Source: a virus. Taken from it: a DNA stretch of 49,564 nt. The stretch is from positions 1-49,564 of IMG/VR virus record IMGVR_UViG_3300035698_010549. One strand, 5' to 3'. A program made the translations under genes and the position numbers. This document shows, piece after piece, positions 1-49,564 of the stretch. The first letter of the stretch is position 1; each line of letters begins with the position of its first letter. The notes under the pieces are model-generated. The model was given only the letters and a program-made list of their open reading frames with translations. It was not told where the DNA came from and searched no databases.

Positions 1-239
1 AGGAATGGCTCGTTGCCAACAACCTCGGCCTGGTCTCGTACGGCACGAACGTGAACTCGAACATCGCCACCGGCTCCGACCTCATGAGCGACGGGTCACA
101 CCCCGACCGTGAACCCGGCAACGTCTTTTTCTGGAACATCATCCTTGATGTGATCCCCGAAGGCGGCGGCGTGCCCGCCTCTAACTACAACTCATACATC
201 CGCCGACAGAACCGTCTGCTCGGCAATCGGCGACGTTGA
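1..239 (+). CDS. C-terminal end of a tail/receptor-binding protein (5' partial)
   Basis: The reading frame is open from base 3 to a stop at 237-239, so only about 78 C-terminal residues are present. The fragment begins with EWLVANN and lies just upstream of the terminase region. The ends of LamG/concanavalin-like phage tail proteins often carry a comparable -WL-A(E/N)- segment. The protein starting at 49202 at the other end of the window is DUF2341-like and runs off the 3' end on the same strand. The inference is that both are pieces of one tail or receptor-binding gene cut by the window boundary. The fragment alone does not prove a function. Confidence 0.55.
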   Translation, partial: EWLVANNLGLVSYGTNVNSNIATGSDLMSDGSHPDREPGNVFFWNIILDVIPEGGGVPASNYNSYIRRQNRLLGNRRR

Positions 240-249
240 AAGGACCCCC

Positions 250-1110
250 ATGAAGATCATCACCTGGGACCCCGTCCCCAGGCAGACCGTCCCCCTGGTC
301 ACGCAGCGACTCATTCCGCACCAAACCAAGCCTGGGCGCACGCCCAAGGACATCATCGGGGCGATCGACGCCGACACCGAAGCGCTCATTATGGCCCACC
401 CTTGGCGGGGTAGCTGGGAGGGTGACGACGCCGGCTATGAGGCCGACATCATGCTCTTCCGTGAGTTATCGCAGTCGATGGCCGTGGATCGGCCGTACCT
501 TCGGCACCTCTTCATCGACCACCCGCCGAGCACGTTCTGCAACGAGAACGGCGAGAATCGTAACCATCCCGATTCGGAGATGACGTTTCTCAACACCGTC
601 ATCGGCCCGATGAACACCTCGGGTATTGCCACGCAGCAGTTCGGGGTGAACACTCCGGGCGATGTCTCTCGCGATCTGAGCTACCCCGTTGCTCCCGTCG
701 TGTTCGGCCCTGGCGGGTTGAACGGGGCGATGGGGCATCGCTGGTCGGGCGGATCACCCGGCCACACCGCAGGGATGATGGCCTGGGTTATGGGGGTTGG
801 TGAACGTCCGCCGGGTGGGCGCCCTACCCAGTTGCTCGACATGATCGGGTATCTGCTGGGCCTGCGTATGGCTGGGTGTGACATCGCGTGCATCTGGTTT
901 AACGGGGGCAAGTCTTCGGTGTCGCAACGCCAGCAGATTGCTAAGGGCGTTGACTTCGTGGAGGGCATCCCATTCAACGTGGTCGACGTTGAGAGCAATG
1001 ACTTCAGCGACTTGCTCCAGTTGCTTGCTCGAGGGGACTGGGCGACCGAGAAGGGCATGATGGAACTCGTCATCAAGCAGCTTGAATTGTACGGTCAGGC
1101 CAGGGGCTGA
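250..1110 (+). CDS. Hypothetical protein between tail protein and large terminase
   Basis: This 286-residue protein starts at an ATG preceded by GAAAGGAC, 10 bases after the upstream stop, and ends 3 bases before the terminase start. I do not recognise a family. It has no signal peptide or membrane segment. It contains several short Gly/Pro-rich stretches and a run around GCDIACIWFNGGKSS that could be a strand-helix unit of an alpha/beta enzyme. Its place between a tail protein and terminase would suit a second tail-associated protein or a lysis enzyme. No endolysin is otherwise visible in the window, so an unrecognised lytic hydrolase is possible but unsupported. Confidence 0.75.
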   Translation: MKIITWDPVPRQTVPLVTQRLIPHQTKPGRTPKDIIGAIDADTEALIMAHPWRGSWEGDDAGYEADIMLFRELSQSMAVDRPYLRHLFIDHPPSTFCNENGENRNHPDSEMTFLNTVIGPMNTSGIATQQFGVNTPGDVSRDLSYPVAPVVFGPGGLNGAMGHRWSGGSPGHTAGMMAWVMGVGERPPGGRPTQLLDMIGYLLGLRMAGCDIACIWFNGGKSSVSQRQQIAKGVDFVEGIPFNVVDVESNDFSDLLQLLARGDWATEKGMMELVIKQLELYGQARG

Positions 1111-1113
1111 TCC

Positions 1114-2433
1114 GTGTCTGTCCTCACTTCACGTTGGTACCCGCTGCGCCCGTTCGATTGCCAGCTCAAGTTTGCACGAGACGATCGTCGCTTCGTGATC
1201 GCTTGCGCTGGGCGACGCTCGGGCAAGACAGAATGGGCGAAGCGCAAGCTCGTGGAACGAGCGTTGAGGTTCTCGGCGCACGCCAACGGGAGGTTCATCT
1301 GTGCGGCTCCCACCCAGGAGCAGACGAAGCAGATCTATTGGGAAGACATCAAGGCCATGGTCCCCGGGTGGGCGCTCGCGAACGGGCCCCGCTCGATCAA
1401 GGAGTCGTACCCTCAGCGCATCCATCTCATCAACGGCGCCGAGATCTTGCTCTTCGGCATGGACAAGCCATGGCGCATCGAGGGCCCACCCCTGGACGGC
1501 ATCGTCATGGACGAATATGCCGATATGAAGGATTCCGCCTGGCCCAAGTCAGTGCGCCCCGCAGTGTCTACACTCGGGCGCCCTGGCTGGGCCATCTTCA
1601 TTGGGAAGCCGAAGGGCCGTAACCACTATTATAAGATCTGCCAGCGGGCCATGAACGACTCGACCGGGGACTGGGGTTTTCACCACTGGTCGGCAGAAGA
1701 GGTGCTCGATGCGCCTGAGATCGAAGCATTGATGCAGGACCTGGACGAGCTCTCGTACGATCAGGAGGTCCGCGCCAACTTTGTGAACATGGAGGGTAGG
1801 GTATACTATCCGTTCACCCAGCTGACGCATTGCCGCCGGCTCAAGTACAATCCGGGTGATCCGCTTATCTTCTGCTTCGACTTCAACGTCGCCCCTGGCG
1901 TTGCCGTCGTGTGCCAGGAGCAGGAGGATCGTAAGGGGAACCAGTTCACGGCGGTCATCGGCCAGGTCTACATCCCGATCAACTCGAACACCGAGCGCGT
2001 GTGTAAGAAGCTCGCGTCGGACTGGGCCGATCATAAGGGCCCAATTTACTGTTACGGTGACGCAACGGGCGGCGCGAAGAAGTCGAGTGCGATCGACGGC
2101 ACCGACTGGGACATTGTCTACGGCGTGCTCAAGCGAGCGTTCGGCGACCAGGTCAGAATGAGGAATGGTCGATCGAACCCATCCGAGAAGATTCGGATCA
2201 ATGCGATGAACACGCGACTCCGCACGATGAGCGGGCTCATCCGTATGTACCTGGACGAAGAACGATGCCCTAACGTAGTGGAAGATCTCGAGGCTGTGTG
2301 CTGGCACGAGGGCACGAACGAGATTGACAAGGCATCAGACCCAGAGCTCACTCACTTAACTGATGCCCTGGGCTACTACATCACCGACAAGTTCCCAGTG
2401 CTCGCGTTCGAGCGTGGCGAGCAGTCATTCTAG
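1114..2433 (+). CDS. terL: Terminase large subunit (packaging ATPase/nuclease)
   Basis: This is the motor that cuts concatemeric phage DNA and pumps it into the prohead through the portal. The 439 residues have the TerL layout. The N-terminal ATPase has Walker A AGRRSGKT (32-39) and Walker B GIVMDEY (about 129-135). The RNase H-like nuclease domain starts near FCFDFNVAPG and has a further Asp in YCYGDATGG. A conserved Asp near the C-terminus lies in TDALGYYITDKF. Translation starts at GTG 1114, 3 bases after the previous stop. The likely small subunit is at 47676, on the other side of the window cut, which fits a circular or permuted map. Confidence 0.95.
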   Translation: MSVLTSRWYPLRPFDCQLKFARDDRRFVIACAGRRSGKTEWAKRKLVERALRFSAHANGRFICAAPTQEQTKQIYWEDIKAMVPGWALANGPRSIKESYPQRIHLINGAEILLFGMDKPWRIEGPPLDGIVMDEYADMKDSAWPKSVRPAVSTLGRPGWAIFIGKPKGRNHYYKICQRAMNDSTGDWGFHHWSAEEVLDAPEIEALMQDLDELSYDQEVRANFVNMEGRVYYPFTQLTHCRRLKYNPGDPLIFCFDFNVAPGVAVVCQEQEDRKGNQFTAVIGQVYIPINSNTERVCKKLASDWADHKGPIYCYGDATGGAKKSSAIDGTDWDIVYGVLKRAFGDQVRMRNGRSNPSEKIRINAMNTRLRTMSGLIRMYLDEERCPNVVEDLEAVCWHEGTNEIDKASDPELTHLTDALGYYITDKFPVLAFERGEQSF

Positions 2434-2443
2434 GAGGTGCATA

Positions 2444-2767
2444 ATGCGCCATGCCCGTATCCCCGCCCTGCTGGCCCTTCTGTTCGTGATCGGGTGCAGT
2501 GGCACCCCGCGACAGCAGTGGTACACCGCGGCGAAGCTTTACAATTCGACCACGTGGTCGCTGCTGACCCTTCACGAGCTCGGACACATCACCGATGAGC
2601 AGTTGGAGTCACTCGATCCCGTGGTCATGACGACCGACGCGGCCCTCCGTGAGGCGCGTCGGCATGTGGACGACGAGGAATCGTTCCGCGTCGCCATGGA
2701 CATTGTTGACGCAGCACTTCGTGGCCTGGCCACGTCGGTTGCACGATCTGAGAACGCAATCCAATGA
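2444..2767 (+). CDS. Small phage lipoprotein
   Basis: This 107-residue protein starts at ATG 2444, preceded by a strong Shine-Dalgarno AGGAGGT (2433-2439). It has a lipoprotein signal: a short basic N-terminus, a hydrophobic stretch and the lipobox VIGC with Cys18. The mature part is polar and helical. It should be a periplasm-facing lipid-anchored protein. In phages such proteins can act in superinfection exclusion or as outer-membrane spanin subunits, but its place between terminase and portal is unusual for a spanin. The stop overlaps the next start (ATGA), so the two genes are probably translationally coupled. Confidence 0.8.
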   Translation: MRHARIPALLALLFVIGCSGTPRQQWYTAAKLYNSTTWSLLTLHELGHITDEQLESLDPVVMTTDAALREARRHVDDEESFRVAMDIVDAALRGLATSVARSENAIQ

Positions 2768-2958
2768 TTGACCCCGCCACGATTACCGCTATTGGCCTCG
2801 GGCTTACCCGCATGATCCGTGACTTCGAGTCACTGCTCGATTCGGTCAAGGACGAGATTTCCGACGATCAACTCAACGAGATGGACGTTGAGTTTGGGCG
2901 GGCGACCGACGCCTGGGCCGAACGCATGGACGAAGTCCGTGCCCGTCGTTCTGTTTGA
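2764..2958 (+). CDS. Small acidic helical protein
   Basis: This 64-residue protein begins at an ATG overlapping the stop of the lipoprotein gene (ATGA). It is acidic and predicted helical, with alternating hydrophobic and charged residues (for example IRDFESLLDSVKDEISDDQL). It has no membrane segment and no family I recognise. Coupling to the lipoprotein suggests a joint role. A strong hairpin follows the stop at once. Confidence 0.7.
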   Translation: MIDPATITAIGLGLTRMIRDFESLLDSVKDEISDDQLNEMDVEFGRATDAWAERMDEVRARRSV

Positions 2959-2966
2959 TGCACCCC

Positions 2967-2995
2967 GCCCATGCCTAGCAGTTCTAGGCATGGGC
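2967..2995 (+). terminator. 12-bp perfect hairpin after the lipoprotein pair
   Basis: GCCCATGCCTAG and CTAGGCATGGGC form a perfect 12-bp stem with a 5-base loop (CAGTT), 8 bases after the stop codon. CTCTTGG follows rather than a long T run, so termination may be partial. The hairpin separates the terminase block from the portal gene, which starts 25 bases further on. Confidence 0.7.
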
Positions 2996-3020
2996 CTCTT
3001 GGTCTCACGCAAGGAATCCC

Positions 3021-4631
3021 ATGGCCAACAACTTCAGCTACCGAATTATCCGACCGCGCCCAGCGTCGGACGAGCCGAACGCACGCGGCGCTGCGTACAT
3101 CGAGATGGAGGAGGACTGGGACCTTGTGAATGCGCTCATGGAGGGCACGCAGAAGATGCGGGATGAGGCGCTGTTCTGGTTGCCAGCCGAACGGAAGGAG
3201 ACGAAGGAGGCACACCGCGACCGGATCAACCATACGTTTCTCTTCGAGGCGTATTCCGACACGGTCGAGTCCCTCGCCCATCGCCCGTTCGTCAAGCCGG
3301 TTACGATCGAAGAGCCTGACCTCATGCCCGATCAACTCGCGGATATCGAGGAAGACGTGGATCGTGGTGGACGCGATCTGACCACGTTCTGTGGTGCGGT
3401 GTTGCAGTCATCGATTGCCCGCGGGCACTGCGGCATCCTGATCGACTACCCCGCTGTCGGTGAAGGGCTGTCGCTCGCGGAGGAACGATCGACCGGGGCA
3501 CGACCGACATTCGTGAAGGTTGACGCACACCACATTCTTGGGTTTAGATCGTACAAGGATGAAGCGGGCGAAGAGAAGCTCACGCAAATCCGACTTCAGG
3601 AATTCATGACCGTGCCTATCGGCACATTCGGTGAGGAGTCACGCGAGCACGTGCGGGTGATCTCCGCGCCGGGCGAACCTGTGCCCCTGCCGAAGAACAT
3701 GAACTTCGCCAAGGGCGTAACCTCCGAAGAGGTCGCCAACGTGATCGCCCGCGCCGAAGGTGGGTCGGGTCATTGGCAGCTGTGGCGTAAGAGCGGTGAC
3801 TCGTCGGGGTGGGAGCTCGTGGGCATCGGTGTCCACTCATACCCAGGCGTCCCATTCGTCGTCCATTACAGTAAGCAGCGTGGGTTCCTTCGCAGCAAGC
3901 CCCCGATGATGCCACTCGCATGGATGAACTACCGTCACTGGCAGTCATCGTCCGAGCAGAACGTCGGGCTGCAGCATGGCCGCTTTCCCATGCTGTTCTT
4001 CAAGGGGCTCACCGCCCAGGAATTTGAAGATCCCATCGAGATCGGGCCCACTCGTGCATTCAAGTCGCGTAACCCAGACGCGGATGCGAAGTGGCTCGAG
4101 ATCAGCGGTGCCGCCCTGAAGTCCGGCGCCGATGACCTTCGCGCCCTGGAAGAACGCATGGAAATCCTAGGGCTCGAGCCGATGGTCGAACGCAGCGCGA
4201 ACTCCACCGCGTTCGGTAAGGCGGTGAACCAGGATCGCAAGCACTCACGTATCCAGGCGTGGATCCGCCAGCTTGAGAACGTCATGTTCGAAGCATACCA
4301 GGTGGCCTCGACGTGGGTCGGAGCTGGTAAGCTCAACCCGGACATCGGAGTTGCCATCTTCAGCGACTTCGGTGTCAAGGCGAATGCCGAAGGGGTCGGC
4401 AAGCTGCTCAATGAGTCTCGTGAGAAGGGGCTCATCTCGCAGCACACTTATCTTCGGGAGATCATCCGTCGCGGCATTATCGATGAAGGCGTGGACCCCG
4501 ACGAAGAGGCCAGCCGGCTCGAGAGTGAACCCCCGCCGATGGGCATGGTGCCCGCGTTGAATGCAGCAGAGGGTCAGGACGAAGATGAAGACGAGGGCCG
4601 GCCGTTCCCTGGCGAAGAAGGCGGTGAATGA
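3021..4631 (+). CDS. Portal protein (DUF4055 family)
   Basis: The portal is the dodecameric ring at one capsid vertex through which DNA enters and to which the tail attaches. This 536-residue protein resembles the DUF4055 portal family. An early segment with a Leu-Pro motif (FWLPAERKE) is followed by an Asn-His-Thr-Phe turn and a stretch about stopping before domain entry (SLAHRPFVKPV). The C-terminal crown is very acidic (EDEDEGRPFPGEEGGE). It sits directly before the MuF gene, the usual order, with an ATGA overlap. The start has AAGGAA upstream. Confidence 0.85.
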   Translation: MANNFSYRIIRPRPASDEPNARGAAYIEMEEDWDLVNALMEGTQKMRDEALFWLPAERKETKEAHRDRINHTFLFEAYSDTVESLAHRPFVKPVTIEEPDLMPDQLADIEEDVDRGGRDLTTFCGAVLQSSIARGHCGILIDYPAVGEGLSLAEERSTGARPTFVKVDAHHILGFRSYKDEAGEEKLTQIRLQEFMTVPIGTFGEESREHVRVISAPGEPVPLPKNMNFAKGVTSEEVANVIARAEGGSGHWQLWRKSGDSSGWELVGIGVHSYPGVPFVVHYSKQRGFLRSKPPMMPLAWMNYRHWQSSSEQNVGLQHGRFPMLFFKGLTAQEFEDPIEIGPTRAFKSRNPDADAKWLEISGAALKSGADDLRALEERMEILGLEPMVERSANSTAFGKAVNQDRKHSRIQAWIRQLENVMFEAYQVASTWVGAGKLNPDIGVAIFSDFGVKANAEGVGKLLNESREKGLISQHTYLREIIRRGIIDEGVDPDEEASRLESEPPPMGMVPALNAAEGQDEDEDEGRPFPGEEGGE

Positions 4632-7264
4632 TGTCCCTGAACACCGAGCTCTACGATGATGCCGTCCGGCATTCGATCATGTTGTCTCGATTCCGCGAGG
4701 CCGAGGTCCGCCAGATCCTGGCGCTGTTGAATAACCAGGTCGTCCCCGATATGCGGGAGCGATTCGTTGGGCGACTCGAGGGGATCAAGCGTCGGGGATT
4801 TGACAAGGGTCAAACCTCCACGGGCAAGATCCGCGACGCCATCAACGAGATGGACAGCATGCTCACCGGCGGGATGTCGATGATGCGCTCCCGTCTGCAG
4901 GAGGACTTGTTCGGGCTTGGTGTTACAGAAGACGAGTTTATGCGGGCGAGCGTGCAGGATCGCTTCCCGATGAACCTCACGATGAATCGGCCCAGCACTG
5001 AGACACTGCGCTCGATTGTGACCTCACGGCCAATGCAAGGTCGACTGCTTCGTGAGTGGTGGTCGGGGATCGACACCAACACTAGGGCGGGCATCCGACG
5101 GAACTTCAACGTCGGGGTCGCTTCGGGTGCGAGCAATTCGGCCATCGTCAAGAGCATCTTCGACGGTGACGGGTCAACGATCGGCACGACCCGCAAGCAC
5201 GTGGCCGGTGTCGTCCGCACCGCAACCAACCACGTGAGCGCGAACGCCAGGGAGGAGACGTATAAGGCGAACTCCGACCTTATCAAGGGCGTCCGCTACG
5301 TCTCGACCCTGGACGGGCGCACTACACCCATCTGCATCGGGCTCGATGGTAAGGTGTTCGATATCGACGACGGCCCTCGCCCACCCCAGCACTTCTCGTG
5401 CCGATCGACCACAGTGCCCGTACTGAAGAAGGCGAGTGAGCTCGACCTGCCTGGGTTGAAGGACCTGCCCGAAAGCACACGGGCGAGTGTCGATGGGCAG
5501 GTGCCTGCCACTGAGACGTACGGGAAGTGGCTCAAGCGTCAACCGATCTCACGGCAGGAAGAGGTGCTCGGCAAGGCGCGTGCGAAGTTGTATCGCGAGT
5601 CCGGGCTGAAGATCGACAAGTTTATCGACAAGTCGGGCGAGTATTACAACCTGCCCCAACTTCGCAAGAAGCTGGGGCTGAAGGAGGACATCGCGTTCTC
5701 CGACCCCGTTGAGCAAGCGGCGTTCGGCCCCATTTCAGGCGATCCCGTAGTCATCCAGAACGAGATTAACGATCTTCTCGAACAGTTGCGTCTTGCGACT
5801 GATCCGAAAGAGAAGAAGCGCCTCAGAGGCGCTCTACGCCGGCGAGGGCACACCGGTGGGGTCAAGCCAACAGTGCAAACGACAATCGCCCCACCCGTCA
5901 CCCCAACGGGATCGACCGCGGCCCCAACGACCACCACGGGGACGACCGCGGCTCCAACGACTACCACGGGGACGAAGAGCACGGTCGCGCCGCGAAAGAC
6001 GACGGACATCACTGTGCCCAAGGATCTGACCACGACTCGCATTCGCAAGCGAGGGAAGAACCTGCGTACGCTGGTGATCCACTTCATGGCCGACGACGGG
6101 TCAGTCATCCGTGAAGTTAAGTACCGCCAAGAGAAGATCGATGGGCAGTGGATCACGACCGGCGAGATCAAGGGCGCACGCACCGTACCGATTGCAGGCG
6201 TAACAACGCAGACCACGCCCGCGCCCGCGGTCATCAAGAACGGGCGGATCGTATCGTCGGGGTCGCTAGAATCAGGCGAAGAAATACGCGACCGGCTGAA
6301 GCCCCTCGCCGACATTGCCGCCAGGCGAATCCAATTAGAGAAGACCGCCGAGATCAAGCGGCTCGAGGCCGAGCGCAAGCGGATCATCAAAGAGCGGGAC
6401 GACGCGAGACATCAGATCAGGCGCGAGGCGTTCGAGATGATCGAAAATAAGGGCGGGCTCACCTACGACGAGTACAGGTCTGAGCCGATCAACTACCCCG
6501 AACAGGCGCGTCAGATGTACTCGGCCATCCGGAACAATAAGGCGCTGAAAGATCGGGATTTCGAGCAGACGTCGGTGGTGCTCCCCTCGCCGCCAGCCGG
6601 GTGGCGCGTTGACTACGATACCAACGAGTTCAAGGTGGACGACGAGTTGCAGAGTAAGGCGAGACGAGCGCAGTTCCGCAAGGAAGTGCACGAGATGGTA
6701 AAGGTGCCGCGTGGGCGACAGAACGACTTGGCCGTCACCCCGGCCAGGTCCAGTGAAACCAAGGGTGCCAAAGCGCCCAGCCCAAAAGTCGTCAAGAAGG
6801 CTGAGACCGCGATCAATTGGATTAACGAGCGCTCGGTCCCTCAGCCTGGTCAAGTCCAGGAAACCGTGGTGTTCCAGATGCGTGGCCGTGCGTACGCGAG
6901 CGGCACGAGTGTAAACCTCGCCGCGAGCGACGGTATCGACACACACGTCCATGAGCTGTTCCATGTAATCGAGAACCGCACGATGGGCTGGCAGGACAAG
7001 GCCCGCAAGAAGCTCCGCGAACGTGCCGACGGTGAGGCGCTTGAGCCGCTCAGCAAGTTGACCGGGAGCAGTGGCTACGGCCCCGACGAGCGGGCGTGGA
7101 AGGACAAGTTCATCAACCCTTACCAGGGTAAGTACTACTCGCATGGGTCGACTGAGATAACGACCATGGCCGCAGAGCTGCTGTACCGTGACCCGCAGAA
7201 GTTGTATGAAGAGGACCCGGACATGTTCGTCTGGATCGTTAACCGCATGAGAGGGCTCAACTGA
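4628..7264 (+). CDS. MuF-type head morphogenesis protein fused to a zincin-like metallopeptidase domain
   Basis: The 878 residues are clearly modular. Residues about 100-265 are the SPP1 gp7/Mu gpF minor head domain, ending in the hallmark STLDGRTTPIC and PPQHFSCRS (253-260). An RRxxLRxxGHTGG-like motif follows (398-411), then a Thr/Pro/Ala-rich linker with a repeated AAPTTTTGT unit (416-450) and a Lys/Arg-rich coiled region. The C-terminal domain has a zinc-protease signature, HELFH (775-779), with downstream Glu residues (843 or 850, in STEITTMAAE) as possible third ligand. MuF proteins sit inside the capsid and can be ejected with DNA. MuF-enzyme fusions are known as phage-borne polymorphic effectors. 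The zincin here could be an ejected effector or a maturation protease. Confidence 0.88.
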   Translation: MMSLNTELYDDAVRHSIMLSRFREAEVRQILALLNNQVVPDMRERFVGRLEGIKRRGFDKGQTSTGKIRDAINEMDSMLTGGMSMMRSRLQEDLFGLGVTEDEFMRASVQDRFPMNLTMNRPSTETLRSIVTSRPMQGRLLREWWSGIDTNTRAGIRRNFNVGVASGASNSAIVKSIFDGDGSTIGTTRKHVAGVVRTATNHVSANAREETYKANSDLIKGVRYVSTLDGRTTPICIGLDGKVFDIDDGPRPPQHFSCRSTTVPVLKKASELDLPGLKDLPESTRASVDGQVPATETYGKWLKRQPISRQEEVLGKARAKLYRESGLKIDKFIDKSGEYYNLPQLRKKLGLKEDIAFSDPVEQAAFGPISGDPVVIQNEINDLLEQLRLATDPKEKKRLRGALRRRGHTGGVKPTVQTTIAPPVTPTGSTAAPTTTTGTTAAPTTTTGTKSTVAPRKTTDITVPKDLTTTRIRKRGKNLRTLVIHFMADDGSVIREVKYRQEKIDGQWITTGEIKGARTVPIAGVTTQTTPAPAVIKNGRIVSSGSLESGEEIRDRLKPLADIAARRIQLEKTAEIKRLEAERKRIIKERDDARHQIRREAFEMIENKGGLTYDEYRSEPINYPEQARQMYSAIRNNKALKDRDFEQTSVVLPSPPAGWRVDYDTNEFKVDDELQSKARRAQFRKEVHEMVKVPRGRQNDLAVTPARSSETKGAKAPSPKVVKKAETAINWINERSVPQPGQVQETVVFQMRGRAYASGTSVNLAASDGIDTHVHELFHVIENRTMGWQDKARKKLRERADGEALEPLSKLTGSSGYGPDERAWKDKFINPYQGKYYSHGSTEITTMAAELLYRDPQKLYEEDPDMFVWIVNRMRGLN

Positions 7265-7500
7265 TGGTTGAATTGACCCACCACGAACGACAGTTCCTGG
7301 TCGTTGACAACTTCACAATCGTGCTCTCGTCCCCGGGATGGGATACGTGGCTCGAGGGCATTGGCGACCTGGGGAGCGGGCCGTTGGAAAGTCGGTTGCT
7401 TGCGATGTCGCTCCCCGACGACGTGGCGGTGCTCTACACGCCGACCTCCAACAGCGAGTTGTGGCCCACCGCGATCGATGGAGAACCAATAGACTACTAG
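7264..7500 (+). CDS. Hypothetical small protein
   Basis: This 78-residue protein starts at an ATG sharing one base with the stop of the MuF-zincin gene. It is acidic, Leu-rich and has no membrane segment or recognised motif. Its direct coupling to the MuF gene makes it a candidate partner. If the zincin is toxic or needs control, a small coupled protein could be its chaperone or inhibitor, but nothing in the sequence shows that. A promoter-like sequence begins at its stop. Confidence 0.7.
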   Translation: MVELTHHERQFLVVDNFTIVLSSPGWDTWLEGIGDLGSGPLESRLLAMSLPDDVAVLYTPTSNSELWPTAIDGEPIDY

Positions 7501-7530
7501 CTGACGTGAGACATGCAACCACGGTATCAT
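7501..7530 (+). promoter_or_regulatory. Sigma70-like promoter for the capsid operon
   Basis: CTGACG (7501-7506) and TATCAT (7525-7530) are separated by 18 bases, close to TTGACA-N17-TATAAT. The same -35 hexamer occurs in the leftward promoter at 30585-30613. The element lies in the only sizeable gap before the scaffold and capsid genes, and a terminator after the decoration gene (9844-9897) closes the unit. Confidence 0.55.
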
Positions 7531-7540
7531 TCACTTCGAC

Positions 7541-7577
7541 GCGCCGGGAAGGCGCAACCCATACGGCGGGAAGCCGT
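7541..7577 (+). promoter_or_regulatory. Two tandem GGGAA-loop hairpins in the scaffold/capsid leader
   Basis: GCGCC-GGGAA-GGCGC (7541-7555) and ACGGC-GGGAA-GCCGT (7563-7577) are two 5-bp stems with the identical pentaloop GGGAA, 22 bases apart. The stems differ in sequence while the loop is kept. They sit between the promoter and the ribosome-binding site (GTGGAGAT, 7576-7583), and the second stem touches that site. This suggests translational control or protein binding. Confidence 0.5.
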
Positions 7578-7588
7578 GGAGATCAATC

Positions 7589-8374
7589 ATGGAAGAGCTG
7601 CTCGCAATCGTAAGCTCACTTGACGAAGTGCCAGACGGCGTTCGTTCGGTGTATCGGCAGGGCGACCCCAATAAGGGCGAGTCCAACAGTAACTACTATC
7701 TGAGGGTCAAGGGCGTAGACGGGTTCGCACTCGAGAACGTCACTGGCCTGAAGACTGCGCTGTCTAGCGAGCGGACAGCGCGTGAGACGGCTGAGCGTGC
7801 AGCGAGAGCATTCGAGGGACTCGATGCAGACGACACACGCAAGCAGTTGGCGCAGTTGGAGAAGCTTCGCGACTCCAGCTCCGACGAGAAGGTCATGGCG
7901 AAGATCGAAGCCCAGGTGAAGCAAGTCCGCGAGAAGTACGAAGCGGACCTCGCCAAGGCGGGCGACGATCAGAAGTCGATGGCCACGCAGATCGAAGAGC
8001 TGTTGGTTAATGCCACGGCTCGCACCGCCCTGGGTCAGCAGAAGCTGGTCGAGGGCGGGGCTGACCTTCTTATGCCTCACATCCGTGGGCAGGTGAAGGT
8101 GGACCGAGATGACAACGGGAGGTTCGTCGCTCGGGTTGTGAATCCTGATGGTTCGCCCCGCATCAGTATGAAGCAGGGCAGTACGGACAACATGGACATC
8201 GGCGAGTTGGTCGAGTCCATGAGGGATTCCAAGGTCTTCGCGCCTGCATTCGCAGGTTCGGGGGCAACCGGATCCGGCGCCAACGGCGGTGTCGGAGACA
8301 GAGGAACCGGCGCGAACTTCGCCGACATCAAGGACCCGGGCGAACGCATGAAGTCGTTCCGCCGTGCCACTTGA
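7589..8374 (+). CDS. Capsid scaffold protein
   Basis: This 261-residue protein has the typical scaffold profile. The short N-terminal domain is followed by a long charged coiled coil (about 55-135, rich in E, K, R, A and Q). A small globular part follows, then a Gly/Ala-rich flexible region (GSGATGSGANGG) and a basic C-terminal tail ending KSFRRAT that would contact the coat protein. It lies directly upstream of the major capsid gene. Scaffolds chaperone coat assembly into the prohead and leave before or during DNA packaging. No protease motif is visible in it. Confidence 0.82.
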   Translation: MEELLAIVSSLDEVPDGVRSVYRQGDPNKGESNSNYYLRVKGVDGFALENVTGLKTALSSERTARETAERAARAFEGLDADDTRKQLAQLEKLRDSSSDEKVMAKIEAQVKQVREKYEADLAKAGDDQKSMATQIEELLVNATARTALGQQKLVEGGADLLMPHIRGQVKVDRDDNGRFVARVVNPDGSPRISMKQGSTDNMDIGELVESMRDSKVFAPAFAGSGATGSGANGGVGDRGTGANFADIKDPGERMKSFRRAT

Positions 8375-8410
8375 TGTGGTTGAGCGCGCCATCAATCGAG
8401 GATTAGTGCA

Positions 8411-9340
8411 ATGGCTGTGACTCTTGTCGAGGCCTCCAAGCGCAACTCGGGTGATGTCCTTCGGTCCGCCGTGATCGAGCTTTACGCTCGGTCCGCGGAT
8501 ATCCTGCGAGTCATGCAGTTCGAAGACATCGCCGGCAACGCGCTGAGGTACAACCAGGAAGAGACTCTTCCCGGTATTGGTTTCCGTTCCGTCAACGGCT
8601 CGTACAGTGAAAGCACTGGCGTGCTCAACCCCGTCACCGAGCCGCTCGTTATTGCGGGTGGTGACCTGGACGTTGACAAGTTCATCATCAAGACCATGGG
8701 CGCTGACCAGCGCTCGAGCCAGGAGGCCATGAAGGTCAAGGCCCTGGCGCACAAGTGGGCGTATACCTTCGTCAAGGGCGACAGCACGTCTGACGCCAAG
8801 CAGTACGATGGTCTGCAGGCCCGCATCACCGGCAACCAGCTTCTTCCCGCCGGCAGCGCCTCGGGGGGTGACGCTCTGTCCCTCGCGAAGATGGACGAGG
8901 CGATCGACCTGGTGGACAGCCCGACGCACCTGCTTATGAGCAAGGCCATGCGTCGGCGATTCACCCAGGCTGCTCGGTCGACCACCGTGTCGGGTCACGT
9001 CAACTACGGCCAGGATGAGTTCGGCCGTCGTCAGACGCTGTATGCCGACATCCCGATCATCGTGGCTGACGACAACGGGCACGCCTTCCCCGCGCTCGCC
9101 TTTGACGAGGCGAACCCGGGCGGCGGCTCGAACGTGGGCACGTCGATCTACGTGCTGTCCATCGGCGACGGGATGCTCCAGGGCATCCAGAATGGTGACG
9201 CGGACGTCACCGACCTCGGTGAGCTTGACACGAAGCCGTCCATGCGGACTCGCGTCGAGTGGTACTCGGGCATCGCCATCTACCACTCCCGTTCGGTCGC
9301 CCGACTGAACGGCATCTCGGATGCCGCGCTCGTCGCGTGA
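8411..9340 (+). CDS. Major capsid protein (HK97-fold expected)
   Basis: The 309-residue protein follows the scaffold and precedes a decoration-like protein, the standard place for the coat. Codon use is strongly biased to C/G-ending codons, as expected for a highly expressed gene. An N-terminal helix region leads into PGIGFRSVNGSYSES, which resembles an E-loop, and a central segment PTHLLMSKAMRRRFTQAA, which resembles the spine helix and nearby strands of encapsulin-like coats. The C-terminal part, RVEWYSGIAIYHSRSVARL, resembles the final P-domain strands. The family assignment rests on context plus these features. GAGGA lies upstream of the start. Confidence 0.87.
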   Translation: MAVTLVEASKRNSGDVLRSAVIELYARSADILRVMQFEDIAGNALRYNQEETLPGIGFRSVNGSYSESTGVLNPVTEPLVIAGGDLDVDKFIIKTMGADQRSSQEAMKVKALAHKWAYTFVKGDSTSDAKQYDGLQARITGNQLLPAGSASGGDALSLAKMDEAIDLVDSPTHLLMSKAMRRRFTQAARSTTVSGHVNYGQDEFGRRQTLYADIPIIVADDNGHAFPALAFDEANPGGGSNVGTSIYVLSIGDGMLQGIQNGDADVTDLGELDTKPSMRTRVEWYSGIAIYHSRSVARLNGISDAALVA

Positions 9341-9361
9341 TCCCTGTAGAAAGGCACTACC

Positions 9362-9841
9362 ATGTCGCTTCGTACCCAGCACCGTGCTTTTGACTCCCTT
9401 CTCGAACTCCAGGATACCAGCGCCAATATCACGGCGACTGACCTTGGGTTCATCACCGGCGAGGATCCCCGGATCGTCGACCTTTACCAGGGTGCCGACT
9501 CGGGCACGCTCGGTGAGGGCGCCGAGTTCAAGGGCGAGCTCGTCCTCGACGTGGCCTCCATCGACCAGACCGCGGGCAACGAGCTTTACACTGTCATCCT
9601 CGAAGGCTGTAACACTGCGAACTTCAGCTCTGGTGACATCGTGCAGCTCGCCATGATCCAGCTTGGCGACGAGGACACCATGCTCGGCAACGCGAACCTG
9701 GATCTCTCGACTGGGCGGTACATCGTGCCGTTCACGACTGAGAAGAACGGTACCACGTACCGCTACGTTCGCATCGCTTTCGTCCTGGGCGGCACTACGC
9801 CGATCCTGAACCTGGCCGCCCGTCTCCAGCAGATGGGCTGA
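9362..9841 (+). CDS. Capsid decoration/stabilisation protein (Bbp16-like)
   Basis: This 159-residue, strand-rich protein directly follows the coat gene. Its N-terminal pattern (FDSLLELQDTSANITATD, then DLG) and overall strand pattern recall Bbp16-type capsid cement proteins. Such proteins bind the outside of expanded capsids and strengthen them against internal DNA pressure. The bias to G/C-ending codons is like that of the coat gene and suggests a high copy number. A terminator follows, closing the scaffold-coat-cement unit. Confidence 0.7.
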   Translation: MSLRTQHRAFDSLLELQDTSANITATDLGFITGEDPRIVDLYQGADSGTLGEGAEFKGELVLDVASIDQTAGNELYTVILEGCNTANFSSGDIVQLAMIQLGDEDTMLGNANLDLSTGRYIVPFTTEKNGTTYRYVRIAFVLGGTTPILNLAARLQQMG

Positions 9842-9843
9842 TA

Positions 9844-9897
9844 CCCGCTTAGGCGGGACGATACACGCGGCGGGGCCCTTAGCGGGGCTCCCCGCTA
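9844..9897 (+). terminator. Double hairpin terminator after the capsid operon
   Basis: The first hairpin is CCCGC-TTAG-GCGGG (9844-9857). The second is TAGCGGG-GCTC-CCCGCTA (9880-9897), a 7-bp stem followed by TTT. They lie between the decoration gene stop and the next ribosome-binding site, so capsid transcripts may end or be reduced here. Confidence 0.65.
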
Positions 9898-9927
9898 TTT
9901 CCAATTCACTTGTGGAGGCTAACCGCC

Positions 9928-10416
9928 ATGAACGAACAGCAGCGACTTCCCCTTCTGGCATCTGGTCTTGTCGAGATCTATGACATCGGCCTGCGTAAGT
10001 GGGTGCAGCGATCAGCGATCGACGCACGCGAGTACCTTAACCGAGCCACCGGATCGCTCGAGGGGCCGACCGTGCAAGCGAGCAAGGGCGACGACGTGGT
10101 CATGATCTGTCCCGAGCAGGCGCCGCACTACCGCGCCGACGGATTCGAGTGCCGTCGCGTCGGTTCGAGCGCCGCGATCGCTGAGCCCGCGCCGACGATC
10201 GACCCGATTACCACTGGGCCGCCCTCCGCTGCCAACCCCGAGAACGACGGCCTTGCCGATGAGCTCGAAGAGTTCACGGTGGTGCAGCTTCGCTTCTTTG
10301 CTAAGTCGGTCGACGTGGCCGGCGCTTCACAGATGACCAAGACGCAACTTGTTGCTGAGCTCATTGGGGTTGGGTTCCGCCTGACCACCGAGCTGATCGA
10401 CGGGATGCCCAGCTGA
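9928..10416 (+). CDS. Virion-region protein with C-terminal SAP/Rho_N-like helix pair
   Basis: The start ATG 9928 has TGGAGG 10 bases upstream. An earlier in-frame ATG at 9910 lacks a site. The 162-residue protein has an N-terminal region with YDIGLRKWVQRSAIDAREYL. A Pro/Ala-rich linker follows, and then a C-terminal helix pair (LEEFTVVQLRFFAKS and MTKTQLVAELI) of the SAP, HeH or Rho_N type. Such helix pairs are common near capsid genes and are thought to bind DNA or proteins. The exact role is unknown. Head-tail joining or capsid association is likely from position. Confidence 0.72.
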   Translation: MNEQQRLPLLASGLVEIYDIGLRKWVQRSAIDAREYLNRATGSLEGPTVQASKGDDVVMICPEQAPHYRADGFECRRVGSSAAIAEPAPTIDPITTGPPSAANPENDGLADELEEFTVVQLRFFAKSVDVAGASQMTKTQLVAELIGVGFRLTTELIDGMPS

Positions 10417-10426
10417 GGACTTAACC

Positions 10427-10771
10427 ATGCACGTTCCTTCCATCGAGATGATCGGTGCTGCCGGTCGCATTAAGTGCAAGTTGACCGAGCAGCCGCAGTG
10501 GGAGTCACGCGGCTACACGCCGATCGAGCCGCCCACGGCGATTCCGACGAATAAACAGGCGATCGATGACCACGCAGCTTACTGCGGGTTCAACCTCCGC
10601 ATGAAACAGAACCCATTCGGGCCGCTGGACCCTAACTCCCGCGATCGATGGAACGGTGTCTTCGAGGCGGCCCGCGCTGAGCGGTTCAAGTACGACGGCG
10701 CGAAGCCCGAAGAGGGCTACGTCACCCCTGAACTTGGCCCAGTCTTGTTCGATGAGATGCCGGAGGACTGA
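10427..10771 (+). CDS. Hypothetical connector-region protein
   Basis: This 114-residue protein lies 10 bases after the previous gene and 1 base before the next. It is polar and Pro-rich, with two Cys residues and no membrane segment, and I recognise no family. Its end contains the ribosome-binding site (CGGAGG) of the next gene. Position between capsid and head-tail adaptor genes suggests a head-associated or assembly role. Confidence 0.68.
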   Translation: MHVPSIEMIGAAGRIKCKLTEQPQWESRGYTPIEPPTAIPTNKQAIDDHAAYCGFNLRMKQNPFGPLDPNSRDRWNGVFEAARAERFKYDGAKPEEGYVTPELGPVLFDEMPED

Positions 10772-10772
10772 G

Positions 10773-11291
10773 ATGTCGATCACCGTTGAAACTGGGGCCG
10801 GGCTGAGCACCGCCGACTCATACCTTTCGGTGGCCGACGCCGACACGTACCACACTAACCACGACGACCCTACAGCGTGGTCTGGTGCTACGACTGCAGT
10901 CAAGGAGAACGCGCTCCGCATCGCAACGCAGTACCTGGACGTGGTGTACGATGGTCGGTGGCGGGGAATCCGAACTAAGGAAGCGCAGGCCCTTGCCTGG
11001 CCCAGGGCCAACGCTGACGACAACGATTGGTATACGTTCGACTCGAACTTCATGCCGCAACGACTTAAGGACGCTACGGCTGAGCTCGCGCTACGCCACA
11101 TCGCCACCCCGCTGCTTGCCGACGTTGACGCGGGGGCAGACGCGCCCCTGAAGTCGAAGAAGATCAAAGTGGGCCCGATCGAGACAGACAAGGAGTTCAT
11201 GGGCGGGCAGGACCAGTATCCGCGGTATCGGATGGTCGAGTACATGATTCGCCCGCTCCTCATGTCCAGTAACACGGTGTACCGAGCATGA
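10773..11291 (+). CDS. Head-tail adaptor (DnaT-like/gp6-like)
   Basis: The start is ATG 10773 with CGGAGG just upstream. A longer reading from 10656 would run far into the previous gene. The 172 residues show the all-helical pattern of head-completion adaptors: SYLSVADADTYH near the start, then a pair of helices around ALRIATQYLDVVYDGRW and a later amphipathic helix (RLKDATAELALRHIA). Databases often call such proteins DnaT-like because of a shared start pattern. In phages they form the ring below the portal that receives the tail. The 4-base overlap with the next gene fits that module. Confidence 0.75.
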   Translation: MSITVETGAGLSTADSYLSVADADTYHTNHDDPTAWSGATTAVKENALRIATQYLDVVYDGRWRGIRTKEAQALAWPRANADDNDWYTFDSNFMPQRLKDATAELALRHIATPLLADVDAGADAPLKSKKIKVGPIETDKEFMGGQDQYPRYRMVEYMIRPLLMSSNTVYRA

Positions 11292-11671
11292 CTACATCAC
11301 TCGATACTGAGGTCGCCGCCGCGATCACGGAAATCATGGCCGAGGTGGGGTCGCCACTCGACTTCACTTTTCGCCAATCAACCGAGGTGGTCGACTTGAC
11401 CACGGGGTTGGTGGCTCAAGCGAGGACGACTGTTTCAATCGTGGCCACACCACCGTTCGAGGCATCCACGGGTTACGGCAAAGTGGATAGCGCGATCACC
11501 TCTGGGGACACAGTCGTCGGCATTGACGCGACTGATGTCCCCGCTGGTGTGGAAGTGCTTCCCGGTTCTGTGTTCGTGGTGATCGGCCCGTGCCGGTATC
11601 AATGCACCAAAGTCATGGAGATCTGGTCGGGGGCGAACCTTGCGTTCTACCTCTTCGCCATCGAGCACTGA
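11288..11671 (+). CDS. Head closure / head-tail joining protein
   Basis: This 127-residue, strand-rich protein overlaps the adaptor gene by 4 bases and precedes the HK97 gp10-like gene. That is where the head-tail stopper is found in siphoviruses. The sequence is mostly short beta segments with Thr, Val and Ile, without catalytic motifs. Size and order support a stopper or connector, but similarity to any one family is not evident by eye. Confidence 0.65.
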   Translation: MTTSLDTEVAAAITEIMAEVGSPLDFTFRQSTEVVDLTTGLVAQARTTVSIVATPPFEASTGYGKVDSAITSGDTVVGIDATDVPAGVEVLPGSVFVVIGPCRYQCTKVMEIWSGANLAFYLFAIEH

Positions 11672-11674
11672 CCC

Positions 11675-12214
11675 ATGAGTCGATTCCCCGCCCAACCCCC
11701 GTTCGAGTCATCGAGCAAGCTCGCTGACAACGGCGCAGTGCCCCGCGGTAACGGCGGGGTGCCCAACCTGGCGCAGTTCCAACAAGCGGTCGAACTATTT
11801 ACCAAGAACTACACACCGGATCAGCTCGTGCTGTTCCATCGATTCATCGCGCTCGACGCGCTGACCCGTATCGTACTCAAGACCCCGGTCGATACCGGAC
11901 GAGCACGCGGTAACTGGCAAGTCGATATCAACAAGTCCCCGAAGAAGATCTTGCTCGGTAAGAAGGAGTCGGGATCATCGGGGGTCAAGGGTGAGGCCAC
12001 CGAGGGCGACGTTGGACAAGAGGGATCCGCGGCCATCACCGCAGGCCTGGGCAAGCTGAGTAACCTTCCACCGTTCAGCGATGTCTTCATCGCTAACAAC
12101 CTCGAGTACATCTCGTACCTTGAAGAGGGTCGCCCCGGTCCGGGTAGCGCACAAGCACCGAAGGGCATGATCGTCGTGACCTTCGCTGAGATACAGGAGC
12201 GATTCGGTGCCTAA
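11675..12214 (+). CDS. HK97 gp10-like tail completion protein
   Basis: The 179 residues contain the two hallmarks of the family. The first is TPVDTGRARGNW, a loop found in nearly all HK97 gp10-like proteins. The second is the C-terminal YISYLEEGRPGPGSAQAPKG, matching the usual Y---LE-G-S-QAP-G pattern. The protein joins the tail terminator to the head connector. It overlaps the next gene by 8 bases. The N-terminus has an extra Gly/Pro-rich stretch. Confidence 0.85.
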   Translation: MSRFPAQPPFESSSKLADNGAVPRGNGGVPNLAQFQQAVELFTKNYTPDQLVLFHRFIALDALTRIVLKTPVDTGRARGNWQVDINKSPKKILLGKKESGSSGVKGEATEGDVGQEGSAAITAGLGKLSNLPPFSDVFIANNLEYISYLEEGRPGPGSAQAPKGMIVVTFAEIQERFGA

Positions 12215-12638
12215 CCAGAAGACCATCCACGAATTGATCCGCGGGAAGGCCATCACCTGGCTCGCTGCGAATGGTGACTACCCGACCGCTATTGACAACT
12301 ACCCACTCGCGACGCCCAGCACTGGGGCGCGTGTGGACAAGCCTGAGCTCACTCCGTTCGTGACTATCCATCTTCGCGACGGAGACGCCAGGCAAGCATC
12401 ACTGGGTGACAGCAAGCGCGTGCGATACGTGGGCGCGTGCATCATCGGAGTTCATGTCCCGAGGGATTCGGGCGTCTCGATCCTGACCACCGTCACTGAG
12501 GGAATCCGCGACGAGTTCCAGGCGAGTACTGTTTCGGGAGTGCACTACGCAATCCCGAGTATTGACTTTGTTGGCGCCGAGGGCAAGTGGTTCCGGGCCA
12601 ACGTGACCGTCCCGTACTACGGGGACGAGTTCATCTGA
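12207..12638 (+). CDS. Tail terminator protein (DUF4128/gpU-like)
   Basis: The 143-residue protein has the alpha/beta pattern of tail terminators. An N-terminal helix (ELIRGKAITWL) is followed by strands ending in FVTIHLRDGDA, an antiparallel pair, and a C-terminal strand FRANVTVPYYGDEF. It sits between the gp10-like gene and the tail tube gene, the standard place. The hexameric ring caps the tail tube when it has reached the tape-measure length. Confidence 0.78.
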   Translation: MPNQKTIHELIRGKAITWLAANGDYPTAIDNYPLATPSTGARVDKPELTPFVTIHLRDGDARQASLGDSKRVRYVGACIIGVHVPRDSGVSILTTVTEGIRDEFQASTVSGVHYAIPSIDFVGAEGKWFRANVTVPYYGDEFI

Positions 12639-12654
12639 ACTAAGGAGTGGACAT

Positions 12655-13836
12655 ATGTCCAACGCAGATCAGACGTCCCTCGCCTATGTCGAGGAAACTA
12701 CCTTCGGGGCGATCCCTTCCGGGCCCCCCACTCTCACGGAACTTCGCTACACCGGCGAGACCTTCAAGCTCAACACCGGCAGCGTCGTCTCGGCCGAGAT
12801 CCGAGAAGATCGTCAGAAGACGGATGTCATTCGTACCTCGCTCGGTGCGGGCGGCGACATCAACTTTGAACTCAGTTACAGCGACTTCGACCCGTTCTTC
12901 GAAGCGGTGCTTCAGTCGGGTGACTGGTCGAGCGCGGTGTCCAACGACGCGAGCACTATCGGGGCGGCCGTGTCCGGCCCCACTACCACGTACACCGACT
13001 CGGGTACGGGCTTCGGTTCGTTCGTCGTCGGTCAGTGGGTGAAGATCGGTGGATACACCACCGCGGGTAACAATGGTGTCTTCAAGATCACTGCCGCCGC
13101 GGCAGGGGCCATCGCGGTGTCGAACCCAGCCGGCGTGCTTGAAGCCGCTGGCCCATCGGTTACGACCGAGATGGGCGCTCAGATCGTCAACGGCACTGAG
13201 CAGCGATCGTTCGCCATCGAGCGCACATACAACGATATCGCCGGCAGCGGTAAGTTCATGCAGTACTTCGGCATGACCTTCTCGAGCGTGAACATGACCA
13301 TCGCGCCCGAGGCGATCATCACTGGCAGCTTCTCGGCGATGGGCACGACTGAGACCACGACGAGCGCGACGGTGGGCGACGGGAGTGAAACCGCGGCCGG
13401 AACTAACCAGGTCATGAACGGCGTGGACCACGTCGCCGCTGTGTTCCTGAACGGGACGAACCCGATCGATCTGGTCCAGGGTTCGCTCACCGTCGAGAAC
13501 AACCTGCGGAACCGAGCTCAGATCGGGACGCTCGGCCCCATCTCCATCGGCGCCGGCAGCGTTGACATCACCGGCACCATCCAGGCGTATTATGCCGCGG
13601 GCGATCCGGTGGTGCTTATGGGTTACTACCGAAACTGGACGGCGACCTCGCTGTCGTTCGTGCTGACCGATGGCGCGGGCAACAGTTACGTGATCGACTT
13701 CCCCCAGATCCGCATCACCGATGCCCAGGCCCCCGCGGAGGGGCAGAACACCGATGTCATTGTGGACGCCAGTTTCACTGCGTACCGCAACGGCACCGAG
13801 GACATCACCATCCGCATCGTTCGATTCGCTGCCTGA
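12655..13836 (+). CDS. Major tail tube protein with an inserted Ig-like domain
   Basis: The 393 residues match the phage tail tube type starting with an ETTFG--P motif, then LRYTGETFKLNTGS and EIREDRQKTDVI. The protein polymerises into the hollow tail. Residues about 100-170 look like an inserted beta-sandwich, with WVKIGGYTTAGNNGVFKI as its core. The hub protein at 21163 carries the same kind of insert. A Thr-rich stretch TTETTTSAT lies at 231-239. AAGGAG lies upstream of the start. Codon use is biased like that of the coat gene, as expected for an abundant virion protein. Confidence 0.88.
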   Translation: MSNADQTSLAYVEETTFGAIPSGPPTLTELRYTGETFKLNTGSVVSAEIREDRQKTDVIRTSLGAGGDINFELSYSDFDPFFEAVLQSGDWSSAVSNDASTIGAAVSGPTTTYTDSGTGFGSFVVGQWVKIGGYTTAGNNGVFKITAAAAGAIAVSNPAGVLEAAGPSVTTEMGAQIVNGTEQRSFAIERTYNDIAGSGKFMQYFGMTFSSVNMTIAPEAIITGSFSAMGTTETTTSATVGDGSETAAGTNQVMNGVDHVAAVFLNGTNPIDLVQGSLTVENNLRNRAQIGTLGPISIGAGSVDITGTIQAYYAAGDPVVLMGYYRNWTATSLSFVLTDGAGNSYVIDFPQIRITDAQAPAEGQNTDVIVDASFTAYRNGTEDITIRIVRFAA

Positions 13837-13863
13837 TAGCAGCGCAGTTCTAGGAGGCTCACA

Positions 13864-14256
13864 ATGAAGCTTAGCCGATTCAAGGTCAACAACCAGGCAG
13901 CCGAAGAGGGTGTCTGGGTCGATGCAGGCGAAGGCCTGCGCTTGCTCGTCGCCCGCATGTCCAACAAAGGCGCCCAGGATTTCATCCGCAGGGAGACGCG
14001 CCGCAACAAGCGGCACTCTACGGGTTCGATCGCCGACGCCGCGATGGAATCGGCGACGAAGCGGGCGATCGCCAATCATGTGCTGCTCGGATGGGAGAAC
14101 CTGCTCGGTGACGATGAGCAGCAGATCCCGTTCAGCGCGAACAAGGCGCTCGAGATCTTCGAGGAGTTCCCCGACTTCTTGACCATGGTCATCGAATACG
14201 CCACGGACATCGATCTGTTCCGTGACGAGACGATGGAACAGTCAGCGGGAAACTGA
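13864..14256 (+). CDS. Tail assembly chaperone, short form (G-like)
   Basis: This 130-residue protein lies between the tail tube and tape-measure genes and ends with AGN before TGA. It is charged and helical, like lambda G-type chaperones. These bind the tape measure and recruit tube subunits, and are not part of the finished virion. The last two sense codons are GGA AAC, and the base before them is G, giving the heptamer GGGAAAC in the correct phase for -1 slippage. Most ribosomes would make this short form. TAGGAGG lies upstream of the start. Confidence 0.85.
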   Translation: MKLSRFKVNNQAAEEGVWVDAGEGLRLLVARMSNKGAQDFIRRETRRNKRHSTGSIADAAMESATKRAIANHVLLGWENLLGDDEQQIPFSANKALEIFEEFPDFLTMVIEYATDIDLFRDETMEQSAGN

Positions 14257-14615
14257 TCGAGTATCTCCGATGGTGGGTCGAGTGGGGTTCTAACCCCGGG
14301 CGAATGGCAGTTCTCGAGAGACGGGCAAGGCAGGGAAAGCCAACCCCGTCTCTCGATAACGCCCCTGAGATTCATGACCCGTTCGAGCTCGGTATCTGGG
14401 CAGCGTTCTTGCTGCTGAACACCAAGCGACCGTGCGGGTTTGGCCCGGGACCAATTCCACTCAGCGAGATGCTCGCGTTCTTTGAGCTCGAAGGTATCGA
14501 CGACCCCGAACTTCGATCCGACTACGTTGAGCTTCTAACCGCGCTCGACGGCACGTTCCTTAAGATGATCTCGGAGAAGCACAATGCCAAGGATGGAAGT
14601 AGTCATCGGGGCTAG
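13864..14615 (+). CDS. Tail assembly chaperone, frameshifted long form (GT-like)
   Basis: The product joins 13864-14253 to 14253-14615 by a -1 shift and would have about 250 residues. The downstream part, from KLIEYLRWWVEWGSNPG through FELGIWAAFLLLNTKRPCG, has no good start signal of its own near its beginning. An in-frame ATG at 14304 lacks a ribosome-binding site. Its open frame reaches back past the stop of the short form, which is strong evidence for translation by frameshifting. The end overlaps the tape-measure start by 32 bases. The T-part normally links the chaperone to tube subunits. Confidence 0.83.
14247..14253 (+). promoter_or_regulatory. Programmed -1 ribosomal frameshift site GGGAAAC
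   Basis: The heptamer is in the canonical X XXY YYZ phase (G GGA AAC) and sits directly before the TGA stop (14254-14256) of the chaperone. Slipping by -1 gives GGG AAA and then enters the open frame CTG ATC GAG, which runs to 14615. A compact hairpin can form just downstream (GAG-TAT-CTC, 14259-14267, extended by ATC/GAT), and a further stem GGGGT/ACCCC lies at 14284-14297. Lambda uses GGGAAAG for the same G/GT switch. Confidence 0.85.
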
Positions 14616-17292
14616 GGGCGCAACCCAGGGGGCTAAGGAAGTAGAGCGGGCCGGCCAGCGCATCACTAGCCAGGGCCGTCGGATCGATGGGTCGTTTGAA
14701 AAGGTCGGGAAGCGCGCTACCCTTCTCGGCAAGCAAATGTTAATCCTGCGAACCGCCATCGCTGGCGCGTTCGCTGGTGCGGGTATCCTCGAGCTCGGTC
14801 GTCGCACCATCGGGGTGTTCTCTGAGTTTGACCGTGTAACCACCGAGCTCGCTGTTGTCGGTGGGTTGAAGAAGACGAGCGATCAATTCATCGCCCTTAC
14901 CGATCTCGCCCGTGAGCTGGGCGCCACTACAAAGTTCAGTGCAGCCCAGGCCGCAGAGGGACTCGTGTTCCTTGCTCGTGCGGGCTTCACTGCAAACGAA
15001 CAAACCGCAGCACTGCCGGGCACTCTCGCCCTCGCGGCAGCTGCGGGCCTTGACCTCGCACGTGCTGCAGACATCGCATCTAACACCGTGGGTCAGTTTG
15101 GGTTGAGGGCAAGCGAGACCGAGCGGATCGCCGATACATTCGTGCGAACCGCGAACTCCGCTAACACCGATGTCGAGCAGCTCGCCACCGCGATGCGAGA
15201 TGCCGGCCCGGTGTTCGGCGCGATGGGCCGCAGCGTCGAAGAAGCATCGGCCGCGATCGGCGTGCTCGGTGACTCCGCTATTCAGGGGTCGAAGGCGGGC
15301 ACCGCGTTGCGGGCGATCATGCTGAACCTGGTTCGTGAGCCCACGTCGCGAGCGGCGCAGGCGTTGAGCGAGCTCGGTCTTACGATTGAAGAGCTCGACC
15401 CGAACGTGCGGTCTATCGGTCAGATTTTCGGGACGCTCGGGGATGCCCAGCTTACGGCATCGCAGGCGTCCGCGATCTTCGGAACTGAAGCTACGTCTGC
15501 CGCGTTGATCCTGGCGCAGGGTGCAGATCGCGTCAAGGAACTTACTAACGAGCTCGAAACGGGGCTGAAGCCCGGAGCACAGGCTGCCGCCGACATCATG
15601 GGCACTACGCTCACGGGTTCGATGCTGTCGCTCGTCTCGGTCATTCAGGAACTGTTGCTGCAGCTCGGGCAATCGGGATTCGGTCAGACGTTCCAGTTGG
15701 TTATCGATGTCATAACCGACGCGCTGCGAATCATCGCCGGCATGGAGGACAAGCTCAAGACCGCTGGTAACGCTGCCCGCGTCCTGGCTGACGCAATCCG
15801 CTTCGTCGGCCTGACGATTGGCGCAGTGATCGCCCTGGAAGTCGGACTGTTCTTTGTGGGGCTCATTACTGGCGCGACAGGCGCCGCTGCGGCCGTCCGT
15901 GCACTGACTGCAGCGATGATTGCTAATCCAGTCACGGCGATCGCTGTGGCGGTTGCAGCCCTGGCTACGCTGCTCATCAAGTTAAAGGATGTGACCGTCG
16001 AGCTCGGCGGAACAACCTTGACCCTCGGTGAGATTGCGCTGGCTACGTTCCAGGTTATTCAGGAGCGGGCGGTCACATTGTTGAACTGGGCCGTCGATCA
16101 ACTGGCCGAGGTGATTTCGACGGTCAAGATAGTCGTCGGGGCTATCGCCGATGTCGTGCTTCAGCCATGGGAGGGTGTGTTCGGGTCTCTACTTGACAAC
16201 TGGGGGTCGATGCTTAACAGCATGCTCACGATGGCGAAGCGGATCGTCAATGCAATCATCGGTGCATTCACCGGCATGGTCCGCGTGATCTCCGGCGTGT
16301 TCACTCGATTCACCTCTGTCGCCGCGAACGTAGCATCGTTCAACCCGCTTGACCTGTCTACCTATTCTGAGCTCGGTGGGGCCGCACTCCAGGCATTCAA
16401 CCCCGCGCTGGTTGCAGCGGACGCCGCCGTGGCATTCACGAACTCGTTCTCGACTGATTACATCGGTGAGATGACCGACCTCGGGAAGGAAGCTGGCAAG
16501 GCGTTCACCATCGGGTGGTCGGGATTCATCGAGAGTAACCCCGAGCTCGCCCGCGCTGTTGATCCGACGACGTTCGCGTCCGACGTGCTCGCCCGGGCAC
16601 AGCAGCTTGCGAGTGAGCGGGTGGCCTCGGTCCAGGGTGAGGTTGTGTCCGCCCCTGACCTTGCGGCCATCACCCCTAACGATGTCAACCTGGCGATGCT
16701 CGAGACAATGGAAGAGCTCACACCTGCAACAGAGGCCGCAACCGATGCCACGATTCGACTGACCGAGGCTCAAGCGAACCTGCTCTTCATGGCGCAGGAC
16801 ATCGGCGATGCCTTCTCGCGTTCGCTCGGTGACTTCATCCTTGGCGCATCGTCCGCAGAAGAGGCTGCCAAGGGCCTGCTCGAACAACTCAGCCGCATTG
16901 TCCTGCAGACATTCCTGCTCGGGCCGCTTTCCAGCGGGATCTCGGGCGGGCTGTCTAGGGCATTCGGCATTCCGACCGGGAATGCCAATGGTAACGCATT
17001 CGTGGGCGGTCGGCTCACTGCTTTCGCCTCCGGTGGTGTAGTCGACCGACCCACTTTCTTTCCAATGCGAAGTGGCACTGGGCTCATGGGCGAAGCCGGC
17101 CCTGAAGCGATCATGCCACTTCAGCGTGACTCGAACGGACGACTCGGTGTCTCCGGTGGTGGTGGGTCAACAACGGTTAACATGACCGTGGTGACCCGGG
17201 ACGCGGACTCGTTCCGTCGAAGCGAAAAGCAGGTCGCCAGTCGGATGCGCCGAGCCGTGTCTAGCGCGGGCGATACTGGGAGGACCCGTTGA
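14584..17292 (+). CDS. Tape measure protein (TP901-type)
   Basis: The 902 residues begin with a basic amphipathic N-terminus. The TP901 core follows at about 75-360, with recurring segments such as ELGATTKFSAAQAAEGLVFLARAGF and AIGVLGDSAIQGSKAGTALR that are highly typical of the family. Hydrophobic helices in the middle (about 400-460) and a Gly-rich C-terminus with FASGGVVDRPTFFPMRSG and GEAGPEAIMPL, the usual tail end, complete it. Using about 0.15 nm per residue, it would set a tail of roughly 130 nm. It leaves the tail tip at infection to help open the cell envelope. Confidence 0.95.
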   Translation: MPRMEVVIGARGATQGAKEVERAGQRITSQGRRIDGSFEKVGKRATLLGKQMLILRTAIAGAFAGAGILELGRRTIGVFSEFDRVTTELAVVGGLKKTSDQFIALTDLARELGATTKFSAAQAAEGLVFLARAGFTANEQTAALPGTLALAAAAGLDLARAADIASNTVGQFGLRASETERIADTFVRTANSANTDVEQLATAMRDAGPVFGAMGRSVEEASAAIGVLGDSAIQGSKAGTALRAIMLNLVREPTSRAAQALSELGLTIEELDPNVRSIGQIFGTLGDAQLTASQASAIFGTEATSAALILAQGADRVKELTNELETGLKPGAQAAADIMGTTLTGSMLSLVSVIQELLLQLGQSGFGQTFQLVIDVITDALRIIAGMEDKLKTAGNAARVLADAIRFVGLTIGAVIALEVGLFFVGLITGATGAAAAVRALTAAMIANPVTAIAVAVAALATLLIKLKDVTVELGGTTLTLGEIALATFQVIQERAVTLLNWAVDQLAEVISTVKIVVGAIADVVLQPWEGVFGSLLDNWGSMLNSMLTMAKRIVNAIIGAFTGMVRVISGVFTRFTSVAANVASFNPLDLSTYSELGGAALQAFNPALVAADAAVAFTNSFSTDYIGEMTDLGKEAGKAFTIGWSGFIESNPELARAVDPTTFASDVLARAQQLASERVASVQGEVVSAPDLAAITPNDVNLAMLETMEELTPATEAATDATIRLTEAQANLLFMAQDIGDAFSRSLGDFILGASSAEEAAKGLLEQLSRIVLQTFLLGPLSSGISGGLSRAFGIPTGNANGNAFVGGRLTAFASGGVVDRPTFFPMRSGTGLMGEAGPEAIMPLQRDSNGRLGVSGGGGSTTVNMTVVTRDADSFRRSEKQVASRMRRAVSSAGDTGRTR

Positions 17293-18261
17293 ATGGGATT
17301 CCACGAAGTACAGTTCCCGGATGACATTAGCTGGGGATCGCAAGGCGGCCCGGGCTTTCGTACCAACGTTATCTCGCTCGACTCGGGGGCGGAAGAACGT
17401 ATCGCTCGATGGGACGATGCCCGTCGGCGATTCAACGCAGCGTACGGCGTCAAGTCGTATAGCCAGCTCAAGACCCTGGTCGACTTCTATATCGCCCGTC
17501 GAGGGCCGGCATTCGGATTCCGTTACAAGGACTGGGCTGACTTCACGACCGGGACGAACGGATCGGGCGCCCACACTGCGCTTGATGTGGTGATCGGCAC
17601 TGGAAACGGGAGCCTCACCCAGTTTCAGATGAACAAGCTCTACACCAGCGGGGGCATCACCCGAACCCGGAACATCACCAAGCCTGTTAGCGGCACGTTG
17701 CTCGCGGCCGTCGATGCGTCCGCCCTGGTCGAAGGCGTTGGATACAGCGTGAACTACGCCACCGGGGTCATCACCTTTAGCAGCGCGCCCGGGTCGGGCC
17801 TTACTGTGTCTGCAGGGTGTGAGTTCGATGTGCCCGCACGATTCGGCGAAGAGGTCGACGATGTGCTCATGTTGTCGCTTGACGACTTCGGGTCGGGGTC
17901 CGCCGAGGATATCCCGATCGTTGAGATCATCGACAGCACCGCAACGAACGGCGAGTTCTTCTTCGGCGGTGCACGCGAGCGCGCTACGGCCATCGACATC
18001 AGCATCTCGACTCTCGAGGGCAGGGTGCACTCGATCGACCCCACCGCCAGCGGGGTCGACGTGAAGCTGCCGACGAAGTCAACCATGACACCAGGCGGCC
18101 CACTGTTCTACATCAAGAACGTGTCCGGGGCCGAGTCGCTCAACGTCGTCGAGTCCGACGCTGATGGTAATACCGCGATTGCCACTGTCGCCGCGGGTGG
18201 GTGCGTTACCATTATTCTATCGTTCAATGGGTCGAGCACCTACACCTACTACGCATTCTGA
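17293..18261 (+). CDS. Distal tail protein, DUF2460, with an added C-terminal beta domain
   Basis: The first 210 residues match DUF2460 (GTA ORFg12 type), with FPDDISWGSQGGPGF, RWDDARRRFNAAYGVKS and FYIARRGPAFGFRYKDWADF. This protein caps the tube and holds the baseplate hub. The C-terminal extension (about 240-322) is not part of the family. It has a core of DVKLP, then GGPLFYIKNVSG, then AGGCVTIILSF. The same arrangement is found at the N-terminus of the adjacent glycosyltransferase. The start ATG directly follows the tape-measure stop. Confidence 0.88.
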   Translation: MGFHEVQFPDDISWGSQGGPGFRTNVISLDSGAEERIARWDDARRRFNAAYGVKSYSQLKTLVDFYIARRGPAFGFRYKDWADFTTGTNGSGAHTALDVVIGTGNGSLTQFQMNKLYTSGGITRTRNITKPVSGTLLAAVDASALVEGVGYSVNYATGVITFSSAPGSGLTVSAGCEFDVPARFGEEVDDVLMLSLDDFGSGSAEDIPIVEIIDSTATNGEFFFGGARERATAIDISISTLEGRVHSIDPTASGVDVKLPTKSTMTPGGPLFYIKNVSGAESLNVVESDADGNTAIATVAAGGCVTIILSFNGSSTYTYYAF

Positions 18262-18270
18262 GGCACCCCA

Positions 18271-19866
18271 ATGACCATCTCGATCGAGGAATTCTACGGC
18301 GGGGCTAGTGAGATCGCCCTGAGCGAAGACACCCAGCTCGTCGAAGCGCTCAGCCGGGTGAAGGTGCTCAACGCCACCGACCCTAATCTGTCAGTGCTCC
18401 TGCCGAATGCGCTGCTCCCGAGCATAAAGACCGGCGGTCCCGTTCTGTATCTTGTGAACCCATCATCCTTCGAGATCGCTATCCTGGATTACGAGCAGGA
18501 GTATACCGGCGAGGTCGTACTACAGAACACTATCTGCTCGTGTTACCTGGTCGATGACAGCACTCCCGGGGGAACGTGGCGGTTCAGGTGCAGTCCGATC
18601 GCTTCCGCGACCACCGCGACGACCACGACGACTGCGGGCACAACCCCGACCAGCCGCACCACCACCGTCAGCACGACGACTACTACCGCGCTGACGACAA
18701 CCAAGCCCGCCGTCACGACCGCGCCGAACGGGTGGGGCGACGACATAAGCACAAGCACTCCGCCCTGGGCAGACACTAGCTTTATTTCGTCCACAGTTAT
18801 TAGTGCGTTCGCCGACCCGGATACGTCTCCGTGGGGCGAGCTGTTCGACATCCCCGTGGCGCGTATGCCATCGACGATCAAGTGCTCGGTCATCGTTACC
18901 GCGATGAACGAAGGCCCCGACCTTGAAGCGACGATCATCTCGCTGCTGCGGGCGGATCGTCGCCCGGACGAGATCATCGTGGTCGACGATAACAGCAGGG
19001 TCTCACTCGAGACGCGAGTGCTTCGGTTCGAGGACTTCGGCGTTCGCTACATTGGCAACGACCAACGCCTCGGGTGTGCGGCCTCACGTCAGAAGGGTAT
19101 CGACGCAGCGAAGCACGACGTGCTGATCCTGGTCGACAGCCACATGGCGTTTCCCCCGTGCTGGCTCGACCGCATGCTTCGCGCCCACGTTGAGTTTCCG
19201 CGTGCGATCTTGTGTCCCGTGTCCGCCGACCTGAACACTTGGGTTGGTAGCAATGCTGGCGGGCACTGGGGAACGGGCGCCGTGCTGCGTCAGACGACCA
19301 GCGGTATTAGATCGCTGTGGTGTCGGATGCGTGCGAACGCGGAGTATTGCCCCAAGACGCCCGGCATGATGGGTGCGTGCTACCTGATCCCCCGAGATGT
19401 CGCTGAGGGCATAGGGGGGTGGTCGCACGGATTGAGGGGCTGGGGACTCGACGAAGAGTTCGCCTGCGCCCGCGCTTGGATGTGTGGTTACGAGGTGCGG
19501 CTTGTTACTGACACCGCAGTCGCTCACCAATACATGCGGACGGGGTTCGTGCTCAACCGTGAGAGCGCAGCGGGCACGCCCGATCCGTCGTGGCGACTTA
19601 CGTACAACCAACACTTCGTGTCTCGTATCATCTATGGCACTGAGCGGTGGGCGCGTGAGCTTCGCGCCGGGATCTATCGGCACGCGCCCCATGCGTTCGC
19701 AGGCGTCGAGAAGGAAATGGCAGACCGGGCGGATGAGATCGCTGAGCTCGAATCCGCATTCAACCAGCGCCGCATCATGGGCGTTGACGACATGATGGAC
19801 TTGCTTGAGGATGTCGAGATTGAATCCAACATCGGTTTTGACGAGTCAGCAGAGGAGGCGGCGTGA
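18271..19866 (+). CDS. Virion-type domain fused through a Thr-rich linker to a GalNAc-transferase-like glycosyltransferase
   Basis: The 531 residues have three parts. Residues 1-110 form a beta domain like the C-terminal domain of the preceding distal tail protein. Residues 112-152 are a Thr-rich, mucin-like linker with runs such as TTATTTTTAGTTPTSRTTT. Residues about 204-425 are a GT-A glycosyltransferase resembling polypeptide GalNAc-transferases. This part has SVIVTAMNEGPDLEATI, VVDDNS, a DSH metal motif (289-291) in place of DXD, ILCPV, and GWGLDEEFACARAWMCGYEV followed by VAHQYMR. Family members transfer GalNAc from UDP-GalNAc to Ser/Thr. The enzyme lies within the tail-tip gene order. 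Donor and acceptor are inferred, and another sugar is possible. Confidence 0.85.
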   Translation: MTISIEEFYGGASEIALSEDTQLVEALSRVKVLNATDPNLSVLLPNALLPSIKTGGPVLYLVNPSSFEIAILDYEQEYTGEVVLQNTICSCYLVDDSTPGGTWRFRCSPIASATTATTTTTAGTTPTSRTTTVSTTTTTALTTTKPAVTTAPNGWGDDISTSTPPWADTSFISSTVISAFADPDTSPWGELFDIPVARMPSTIKCSVIVTAMNEGPDLEATIISLLRADRRPDEIIVVDDNSRVSLETRVLRFEDFGVRYIGNDQRLGCAASRQKGIDAAKHDVLILVDSHMAFPPCWLDRMLRAHVEFPRAILCPVSADLNTWVGSNAGGHWGTGAVLRQTTSGIRSLWCRMRANAEYCPKTPGMMGACYLIPRDVAEGIGGWSHGLRGWGLDEEFACARAWMCGYEVRLVTDTAVAHQYMRTGFVLNRESAAGTPDPSWRLTYNQHFVSRIIYGTERWARELRAGIYRHAPHAFAGVEKEMADRADEIAELESAFNQRRIMGVDDMMDLLEDVEIESNIGFDESAEEAA

Positions 19867-20753
19867 TGGCATTTGCTGGACCCAATTCACACAATGCCCT
19901 GAAGCCCGAGACGGTTCGACACATCGCCACGCTGTACAAGATCACTCGTACGGATGGAACAGTGTTCCGCTTCACGGATCACAATTCACCGCTGTCATTC
20001 GGTGGTCAGACATTCGCCCCTGGCGGCGGAGCGCAGTTCACCGCGGCCGAGAAGCAGTCGGGGCTTCAGTCGGGCAACACCGACAGCATTGGTGTGCTCG
20101 ACGATGCGAACATCACCGAAGACGACCTCCGTGCCGGTCTCTACGACCGTGCCGATGTCATTACCTACCTTGTTGACTGGCGCTACCCCTGGGCTGGGGC
20201 GATGCTTGAGTCTCACTACATGATCGAGACGGTCGACTACGAAGAAACGATGTGGAGAGCGGCCCTGGCGACTAAGGCACGACGCCTGCAGCAGCGCGTT
20301 GGCCGCACGTACACCCGTGACTGTCAGTGGGTGTTGGGTGACTCTAATTGCGGGATTAATGTCCCCGCGATCACGGTCGCTGGCGAGATCACTTCGATCA
20401 ACACGCAGCGATCGAGGTTCAGAATTGATCTGAGCCCCGCGGTCAATCAACTGTATCGGTACGGGATGGTCGTGTGGACGAGTGGCGCGAACGACGGGTT
20501 AAGCTTCGAAGTTCGTAACCACACACTGCCCGTGGGTGACGAGCAGATCGAGCTCTTCGAAAACACCCCGTACGATATGGTGGTTGGTGACGAGTTCACG
20601 GTTCACCCGGGCTGTGCCCGATCGAAGAACCATTGTCGAGGCACCACGGGGAGCGGCGGCCGACCATGGACTAACAATATCGCCAAGTTCGGCGGCTTCC
20701 CCGACCTGCCCGGAACTGACGAGCTTCTCATCACTGCCGGCACTCGGACGTGA
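19866..20753 (+). CDS. Baseplate hub component, DUF2163 (GTA ORFg13-like)
   Basis: The 295 residues match DUF2163 proteins. The N-terminus has TLYKITRTDGTVFRFTDH and FGGQTFAPGGG. A central YLVDWRYPWAG precedes GRTYTRDCQWVLGDSNCG. The C-terminus carries paired Cys residues and the typical AKFGGFPDLPGTDEL. These proteins form the hub ring below the distal tail protein. AGAGGAGG at 19850-19857 fits ATG 19866 best. A GTG three bases earlier is also possible. The start overlaps the glycosyltransferase stop. Confidence 0.9.
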   Translation: MAFAGPNSHNALKPETVRHIATLYKITRTDGTVFRFTDHNSPLSFGGQTFAPGGGAQFTAAEKQSGLQSGNTDSIGVLDDANITEDDLRAGLYDRADVITYLVDWRYPWAGAMLESHYMIETVDYEETMWRAALATKARRLQQRVGRTYTRDCQWVLGDSNCGINVPAITVAGEITSINTQRSRFRIDLSPAVNQLYRYGMVVWTSGANDGLSFEVRNHTLPVGDEQIELFENTPYDMVVGDEFTVHPGCARSKNHCRGTTGSGGRPWTNNIAKFGGFPDLPGTDELLITAGTRT

Positions 20754-21166
20754 CCAGCCGATCCGACATCGTGGCTGCCGCCCGTGGGTACCTCGGCGTA
20801 CGATACCAACATCTAGGGAGATCACGCCACGGCATCGACTGTATCGGATTGCCAGTCATGGTCGCCAATGACCTTGACTTGGCCGGTCACGATGAGAAGG
20901 GATACGCGCCCTCACCTGACGGCCGCAGACTATGCGCCGGCTTGCTGAAAGCGGGATGTGTCGATGTCGGGCTGAATCACGGTGATGGCGACATTCTTGT
21001 ATTCTGGATCCGACATCCCAAGCGACCCCAGCACGTAGCCATCGCTACGGGCCCAGACATGATGATCCACACGCATTCCACCGCGGGCAAAGTGGTGGAA
21101 CATCCAATAGAAAAGCATTGGCGTCCGCGCCTGCACACCGCGTTCCGATACCCAGGAGTTGAATGA
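20750..21166 (+). CDS. Tail-associated NlpC/P60 peptidoglycan hydrolase
   Basis: This 138-residue protein has the NlpC/P60 catalytic core: nucleophile Cys31 in GIDCIGL, His95 in RPQHVAIATG and a nearby HTH (107-109) for the third polar residue. Such enzymes cut cell-wall peptides, here probably at the tail tip to open the wall during DNA entry. The gene starts with GTG overlapping the hub gene stop (GTGA) and is followed by the central tail protein. The set DUF2460-DUF2163-NlpC-hub is the GTA tail-tip order, interrupted here by the glycosyltransferase gene. Confidence 0.9.
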   Translation: MTSRSDIVAAARGYLGVRYQHLGRSRHGIDCIGLPVMVANDLDLAGHDEKGYAPSPDGRRLCAGLLKAGCVDVGLNHGDGDILVFWIRHPKRPQHVAIATGPDMMIHTHSTAGKVVEHPIEKHWRPRLHTAFRYPGVE

Positions 21167-23748
21167 TGGCCACGCTTGCCCTTGCCGCTGTCGGCAATGT
21201 AATCCTACCTGGGATCGGGGGGGCCATCGGTGCGGCCGCCGGCGCGTACATCGACCAGGCATTCGTTTTCCCAGCATTGTTCGGGGGCCCGCCCGATCAG
21301 AACATTGAAGGCCCCCGCCTCGACGAGTTCCGCGTGCAAACCGGGGCCGAGGGCGGCGGTGTGATGTTCGCCATGGGCCCGGAGTGTCGCATGGGCGCGA
21401 CGGTGCTGTGGTACAGCGGCATCCGCGAGATCACCACGACAACCAGCAGCGAAGTCGGGGGCAAGGGCGGCGGAGGTCAGACGGTCAACGAGACTGAGTA
21501 TGAGTACCAGGTTGACCTGCTTGCTGGCGCGTGCGAGCGCATCACCGGGTCGATCGTCCGCATCTGGGCTGACTCGAAAGAAATCTACAACGCCGCGAGT
21601 GGCGTGACCATCGCATTCGATAACACTTGTGACGTGGCGCTGACTGCTAATGGAACTGAGCTGTCGGTCAGCGCACCCGCTAACCCACCCGATCTCCTGC
21701 AGTTCGTGAGCGGGAAGCCATTGACTATGACCGGCTGGGACAACGCGGTCAACAATGGCACCTTCACCGTGACCCGCACTGAGGATCGTGACGACGGTTC
21801 GGTGTGGGTTTACATGGAGAACCCTGACGCGGATAACATCTCGGAAACGGCCGACTGCGGGCGCACCGTGGGGTTTAGCCAAGCGCTTGGTTCATTCGAC
21901 CCACGGATCACTGACTCGATCACCGTGTACGATGGATCGCAGACCACGGCCAACGCGATGTACGCGGCAGTGAAGGGAACAGATAGCGCACCCGCCTACA
22001 CCGGGTTGGCGTACGCCGCTATCGAGACGCTGCGCTTGACCATGTTCGGTAATCGAATGCCCCATCTCAACTTCGAGGTCGAAGCCGACACCACGCTCAA
22101 CGTGGGCCAAGCGATCGGTAAGCTGATTAATCGGACCGAGGACCTCAGCGCTTCTGATTACGTGGTCAGTACGCTCACCGATACATTCCGCGGGATGGTG
22201 GTTGAAGGACCGCAGCACATCCACCGCCTGCTCGAGCCTATCATGATGGCGTACGATGTCGGGATGCGTGAGTCGAGCGGACTTATGTATTTCTACGCCA
22301 TCGATTCCGAGGAAGACGAGTTCATAATCCCCCAGAGGGATACCGCGGCGCACACCGGGGCGAGCGCTCCATCCCCGATGAAGTTCGAGCGGCCAGATCC
22401 GCGACTACTGCCGTCGTCGGTGACGGTGACGTTCCTTGATCCCGCCCGAGACCTTCAGAACGGGTCCGTGCACTTTCACCGCCAAGACGTGCTCGCCCGT
22501 AACGAAGTTAACATGCGACTGCCATTGTCGATGACCCCCACCGAAGCCAAGGGTGTTGCTCGTCGTCGACTGTGGCGAAGTTGGCAACGATCGGTGGGCG
22601 TGTCCATGACGCTCAGTCCCAAGTATTGGGATCTCGAGGAGGGCGATGATGTCACTGTGACCAACGGGGGCGAGACTTACCTGATCGCCGTGGGTCGAGT
22701 GATCCGCGGGGCCCAGGGCATCATCGAAGTCGAGGGCGTAATCAAGTCAGCGGCAACGTCTGACACCGTAGACGTGGAAGGCACCGTCGTCCAGGGGTCG
22801 GGTGTATACACTCCGCCGCACGTTACTCTGCTCATCATGCAGCTCCCCGCCCTTACCTCGAGCGAAGAGACTAACCCTGGTTACTACTGTGCGATGTGCG
22901 CCAGTGATCGAGACGCGGGTTGGGCTGGCGGCTTTGTCTTCGTGTCACCCGATGATACTACGTTCACCCAGAACAGTGTGGCCACACTCGAGGCCACTGT
23001 CGGCACGACAATCGGCGCACTCGCTGATGGGCCCGTTGGATACTGGGACCGTAGTGCATCGGTGCAGATTTTACTGCTACACGGTGCACTCGTGTCCGTG
23101 ACCGAAGAGGCCGCGCTCGCGGGAACTGGGTGGCTACTCATCGGCGATGAGATTGTTGCGTACCAGGATGTGGTCGCGGACGGTGACAACAGGTACACGG
23201 TCAGCACGCTGCTCCGGGGCCTTCGGGATACGTGGGACGCGACGAGCACGCACGCGGCCAACGATCGAGTCGTGCTGCTCACGCCCGGCCCCGTAGCATT
23301 CAAGACAATCAGCGGGAGCGACATCGGGCTGACCCGATACTTCAAGGGAGTATCGTCGGGCGCCGACGAAGCGGATTCCATCTCACAGTCGGCCACGTAC
23401 AATGGTCAGAACATCCGATCATTCTCGCCCGTCGAAATCGCCGCGACCCGAGATGGTAGTGACAATATGACCATCACCTGGACGCGACAGTCACGCGCTG
23501 TCACCCGGTTGTTCCGCGAAGGGGCGGAGGTGCCCTTGCTGGAAAGCGTCGAAGACTACCGCGTCGAGATCCTTGATTCGCCGGGGGGAACCGTGCTTCG
23601 CACGATCACTGCTTCATCACCGACTGCGTCCTACACCGCAGCAGAGCAGACGACCGATGGGCTCACACCGGGTGACCCCGTCGACCTTAACATCTACCAG
23701 CTCGATCCCACTAGCGGTGCAGGCAAGGGACGGGAGGCTACCGTATGA
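21163..23748 (+). CDS. Central tail tip / host-specificity protein (J-like, GTA hub type)
   Basis: The 861 residues begin with a hydrophobic Gly/Ala-rich segment (VILPGIGGAIGAAAGAYI), typical of J/GTA hub proteins. A first domain follows with YEYQVDLLAGAC. An inserted beta-sandwich with GWDNAVNNGTFTVTR resembles the insert of the tail tube protein. The central part has TLRLTMFGNRMPHLNFEV and SDYVVS, as in the phage-tail-3 family, and the C-terminus carries fibronectin-like strands. This is the tip spike that contacts the cell surface. ATG 21163 or 21166 can serve as start, and AGGAGT lies upstream. Confidence 0.9.
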   Translation: MMATLALAAVGNVILPGIGGAIGAAAGAYIDQAFVFPALFGGPPDQNIEGPRLDEFRVQTGAEGGGVMFAMGPECRMGATVLWYSGIREITTTTSSEVGGKGGGGQTVNETEYEYQVDLLAGACERITGSIVRIWADSKEIYNAASGVTIAFDNTCDVALTANGTELSVSAPANPPDLLQFVSGKPLTMTGWDNAVNNGTFTVTRTEDRDDGSVWVYMENPDADNISETADCGRTVGFSQALGSFDPRITDSITVYDGSQTTANAMYAAVKGTDSAPAYTGLAYAAIETLRLTMFGNRMPHLNFEVEADTTLNVGQAIGKLINRTEDLSASDYVVSTLTDTFRGMVVEGPQHIHRLLEPIMMAYDVGMRESSGLMYFYAIDSEEDEFIIPQRDTAAHTGASAPSPMKFERPDPRLLPSSVTVTFLDPARDLQNGSVHFHRQDVLARNEVNMRLPLSMTPTEAKGVARRRLWRSWQRSVGVSMTLSPKYWDLEEGDDVTVTNGGETYLIAVGRVIRGAQGIIEVEGVIKSAATSDTVDVEGTVVQGSGVYTPPHVTLLIMQLPALTSSEETNPGYYCAMCASDRDAGWAGGFVFVSPDDTTFTQNSVATLEATVGTTIGALADGPVGYWDRSASVQILLLHGALVSVTEEAALAGTGWLLIGDEIVAYQDVVADGDNRYTVSTLLRGLRDTWDATSTHAANDRVVLLTPGPVAFKTISGSDIGLTRYFKGVSSGADEADSISQSATYNGQNIRSFSPVEIAATRDGSDNMTITWTRQSRAVTRLFREGAEVPLLESVEDYRVEILDSPGGTVLRTITASSPTASYTAAEQTTDGLTPGDPVDLNIYQLDPTSGAGKGREATV

Positions 23749-24428
23749 CCACGACCGCAAACCTGAATCTCGCATTGCTCGCCGAAGCGCAGGCCAATGC
23801 TCACGCCACACACAATGAAGCTCTCATCAAGGTCGACGCGCTGACACACCTGCTTGTCGAAGATCGGGACGAGAACGACGAAGACAACACCACGCCCACG
23901 AACGGGCAAGTGTGGCTCGTTGCCGCGACTCCCGCTGGCGGTGACGCATGGGAGGGGCAGACGGGTAAGCTCGCGATCTACGTGGACGGATGGCAATTCC
24001 TCAGTCCGCGGGAGGGCATGGTTGCATGGATCAAGGACGAAGACGTGCTGCTCGTGTACGATGGCACCGCGTGGTCGGACGGATCGTCGGGGACAATCGG
24101 TGCGTCGAGCGTCGGTGTCGGGAGTCCCTCTGCCGGCGATGCGGACCTCGGGCGATTCGATGTTGCCGTTACCATCACTTCGATCACGAGTGTAATCGCC
24201 GCGGGGACGAACGTGGTTTGGCGACTGCGTCACTCGACTGATCGATCGGCGGCGGGCAACGCGGTCACGGGGGCGAACGTGACCACGACAAGCACGACCA
24301 CGGGCGACGTGACCACGACGTTCTCAGATGCGACCGTGCCCGCTGACTCGTGGGTCTGGCTCGAAATCGTCAGCGTCTCGGGGGCGGTCGACAACTTCGC
24401 CCTTTTCGTCGAGTTCACGATCGATTGA
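23745..24428 (+). CDS. DUF2793 tail-tip accessory protein
   Basis: The N-terminal half of this 227-residue protein matches DUF2793 of gene transfer agents: TANLNLALLAEAQANAHATHNEAL, a WLVAATPAGGDAW segment and LVYDGTAWSDG. The family is thought to bind the cell surface or capsule at the tail tip. The C-terminal half is a beta domain containing a Thr-rich stretch TTTSTTTGDVTTT (180-192). The start overlaps the hub gene stop by 4 bases. It is the last rightward gene before the convergent leftward block. Confidence 0.85.
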   Translation: MTTTANLNLALLAEAQANAHATHNEALIKVDALTHLLVEDRDENDEDNTTPTNGQVWLVAATPAGGDAWEGQTGKLAIYVDGWQFLSPREGMVAWIKDEDVLLVYDGTAWSDGSSGTIGASSVGVGSPSAGDADLGRFDVAVTITSITSVIAAGTNVVWRLRHSTDRSAAGNAVTGANVTTTSTTTGDVTTTFSDATVPADSWVWLEIVSVSGAVDNFALFVEFTID

Positions 24429-24431
24429 CCC

Positions 24432-24654
24432 GGGCGCCCCAGATCGCCCCTGAGCGTTCTGACGTGCGGATCGTCTGACGACGCATCTGGGGACGAGAAA
24501 GCGCTCAGGGGAGCCCCCTACCCCCTCCCCGATGCGCCCCTCGCACGCATCCCCCCCGCAATCGGCCCACGATCGCCCCTAAGCGCGTTCAGCGCGTTCG
24601 ATGACTGACACCCCCACCCCGTGGGCGCGACGTCTCAGGGGCGATCCTGGGCGC
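24432..24654. repeat. Convergent intergenic region with a repeated GATCGCCCCTGAGCG element
   Basis: No gene is seen from 24429 to 24800. GATCGCCCCTGAGCG (24442-24456) recurs with one change at 24571-24585. Its reverse occurs as CGCTCAGGGG (24502-24511) and CTCAGGGGCGATC (24634-24646). Long hairpins can therefore form within the region, for example between 24442-24454 and 24634-24646 (13 bp exact). The string GGGCGATCCTG (24639-24649) recurs at 29052-29062 in another noncoding region. Bidirectional termination or a protein-binding array would fit. Confidence 0.7.
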
Positions 24655-24705
24655 TTGCGGGGTGAGGGGTCGATCAAGGGGATCCCCTAGGGTCCCGTGA
24701 GCGCC

Positions 24706-24743
24706 CGAAAAAGCCCCCCGGCGCGTCCATGCACCGAGGGGCT
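24706..24743 (-). terminator. Intrinsic terminator of the leftward accessory operon
   Basis: On the minus strand AGCCCCTCGG and CCGGGGGGCT form a 10-bp stem with one G-U pair and a 12-base loop, followed by TTTTTC. It lies about 60 bases after the last leftward gene (24801). Confidence 0.85.
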
Positions 24744-24800
24744 ATCGCCACACACATTGGCTAAGACGACACAGCCCCTTTCGGGGTCGTGCCGCGGTGT

Positions 24801-24899
24801 TCAGTCAGCAGGGTCGCTGGGTCGGAAGATCATGTGCACCGCGATGAAGAACGCAGCAAAGAACAAGACGGTCAATCCCACGCGGGCAATGTACTCCAT
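24801..24899 (-). CDS. 32-residue single-span membrane protein
   Basis: A short open frame starts at ATG 24899 with AGGAGA about 7 bases upstream on the minus strand. It encodes a basic/polar start (MEYIARVG), one hydrophobic helix (LTVLFFAAFFIAVHMIF) and a short acidic tail (RPSDPAD). It lies 24 bases after the 330-residue gene in the same operon and just before the terminator. The good ribosome-binding site and clear membrane segment support a real small protein. A holin-like or membrane-modulating role is possible but not shown. Confidence 0.65.
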   Translation of the reverse strand: MEYIARVGLTVLFFAAFFIAVHMIFRPSDPAD

Positions 24900-24923
24900 T
24901 GCTTGTCTCCTGGTGGTTGGAGT

Positions 24924-25916
24924 TCAGGCCGTTGCCTCCTTACTGGCGAGCATCTTCTTCGCCCCCTGGAGGCCACCCTTCACCCCCATCTTCCGCATCG
25001 TGCCCCTCAGAGCGCGCTGCTCTTCGGGGGTGCACTTGTGGTAGCGGTCAATGATCGTCTGCAGGGTAGTGGCCTCGGGCGCCATCTTCAACTTCGTTCC
25101 CTTGACTCCCTTCTTGCCGGTCACGCCATCGAAGACGCTGCCGTCGATGAGCGACGGCGGTCGGCCTTTCAAGGCGATCGCCTGGTTGGTCACGTTGATC
25201 GAGATGGTGACTGCCGGGTCGTCATCATTGTCCGACCGCAGCTTGAACGCACGTTCCCCACCCAACTGAATGGCCAGGTCACGGAATTCCTTCAACTTCA
25301 AGATCAGCTCGTCGATCGTCGCCAGCCGATTGATCTTCACGACGGGGTAACGTGCGGACTGCACGATCAAGTCGAAGTTCTCGAACTCGCTGTCGCCGTA
25401 CGCGAAGAGCCACTGGTTGATTACGGCGCAGAGGTCGGCGTTCATTGAATCAAGCGTAGCGCGAGGGTCCGCCCCGTAGTACGGGATGGACTTCACTGAG
25501 TACTGCTTGCTGTTGCGCTCGACCCAGATGTCGATACACCATGCAGCTTCGTACCCGGACGATTGCCCGGAGGCCACGCGCCACTGCCCCCAGAAGCGAG
25601 CGCCATCAACGTCAGCGGAGAACCGCAGGGCTGAGGTCCATTGGTCGCGCTTCTTCACGATCACGCCCTTGGCGCTTTTCCATTGGATGGCGTATTGGTT
25701 GAAGCCCTTGCCGATCTCGGCGGTGTCTTCGCTGAGGTCGCCATTGTCATCGAACGCGAGATCCGTCTCGACTCGAAGATCAACATGCTTTAGTCGGTGG
25801 GTCTCGCCGTCATCGAACTCGACGACACAAACCGTCTTCAATCGCTTGGTTACGGTGCCGGGGAACCACTCGCCATCGAAGTCAGCGAGCACGCGGTCGT
25901 TCTTTGAGAATGCCAT
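24924..25916 (-). CDS. Protein with N-terminal SH3/Tudor-like domain and C-terminal LRxxGxxGG motif
   Basis: The 330 residues start with a small barrel-like domain (about 4-49): KNDRVLADFDGEWFPGTV, then VVEFDDG and a final Val-rich strand, as in SH3/Tudor folds. The middle is an unrecognised alpha/beta region with a Trp-rich part (WTSALRF, FWGQWRV). The C-terminus carries RALRGTMRKMGVKGG (301-315), a variant of a motif in three other proteins of this genome, and ends with Lys-rich residues. A CA-dinucleotide run precedes the start instead of a clear Shine-Dalgarno sequence. Binding to DNA, RNA or a modified protein is a reasonable guess. Confidence 0.75.
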   Translation of the reverse strand: MAFSKNDRVLADFDGEWFPGTVTKRLKTVCVVEFDDGETHRLKHVDLRVETDLAFDDNGDLSEDTAEIGKGFNQYAIQWKSAKGVIVKKRDQWTSALRFSADVDGARFWGQWRVASGQSSGYEAAWCIDIWVERNSKQYSVKSIPYYGADPRATLDSMNADLCAVINQWLFAYGDSEFENFDLIVQSARYPVVKINRLATIDELILKLKEFRDLAIQLGGERAFKLRSDNDDDPAVTISINVTNQAIALKGRPPSLIDGSVFDGVTGKKGVKGTKLKMAPEATTLQTIIDRYHKCTPEEQRALRGTMRKMGVKGGLQGAKKMLASKEATA

Positions 25917-25940
25917 GGTGTGTGTGTGTGGTCCTATCTA

Positions 25941-26021
25941 TCAGACGCCGTTGCGTCCGTTCATGGTGATGGCGTTAGCAAGGTCACGGATGAGTTCGGC
26001 AATGAACCGAAAGATGGTCAT
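25941..26021 (-). CDS. Possible 26-residue helical peptide
   Basis: The start ATG 26021 overlaps the stop of the preceding pyrimidine-dimer glycosylase-like gene (ATGA), and TGGAGA lies 9-10 bases upstream. The peptide (MTIFRFIAELIRDLANAIT and a short end) would form an amphipathic helix. Only the overlap, the ribosome-binding site and the helix pattern support it. It could be chance. Confidence 0.4.
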   Translation of the reverse strand: MTIFRFIAELIRDLANAITMNGRNGV

Positions 26022-26467
26022 GAGGTGGTCTCCAGGGGAACGGGCCAGAAGTAATCATTAGCGGGCTGCTCAGCCCACTCGTACTGACCATAGAATTCTT
26101 CATCCTTCAACAGCAGCGATGCTCGATGCGATGAGTGCAGACGTTCATCACCGAGCCACGGTGGGCGCTTGCACCCGATGCCCCGTTCGCGGAGCACTGC
26201 ATACATGCGCTCAAACCAGGGTAGCATCGAATCGTTGTAGCCACGTCGTCGCCACTCGCGGACGATGATAAGGCCGTAGTGAGTAAGGTGTGATTCGTGA
26301 CCGCGCCACATGCGGGTCGCTGAGTGGTTCTGCCACCCGTACGCCTTTGGAGCAGCGAGCAGCGCAAGCGTAATCTGCTTGGCTTCGACTCGCTGTTTGC
26401 CGAGGCGACGATAGTCGAGCACCTTGGCCGACTTCACGAACGATCGGAACGGAAGGAATGCCTGCAT
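26018..26467 (-). CDS. Pyrimidine dimer DNA glycosylase-like protein (MSMEG_6728/Pyr_excise type)
   Basis: The 149-residue protein starts with MQAFLPFRSFVKSAKVLD and continues YRRLGKQRVEAKQI, then GWQNHSATRMWRGHE and HYGLIIVREWRRRGY. These segments are the signature of the short MSMEG_6728-type family, distantly related to T4 endonuclease V. The expected role is base-excision repair of UV-damaged or modified pyrimidines, with Glu28 in RVEA a candidate catalytic residue. The start ATG 26467 shares a base with the upstream stop (TGATG). A longer reading to 26632 would overlap the upstream gene and is rejected. Confidence 0.82.
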   Translation of the reverse strand: MQAFLPFRSFVKSAKVLDYRRLGKQRVEAKQITLALLAAPKAYGWQNHSATRMWRGHESHLTHYGLIIVREWRRRGYNDSMLPWFERMYAVLRERGIGCKRPPWLGDERLHSSHRASLLLKDEEFYGQYEWAEQPANDYFWPVPLETTS

Positions 26468-26874
26468 CAGTAAACCACCTGCGTCTGATTCATCGCGGTG
26501 AAGACAAGCGCGTCGCCAACAGCGACACTGACCTCGCCGATCATCATCTCGGTGACGGCGGCAGGTTGGAACACGGGCAAGCGCTCGCACAGCGCGCCAC
26601 GAATTGCATCGCGGTCGAGCGTTGTTTCCCATTCGCCGCCGTTGCTTTGAATGCGAACCCCCGGGCCGTAGATGACGGCCTGCGCCAGGATCTGAGAGTG
26701 TGGGTCGCCATCGGCGGCCTCACACAAGTCTTCCCATTGGTCACGTCGGCAGTAGATCTGCCCATCGTCATCATGCGGGTGAATGTTGTACGCGGCCAAG
26801 AAGTTGTCACCGTGCAGGGCTGCGGTGATGTTACGGCAAAGAACGTGGTCGTCGAAATGGATGGTGGCGTTCAT
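26467..26874 (-). CDS. Hypothetical accessory protein
   Basis: This 135-residue protein starts at ATG 26874 with GAGGAAG upstream. A longer frame to 26946 lacks a site and overlaps its neighbour. It begins NATIHFDDHVLCRNITAAL and contains a His/Asp-rich stretch (NIHPHDDDGQIYC) and a second segment with GGEWETTLDRDAI. I recognise no family. Overlaps at both ends (ATGA upstream, TGATG downstream) show it is translated with the dimer glycosylase-like protein and the 76-residue protein before it. Confidence 0.72.
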   Translation of the reverse strand: MNATIHFDDHVLCRNITAALHGDNFLAAYNIHPHDDDGQIYCRRDQWEDLCEAADGDPHSQILAQAVIYGPGVRIQSNGGEWETTLDRDAIRGALCERLPVFQPAAVTEMMIGEVSVAVGDALVFTAMNQTQVVY

Positions 26875-27101
26875 CGGTGCTTCCTCGAGTGTGGTGATTG
26901 GACGCATTCGTTGTGGTGCACGGCCTCGCCATAAGCGAGGTCGCACAAGATGATTGCGTCTTGAGACTGGGTCTTGGTGAACATGTCCGCATCGAGGACA
27001 TCGTGGGTGTAATCACCGCCGCGGGTGAGATACAGGCGAGCGCCGCCCTTGGATCTGGCCATATAGATCACGTAGAGGGCGGGAGTGGTGTACGTCTTCA
27101 T
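26871..27101 (-). CDS. Hypothetical small protein
   Basis: This 76-residue protein has AGGAGA 8 bases upstream of ATG 27101. It starts MKTYTTPALYVIYMARSKGG, rich in strands, and ends with His- and basic-rich residues (HHNECVQSPHSRKHR). The His/Cys-rich end could bind metal. Its stop overlaps the next start. No family is recognised. Confidence 0.72.
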   Translation of the reverse strand: MKTYTTPALYVIYMARSKGGARLYLTRGGDYTHDVLDADMFTKTQSQDAIILCDLAYGEAVHHNECVQSPHSRKHR

Positions 27102-27131
27102 TCTAACGTCTCCTGAACTAGGGTCAACAGC

Positions 27132-27157
27132 GGCGATGATGCGTTAACACCATCGCC
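27132..27157 (-). terminator. Weak hairpin between small leftward genes
   Basis: GGCGATG and CATCGCC form a 7-bp stem with a 12-base loop in the 64-base gap between 27166 and 27101. No T run follows on the minus strand, so this may be a processing site or weak terminator. Confidence 0.35.
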
Positions 27158-27165
27158 ACTCGGGG

Positions 27166-27570
27166 TCATCCGGGGTCGATCATTTCCAGGTGCAGGTTGT
27201 GGTTCGCGGCAGGGGCGATCTTGTATGTGGCGCCGTCGATCATCAGGTGATCGCCGAACTCAACATCGATCGTCAGCGCGGCCTCAGCTGCCTGCTCACG
27301 GGCCTTGTCGCTGGGGCGCATGTTCGAGATGATGACACACATTCCGAAAGCGGAGGCATGTGGCCCAGGGAGGAGCGCCCCGAACGAGACGCGGCGGTCT
27401 GATTGGTTACGCCCGGTGACGCACAGCTGGAAGCGGTGAAGCCCCATCCTAAGAATTGTGTCGGTCTTGACGGCGGCCATCTTGTCATGGAACGTGCCAT
27501 CGAGATCAAAGCCCATGGTGGTGACGGGGTAAGTGGGGACGGTGTGGGTCGTGGTCGTGGTCGTGGTCAT
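27166..27570 (-). CDS. Hypothetical protein with an N-terminal Thr run
   Basis: This 134-residue protein starts at ATG 27570 with seven consecutive Thr codons and a Thr/Pro/Val stretch (THTVPTYPVTT). A compact domain follows, beginning GFDLDGTFHDKMAAVK and with several strand-like segments. The leader contains CGAAACGGGATC, a run of CA dinucleotides and CGAGG. An alternative start at the second Met (before GFDLDGTF) would remove the Thr run. The DLDG string recalls HAD enzymes, but the other HAD motifs are not seen, so I make no functional call. Confidence 0.7.
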   Translation of the reverse strand: MTTTTTTTHTVPTYPVTTMGFDLDGTFHDKMAAVKTDTILRMGLHRFQLCVTGRNQSDRRVSFGALLPGPHASAFGMCVIISNMRPSDKAREQAAEAALTIDVEFGDHLMIDGATYKIAPAANHNLHLEMIDPG

Positions 27571-27610
27571 TGTGTAAGCCTCGGTGTGTGTGTGTGTGCG
27601 AAACGGGATC
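27571..27610 (-). promoter_or_regulatory. Leader element: CGAAACnGnAT-type string plus CA repeat (copy 3, diverged)
   Basis: On the plus strand CGAAACGGGATC (27599-27610) is followed by a TG dinucleotide run (27584-27598) and CCTCGG before the start of the 27570 gene. It is a diverged copy of the element found exactly at 27928-27939 and 28510-28521. Confidence 0.5.
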
Positions 27611-27905
27611 AGGCGCGGTGGTCGTTGGGAGTGGCGTCGTGCCGACGAATGAGCTCATTGGCGTATACCTGCGCCCCATCGGTGAGCGAGATGCACGAGC
27701 GGTGAGCGTCGGATGCGGTCTTACATCTAGAAGCGGCGGCGCTGAAGTCATTGGCTACGCGAATCATGTCCATGATGATCGACACCATCTCATGCCCGTG
27801 ATTGTATTCAATCGGAAAGCCAGGGTCGAGCCGCTTAGTGTACGCGAACACGGTGCTCAGGGCTTTCGTGAGTGCCCGGGCGCGCTCGATGGTTAGATGT
27901 CGCAT
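27609..27905 (-). CDS. Hypothetical helical protein
   Basis: The 98-residue protein starts at ATG 27905 with CGGAGG (minus strand) 10 bases upstream. A longer frame to 28214 would run over the next gene and is rejected. It is mostly helical, with RHLTIERARALTKALSTVFAYTKRL and ISLTDGAQVYANELIRRHD, and a Cys pair. No family is recognised. The upstream leader has the exact CGAAACAGAATG element and a CA repeat. Confidence 0.72.
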   Translation of the reverse strand: MRHLTIERARALTKALSTVFAYTKRLDPGFPIEYNHGHEMVSIIMDMIRVANDFSAAASRCKTASDAHRSCISLTDGAQVYANELIRRHDATPNDHRA

Positions 27906-27939
27906 GATGTTGCCTCCGTGTGTGTGACGAAACAGAATG
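27906..27939 (-). promoter_or_regulatory. Leader element CATTCTGTTTCG plus CACACACGGAGG
   Basis: Minus-strand CATTCTGTTTCG (27939-27928) is followed by a CA run and CACACGGAGGCAAC leading into the start codon at 27905. The 12-mer is identical to the one at 28510-28521, and the CACACGGAGGCAAC string also precedes the gene at 45044. This looks like a repeated leader that controls translation or transcription of several leftward genes. Confidence 0.5.
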
Positions 27940-27996
27940 AACGAAAGCCCGCCACCCAATTTCTCGGGCGGCTGGTGAGGATGGGGGTGGATCAGA

Positions 27997-28452
27997 TCAG
28001 GCGGCGGCGGCGCGAGTCGCCTTGGTCGTGCGCCGCCCCTTGGTCGCGGTCTTCTTGCTCGCGGTCTTCTTGCTCGCGGTCTTCTTGCTCGCGGTCTTAC
28101 GGGGGGTCGACTTCTTCGCAACGCGCTTGCCGGTGCCACCATTGTGCCCCCGGGCACGGAGCTTACGACGGATCGCCTTACGATCGGTGACGGTCGTGGC
28201 GTTGCCCAACTCAACGAGCAGCTTAGCGATCTGGGCGGCGAGTTCGTCAGCGGTGAACTCTTCGTTAAGGGCGAGACGGCCGCGCTTCATCTTCGACGCA
28301 TCGGCTCGATTGATTCGGATCACGCCGCCGTCATCGTACTGAACGGCCAGGATGGCCTTATGCGCCCTAGTGACGGTGCCCTGGGAGTCCTCGCCCGACT
28401 TGGGGTTGATGAAGCGGACGCGGTCGTTGACGTTGATGGTGTTGGTGTTCAT
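27997..28452 (-). CDS. SH3/Tudor-like protein with GHxGG motif and histone-like KKTAS tail
   Basis: The 151 residues have three parts. The first (6-56) is SH3/Tudor-like, with VNDRVRFINPKSG, QGTVTR and VQYDDGG. The second (about 65-106) is helical and ends in RKAIRRKLRARGHNGG (91-106). The third (112-151) is a Lys/Ala/Thr-rich tail with KKTAS repeats, encoded by near-perfect 15-bp tandem repeats at about 28042-28098. Such tails resemble histone H1 and bacterial nucleoid proteins and should bind DNA or RNA without sequence preference. The start (ATG 28452) follows a CACACGGAG leader. A DNA-organising role is the best inference. Confidence 0.8.
   Translation of the reverse strand: MNTNTINVNDRVRFINPKSGEDSQGTVTRAHKAILAVQYDDGGVIRINRADASKMKRGRLALNEEFTADELAAQIAKLLVELGNATTVTDRKAIRRKLRARGHNGGTGKRVAKKSTPRKTASKKTASKKTASKKTATKGRRTTKATRAAAA
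28042..28098 (-). repeat. 15-bp tandem repeat encoding KKTAS
   Basis: The unit GTCTTCTTGCTCGCG (plus strand) is repeated almost exactly three to four times within the 27997-28452 gene. It encodes the Lys-rich tail and could expand or contract by slippage. Confidence 0.85.
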
Positions 28453-28521
28453 GGCGATAGCTCCGTGTGTGGAGTGAATGGGAAACGCCCCCGCACATTG
28501 CGGGGAAAGCGAAACAGAATG
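28453..28521 (-). promoter_or_regulatory. Leader of the 28452 gene: CATTCTGTTTCG, 7-bp hairpin and CACACGGAG
   Basis: In transcript order the leader has CATTCTGTTTCG (28521-28510), then a hairpin of 7 bp with a 3-base loop (28505-28489, CCCCGCA/TGCGGGG), then CACACGGAGC ahead of the start codon. The hairpin is followed by few T residues. It could attenuate transcription or shape access to the ribosome-binding site. Confidence 0.5.
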
Positions 28522-29266
28522 GGAATCACGATCACCCCCCGTTAAGAGGGCGCCGTGTGTAGTGTCGGTTTGTGACTGATGCTCACGCGCTGCAGAGGCA
28601 CAGTGTTAGGGCGTACAGCGTTCGGTGTTCCACGTCTCAACGTGGCATCAGTCGAATCGAATGGGCATTGGGTGCGGCCCTCGCGGTGTCGCGTCGATTC
28701 GTCGCACGATATGAATCACCCTTGCCAGGGGTCGCATCGTGTGCGTCCCCATGTTCGTTTCCCCGACTTTCGTGGCGCTGTTCCCCGCATCTCGCCCCGT
28801 TCGGGGGTCGTCGATTCGCAGTGGCTCAGGCGGTGCGCCGTCGTGCCGAGTGGCAAGGGTGAGATGTCAAAGAACGAACACAGTGTACAACGTATCGGGT
28901 GGTTCGTGTGTCCCCTGGAGCGCGAATCGGGCAATTTTCTCTAAAACTGCCGCTGAGGCCCCGTAAAGGCCCTTTTTTTCTCCGAATCGCCCGTGGGGCG
29001 TTTCAAGCGCGGGCGTGAGTGACGGGTCGCGCCGGGGCGGAAACGCCTCACGGGCGATCCTGACCCCCCTAGCGCCCCCCCCCGGCCCGGGGGGGGATGG
29101 GGTCGGAGGTCATGTGGAATTGAACGCACGCGAGCAACTGCCGTGCCAGGATGGGGTCAAAAACTTCAGGAGAGCCAAAAATAAAGGCGCTTGTGGCGGG
29201 GTTGGGCATGTGGGTGCGGTGAAGTCACGGATCATCGGTCGCGTGCCACAATCGGCTCGAGTTGCT
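28522..29266. other. Long noncoding region with inverted repeats (possible origin or control region)
   Basis: About 740 bases hold no frame with a convincing start and coding character on either strand. Visible structures are GACTGATGC/GCATCAGTC (28574-28582 and 28645-28653) enclosing a CCACGT-CTCA-ACGTGG hairpin (28630-28645); a plus-strand GGCC hairpin with seven T (28957-28979); the 18-bp inverted repeat at 28987-29057; and a run of 9 C, then GGCCC, then 8 G (29075-29096). A repetition or regulatory role is inferred only from this density of structure. Confidence 0.55.
28987..29057. repeat. 18-bp inverted repeat
   Basis: TCGCCCGTGGGGCGTTTC (28987-29004) and GAAACGCCTCACGGGCGA (29040-29057) pair over 18 bp with one G-U, enclosing 35 bases. 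The right arm runs into GGGCGATCCTG (29052-29062), which recurs at 24639-24649 in the other main noncoding region. Confidence 0.85.
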
Positions 29267-29297
29267 AAAAAAAAAGCCCCCTGTTTTGGCAGGGGGC
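29267..29297 (-). terminator. Strong intrinsic terminator
   Basis: On the minus strand GCCCCCTG and CAGGGGGC form a perfect 8-bp stem with a 6-base loop (CCAAAA), followed by nine T. It lies 18 bases after the 29316 gene stop. Confidence 0.95.
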
Positions 29298-29315
29298 GAG
29301 GTCGTGAGTCGAGGG

Positions 29316-29639
29316 TCAGTTGACGGCGACGTGGGCAGCGTCGAGCTCAAGCGAGACGTACAGAGCGGTCAGGCGCTCGCACATGCCCTCGCGCTCGAGA
29401 ACTTCGTCGATCGTGTCATCGTCGGCGAAGGGCCCCACAGCTTCGATGAGGGCGGCACGGTTGAGATCGATCGTTTCGGTATTTGAGATTTCGAGCGCGG
29501 CATAGATCGCATCGCGGGCGGCGAGCATGGCATCGCAGTCGTAGTTTTCGTATTCGCTGAGCAGGTTGTCGATGGTGGAATCGACGGCTTCGATGATGTC
29601 GTTGGCGAGGGCGAGTGAGAGCGTGATCGAGATGGTCAT
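29316..29639 (-). CDS. Small acidic hypothetical protein with its own promoter and terminator
   Basis: The 107-residue protein starts at ATG 29639. An upstream ATG in frame at 29675 lies within the promoter region and is unlikely. It is acidic and helical (ALANDIIEAVDSTIDNLLSEYENYD, RAALIEAVGPFADDDTIDEVLER), with two Cys. It forms a single-gene unit between an extended -10 promoter (29676-29684) and a strong terminator (29267-29297), which suggests strong or specially timed expression. No family is recognised. Acidic small phage proteins of this kind are often inhibitors of host enzymes or DNA mimics, but that is only a possibility here. Confidence 0.75.
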   Translation of the reverse strand: MTISITLSLALANDIIEAVDSTIDNLLSEYENYDCDAMLAARDAIYAALEISNTETIDLNRAALIEAVGPFADDDTIDEVLEREGMCERLTALYVSLELDAAHVAVN

Positions 29640-29675
29640 TTTGGCGTTTCCGTTTGGTGTGTTCGGGACATACAC

Positions 29676-29684
29676 ATTGTATCA
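29676..29684 (-). promoter_or_regulatory. Extended -10 promoter TGATACAAT
   Basis: The minus strand reads TGATACAAT (29684-29676), matching TGnTATAAT with one change, in an AT-rich stretch about 35-40 bases upstream of the 29639 start. No good -35 hexamer is seen, as is common for extended -10 promoters. Confidence 0.5.
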
Positions 29685-29784
29685 AAAACTGCCCTCACAT
29701 GTGCTCATTCGTACGTGAATTGCCTAATTTTCTGCCCCAAATTTAGCCCCAAAAAATTGCCGCCTGAACTCGCTTTAGCATCAT

Positions 29785-29830
29785 AAAAAAAGCCACCCCG
29801 CACCGCGCCGAAGGGCAGTGGGAGGTGGCT
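29785..29830 (-). terminator. Intrinsic terminator after the Lys-rich protein gene
   Basis: Minus-strand AGCCACC and GGTGGCT (within GGGGTGGCT) form the stem, with a long loop, followed by seven T. It follows the 29851 gene stop by about 20 bases. Confidence 0.85.
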
Positions 29831-29850
29831 CGAGCAGCGCTCTGGGGGGG

Positions 29851-30126
29851 TCAGGCCTCAACCGTCTTCTGACGGCGACGGCCACCCGTCTTCTTGCTGA
29901 CCTTCTTGCCCCCCGTCTTTCCCTTGCGGGTCGGCTTAGACGTGGGGGTCGCGGCGTCAGCGGTCTTGGGGCGACCACCGCGACCGCCTCCGCCACCCGT
30001 GTGACCCAGCGCACGCAGACGGGCACGGATCTTACGCTTCTCGTCGGAGTCGGCGGTCTCGAGTTCAGCGATCAGCTCAGCAATGCGGGACTTGGTTTCC
30101 TTCTGAGACAGGTTCTTCGCGGCCAT
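29851..30126 (-). CDS. Nested Lys-rich nucleic-acid-binding-like protein with GHTGG motif
   Basis: An in-frame ATG at 30126 (MAAKNLSQKE) has AAGGAA about 10 bases upstream and would give a 91-residue protein. It has a helix (TKSRIAELIAELETADSDEK), then KRKIRARLRALGHTGG (30-45) and a Gly/Lys/Arg-rich tail (KPTRKGKTGGKKVSKKTGGRRR). The start of this part coincides with the start of a compact domain, as expected of an internal start. The tail is histone-like and would bind nucleic acid. It closely parallels the C-terminal part of the 28452 protein. Confidence 0.6.
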   Translation of the reverse strand: MAAKNLSQKETKSRIAELIAELETADSDEKRKIRARLRALGHTGGGGGRGGRPKTADAATPTSKPTRKGKTGGKKVSKKTGGRRRQKTVEA

Positions 30127-30555
30127 GGTATTCGGTTCCTTGCGGGATCGCCTCGGATCAGTAGAGCGGGTCGATCCCCGAGCCCGGCTCTGACTTTGCA
30201 GCGCTTTATTAGCACAGCAGTTATTGAAGTACACGAGCGCATCCTGCGCCAGCGACTCTGACTTGACCACGTTTGCGGCCGTATCATGCACATGTTTCGC
30301 CCGGGATCGGATCGCCGCAACGGAACGGTCTAGCTCCCCTACGAGTTCACAAGCCCGGCGATAGTTGTTCTTGATTTCTGTGAATCGGTTGGTCGCGCTG
30401 AGGTCGGCACCCGGCTCAAGCCCCAGTGGGGCAACCGCGTAGCTTAGTCCCCTCGGCACGACCTTGTCTTCTTTCCGCAGGTCGTTGATAATGCCCAAGA
30501 TGGCGTCCCGTGATTTGATGGCACGGGCGAGTGATCGGTCGAGTTCTCGAAGCAT
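29851..30555 (-). CDS. Two-part protein: helical N-domain and Lys-rich GHTGG C-domain
   Basis: The frame is open for 234 residues from ATG 30555 (GAGGAG 7 bases upstream). Residues 1-105 form a helical domain (LRELDRSLARAIKSRDAILGII, ACELVGELDRSVAAIRSRAK). A basic, low-complexity linker of about 30 residues follows. The last 91 residues are the GHxGG/Lys-rich part described under the nested start at 30126. A near-consensus promoter lies directly upstream and a terminator downstream, so this is its own unit. The helical part has no family I recognise. Whether a full-length product or two proteins are made cannot be decided from the sequence. Confidence 0.65.
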   Translation of the reverse strand: MLRELDRSLARAIKSRDAILGIINDLRKEDKVVPRGLSYAVAPLGLEPGADLSATNRFTEIKNNYRRACELVGELDRSVAAIRSRAKHVHDTAANVVKSESLAQDALVYFNNCCANKALQSQSRARGSTRSTDPRRSRKEPNTMAAKNLSQKETKSRIAELIAELETADSDEKRKIRARLRALGHTGGGGGRGGRPKTADAATPTSKPTRKGKTGGKKVSKKTGGRRRQKTVEA

Positions 30556-30584
30556 GGCGTTGCTCCTCATAGATGTGGAAGCAC

Positions 30585-30613
30585 AGTATACGGGATCCCG
30601 ATTGACCCGTCAG
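30585..30613 (-). promoter_or_regulatory. Sigma70-type promoter CTGACG-N17-TATACT
   Basis: On the minus strand CTGACG (30613-30608) and TATACT (30590-30585) are 17 bases apart, with one mismatch to each consensus hexamer. The expected start is about 20 bases upstream of the 30555 gene. Confidence 0.8.
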
Positions 30614-30622
30614 CCGTTTGCT

Positions 30623-30665
30623 AGAAAAGAAAGGGCCCCGTAGCACATCATGTACTACGGAGCCC
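30623..30665 (-). terminator. Intrinsic terminator after PolA
   Basis: Minus-strand GGGCTCCGTAG and CTACGGGGCCC form an 11-bp stem with one G-U pair and an 11-base loop, followed by TTTCTTTTC. It closes the nucleotide/replication operon 50 bases after the polymerase stop. Confidence 0.88.
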
Positions 30666-30715
30666 TCCACACACGGACGGGGCAACGCCATGAAGACCCC
30701 GCCACTGAGGCCGCG

Positions 30716-32782
30716 TCAAGCGGCGACATTCCAGGCTGCTTTCTGTGACCAACGCTTCCGCACCACTTCGATGTCGATAGTGATGGGAACAAAGAAGTTA
30801 TCGTGATCTTCCATCATTCCGGGCAATGCAGCCGCGACCCGCTTCATCTCGCGGAACGGCACTTCGAGAACAATCTCGTCATGCACGGTCATGATAAGCC
30901 GTGAGCTTAAGTTCTCAGCCTTGATCCAATCGTAGATTGTGACCATCGCCTTTTTCATCATGTCCGCTGACGCCCCCTGGCAAAGATAATTAAGGCCGCG
31001 GTATGAGAACTTGACCGGGATGTAGTATCGACGACCGTACGGGTTAGAGATGTATCCATCGTCGCGGAGCTGTCGTGCGATCTCCTTGCCCTTGCGCTTC
31101 ACGCTCGGGAATTTGCGGTGGTATGCCGCGACCAGCACCTTGCCCTCATATTGCGATGTCTTCAACCCCTTCTGTGTTAGCGTCTCTGCAATCGTTGGAC
31201 CGCCTGCACCGTACACCACACCGAAGTTCACGCCCTTAGCTCGCTTACGTTGCTCCTTGCTGACGATCTCACGCTCGAGCTCATATATCTGAGCAGCGAC
31301 TTCTAAGTGGATGTCGTCTGCTATCGCTGCGGCCATCACTTCGTCCTCAGCGAAGTGGGTGAACATCTTCATCTCGACTTGCTCATAGTCCGCGTGCAGA
31401 TTCCAACACCCAGGGCGGGTGATGAAACATTCCCGGGGACCGAGAATGCGTGGCATGTTCTGCAGGTTCGGATTAGAGCACGAGAACCGACCCGTCTTCG
31501 CCTCGGCTTGGTTGAACGAACAGTGAAGCGTGCCGACCTCGCGACCCGTCTTGTCCTTGTGAACGCCGACCGTGTTCTCGATCAAGTGGTCGTAATACGT
31601 GGACACCATCTTACCGAGTTCGCGGAGCTTCATTGCCAGGGGAAACAGCATCTCTGATTGCGGTAGGTCGTGTTCCGCGACGATTTCGTGGATTCGATCG
31701 TACCACTCGTCACCGCTGATCCCATCTTCGCCGAGGTCACGCAGCACGTAAGACATCTCTGCGTCCATGTAACGCATGAGCGCTGCCTCGTTGAACGCCC
31801 AATTACCCCCACCACGATATGCACCGCCATGCTTCTTCGACTTCTTGGGCTTCGTCTTGTAAAGCAACCGCATGCCGAGCTTCGCGAACGCCCCCACCAT
31901 GTGCTGTTGACTGCCGGGCTTGAACCCCTCAGTCAACGTCTCGCGGGACGGCGTACCCTTCTTTGTTCGGGTCACGACGATCGGCATGACCAGATTATCG
32001 ATGTCCGCCTGCAGTCGATCGATCATCCGCACCGCGTCAGCACGTAGACGCTTCGTGCGGGTGAGATCGATGAGCACACCGTGCATCTCCATCTCGACGA
32101 CCGCGTGGGTTAGACGAACCTCAGTGGCGTACAGGTCAGGACAAAAGGACAGCACCCGGCGCTTCATTAGACGGTGCAGCAGGAGCGTCGACTCAACGTC
32201 CCAGATGCACCGACGCGAGACGATCGAATCGGGGACATCGCGGAATGTGGGTCGACGCCCGTACTCACGCATGAACTCCCGGGTGTTCGCCCTTAACCAA
32301 TCTTCAATCTCAGTCTTGTCGCTTGTGTCCCGACCGAGCAGCTTAGCCGCGAGATCCTTCAGTTTATACGACAGCATGTCCCCATTGAAGAGCTTAGCGA
32401 GGATCAGCGTGCAGTCGATTGTTGCCCGGATGTCATCGATGTTAAGCCCGTCGTAGCAGAACATCTTGATATCGAACTTGGCATTGTGGAACACGATGGT
32501 CACGGTGGGGTCGTGAAACAACCCGAGCACCCATTCCCGCGATTCTTTCGTCTTATGTGTGAATCCCGTCTCCCCGTTGTCCGCTGCCCAGGCGAAACAG
32601 AACAGTCGATCACCCTGCGCTGGGGTCAGTCCGTCGGTCTCGACATCCAATGCAACAGTACGCCCCGAGAGATCGGGGAATTGCGGCCGCTTAGAACATT
32701 GGGCTCGTACTGATCGACGAGCACGCCGACGGCTCGAAGCAGATCGAGGCCCGCGGCGGAGCGGTACTGCTGTACAAACCAT
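30716..32782 (-). CDS. polA: Family A DNA polymerase (PolA with 3'-5' exonuclease)
   Basis: The replicative polymerase has a 3'-5' exonuclease domain, with VALDVETDGL, FHNAKFDIKMF and IWDVESTLLL as Exo I-III. It also has the polymerase motifs A (HADYEQVEMK), B (RAKGVNFGVVYG) and C (VHDEIVLEV). No 5'-nuclease domain is present. In motif B the residue matching E. coli Phe762 is Phe. The N-terminus is uncertain. The nearest in-frame ATG (32782) lies inside dCMP deaminase, lacks a ribosome-binding site and yields an Arg-rich out-of-frame start. Conserved sequence begins only around 32700, where an ATG is in the neighbouring frame. It ends before a strong terminator. Confidence 0.9.
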   Translation of the reverse strand: MVCTAVPLRRGPRSASSRRRARRSVRAQCSKRPQFPDLSGRTVALDVETDGLTPAQGDRLFCFAWAADNGETGFTHKTKESREWVLGLFHDPTVTIVFHNAKFDIKMFCYDGLNIDDIRATIDCTLILAKLFNGDMLSYKLKDLAAKLLGRDTSDKTEIEDWLRANTREFMREYGRRPTFRDVPDSIVSRRCIWDVESTLLLHRLMKRRVLSFCPDLYATEVRLTHAVVEMEMHGVLIDLTRTKRLRADAVRMIDRLQADIDNLVMPIVVTRTKKGTPSRETLTEGFKPGSQQHMVGAFAKLGMRLLYKTKPKKSKKHGGAYRGGGNWAFNEAALMRYMDAEMSYVLRDLGEDGISGDEWYDRIHEIVAEHDLPQSEMLFPLAMKLRELGKMVSTYYDHLIENTVGVHKDKTGREVGTLHCSFNQAEAKTGRFSCSNPNLQNMPRILGPRECFITRPGCWNLHADYEQVEMKMFTHFAEDEVMAAAIADDIHLEVAAQIYELEREIVSKEQRKRAKGVNFGVVYGAGGPTIAETLTQKGLKTSQYEGKVLVAAYHRKFPSVKRKGKEIARQLRDDGYISNPYGRRYYIPVKFSYRGLNYLCQGASADMMKKAMVTIYDWIKAENLSSRLIMTVHDEIVLEVPFREMKRVAAALPGMMEDHDNFFVPITIDIEVVRKRWSQKAAWNVAA

Positions 32783-33105
32783 ACTGTGGTCACTTTCGCT
32801 TGGATAAGTCGCTGGGCGCATGTAATGCACGGAGAGTGAGTCAGGAAGGCGGTCTTGTCGGGGATCGTCCCGTCGACCATGGCAATGGCGTTGTCCTCAG
32901 CGTGCAGGCACCCACATCCACCCGGCAAACCGTTGCACCGACCGTGATCGAGCCCCTTGGCGGGCCCGTTGTATCCGACACTCAGCACTCGTCGATGATC
33001 GCACGTGGTAATAACGCAGCCGACACTGAGCCGCGAGCACACTGACCGCTCAGCCCACATGCAGGCAGTGGCGAGATGAACCTCTATGCGTGATGGTCGA
33101 TTCAT
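32626..33105 (-). CDS. dCMP deaminase-like protein
   Basis: The 159 residues carry the zinc deaminase signature, with HAEDNAIA (catalytic Glu next to the zinc His) and PCITC (two Cys ligands). An early GYNGPAKGLDHGRC segment is typical of dCMP deaminases. The enzyme turns dCMP into dUMP for dTMP synthesis. ATG 33105 overlaps the stop of the TS-like gene (ATGA). The last 24 or so residues after YEP look unlike the family and overlap polA, so the natural C-terminus may be altered by an error or frameshift there. Confidence 0.88.
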   Translation of the reverse strand: MNRPSRIEVHLATACMWAERSVCSRLSVGCVITTCDHRRVLSVGYNGPAKGLDHGRCNGLPGGCGCLHAEDNAIAMVDGTIPDKTAFLTHSPCITCAQRLIQAKVTTVWFVQQYRSAAGLDLLRAVGVLVDQYEPNVLSGRNSPISRGVLLHWMSRPTD

Positions 33106-33911
33106 AGGTCGAACTTCTTTTCCCAGATCGGGCGCTCGACGGCCCAGCAATGCAATGAGCCGATCGCCATAGTCAGATCACCCGGCTCAATATGTGACCA
33201 GTTATCGGGGTCGACATTGGTCAACTTGTTAAGCAGCCATTGTACGAGCCGCCCAGCGAGGTACATATCGTCGGGCAAGTGGCGCACGATATCACACGAC
33301 CGGATCGGGTACATACAATGCAGCTGGCCTTGACGCCTGATGAAATGATAACCGAGCGTACACGGTACGCGGCCACCATGCGTTGCGCCTGTATCTTCGG
33401 GGAACCATACCGGGAGGTACGCCTGTCGAGTACTCGGCTCGCGGAGGAGTTGCAAGAACACATCTTCAAGATCGCCGTACGGATAGCGGATGCCATTGCG
33501 TAAAACCTCGAGTGATTCATGCTCGCCGTAAGAACTGGGGTCGACGCCAGCGACCTTAGGCCAGAATCGTTCCATGTACGTGTGAGTGAACTTGCCGCCC
33601 TCGCCCTGGTGGTCGGGGACGTTACCCACGAAGAACGGCCATTCCTTGTAGGTGTTGCCGGGATTGAGTGGCTTGCCGCCCACGCGCTCGAGGAAGTGCA
33701 TCTCAGCCCACGGCTGGTTACAGTTTGTGTCGCGGCTGAGCCCCTCCCTCGAGCTGGCGATCCGTGTGGTGAACGTAACATGCAGCATCTCGATCATGGT
33801 GTCAGCCCGATCTTTCCCCTGCCACCGCTCGGGTGTAATCTCTTCACCCTCGAGCAGCAGGTTAATGAACGAGTCTTCATATGCCTCGGTCATGTTCGGG
33901 TAGCGAGTCAT
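33102..33911 (-). CDS. Thymidylate synthase homologue with Asp at the Asn177 position (dCMP hydroxymethylase candidate)
   Basis: The 269-residue protein aligns without gaps to the E. coli ThyA core from the catalytic Cys onwards. Cys184 (VPCTLGYHF) equals Cys146, Arg204 and Asp207 (IRSCD) equal Arg166 and Asp169, and His254 (IGSLHCW) equals His207. Asn177, which reads the uracil base, is Asp215 (LPDD) here. In T4 dCMP hydroxymethylase that position is also Asp, and it favours cytosine. The likely reaction is methylation or hydroxymethylation of dCMP with a folate cofactor. The start ATG 33911 overlaps the preceding gene (ATGA). The neighbours are a dCMP deaminase, UDG-like and second TS-like genes. 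Confidence 0.82.
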   Translation of the reverse strand: MTRYPNMTEAYEDSFINLLLEGEEITPERWQGKDRADTMIEMLHVTFTTRIASSREGLSRDTNCNQPWAEMHFLERVGGKPLNPGNTYKEWPFFVGNVPDHQGEGGKFTHTYMERFWPKVAGVDPSSYGEHESLEVLRNGIRYPYGDLEDVFLQLLREPSTRQAYLPVWFPEDTGATHGGRVPCTLGYHFIRRQGQLHCMYPIRSCDIVRHLPDDMYLAGRLVQWLLNKLTNVDPDNWSHIEPGDLTMAIGSLHCWAVERPIWEKKFDL

Positions 33912-34378
33912 CGTATGTGGCCCCTTGCCCATTCAAGGGCTCTAACTATGGACTGCGTATCGTCGTGGCAAGCCATCATCGGACAGGAAATACCTATAGC
34001 CTGAAAGTGAACGGCCGTGCTGTACCGCACATCGGTGCCCATCGCCCGACGAGCGATATCACCAACGAGCACGATAACACGCGGATCTACCACTCGAAGC
34101 TCATGTTGAAGATACGAGACAACGCACCCCGATACCTCCTTCACCCCTGGGCTTTCGCCGTCGCACTTCACGGCGAACGTGCAGTAACACTGACCAGCGA
34201 TCTGGGCGGTTATAGCAGCGCGTCTCACACGTTTCTGCTGTCCCGCACGATGCACAGACGGTTGAGAAAGTAGAACGAACACGGGCGATCTACGCGATCC
34301 CTTGGCTGGAATGCACGATAATCCCGAATCTTCGCCCAGCGGGCACTTTCGACAGTACGGATCACGTTTCGGGTTCAT
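33908..34378 (-). CDS. UDG-superfamily protein lacking canonical active-site motifs
   Basis: The 156-residue protein resembles family 4-type uracil-DNA glycosylases. It begins YCRKCPLGEDSGLSCIP, with Cys9, Cys12 and Cys22, and has FAVKCDG, a GCVVSYLQHELRVVDPRVIVLVG core and a Cys just before it. The usual GE-PG motif I is replaced by LLSQPSV and the HPSP motif is not seen. It may therefore be non-catalytic on uracil or repurposed. Its place between two TS-fold genes suggests a role in reading or making modified bases. The start overlaps the upstream gene by 17 bases. Confidence 0.72.
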   Translation of the reverse strand: MNPKRDPYCRKCPLGEDSGLSCIPAKGSRRSPVFVLLSQPSVHRAGQQKRVRRAAITAQIAGQCYCTFAVKCDGESPGVKEVSGCVVSYLQHELRVVDPRVIVLVGDIARRAMGTDVRYSTAVHFQAIGISCPMMACHDDTQSIVRALEWARGHIR

Positions 34379-35252
34379 ACGCCTTGCTCATATCGAGGTC
34401 GGAGACGAACAGATCGGGCGGCAGGTTCTTTGCCAGAAAGCCCTTATACTCGAGCCACCGCCGCTTGATCCGACGGAACGGCCCATACTTCTCAGCCGCA
34501 AGCATCTTCTCGGCGTCGTGCCCGCTTGAGTCCCAGGCCTCGAGCACCTTGTTGTACCACTTCGCCATGTGTCGGCGAGTCGGCGGCATATGGGGCGCAT
34601 CGACGGCTTTTGCGTCCTGGGCGATCTGGCTCATCATGTCCATCTGTGAGTAGACGAACGGCAGCGTCTTGAAACAGTGGAGCTGCATGCTGCTTATGTG
34701 CCAGCGAAAGCCGATGTCTCCGGCCACTACATCTTCGAACTCGTCCGCGATCTCACCCGCCATCACCGCAGCAATCGCCGCATCGAGAAGGGCCATGTAA
34801 CCCATGTATGTGGTGCGGCTGTAGAACGTGATGGTCGGGTTCTCATCGCCCACGCGGCCGCGGAACGTCGCACCCATCAAGCACCCGCCCCAGCGGTGCT
34901 TCTTGTCGTAGCGCTGCGGATCACGAAACATCATGTTGGCCGTGGCGCCCTGGCGGGAATCGCCACAGATGATCTCACATGCCTGATCCTTGAACCTACG
35001 CCAATGCTCACCATCGATGTATTCTTTGATGAGCCTCGACCAACGCGAGCGATTCAACCACAACTCCTTCCCGACGTTCAGCGCGTAGTCACAGCTCTCG
35101 GCCTTCAAGACCACATCGTACAGGTGGGTCTCGATGTTCAGCACCGCGTCTGGGGATCGCGTGTTAAGGTGACCCCGAACAGACGAGTGCATAAGCTCAG
35201 TAATCTCGTGAGCGGTGTTGAACCACCCGAGGCCGTTTGGGTCGCGGTACAT
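34362..35252 (-). CDS. Divergent thymidylate-synthase-fold protein
   Basis: The start ATG 35252 shares a base with the dUTPase-like stop (TGATG) and has GGAAGGA upstream. A longer reading to 35366 is rejected. The 296 residues show a TS-like layout. FRDPQRYD resembles the N-terminal fold, WGGCLMGATF holds Cys124 (catalytic position, with Gly-Gly instead of Ala-Pro), and FYSRTTYMGYMALLDAAI has Arg146 and Asp157 at the spacing of Arg166 and Asn177. FRWHISSMQLHCF resembles the His207 region. The C-terminal 90 residues are an extra helical part. Substrate is unknown. A second base-modifying enzyme is the best inference. Confidence 0.6.
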   Translation of the reverse strand: MYRDPNGLGWFNTAHEITELMHSSVRGHLNTRSPDAVLNIETHLYDVVLKAESCDYALNVGKELWLNRSRWSRLIKEYIDGEHWRRFKDQACEIICGDSRQGATANMMFRDPQRYDKKHRWGGCLMGATFRGRVGDENPTITFYSRTTYMGYMALLDAAIAAVMAGEIADEFEDVVAGDIGFRWHISSMQLHCFKTLPFVYSQMDMMSQIAQDAKAVDAPHMPPTRRHMAKWYNKVLEAWDSSGHDAEKMLAAEKYGPFRRIKRRWLEYKGFLAKNLPPDLFVSDLDMSKAYEPET

Positions 35253-35923
35253 CAATATCCTTCCATCTGGCGTTGGGTGTTGATGGAGTGCTTGCGGTAG
35301 TAAAGGTTCCACTGATCCAAGTGCGTGAGCCCAAGGAACGAAGTCAGCTCGAACCACGCCATCCACAGCTCGATTACCCGCTGCATGACTAGCGATGTAT
35401 CCGTCTGCACATAGCTCTGCTTCCAGGGCTTTCTGCGAAGCGACTGCCCAACCCGGCCAATGTGATACACCACATTCCAGGCGTAGCCCTTCCCGAGCTT
35501 TTTGTTCCCGGGGGTCTTTTCACCCATTTCGATGACGGGCAGAAACATCTCGGGATTAACACCGCAATAGATACTCGCTTCGATCAGGAAGTGCAGCACG
35601 TCGCTGAGCTCGAAGTAGAACTCACGCACCGATCTCGATTCGTCCCACAATTGCCGGGGGATCATCGTTTCCTCTGGCAGGTAATGCTCGAACGCTTCAG
35701 CCATCTCCTCGGTCGCGTTCCACAGGCTGAACTTAATGGTCATCTGATAGTTCAGCGACTGCAGCGATTCACCCGGCAAGGCTTTGGGGAAACCATTGTC
35801 TCGCTCGATCTGGTGATACTTGTCGATGAGCTTCGATTGACCGTCGAACATATCCGACCACATACCGAACGGGTGGACGGGGGTTGGACGGTCGATGATG
35901 ATGGGCAGCAGGGCATCGGGCAT
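35252..35923 (-). CDS. All-alpha dUTPase/dCTPase-like pyrophosphatase
   Basis: The 223-residue helical protein has the metal-binding pattern of dimeric dUTPase and MazG-type enzymes: WNATEEMAEAFEH followed by FYFELSDVLHFLIEASIYCG (E-x-x-E and E-x-x-D). These hydrolyse dUTP or dCTP to the monophosphate. Here they would keep uracil or unmodified cytosine out of DNA and supply dUMP/dCMP to the TS homologues. AAGGAT lies upstream of ATG 35923. Confidence 0.75.
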   Translation of the reverse strand: MPDALLPIIIDRPTPVHPFGMWSDMFDGQSKLIDKYHQIERDNGFPKALPGESLQSLNYQMTIKFSLWNATEEMAEAFEHYLPEETMIPRQLWDESRSVREFYFELSDVLHFLIEASIYCGVNPEMFLPVIEMGEKTPGNKKLGKGYAWNVVYHIGRVGQSLRRKPWKQSYVQTDTSLVMQRVIELWMAWFELTSFLGLTHLDQWNLYYRKHSINTQRQMEGY

Positions 35924-35927
35924 TGGT

Positions 35928-36257
35928 TTAATCCTTGTCTTCTTCGCGTGAACGTTGGCGGGCCATGATGAGAACAGAGTAGTTAATGATGTCGCGGCAC
36001 GTATCTACGATGCGTTCATCCCTCACCTGCGCTTGCCCATCGAGCACTTGCCACAGTCGTGAGAGCTTGTCCTGCATTCGGACGAGAATGCCCTGCTCGC
36101 ATGAGAGGGAACAACCCGACAGCGATTCGACCGCGTTAAGGTTGGCGAATATGTCCTTATGGCCAGCGTAGTCGCCGTTCTTCATTCGCATCAGGTCTCG
36201 GGCGATACCACACTCCGTGGTGTGTAGCTGGTCCAATTCTTCATAGTCGTTCTTCAT
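35928..36257 (-). CDS. DUF1599 (nucleotide-modification-associated domain) protein
   Basis: The 109 residues match DUF1599: MKNGDYAGHKDIFANL, then CEQGILVRMQDKLSRLWQVLDGQ and IVDTCRDIINYSVLIMA. The family is commonly found in phages beside base-modification and dNTP genes. Its activity is not established to my knowledge. Overlaps by 17 bases the longer homologue upstream and precedes the all-alpha dUTPase/dCTPase-like gene. Confidence 0.78.
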   Translation of the reverse strand: MKNDYEELDQLHTTECGIARDLMRMKNGDYAGHKDIFANLNAVESLSGCSLSCEQGILVRMQDKLSRLWQVLDGQAQVRDERIVDTCRDIINYSVLIMARQRSREEDKD

Positions 36258-36708
36258 TGACCGTTCCTAAGACACAGTAGCCCATGATGTCGGTAAGGGT
36301 GTCTTCAATCGCCTCGCCGTGGGTATAGAACTGTTCGTGCCGTTCGCTCATCATTCGACGGACTCGTTGGAGCTTCGAGTCGATCCGAATAATGACCCCA
36401 ATAAACCCCCACTTCGTGATCGCCTCGGGGCCGTAGAGCTCATGCTTTGACAGCAGCAGCTGGGCGAACTCACGGTCATCGAACTCGTAATGGAGCACAG
36501 CGTGCGCCCTGAAGATCAGATTCCCGATCTCACGGAGCACGATCGTACGGTTGATCTGATGGGATTCGGCATCAGCGACTTGATCGATGTAGCCCTGGAC
36601 CCGTTCGACCATATCCGACGGGCTATCGCCAAGCATCGGGTAGGGGTTGAACGTGCGGAACACGGCCCGGACCTGGGCAACATCGTGGATCAGCGGTTCC
36701 TGCATCAT
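36241..36708 (-). CDS. Second DUF1599-like protein
   Basis: The 155-residue protein starts at ATG 36708 (AAGGAGAA 7 bases upstream), overlapping the primase-helicase stop. Its C-terminal half is a paralogue of the next protein. KHELYGPEAITKWGFIGVIIRIDSKLQRVRRMM and AIEDTLTDIMGYCVLG parallel the DUF1599 core. The N-terminal half is a separate helical extension. Tandem copies suggest a heteromer or two substrates. Confidence 0.68.
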   Translation of the reverse strand: MMQEPLIHDVAQVRAVFRTFNPYPMLGDSPSDMVERVQGYIDQVADAESHQINRTIVLREIGNLIFRAHAVLHYEFDDREFAQLLLSKHELYGPEAITKWGFIGVIIRIDSKLQRVRRMMSERHEQFYTHGEAIEDTLTDIMGYCVLGTVNEERL

Positions 36709-39536
36709 TGCGTGTTCTCCTTCAACCACTTAGTGAATCCAGTGGTCTTTACATATCCCTTGCCGGTGGACGAGATGAGCCCCGCCCTTACGAGTTCGCC
36801 AACGACCGACGTGGCGAGATCTGGGTCATCAACGTAATCTGTCAGCCTCGACGCATTGATCCAGTCGAGTTCGAGCAACCCGCGGACGCCGTGCTCACGC
36901 ATGGGCCCGAACTGATCGAAGCACTTGTTAAGAGCTTCGGGGTCAGCCACCGCTGTCGACCTGGACGCGGTGCTGCTGAACGAGTCATAGCCCATCGATT
37001 CCTTACAGTACGCCGCTTCCATGAACTTAATCGCGGTGCGTACGTGCTGCGGCTCGATGATGAGTTTCTCGCTGTCTGCGTCGGTGCTGAATACCCTCGC
37101 CGCAACAGCGGCAGCGACTCGAGCGATCTTGATCCGGATATTCTCGCCCTGCACTAGCGGGATGACCGATGAGTACTTCGCGCCCATGCGGATTGATTCG
37201 GTGATGATGAGCTGGGTTGATCCCTTGCGGAATACAATCTGGTTCGCGTTGCGAGACCACGCCCATAACACTAGGGCCCGACACAGCGTCCGCGGATACT
37301 TACCCTCATCTTCGTGCTCATCGTGGGACGCCACCGCGTTGATAACCCGGCTGTCGACTTCGTCGGACGCCACGGTCAGCGCAAGGTCGAATCGAGCGAT
37401 GTCTTCGTTCGCGCCTACGAGTTCACGAATCGCTTCCGCCCCGCTGCTGTAAGACATGATCGGTCGACCGCCCCGTGGATTCGCCAGCCATACCAGGCGG
37501 GTGCTCGCACGAGTCGTTTCACGGACAATCTTCGTGAGTTCGGCCACACCCTCGGATCTAACCCGAGACAGCTTTCCGAAATCATCGGTCGAGAGCGAGC
37601 TGGCTTCGTCGATGACCACGAGTCGCGAGTCGTTCAGCGGGATGATGCCCCACGTGACCATCCATCGCTTGCCGATCTGTTGCACACCGCCGACAAGCCC
37701 TGCGAATGTGCAGTTCTCACCCGATGCGACTTCGCCCAGCCCGTAGAAGTCAACGAGCCCCTCGGTCACGTACCCCTTGCCGCAGCGTGTGTCACCGAGC
37801 ACAAGCACGTCGAGCATTCCCCGCTTCACGTACTCCGAGTTGAAGTGGAATCCCGCTACTGAGTGAAACGCCAGGTCGATCAGCATGTGCAGGTCACCCC
37901 GCTGCTTTATCTTGGTTACGTGGCGCGATTGCCAGTCAGCGATGTCCCGCAGCTTCGACATGACCCGCCCACGGCTGCAGGCGAACAACTTCTGTAACTC
38001 GGTAGCGATCTCGGGGCGAAGCGCGAAGGTGTCGATCTCATTCTGGACGGGTTCGGCCTTCGAGAACAGATGGGTAGTAACTTGGTTCGCGGGGTGCGGG
38101 AGCGTTGTGCCGTCGAATGTGTAAGCGCGGTTCGCCTTAAGCCCGTGCCCCGAGTAGTAACATTCGCGAGTCACGTACTCCCCGGTGGATCCGTCGATCG
38201 TCGGGATGAGCACCACGTGCTCGACGTTGAATGACTCGAGGCTTTCGACACTTGTTCCGCACGCCCTCGAGCAAGGGAACCCGGCGGATCGTGCGAGAGC
38301 CTCGGTAATAGTGTTCTCGTTTTTGTCAATCATCGCCAGGACGGCAACGTCGTTCGGGTCGACCTCGACCTCACGGTACGGCTTCTTCGTGTCTCCGGCG
38401 ATCGGGCACGCTTCGCACTTTCGGTTACAGGTGACCCTTGCTTTCATCGGCAGCACGTACGGGGCCGAGCCCTTGCCCGAAACAATCCCTTCCACTCGGA
38501 TGGGCTGTCCGTTGTACTTCGCTTCGCTCGCCATGGAAAGCGGCACGATTCGTGGGGCCCCTGGGCTCCCAGCGTCGATCGGCCTCGCGTTCTCGAGCAG
38601 CACATCGGCCCGCTCGATCATGCGCTCCCACTTGTCCCCGTTTCGCATAGCGGGAACCGCGATCATCCAGTCAGTGACGTCCTTCCCGTACTTCTTCGGA
38701 ACGTCGATCTGACGAACGGATCGAGCGTACTGAGAAAGACGTTGGATGGCGCGTGCGCCAGCCTCCTCCCCCGTCTTGTCGTTATCGAACGCGAGCACGA
38801 CATCGAGACCGTAGAAGCGATCGGCATATTGGGCGGGCCATGACTTCGCCCCTGCAGTCGATGTAACCGCGGGGACGCCGGCGGAGATCAGCGCGAGCGC
38901 GTCCCACTCACCCTCGCAGATGACGATGTACCTGCGGTCATATGCCATCTCGAAGATGCTGATCGGGTACAGCATCGCGGGGCTACCGAACGGGCGGCTT
39001 TCGTCCTTAACCTTGTAGTTAAGCATCTTCGCTTGGCCGTTCGCCTTGCTCGCTAGCGGGTCATACAGCTTCGCGTTAATGCAGAGGCCGAACTCGTTGA
39101 AGACGGGGAGGGTGAATCGACTCCCGTTGTATCCGATCTTGTACGCGGCAACCACGTCCCGGCTGAGCAGTCGCTTTCGCACGACGGACAGCACCTTGGG
39201 CATACGGGCTAATCGGCGATGCCATCGGGTATACGTCTTACGGGGAATCGTCGGGTGGATGTGTCGGCTGAACAGATCGGCAGCGGCATCCGCTGTCGCC
39301 ATGCCATTCAGCTGGGCATGGAATGAGACGATGTTCTTACCACCCGTCTCGCATCGACCGTGGCAATACCACGCACCCGTCTCGGGGTTGATGCTGAGGC
39401 TGGGCGTCTTCTCGTCGTGAAAGGCGCAACACACTCGAGCCTCGACCGCACCGCCCGGCCATCGGACGTCGGGGAATACCGACCCGTAGTAAGCGCGTGC
39501 ATCGATCGTGGACGAGACGTAACCCGACAAGTTCAT
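36705..39536 (-). CDS. Primase (CHC2 zinc finger plus Toprim) fused to an MCM-like AAA+ helicase
   Basis: The 943 residues start at ATG 39536. Residues 36-62 form a CHC2-type zinc finger (CCAFH... GAWYCHGRC). Residues 203-265 form a Toprim domain with ICEGEWDAL and FDNDKTGEEAG. A central part (about 340-460) has paired Cys (CNRKCEAC, CSRAC), like the zinc-bearing OB domain of MCM proteins. The AAA+ domain has Walker A GDTRCGKG (581-588), Walker B LVVIDEASS (639 on) and LVWLANPRGG as the sensor-1 region, the order seen in MCM helicases. A winged helix-like end follows. It would make primers and unwind DNA at the fork. A DnaG-type primase with an MCM-type helicase in one chain is uncommon. Confidence 0.87.
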   Translation of the reverse strand: MNLSGYVSSTIDARAYYGSVFPDVRWPGGAVEARVCCAFHDEKTPSLSINPETGAWYCHGRCETGGKNIVSFHAQLNGMATADAAADLFSRHIHPTIPRKTYTRWHRRLARMPKVLSVVRKRLLSRDVVAAYKIGYNGSRFTLPVFNEFGLCINAKLYDPLASKANGQAKMLNYKVKDESRPFGSPAMLYPISIFEMAYDRRYIVICEGEWDALALISAGVPAVTSTAGAKSWPAQYADRFYGLDVVLAFDNDKTGEEAGARAIQRLSQYARSVRQIDVPKKYGKDVTDWMIAVPAMRNGDKWERMIERADVLLENARPIDAGSPGAPRIVPLSMASEAKYNGQPIRVEGIVSGKGSAPYVLPMKARVTCNRKCEACPIAGDTKKPYREVEVDPNDVAVLAMIDKNENTITEALARSAGFPCSRACGTSVESLESFNVEHVVLIPTIDGSTGEYVTRECYYSGHGLKANRAYTFDGTTLPHPANQVTTHLFSKAEPVQNEIDTFALRPEIATELQKLFACSRGRVMSKLRDIADWQSRHVTKIKQRGDLHMLIDLAFHSVAGFHFNSEYVKRGMLDVLVLGDTRCGKGYVTEGLVDFYGLGEVASGENCTFAGLVGGVQQIGKRWMVTWGIIPLNDSRLVVIDEASSLSTDDFGKLSRVRSEGVAELTKIVRETTRASTRLVWLANPRGGRPIMSYSSGAEAIRELVGANEDIARFDLALTVASDEVDSRVINAVASHDEHEDEGKYPRTLCRALVLWAWSRNANQIVFRKGSTQLIITESIRMGAKYSSVIPLVQGENIRIKIARVAAAVAARVFSTDADSEKLIIEPQHVRTAIKFMEAAYCKESMGYDSFSSTASRSTAVADPEALNKCFDQFGPMREHGVRGLLELDWINASRLTDYVDDPDLATSVVGELVRAGLISSTGKGYVKTTGFTKWLKENTQ

Positions 39537-39555
39537 GGCGTTTTCCCGAGCGGGT

Positions 39556-39587
39556 AAAAAAGACGGGGCCCCCACGAGCAGGGCCCC
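39556..39587 (-). terminator. Intrinsic terminator upstream of the primase-helicase
   Basis: Minus-strand GGGGCCC and GGGCCCC (39587-39581 with 39571-39565) form a 7-bp stem with a 9-base loop, followed by GTCTTTTTT. It ends the transcript of the 39609 gene. The primase start lies 20 bases beyond, so some read-through or another promoter is needed. Confidence 0.8.
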
Positions 39588-39608
39588 ACCCCACAAGAGG
39601 AGATCGGG

Positions 39609-39947
39609 TCAACCGCCAGCGGGGAGATCGGGTCGCCACATCCCTTCCCGGGTGTACCGCCGCATGACTTCGTCGAAGTCTTCGTAACTCATGTTCACCG
39701 AGACCAGCGCGGGGTGGATGACGGTGGTGTCGCCATCGCCCGCATGATACGCAGTGATAGCGTGCAGGTTGATTCCCATGCCGTCGATGCGGACGACCAC
39801 TGGGTTGTGTTGATACGTGGGTGCGGCCTTTCGCCACGCATTGGCTCGAGCGCGATCGAACGCAGCTCGATCACTCTGGGCCATCAGCCCCCCGGCCCCC
39901 ACTCCGAGGGCCGCCGCACCCAGCATTACCTTGTAGATCGTCTTCAT
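39609..39947 (-). CDS. Small secreted protein of unknown function
   Basis: The 112 residues begin with a clear signal peptide: MKTIYKVMLGAAALGVGAGG, then LMAQS. Cleavage is expected near LMA-Q. The mature part is basic then mixed (PVVVRIDGMGINLHAITAYH, YEDFDEVMRRYTREGM). Export to the periplasm is unusual for a gene in a replication block and suggests a role in envelope events such as superinfection exclusion. The gene overlaps the HTH protein gene by 77 bases. A strong terminator follows. Confidence 0.72.
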   Translation of the reverse strand: MKTIYKVMLGAAALGVGAGGLMAQSDRAAFDRARANAWRKAAPTYQHNPVVVRIDGMGINLHAITAYHAGDGDTTVIHPALVSVNMSYEDFDEVMRRYTREGMWRPDLPAGG

Positions 39948-40218
39948 TCGATTCCATCTCCATGATGTGGCGCATAGCGCGGCGTAGTGTAAGCGTCTCG
40001 AGTAGGGCCTGCCGAACGCAATGGTCAGGTTGCGACGAGATCATCGACTCGATCTGGTCGTCAGTGAGCGTACGGTGTATGGTGTTCGGTCGTAGATGGC
40101 TGCATGTTCGCGAGACCGTTGAAGGGCTTACCCCGAAGTTCAGGGCCAACTCCTGGTTGGGCATAGTGAGGTACAGCCGCCTCATCTCTTCGCGTTGCTC
40201 GTGGGTCAAACGGCTCAT
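39871..40218 (-). CDS. Helix-turn-helix DNA-binding protein
   Basis: The 115-residue protein begins RLTHEQREEMRRLYLTMPNQELALNFGVSPSTVSRTC, a typical HTH: helix, NQELALNFGVS turn and a recognition helix with STVSR. The second half is polar with no recognised domain, and its last 26 residues overlap the next gene. A phage transcription regulator is likely. The start at 40218 follows a weak site. The first Met in this frame (40233) would add five residues. Confidence 0.75.
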   Translation of the reverse strand: MSRLTHEQREEMRRLYLTMPNQELALNFGVSPSTVSRTCSHLRPNTIHRTLTDDQIESMISSQPDHCVRQALLETLTLRRAMRHIMEMESNEDDLQGNAGCGGPRSGGRGADGPE

Positions 40219-40269
40219 AAACCCCGCCGGCACCTTTCAGCGACGACGGGGGAAGGGAAAGAAGAAATG

Positions 40270-41226
40270 TCAGGTGGCGGCGATGGCCTTGATGAGGGCG
40301 GACGCCGTGGCGTACTCCGTCAACTCGACCTCACAGAAGTCGCCGAGGTCGCACAGCAGATCGATGCTCGACTCGTAATCGTCGGCATCGAACTCGTGCT
40401 CCTCCGCCAACGCGGCGATGGCCTTCTTGTTGGCCGACGTGATCTTGGTCGACTTAACGCTACAGCCATCGGCTTCGGCTTCAGCTTCGTCCTCTTCAAC
40501 CTCCTCTTCATCATCTTCGACCTCGGCGTCTTCGTCGTCGACTTCGACCTCCTCTTCGCCGTCGACCTCATCATCATCACCCCCGAGCAGGGTGACGACA
40601 CCGGCATCAACCGTGTCTTCACTGCCGTCATTGAAGGCAATAGAGATCTCGTCGCCGTCGATGCCGTTGACCTCGCCCTCGAAATCTTCGCCATCGTAAT
40701 CGACGCTAACGCGATCGCCGACCGAGAGTTCGCCATCGGACTCGTCGACCTCGTCGACCTCGGTCTCGCCCTCATCCTCATCCTCGTCTTCGCCGACCTC
40801 GTCGTCCACCGCGTCATCATCGAGCGGCTTGTCAAAGTACACATTCATGTACTCGCCGTTGGCCTTGAAGGTGCACTGGCAGTAGGTGTCGAGCAGCTCT
40901 TCGAGAATGTTCGGGAGCAGCTTGATCGAGGTCAGGTCATGGCCGAGACGGGCCAGATCCTTTTTGGCCCACTGCAACCGATCCTCTTCGAGGCTCGCCC
41001 ACTTGAGCTTCGTGCGGCCGGCATACTCGCCGTTGACGATCTCCAGCTTCCACGTGATCTGCAGGGTGTTCTGCTGGGACGAGCGACCGAGAACGGCCTC
41101 GACGATACGGCACTGGTACTTCCCAGGGGCGACTTCGGCGTACTCGTCTGCCCCGTCGGCCTCATTCCAAGCGGAATCAAGGTCGGCGAGTTCAGCGAGC
41201 AGGTCATTGTTCTTCTTACGAGCCAT
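40270..41226 (-). CDS. DUF669-type ssDNA-binding protein with inserted SH3/Tudor-like domain and acidic arms
   Basis: The N-terminal 135 residues match the DUF669 phage ssDNA-binding proteins. They have APGKYQCRIVEAVLGRSS, LQITWKLEIVNGEYAGR, a WAKKDLARLGHDL helix and CQCTFKANGEYMNVYF. Residues 167-214 form a small barrel (VGDRVSVDYDGEDFEGEV, IAFNDGSEDTV) between two long Asp/Glu-rich arms (136-166 and 216-254). The C-terminal part is helical. Acidic tails on SSB proteins recruit partner enzymes. The inserted barrel resembles those in the 25916 and 28452 proteins. The start is ATG 41226. Confidence 0.82.
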   Translation of the reverse strand: MARKKNNDLLAELADLDSAWNEADGADEYAEVAPGKYQCRIVEAVLGRSSQQNTLQITWKLEIVNGEYAGRTKLKWASLEEDRLQWAKKDLARLGHDLTSIKLLPNILEELLDTYCQCTFKANGEYMNVYFDKPLDDDAVDDEVGEDEDEDEGETEVDEVDESDGELSVGDRVSVDYDGEDFEGEVNGIDGDEISIAFNDGSEDTVDAGVVTLLGGDDDEVDGEEEVEVDDEDAEVEDDEEEVEEDEAEAEADGCSVKSTKITSANKKAIAALAEEHEFDADDYESSIDLLCDLGDFCEVELTEYATASALIKAIAAT

Positions 41227-41237
41227 GTAATGTAGCC

Positions 41238-42041
41238 TCAACTAAAGGTGGAAAGGAACTTCTCGGGGTTCAGGAGCTCAACACCTGAATCCGGCTTCGT
41301 GCGGGCGGTAGTGCGGTCCTTGGCGTCGATGTTCGCAGTAGGTTGGGTGCGGAGCACCCGGCGCTGCGATGTCTTCGTCTTGGTCTTAACCACCTGGAAA
41401 GTACAGTAGCCCATGATGTCGGTAAGGGGAATGATGACCCCGGCGGCAGATCGTTGGAGCGTGGGCTGGTACCGCTCCTCCTCTCGCGTTCGGGTCTTCA
41501 CCGACACGATCTTCTCGTGACTGATGAATGCAACGCCCGCGCCGACGCGGAGAATGCGTTGGATGACTTGGTGGATGCGCTTCTTGTATTCATTCCACCC
41601 TGCGCCCCACTGCCCGTCGGACAGTGAGTCGATACCCATCTCCTTGGTGATCTGGGTTTCAATCAACGCGGTAAAGTGGTCGATGACATCGAAACACACC
41701 ATATCGTAATGCTCGTCCCCGTTCTCCAGGGCGGTGATCGCACGGTCGAGCGTTTCGTAATCGTGGATCTCGATGCGGAGGGCCTCTTGGAATCGAGTGC
41801 CCCGGTCAGAGCTCAGAAACAGCACACGATCAGCGAGCCCGTTGACGAAGGTGGTCTTCCCGACACCCGGCGGCCCATAGAAGAACAGGATGTAATCGCT
41901 GGGTCGCCCGGCGAGCATTGACTTGTTCGCGGGCAGGATGACCGAAGGCTTCGGCTTCGGCTTGGGCCTGGGCCTGGGTTTCGCCTTCGCCTTGGTGGCG
42001 GCGCGTGTGCGTGTTCGTGTGCTTGTCTTCTTCGTAGCCAT
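41238..42041 (-). CDS. Sak4-like AAA ATPase (recombination)
   Basis: The 267 residues begin with a Lys/Arg/Pro-rich arm (TKAKAKPRPRPKPKPKP), then a RecA-like core: Walker A YGPPGVGKTTF (55-65), Walker B MVCFDVIDH, and VAFISHEK at the sensor position. AAA_24/Sak4 proteins bind ssDNA and help phage recombination together with an SSB, as encoded by the next gene. ATG 42041 has AAGGAG 8 bases upstream and is preferred over earlier in-frame Met codons that overlap the nuclease gene. The basic arm probably binds DNA. Confidence 0.85.
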   Translation of the reverse strand: MATKKTSTRTRTRAATKAKAKPRPRPKPKPKPSVILPANKSMLAGRPSDYILFFYGPPGVGKTTFVNGLADRVLFLSSDRGTRFQEALRIEIHDYETLDRAITALENGDEHYDMVCFDVIDHFTALIETQITKEMGIDSLSDGQWGAGWNEYKKRIHQVIQRILRVGAGVAFISHEKIVSVKTRTREEERYQPTLQRSAAGVIIPLTDIMGYCTFQVVKTKTKTSQRRVLRTQPTANIDAKDRTTARTKPDSGVELLNPEKFLSTFS

Positions 42042-42084
42042 GGTCAACTCCTTGATGTCGTCGAGGTCATAACCGAGGTCGTAA

Positions 42085-43092
42085 TCACTTACCAGCGACA
42101 TCGAGTTCCTCGTGCTGCTTGAGTTCCTGGTAATACGCGGCAGCGGTGCCAAGGTCGAGCCCCACAGTGCAGAGCATCATGTACTCGCACGTGGAGTTAT
42201 AGAGGGTGCACGCCCCGTCATTGGGCAGGTAGGTGCGGGGGTCGTCGAACTCACCGTGGCGAAGCGCGTCGGTGAACTCGCGGTGGCATTGTTCGACCTC
42301 GAATCGTAGGGCTTCGATGTCGCCCTGAGAGAAGCGCAGCTCTTCGCGGTAGAAGTAGAAGTCCTTGCGCTCGATGTAATCGTTGCGGATTCGCTGGGTG
42401 AACTCGGTAATGGATTCATTGGCCTTGCCCCTCAGCTTGCACTTACGGACCACATCGTACAGCACACTCTTCGGGTTCATGCCCAGCGATTGTGCTCCCC
42501 AGATATAGGCCCGGATCTGCGTGTCAAGGGGTAGCCGCTCGATGTAGTTCGAAGTGATCGTGGACGCGGTCTTGTGCTCGATGATCTGGTGCGTCTTCGG
42601 AGTCAGGTTGCGGATCATATCGATCTTGCCTGCGAAGTCGTAATCACCGCAGTCGATGACGAACTGAGCTTCGATCATCTTCTGGGTGTACTTCCACTGC
42701 AGACGATCTTCGCGGTACACCTCGCCGTACCCCTCGAGCATGCCACGGACGGCGAAGAGGTCAGCGAGCAACTTGTCTTGTTGCTTCTGCTCACGCATCC
42801 CCATCTGTTCTTCCGCGGCGCGTTCGAGTCGGGTGAAGTGCTTCTTTGCAATGGCCCGCATGTTTCGGCGTTGGTGGCGATACCACTCTTCGACCGCTTC
42901 ATGGAAGGCACTGCCGATCATCAGCGGTGCGCCCTTGCTGTGCGTACGCAAGCCGTAGACGTACTTCCAGAAGAACTTCCGCTTGCACGCACGCCACTGC
43001 TTCGTGGCAGAGGTTGTCCACATCATGCGCTCGGGCATGACGGGGGTGGCGTGCGGGTGATCGAACACGAGTTGTGGTAGTTTGATGTTCAT
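42085..43092 (-). CDS. Cas4/RecB-like PD-(D/E)XK nuclease with probable iron-sulfur cluster
   Basis: The 335-residue protein has the nuclease core: His64 in GSAFHEAVEEW, Asp158 in FAGKIDMI, and Glu172-x-Lys174 in IIEHKTA. Cys36 near the start and Cys294, Cys301 and Cys307 near the end (C-x6-C-x5-C) match the 4Fe-4S cluster of AddB/Cas4-type enzymes. It would process DNA ends for recombination or replication along with the neighbouring helicase and Sak4-like protein. The start at 43092 lacks a strong ribosome-binding site. Confidence 0.88.
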   Translation of the reverse strand: MNIKLPQLVFDHPHATPVMPERMMWTTSATKQWRACKRKFFWKYVYGLRTHSKGAPLMIGSAFHEAVEEWYRHQRRNMRAIAKKHFTRLERAAEEQMGMREQKQQDKLLADLFAVRGMLEGYGEVYREDRLQWKYTQKMIEAQFVIDCGDYDFAGKIDMIRNLTPKTHQIIEHKTASTITSNYIERLPLDTQIRAYIWGAQSLGMNPKSVLYDVVRKCKLRGKANESITEFTQRIRNDYIERKDFYFYREELRFSQGDIEALRFEVEQCHREFTDALRHGEFDDPRTYLPNDGACTLYNSTCEYMMLCTVGLDLGTAAAYYQELKQHEELDVAGK

Positions 43093-43132
43093 GGCGACTT
43101 TCAATATAGCGCTTAAAGACCAGGAGTGAAGC

Positions 43133-44557
43133 TCATTGCATAAGATCACGGAGATTGTGGCCCGACTTCAGCGCTCGGAGAATGTAATTCGCCACATCCG
43201 TCTTCGCCGAGAGCGCCCGGTTGCCCGCTACGTCAGAGGAACCCTCAGTGACAAGGTCGTGGTAAGTGATCGTATCGTGGTGCTCGGACCCTGAGCGGCG
43301 AATGCGGCGCTCTGATTGTTCACGGCTTACGACCTTCACTGAGTTCGAGAAGTACAGCGCGTGCTTCGATACCACGAGTTCGTTCATACCGACGCCCATG
43401 TCTGCGTTGGCGATGAAGAACCGAACCTCCGGGTCTTGTTGGAAGTTCGTGCGTGCTGCATCCCGCTCTTTCCCGTTCATGGTGCCGTCGAATCGAACGC
43501 AGCGCCCGTACGGTGTGAGCGTTTCGATCAGGCGGGTGATGCTGTGTCTATGGGCGCACCAGATAACCAGCTTGTTTGTTTCCCTGAAGATCCCATCGTA
43601 GTGGTACACCTGGGTTTCAAGCCACTTGAACTTGTTGCACGGCACATCGACCGGCTTCTTGTCGGGGTCGTAATAGAATCCGGACGCGATCTGTCGCAAC
43701 TTCTCAACCTGCACGATGACCTGGTCGATCTCAGCACGTGGGTCTTGTTCCGCGTTCGGTAGCTCCCACTCCTCGAGCACCAGGCGGATCAGCTTTTCCT
43801 GGGGTTTCGTGGCCTGAACCGAGTGGGTGAGGTATCGCTTCGGCGGGAGGTTGAGCACGTCGTCTTCGTGCATGTGGATAGCGATGTCGGCGAACTTCGC
43901 ACGCACCTGATCCGCAGCGTCATGCTTCGGGTACCACCCAGGGCCGGACTGCACGTAATACTTCTTCTTAAAGAAGAATTCCTTTGGCCCGAACGTCCTG
44001 CCGTTGTCGATGAAGAAGGCCTGCGAAAACACATCCAGCACATTGTTCCCAATAGGCGTCCCAGTAAGCGACAGACGCTTGGGAATGTGTCTCGTGAGTT
44101 TCACGACGCGACGAGTGCGGAGCGTGCTCATGCGCTTCAGCGCGTGCGATTCGTCACACACCACCGCCTCGAACGGCTGACGGAACAGCGCATCGAACAC
44201 CAGGGGCGACTTGACCAGATCGTAGGTTACGAAGTGCCACTGCTGGGGAGGGGCGACTGGGGAGTCATACTTCTCGGTGTGCTTCAACGCGCCCGTGGAA
44301 ACGAAGCTCATGTTTTCTGGGTGATGACCCTCGCGTATCAACTCGTTCTTCCACGTGAGAAAGTCATCCCGCCGACAGATAACCAGGACGCGGCGCAGAT
44401 GCTGCAACGCACGGATGGCCACGATCGTCTTGCCCGTGCCTGGCGCCATGAACAAACCCGCACAATACTCACGCTTGAGTAGGAACTCAGTCGCTTGACG
44501 TTGGTATTGGCGGAGCGGTCGTGATAGTGCGTACCGGGTGCGTCGTCCGCGATTCAC
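43133..44557 (-). CDS. SNF2-type superfamily 2 helicase
   Basis: The 474 residues hold the helicase motifs in order: a Q-like LRQYQ, Walker A MAPGTGKT (37-44), DESH (135-138), SLTGTPIGN, then the C-terminal lobe with VIWCAHRHSI, VRFDGTMNG and SEQSERRIRRSG-like motif VI (REQSERRIRRSG). Phage SNF2 helicases act in replication fork remodelling or recombination. The gene begins with GTG overlapping the stop of the 44841 gene (GTGA). Confidence 0.93.
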   Translation of the reverse strand: MNRGRRTRYALSRPLRQYQRQATEFLLKREYCAGLFMAPGTGKTIVAIRALQHLRRVLVICRRDDFLTWKNELIREGHHPENMSFVSTGALKHTEKYDSPVAPPQQWHFVTYDLVKSPLVFDALFRQPFEAVVCDESHALKRMSTLRTRRVVKLTRHIPKRLSLTGTPIGNNVLDVFSQAFFIDNGRTFGPKEFFFKKKYYVQSGPGWYPKHDAADQVRAKFADIAIHMHEDDVLNLPPKRYLTHSVQATKPQEKLIRLVLEEWELPNAEQDPRAEIDQVIVQVEKLRQIASGFYYDPDKKPVDVPCNKFKWLETQVYHYDGIFRETNKLVIWCAHRHSITRLIETLTPYGRCVRFDGTMNGKERDAARTNFQQDPEVRFFIANADMGVGMNELVVSKHALYFSNSVKVVSREQSERRIRRSGSEHHDTITYHDLVTEGSSDVAGNRALSAKTDVANYILRALKSGHNLRDLMQ

Positions 44558-44841
44558 AGATCCCCGCCCGTCAGCATCATCAGCCCGAGCTTCGTGTGGA
44601 TGCTGTCATGCACGTAGACGTACACACAGTCCTTTCCCAGCGCCAGCTTCTCAAGGTTATACGGGGCGAGATCGGTGGTGATTGCGGCGGGACAGACATC
44701 ACTCTCGAGGTCGAGCGACTTTGCCCTTGGGCCGAAGATTGGGACCTCCAGAGTGTTGGGGATGGGGCGGGTAACCCACAGCCGTGAGTTGCCAACGGGC
44801 CCGCCGATGAAGTAGATCGCCTGAGCATGTTCAGTGGTCAT
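44554..44841 (-). CDS. Hypothetical protein upstream of the helicase
   Basis: The 95-residue protein starts at ATG 44841 with GGAGGCGAG upstream, and shares a base with the stop of the zinc-ribbon gene (TGATG). It is mostly strand-rich (AQAIYFIGGPVGNSRLW, CVYVYVHDSIHTKLGLMML). No family is recognised. Coupling to both neighbours indicates joint expression. Confidence 0.75.
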   Translation of the reverse strand: MTTEHAQAIYFIGGPVGNSRLWVTRPIPNTLEVPIFGPRAKSLDLESDVCPAAITTDLAPYNLEKLALGKDCVYVYVHDSIHTKLGLMMLTGGDL

Positions 44842-45044
44842 CACTCGCCTCCATTCGCCGCGGTGCGGCCGGGTGCGCCGCACATCGAGCAGATGAGCTT
44901 GCCGTTCGAGGCGCATACTGACCCGCCGCACTTCTCGCATCGGACGGGCGCCCGCTGTGGTCGGGGGGTGGGTGGAGTGGGTGCGGCGCCTAGGCGAAAC
45001 CACACTCTCATCCGCAGTTCTAAGGGGTCTAATTGGTAGCACAT
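44841..45044 (-). CDS. Small zinc-ribbon protein
   Basis: The 67 residues contain CEKCGGSVCASNGKLICSMCG, a two-knuckle zinc ribbon (C-x2-C ... C-x2-C). The N-terminal half is basic and Pro-rich (TPPTPRPQRAPVR). A GGAGGCAAC leader preceded by CACAC, as in other leftward genes, lies just upstream. Binding to nucleic acid or a protein partner is likely. The terminator at 45076-45103 lies shortly upstream. Confidence 0.75.
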   Translation of the reverse strand: MCYQLDPLELRMRVWFRLGAAPTPPTPRPQRAPVRCEKCGGSVCASNGKLICSMCGAPGRTAANGGE

Positions 45045-45075
45045 CGGGTTGCCTCCGTGTGGTGAGATGTGAAAG

Positions 45076-45103
45076 CCCCGCTAGGCCTTGCAGCTTAGCG
45101 GGG
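45076..45103 (-). terminator. Intrinsic terminator between 45127 and 45044 genes
   Basis: Minus-strand CCCCGCTA and TAGCGGGG form an 8-bp stem with a 12-base loop, then CTTTC. The T run is short, so part of the transcripts may continue into the zinc-ribbon, helicase and nuclease genes. Confidence 0.65.
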
Positions 45104-45126
45104 TGAGGAGGAGTGGGGTGTTCAGA

Positions 45127-45297
45127 TCACGGATCGGGGCATTCGACGACCTTCGACCAGGGGAGGTTGGTACGGCACAGGCTGCCGACCGCGTAACCAG
45201 TCGTGCACGGATACGCATCCTCGACGCTTCGGCACCCCGGGCCACCGAACTCGCTGCTGTTGTCACGCCAGGCCCGAAGGACTGTGAGCGATTTCAT
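45127..45297 (-). CDS. 56-residue Cys-rich protein
   Basis: An open frame starts at ATG 45297 with an excellent AAGGAGG about 9 bases upstream. It overlaps the stop of the preceding gene (ATGA). The protein has four Cys (22, 31, 41, 53) and several Gly, Pro and Trp residues but no membrane segment. The four evenly spaced Cys could bind zinc or form disulfides. No family is recognised. The start signals make it a confident gene despite its size. Confidence 0.72.
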   Translation of the reverse strand: MKSLTVLRAWRDNSSEFGGPGCRSVEDAYPCTTGYAVGSLCRTNLPWSKVVECPDP

Positions 45298-45515
45298 GTA
45301 GTCGTTTCCTCCTTAGAAGGGGTGGGCTGCTCGTCCGGGAAGAACGCGGATCGAGGTGTTCCGATGTGGAACGGGTCGCTAGCTCCAGCGACGTGAATCA
45401 TACACGATTCATCATCGTTCGGGTGGTCGCTGATCGCAGTAATCGCCATGAAGCGTATGGAAATCGTGCCCCCTCTCGATAATGGGGCTGTGATGAAGTG
45501 CGTGGTGTTGCTCAC
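45294..45515 (-). CDS. Hypothetical small protein
   Basis: The 73-residue protein starts at GTG 45515, with AGGAGA 9-10 bases upstream, and overlaps both neighbours by 4 bases. It begins SNTTHFITAPLSRGGTISIRF and has an acidic middle and a Glu/Thr-rich end. It is a beta-type small protein without a recognised family. Confidence 0.7.
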   Translation of the reverse strand: MSNTTHFITAPLSRGGTISIRFMAITAISDHPNDDESCMIHVAGASDPFHIGTPRSAFFPDEQPTPSKEETTT

Positions 45516-46096
45516 TCGGATGTTCTCCTGCTGATGGATCGCTTGCCCCTGCGCTTACGCTTGGCGGGGGTAGTGGTAGGGGTAGTGGTAGGGGTGGGGG
45601 CGAGAAACTCCTCCTTGTATACGGGTGACACCGGGAATCGGAGATTGCCCATGCGCTGGATGTACCGATCGATCTGCGGTTGCTTTATCCCGAAGAGTGC
45701 GGTGATGATGTTATCTGGGTCTCCCATCAGCATGCCGTGGGCGATTCGTGCTTCAATCGGGGTACGGGGTAGGTTCTTCGGTTCTGCGTACTCGGCCAAC
45801 GCTCGGCTTGCCGATCGAGTGAGCAGGGCCCTCATACCGATCCGACTGAGCGCGGCCTCAGCTGCCATATCGTCCAGGACCACGGCAGACGACAGCCATT
45901 GCCGAAGGTACTTCGCTTCATCGGGGTTGGCGCGTCTTCCCGCCTTTCGTGGGCGGGTGGGGAGCCTGAGCGCTTGACGATAGCGATGGTACGTTGGCGC
46001 GCTCATCCTAGTGGCTGCGATAGCGTCGGTGTCGTACTCGTGGGCATCGTAGATGGCGCGGAACTGTTCGTCGGTGAACTTTGGTTGGAATGTCAT
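45512..46096 (-). CDS. HTH-like DNA-binding protein with Thr/Pro linker and basic tail
   Basis: The 194-residue protein starts FQPKFTDEQFRAIYDAHEYDTDAIAATRMSAPTYHRYRQAL, an HTH-like unit with AAT-M--PTYHRY as recognition part. Two more helical segments follow (YLRQWLSSAVVLDDMAAEAAL; GIKQPQIDRYIQRMG). The end is a Thr/Pro linker (APTPTTTPTTTP) and a cluster of Lys/Arg (AKRKRRGKRSISRR). Binding to DNA, perhaps as an early regulator, is likely. Start ATG 46096 overlaps the preceding stop. Confidence 0.72.
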   Translation of the reverse strand: MTFQPKFTDEQFRAIYDAHEYDTDAIAATRMSAPTYHRYRQALRLPTRPRKAGRRANPDEAKYLRQWLSSAVVLDDMAAEAALSRIGMRALLTRSASRALAEYAEPKNLPRTPIEARIAHGMLMGDPDNIITALFGIKQPQIDRYIQRMGNLRFPVSPVYKEEFLAPTPTTTPTTTPAKRKRRGKRSISRRTSE

Positions 46097-46503
46097 CGCA
46101 GGTGCCGCCTTAGATAATCGGGGTTGGGGTCGATGCCATCGGGCGCGAACTCGGGGTTGTCGATGTAGAACTGTGCCCGCCTGGGCGTGACGTTCTCATC
46201 CTTGTAGTGCTCGCGTGAGGGTGGGTTGAGCGCCCGAACGATATCGAGAAGGGAATCAGTGGGTGGGTGGGAAGGGAATGTGATGTGCCTGGACTGTATG
46301 AGGTGGTCGGGGCACCAGATCTCGACCAGCAACCCATTCCGGCAGCCCCCATTCACGGCCGCTTTGATTGCGATGGCCGAGATGTTGGCCATCTCCATGT
46401 TAGCGACCGCCATGCTCGCGGACATGAGCGAATCAAACACCATGATGAGCATGTTGTGGGGCTCATCCACGTACACTGAGACGTCGCCGGGGTCGTTGGC
46501 CAT
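46093..46503 (-). CDS. First gene of the leftward early operon, hypothetical
   Basis: The 136-residue protein starts at ATG 46503 with GAGGAAT upstream, about 27 bases after the -10 of a strong promoter. The first half is hydrophobic and Met/Ala-rich (NMLIMVFDSLMSASMAVANM). The second contains NGLLVEIWCPDHLIQSRHITF and an acidic polar end. No family is recognised. Being promoter-proximal, it is probably an early protein that affects the host. Confidence 0.75.
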   Translation of the reverse strand: MANDPGDVSVYVDEPHNMLIMVFDSLMSASMAVANMEMANISAIAIKAAVNGGCRNGLLVEIWCPDHLIQSRHITFPSHPPTDSLLDIVRALNPPSREHYKDENVTPRRAQFYIDNPEFAPDGIDPNPDYLRRHLR

Positions 46504-46529
46504 GTGAGATTCCTCGAGAGTGAACGTGA

Positions 46530-46557
46530 AGTATACGCGAGTGGGATGGGGTCGCAA
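46530..46557 (-). promoter_or_regulatory. Leftward early promoter TTGCGA-N16-TATACT
   Basis: On the minus strand TTGCGA (46557-46552) and TATACT (46535-46530) are 16 bases apart, near the sigma70 consensus. The -10 is identical to that of the 30585 promoter. It drives the first leftward gene at 46503. Confidence 0.75.
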
Positions 46558-46656
46558 GCCGTCTTGTTGGATTCTTTCAGATTCCAATATCGGGTCGGAT
46601 TTTTCGGGGGGGAGGCGGTAAAATTGTGTGTTCTCTTTTCGTAAGAGTGGCCAATT

Positions 46657-46670
46657 TATCTAATTAGATA
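46657..46670. repeat. Perfect 14-bp palindrome TATCTAATTAGATA
   Basis: The sequence is its own reverse complement, a shape typical of dimeric repressor operators. It lies about 120 bases upstream of the leftward promoter. Confidence 0.75.
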
Positions 46671-46979
46671 GAGACAGCGTGGGTAGAGCTTTTTTGCCCG
46701 ATCCAATCGGAGCAGTTAAAAATCTAAAGATATAGCGGAAAGCAGGGAAAGCGCGCTCAGGCTGCCAGGGCAGTTATTGAGGTTGTTGTTGTGTTATTGT
46801 TATTGATAAGTTAATAGAGATGAGATAGGGGATAGTGTATGAGGGGAATTTGAGGAACTACCTCGAGTCCCGTGTGACCGATTGTGTGAGGGGTGGGGGG
46901 GCGATGGTATCTTTATATAGAACAGACAGACAGGGACGGCAATCTGTTTTTCGATTGCAGGCTCGGAGTTGGTCGACCC

Positions 46980-46988
46980 TGGTATAGA
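46980..46988 (+). promoter_or_regulatory. Possible extended -10 promoter upstream of ruvC-like gene
   Basis: TGGTATAGA (46980-46988) matches TGnTATAnT except the last base. It lies about 28 bases upstream of ATG 47016. No -35 of good quality is seen. Confidence 0.4.
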
Positions 46989-47015
46989 CTATTCATATCT
47001 CTTTGGAAGGTAGTT

Positions 47016-47591
47016 ATGCGTGTGTTTGTGATTGATCCATCGATACGTGCCCTGGGCTGGTGCTTGGGGCAGGTCGATAAGAAAGCCGAGTCGGGTGTCG
47101 TGCTCGAATCCGGGCATCTGCAGCAATCTACGTCTGCAGTGCGTCTTCGTTCTCGTAGGGGGGGCGGCCTGGTCAATGGGGGCGACTATGAGGACGACAA
47201 TTGGGTCGATATGATGGATCGAATGTTGCGAGATACATGGTGGGTGTTCGAGAACCGGGGCTACTCGGACATCGTGCTCATCGAGCAACCACGTGTTTTC
47301 AATGCAGGGGTGGGCGCTGCGGCAAGTGCTTCGGGCGCTGTGCTCAAGCTTAACTCATTCGTGTTCTCGGCCCGTCAGATGTTCAGGGAGGTAGACGTGC
47401 CCGTGCTACTCGTTCCCGTTCAGCAGTGGAAGGGCAATTCGCCCAAGTCCATAACGCAGAAGCGTATTGCTCGGGCCTGGGGCTGGAAGGGTAAGAGCAG
47501 TGACGAGGCCGATGCCGTGGGCATCTATGATTGGTACGTCCGCAAGGTGCTATGCTACGAAGCGACTAAGATCGGGAGGGGTCATCGATGA
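47016..47591 (+). CDS. RuvC-like Holliday junction resolvase
   Basis: The 191-residue protein starts at ATG 47016 (GGAAGG upstream). It opens with the RuvC/RNase H strand VFVIDPSIRALGWCL, with catalytic Asp7. It continues with SDIVLIEQPRVF (Glu) and ends with KGKSSDEADAVGIYDW, providing acidic residues of the third motif. The enzyme resolves branched DNA before packaging. It lies directly before the small terminase, consistent with that role. Confidence 0.85.
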   Translation: MRVFVIDPSIRALGWCLGQVDKKAESGVVLESGHLQQSTSAVRLRSRRGGGLVNGGDYEDDNWVDMMDRMLRDTWWVFENRGYSDIVLIEQPRVFNAGVGAAASASGAVLKLNSFVFSARQMFREVDVPVLLVPVQQWKGNSPKSITQKRIARAWGWKGKSSDEADAVGIYDWYVRKVLCYEATKIGRGHR

Positions 47592-47701
47592 TGATCTACT
47601 CGGTACATCATGCAGCCGTCAAGCAGCAGTGCAAGCTCGAGTGTGAGCGTGACATGTGGGATGAAAGGGATAGGAATGGCTCGCAAGAAGACAACGACTA
47701 A
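47588..47701 (+). CDS. Possible 37-residue protein between ruvC-like and small terminase genes
   Basis: The frame starts at ATG 47588 (or 47591), overlaps the resolvase stop (ATGA) and has GGGAGGGG upstream. The protein is highly charged, with a His pair, two Cys and an acidic end. It overlaps the small terminase start by 26 bases. The signals are good, but the short length and overlap leave doubt. Confidence 0.5.
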   Translation: MMIYSVHHAAVKQQCKLECERDMWDERDRNGSQEDND

Positions 47702-48146
47702 TAAGGAAGGGCCCATGCGCCCTCCCGCGAACAAGCGCTCTGATGCGCTGTTCACCACACCCGAGGTCATTGAGATGGTGGCCCAACTGATCGGTTCGCG
47801 CTGGCGCAAGTGGGAGATCAAGAAGGAGGTCGCCAAGGTGTGCGGCCGTAACCCATCGCCCGCTAAGTATGAGGACGTGCTCCGAAGGGCACGCGCCTGG
47901 ATGATCGCCGTGCACCTGCATACCGAACGTGACATGCAGCAGGCCACGGCGATCGAGTTCTATGAATCCGTGATCCGATCGAATGTGTCCGACTACAAGG
48001 ACAAGTTGTCGGCGCAGAAGGCGATCACGGAAATGCTTGGTCTCGGTGCAGCCCATGGACCCGACCCGAAGGGCGAGGTTGGCGAGAAGCTCCGTGCGTT
48101 CTTGCAGGAGATCGATGATCAACGTAACGGTGGAGGCGACGAATGA
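47676..48146 (+). CDS. terS: Terminase small subunit (probable)
   Basis: The 156-residue protein starts at ATG 47676 with AAGGGA upstream. It has a basic N-terminal arm, a DNA-binding helical part (TPEVIEMVAQLIGSRWRKWEIKKEVAK, PAKYEDVLRRARAWM) and a further helix (YKDKLSAQKAITEMLGL), the pattern of TerS proteins. These recognise the packaging site and regulate TerL. It lies just ahead of the lysis genes and, across the window cut, the large terminase. Confidence 0.7.
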   Translation: MARKKTTTNKEGPMRPPANKRSDALFTTPEVIEMVAQLIGSRWRKWEIKKEVAKVCGRNPSPAKYEDVLRRARAWMIAVHLHTERDMQQATAIEFYESVIRSNVSDYKDKLSAQKAITEMLGLGAAHGPDPKGEVGEKLRAFLQEIDDQRNGGGDE

Positions 48147-48502
48147 GAAAGCGTACGATTGGCTGTGGCGCGGTGATTCTTATGGGTATCATGCTCAGTG
48201 GATGTAGCACTGATCCAACCACCGGCAATATCGGGTGGTCCCACGAGATCAGTGCGAGAGAGAACTCGCGGGCGCTCACGTCAATACGGGTTGGCGACAA
48301 CCTTGATGACGCGATCCGCACAATTCAGGAGCACAGTCTATGTCGGCTGATCCGCAGGGGGCAAAGCGGAAAGACCCTGACTCTGACCTACGAGATTCTG
48401 ACGTACAAGCGTTATCACTACGCAGCGGTATCGATAGTGGGCGACGTCCAGACGAGGGAGGTGCTAGCGTACAGCACAACCGGGATCGACATCACAAGGT
48501 AG
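48143..48502 (+). CDS. Phage lipoprotein (BamE-like pattern)
   Basis: The 119-residue protein has a lipoprotein signal with lipobox LSGC (Cys21) after a hydrophobic run (AVILMGIM). The mature part (SIRVGDNLDDAIRTIQEH, LTLTYEIL, YAAVSIVGDV) recalls the small BamE/SmpA fold. It could be an outer-membrane spanin, an envelope-stress or exclusion protein. Overlaps the small terminase stop (ATGA) and lies next to holin and spanin-like genes. Which role it has is not clear. Confidence 0.75.
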   Translation: MRKRTIGCGAVILMGIMLSGCSTDPTTGNIGWSHEISARENSRALTSIRVGDNLDDAIRTIQEHSLCRLIRRGQSGKTLTLTYEILTYKRYHYAAVSIVGDVQTREVLAYSTTGIDITR

Positions 48503-48633
48503 ATCGCCTCAGTGAGGTGTTGCCCGACATCCGGGATATGATCGACTTCGCCGTGGCGAACGCGCCAGACGGTGAGTATGAGAGATTCGCATGGGCGCGT
48601 CTCGTGTTCCAAGGCACTATATACTCGGAGTAG
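48340..48633 (+). CDS. Overlapping hypothetical protein
   Basis: A second frame overlaps the lipoprotein gene by 163 bases. It starts at ATG 48340 with AGGAG 8 bases upstream and has 97 residues. Its first half is charged and low-complexity, but the part beyond the lipoprotein stop (VLPDIRDMIDFAVANAPDGEYERFAWARLVF) looks like ordinary protein and ends 6 bases before the holin start. It is either a true overlapping gene, as often seen in lysis cassettes, or a shorter gene starting near 48515. Confidence 0.5.
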   Translation: MSADPQGAKRKDPDSDLRDSDVQALSLRSGIDSGRRPDEGGASVQHNRDRHHKVDRLSEVLPDIRDMIDFAVANAPDGEYERFAWARLVFQGTIYSE

Positions 48634-48639
48634 CGAGTC

Positions 48640-48840
48640 ATGAGTCAAGGTAAGAACGCAGTCAAGAGCAAGACCATCTGGGGGCTCGTCGCCCTCCTTG
48701 CATCGCAGTATGTCCCCGCTGACCTATGGCAACAGCCCTGGGTCGAGCACGTGTTCCAGGTGCTTGCCGGGGCCTTGGTCGTGTACGGGCGGATGGTGGC
48801 CAAGGAACCGATTACCATCCTTCCGAAGATCGGCGGATGA
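48640..48840 (+). CDS. Holin-like membrane protein
   Basis: The 66-residue protein has two hydrophobic helices, TIWGLVALLASQYV and VFQVLAGALVVYGRMVA, joined by a short loop. The phrase -GA--V-YGR--A is typical of small phage holins. Holins permeabilise the inner membrane at a set time. It is followed by a spanin-like gene with ATGA overlap and preceded by lipoprotein genes, a plausible lysis cassette, although no endolysin is recognised next to it. Confidence 0.78.
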   Translation: MSQGKNAVKSKTIWGLVALLASQYVPADLWQQPWVEHVFQVLAGALVVYGRMVAKEPITILPKIGG

Positions 48841-49202
48841 CTGTGGTTCTCAAGACCCCTAATGGACTTGTATCCACAGCAAAGATGTCGGCCCGTGACC
48901 TGCTAGGTATCGGGACGGCATTCGTTGTGGTTGTGGGATTTCTGTACACATTAAAGGCCAATGTGTCGGCAATGCAGAAAGACCTCGAGCCAATCGTCGA
49001 GACCCAGGATGAGCACGAACGGATGCAGGCCAATAATGCGGCTCGTTTGGCATTGATCGAGGCAACGCGCTACACGCACGAATCAGCGAGAGCTGATCGT
49101 CTGGTTCTTTCCGATCGTGTACGTTCTCTTGAGACCGGAATGGCGAGGCAGACAGTGTTGCTTGAGAATATCTCTGAGCAACTACGAAAGGACACACCCT
49201 GA
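48837..49202 (+). CDS. Inner-membrane spanin-like protein
   Basis: The 121-residue protein has one transmembrane helix (LLGIGTAFVVVVGFLYTL) after a short N-terminal segment, then a long coiled coil (MQKDLEPIVETQDEHERM to RSLETGMARQTVLLENISEQL). This is the layout of i-spanins, which with an outer-membrane lipoprotein fuse the membranes at lysis. The lipoprotein at 48143 could be the partner. Its start overlaps the holin stop (ATGA). It could also be another coiled-coil membrane protein. Confidence 0.65.
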   Translation: MTVVLKTPNGLVSTAKMSARDLLGIGTAFVVVVGFLYTLKANVSAMQKDLEPIVETQDEHERMQANNAARLALIEATRYTHESARADRLVLSDRVRSLETGMARQTVLLENISEQLRKDTP

Positions 49203-49564
49203 TGGCGGCACCCGCTACAACCTACGATACGATCACCCTGCCAAACGCGGGGTCGTCACAGACCGACTTCGTGCTCACGTTCGACCTGTCTGAGCAGACC
49301 GCAGCGTGGTGGACGGCGAATGGGACCGAGGCGGATGGCACTAAGGGCCGCGTCTTCAAGGACGACGGCACGACCGAGCTTCCGTGTGACTGGATCAACT
49401 TCGATCACGCGGCGGAGACGGGCCAGCTTCGTGTCAAGTACACGGGCACGCTTGCGACCTCGGGCACGCAGGTGATCCGCATCTACCCGCCCGTTGCGGC
49501 GAACGCTGCGGTTGCGGCGGACGCCACGTACGGCCGAGAGGCCGTGTACCCGTCGGACCACCAG
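49202..49564 (+). CDS. DUF2341-like tail/receptor protein (3' partial)
   Basis: The gene starts at ATG 49202, overlapping the previous stop, and runs off the window after 121 residues. The segment FDLSEQTAAWWTANG through GRVFKDDGTTELPCDWINFD and ETGQLRVKYTG is the DUF2341 pattern found at the N-terminus of LamG-type receptor-binding proteins. It probably continues into the 78-residue fragment at bases 1-239. Placement after the lysis genes and before terminase is unusual and may be a separate receptor-binding module. Confidence 0.78.
   Translation, partial: MAAPATTYDTITLPNAGSSQTDFVLTFDLSEQTAAWWTANGTEADGTKGRVFKDDGTTELPCDWINFDHAAETGQLRVKYTGTLATSGTQVIRIYPPVAANAAVAADATYGREAVYPSDHQ

Follow-up and report, generated by a model that had tools for sequence, protein, structure and literature searches.

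A GalNAc-transferase-like glycosyltransferase gene in the tail-tip cluster of an uncultured phage and its association with threonine-rich proteins

What does a glycosyltransferase do among the genes for a phage tail tip, and what might it modify? The question is raised by a stretch of viral DNA of 49,564 nucleotides (IMG/VR record IMGVR_UViG_3300035698_010549, here called the window), in which a single reading frame between a distal tail gene and a baseplate hub gene encodes a spike-type N-terminal domain, a threonine-rich linker, a GT-A glycosyltransferase with a DxH motif and a helical C-terminal tail. The original prediction had placed a glycosyltransferase gene at 18271-19866, and the frame found here (18271..19866, +; 531 aa, ATG start) matches it exactly, as do its two neighbours.

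The tail-tip locus and the architecture of the protein

The gene upstream (17293..18261, +) codes for a distal tail protein of the DUF2460/Rcc01695 type (1.6e-64). The gene downstream (19863..20753, +) overlaps the stop codon of the glycosyltransferase gene and codes for a baseplate hub protein of the phiJL001 Gp84 type (Phage_phiJL001_Gp84_N and BR0599, 8.6e-43); it is followed by an NlpC/P60 gene and then by tip genes of the Rcc01698 type. In RDJL3 the distal tail gene directly adjoins the hub-type gene, with no insert between them. The arrangement seen in the tail-tip cluster of the window, a phage-encoded glycosyltransferase adjoining structural genes, is repeated in most relatives of the enzyme.

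Residues 1-107 of the protein (18271..18591, +) are predicted to form a beta domain of a virion type (pLDDT of the model 87.3) with the signature F-x-GG...L...GG...N. When the predicted structure was used as a query, the best fold matches were domains of phage tailspikes and capsid spikes, the top one with an E-value of 2.4e-4 and the others weaker. The signature recurs at the C-terminal end of the upstream distal tail protein, where a copy of the beta fold is present, and in relatives of the phage the domain type also occurs as a stand-alone carrier protein. From the fused spike-type domain and the position of the gene we infer that the glycosyltransferase protein would be virion-bound. In MW202657 (locus L095, 7043-8311) the N-terminal domain is fused to a kelch-like protein, and both the threonine-rich tract and the glycosyltransferase are absent from the region read; this fusion suggests that the domain is an adaptor with interchangeable payloads. 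MW202545, a phage without the glycosyltransferase, has an N-domain-like protein that lacks the threonine-rich tract.

The mucin-like linker that had been predicted to lie in the same chain was found at about residues 111-152 (18601..18726, +). With 20 threonines in 30 residues it is the densest threonine tract of the whole window. All four threonine codons are in use (11 ACC, 7 ACG, 3 ACT and 2 ACA), so the tract is not a simple DNA microsatellite. We propose it as the acceptor of the enzyme. A second mucin-like tract (TTIAPPVTPTGSTAAPTTTTGTTAAPTTTT...; 5864..6025, +) lies in a Mu-F-like minor head protein (ORF 4628-7264) and is a possible second acceptor; homologues of this head protein on related glycosyltransferase-bearing contigs have no mucin-like tract, and it is therefore not a family trait. 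Elsewhere in the window a short ORF on the minus strand (27166-27570) starts with MTTTTTTTHTVPTYPVTT and contains 12 threonines in 30 residues, and a DUF2793 protein (23745-24428, +) is threonine-rich over a smaller stretch close to its C-terminal end (11 in 30).

The glycosyltransferase domain and its kinship

The glycosyltransferase domain occupies residues 204-424 (18880..19542, +) and was recognised by sequence and profile matches as well as by a fold search with its model (pLDDT 79.8, pTM 0.83). Pfam assigned residues 206-378 to Glycos_transf_2 (7.6e-23; 81.7 bits against a curated cut-off of 23.3), a broad model whose match does not fix the substrate. GalNAc-T2 was the top match in the PDB when the window protein was searched as a single sequence (7.4e-14), and it likewise came first for a relative at 33-36% identity (5.1e-15). 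A profile of the family matched GalNAc-T2 over its entire catalytic domain at 2.5e-26; the best enzyme other than a GalNAc-transferase was some eleven orders worse (about 1e-14) and the match was limited to the N-terminal half. In the fold search against the PDB, GalNAc-transferases filled all 50 of the top matches listed (best 5.6e-18), with moderate TM-scores of about 0.6-0.7 of the query. Polypeptide GalNAc-transferases, the kind of enzyme that the original prediction had proposed, are thus the closest enzymes of solved structure.

The motifs named in that prediction are all present: DSHM at residues 289-292, GWGLDEE from residue 390, CGYEV, and VAH with His419. The Asp-Ser-His of the first (residues 289-291; 19135..19143, +) is a DxH motif that is predicted to bind metal and aligns with the DSH of GalNAc-T2, and the histidine in the VGH of GalNAc-T2 has its counterpart in His419 (19525..19527, +), which is predicted to be the third metal ligand. 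DSHM and His419, which include all three predicted ligands, are identical in 14 of 14 members of the family, down to about 25% identity, and the motif match is therefore more than chance. In the family alignment a Tyr or Phe stands two residues past the third histidine. Shared with GT27, as represented by human GalNAc-T2 and Toxoplasma GalNAc-T3, are the GT-A fold, the DSH, the W-G loop and the third metal histidine; these enzymes also give the top matches in sequence and fold, and the phage enzyme has Thr/Pro-rich, acceptor-like sequences near it.

In other respects the phage enzyme departs from GT27. The WGLDEE loop (residues 391-396; 19441..19458, +), equivalent to WGGENL of the GalNAc-transferases, has Glu395 at the place of the GT27 Asn. 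Across the family the loop reads WG-x-x-[E/Q], as against WGGEN in GT27, and the Asn position is taken by Glu in 13 of the 14 members and by Gln in one. The domain is followed by a short helical C-terminal tail (19543..19863, +), and neither the Pfam scan of the protein nor the model gave a ricin B-type lectin domain, which is typical of GT27 but not universal in it. Identity to GT27 is about 20%, a very long branch separates GalNAc-T2 from the phage members in the family tree, and the phage enzyme, which a virus encodes, is fused to a virion-type protein or lies next to one. The claim of a GT27-like enzyme thus survives as regards the closest fold, the DxH motif and the third histidine. Because of the replaced Asn, the lectin domain not found and the long branch to GalNAc-T2, membership in GT27 itself is unsupported, and the same three points leave the predicted specificity for GalNAc without support. 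As these GT27 features are missing, we call the enzyme GalNAc-T-like and assign to it neither a sugar nor a stereochemistry.

A similar comparison can be made with the GT7 family of beta4-galactosyltransferases. In the inverting GT7 enzymes (beta4GalT1) an acid serves as the catalytic base at the column where GT27 has the Asn of WGGEN, and the phage enzyme has an acid at this position too. Moreover, in the WG-loop region there are matches to Pfam Glyco_transf_7C, which exceed the cut-off in several members. GT7 enzymes, however, use DxD and not DxH, whereas the motif of the phage enzyme is DSH, and solved GT7 structures were far weaker in the profile search (0.0018, over a short C-terminal stretch). 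The phage family therefore has neither the DxD of GT7 nor its best similarity there, and we do not count it as a member.

Distribution and coupling to threonine-rich tracts

DNA-motif and profile scans found relatives on about 20 IMG/VR contigs, which fall into about eight deep lineages without firm order; because the scans started from exact motif seeds, remote members may be missed. Two matches of the DSHM motif scan, L222 and L224, were rejected as chance, and in L219 no ORF with DSHM was found after the scan. With three members as queries, tblastn found no member of the family in 50,697 records of isolated phages, the weaker matches there being generic GT2-type enzymes. A pattern scan of GTDB found none in the genomes scanned, and an Rfam scan gave no match.

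In three cases tract and enzyme are fused: in the window and in L066 and L068, to which it is most closely related. In the other relatives a gene of its own encodes the enzyme and directly follows another gene, which is threonine-rich in most of them. The two genes mostly abut or are set off by an overlap or gap of a few bases, and in L090 the spacing is 196 bases. The upstream gene is threonine-rich in L003, L061, L034, L048 and L090 (the last with more than 40 threonines in one run), and more weakly so in L020 and L031. With threonine-rich taken as at least 11 threonines in 30 residues, the enzyme or its upstream partner was threonine-rich in 10 of 13 enzyme units, as against 2 of 113 other genes at the same loci (Fisher p ~9e-11); representatives were counted and phylogeny ignored, so this p overstates independence because the members share descent. 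A density of at least 14 in 30 is reached in 6 of the roughly eight deep lineages. Exceptions without a clear threonine-rich tract are L079/L081 (9 in 30), L085/L017 (7 in 30) and L093/L054 (5 in 30), the last pair being Ser/Gly-rich.

At least four types of protein carry the tract: one with the N-domain, a 131-aa ORF on a podovirus-type contig (L003), and two from the tail region, the C-terminus of an 825-aa protein (L061/L080) and a 524-aa protein (L034/L083). This variety speaks against a single inherited accident. Some of the stalks resemble mucin repeats, with TTTAPGTTTAPG in L083 and TTTEAPTTTE in L003. A reverse search, which was able to detect GT2-like enzymes only, started from poly-Thr ORFs at 69 other viral loci and found a glycosyltransferase-like ORF at two of them and an adjacent one at none; threonine runs alone therefore do not predict a glycosyltransferase. 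Phages often have such runs, which may serve as plain linkers. Of the targets that the original prediction had offered, the threonine-rich linker of the phage itself has gained strong if indirect support from the enzyme genes lying directly behind threonine-rich genes in most relatives, and this pattern of adjacency supports a putative O-glycosylation of a threonine-rich virion stalk.

A possible role in virion glycosylation

On these grounds we think it probable, with some reserve, that the product of the gene is a metal-dependent GT-A polypeptide O-glycosyltransferase, belonging to a phage-specific family near but distinct from GT27, which modifies the threonine-rich stalk of the virion. In the host cytoplasm, during or before assembly, the enzyme would take a sugar off its nucleotide donor and attach it to Thr (and Ser) in the mucin-like stalk of a spike-type virion protein beside the tail tip. 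In the phage of the window stalk and enzyme form one chain, so each copy would modify either itself in cis or a neighbouring copy; most relatives would supply acceptor and enzyme from adjacent separate genes. The most likely effect of the glycan would be to keep the stalk extended, hydrated and resistant to proteases, or else to mask the tail surface. Two features count against this explanation, as they widen the range of possible substrate classes: an acid where GT27 has Asn, and the length of the branch that leads to GalNAc-T2.

It might be thought simpler to regard the protein as an ordinary GT2-type enzyme whose target is a polysaccharide of the host surface or a lipid-linked sugar, altered for example to block superinfection, with the threonine tract as a tether. 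Such enzymes are frequent in phages, Pfam assigns the domain to Glycos_transf_2, and there is a weak PHROG match to GtrB-like O-antigen conversion (8.8e-4). What makes this explanation unlikely is the location of the gene within a tail-tip cluster, fused to or next to a spike-type domain, and the fact that threonine-rich carriers recur beside the enzyme family, whereas poly-Thr tracts are generally not found beside glycosyltransferases. Nor was a transmembrane segment evident when the sequence was read by eye.

That the protein is a true mucin-type GT27 enzyme, a retaining one that uses UDP-GalNAc to place alpha-GalNAc on Thr or Ser of the stalk, we consider quite doubtful. The loop reads WG-x-x-[E/Q] in place of WGGEN, the ricin lectin was not found and GalNAc-T2 lies on its very long branch, and these features outweigh for us the DSH, the third histidine, the Tyr/Phe two residues on, the top rank of GalNAc-transferases in every search and the mucin-repeat look of the L083 and L003 stalks. 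UDP-GalNAc is not universal in the bacterial cytosol, and among the window ORFs scanned (a subset) there was no sugar-nucleotide gene. Finally, it is very improbable that the domain is a tail-borne module that binds sugars in host recognition and makes no use of its catalysis: the fusion to a spike-type domain among the tail-tip genes would suit such a module, and outside cells no nucleotide sugars are to be expected, but the DSH and the third histidine are invariant (14/14) and most relatives encode the enzyme separately, without a virion domain.

If the enzyme is indeed a glycosyltransferase acting on the virion stalk, it would not be the first to act on a phage particle, since phage-encoded virion glycosylation as such is already known from mycobacteriophages, by glycosyltransferases unlike the present one. 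These phages glycosylate capsid and tail-tube proteins with enzymes of their own (Che8 gp110, Corndog gp38; Freeman et al. 2023, as cited in PMC12363180). The likeness would lie in the phage origin of the enzymes and in virion proteins as their putative or known targets. The enzymes themselves differ: DSHM is absent from Che8 gp108-110 on reading, a comparison with gp109 gave a probability of 2.5%, and the Che8 glycosyltransferase genes lie outside any tail-tip cluster with a threonine-rich stalk. In the open-licence PMC literature we found no description of a phage GalNAc-transferase.

Further modification of the putative glycan is hinted at by methyltransferase-like extensions or neighbours of the glycosyltransferase in L090 (4229-5614), L048 (1197-2711) and L078 (7008-7361). 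The gene after the L003 glycosyltransferase resembles the GXM/IRX15 sugar methyltransferases, with a match at 9.4e-6 that narrowly misses the curated cut-off. The enzymes of L048 and L090 have similar-looking C-terminal extensions, with a weak methyltransferase match in L090 only (0.0084). We put forward, tentatively and as a possibility that falls somewhat short of an even chance, that uncultured phages have a mucin-type O-glycosylation of their own, composed of a GalNAc-T-like enzyme with a remote kinship to eukaryotic GT27, a densely glycosylated threonine-rich stalk on a protein of the tail tip or another part of the virion and, in some lineages, a sugar O-methyltransferase, with the protein of the window as a self-modifying spike.

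In broader terms, the gene arrangements suggest that a small group of uncultured phages may sugar-coat parts of their own particle. If this is true, phages would join eukaryotes in having mucin-like stalks served by a dedicated polypeptide O-glycosyltransferase, and the side-by-side pair of enzyme and acceptor would be of use for work on bacterial O-glycosylation. Phages may in this way have a new means of protecting or extending their tail-tip proteins, and the family would provide a phage outgroup for the question of how GalNAc-transferases originated.

A separate observation concerns L054, one of the Ser/Gly-rich exceptions. At 3893-7462 it encodes a large tail protein of 1189 aa, in which an intein- or Hint-like stretch (SFVAGTPIKLASGQEIPIEDVRVGD) was spotted by eye.
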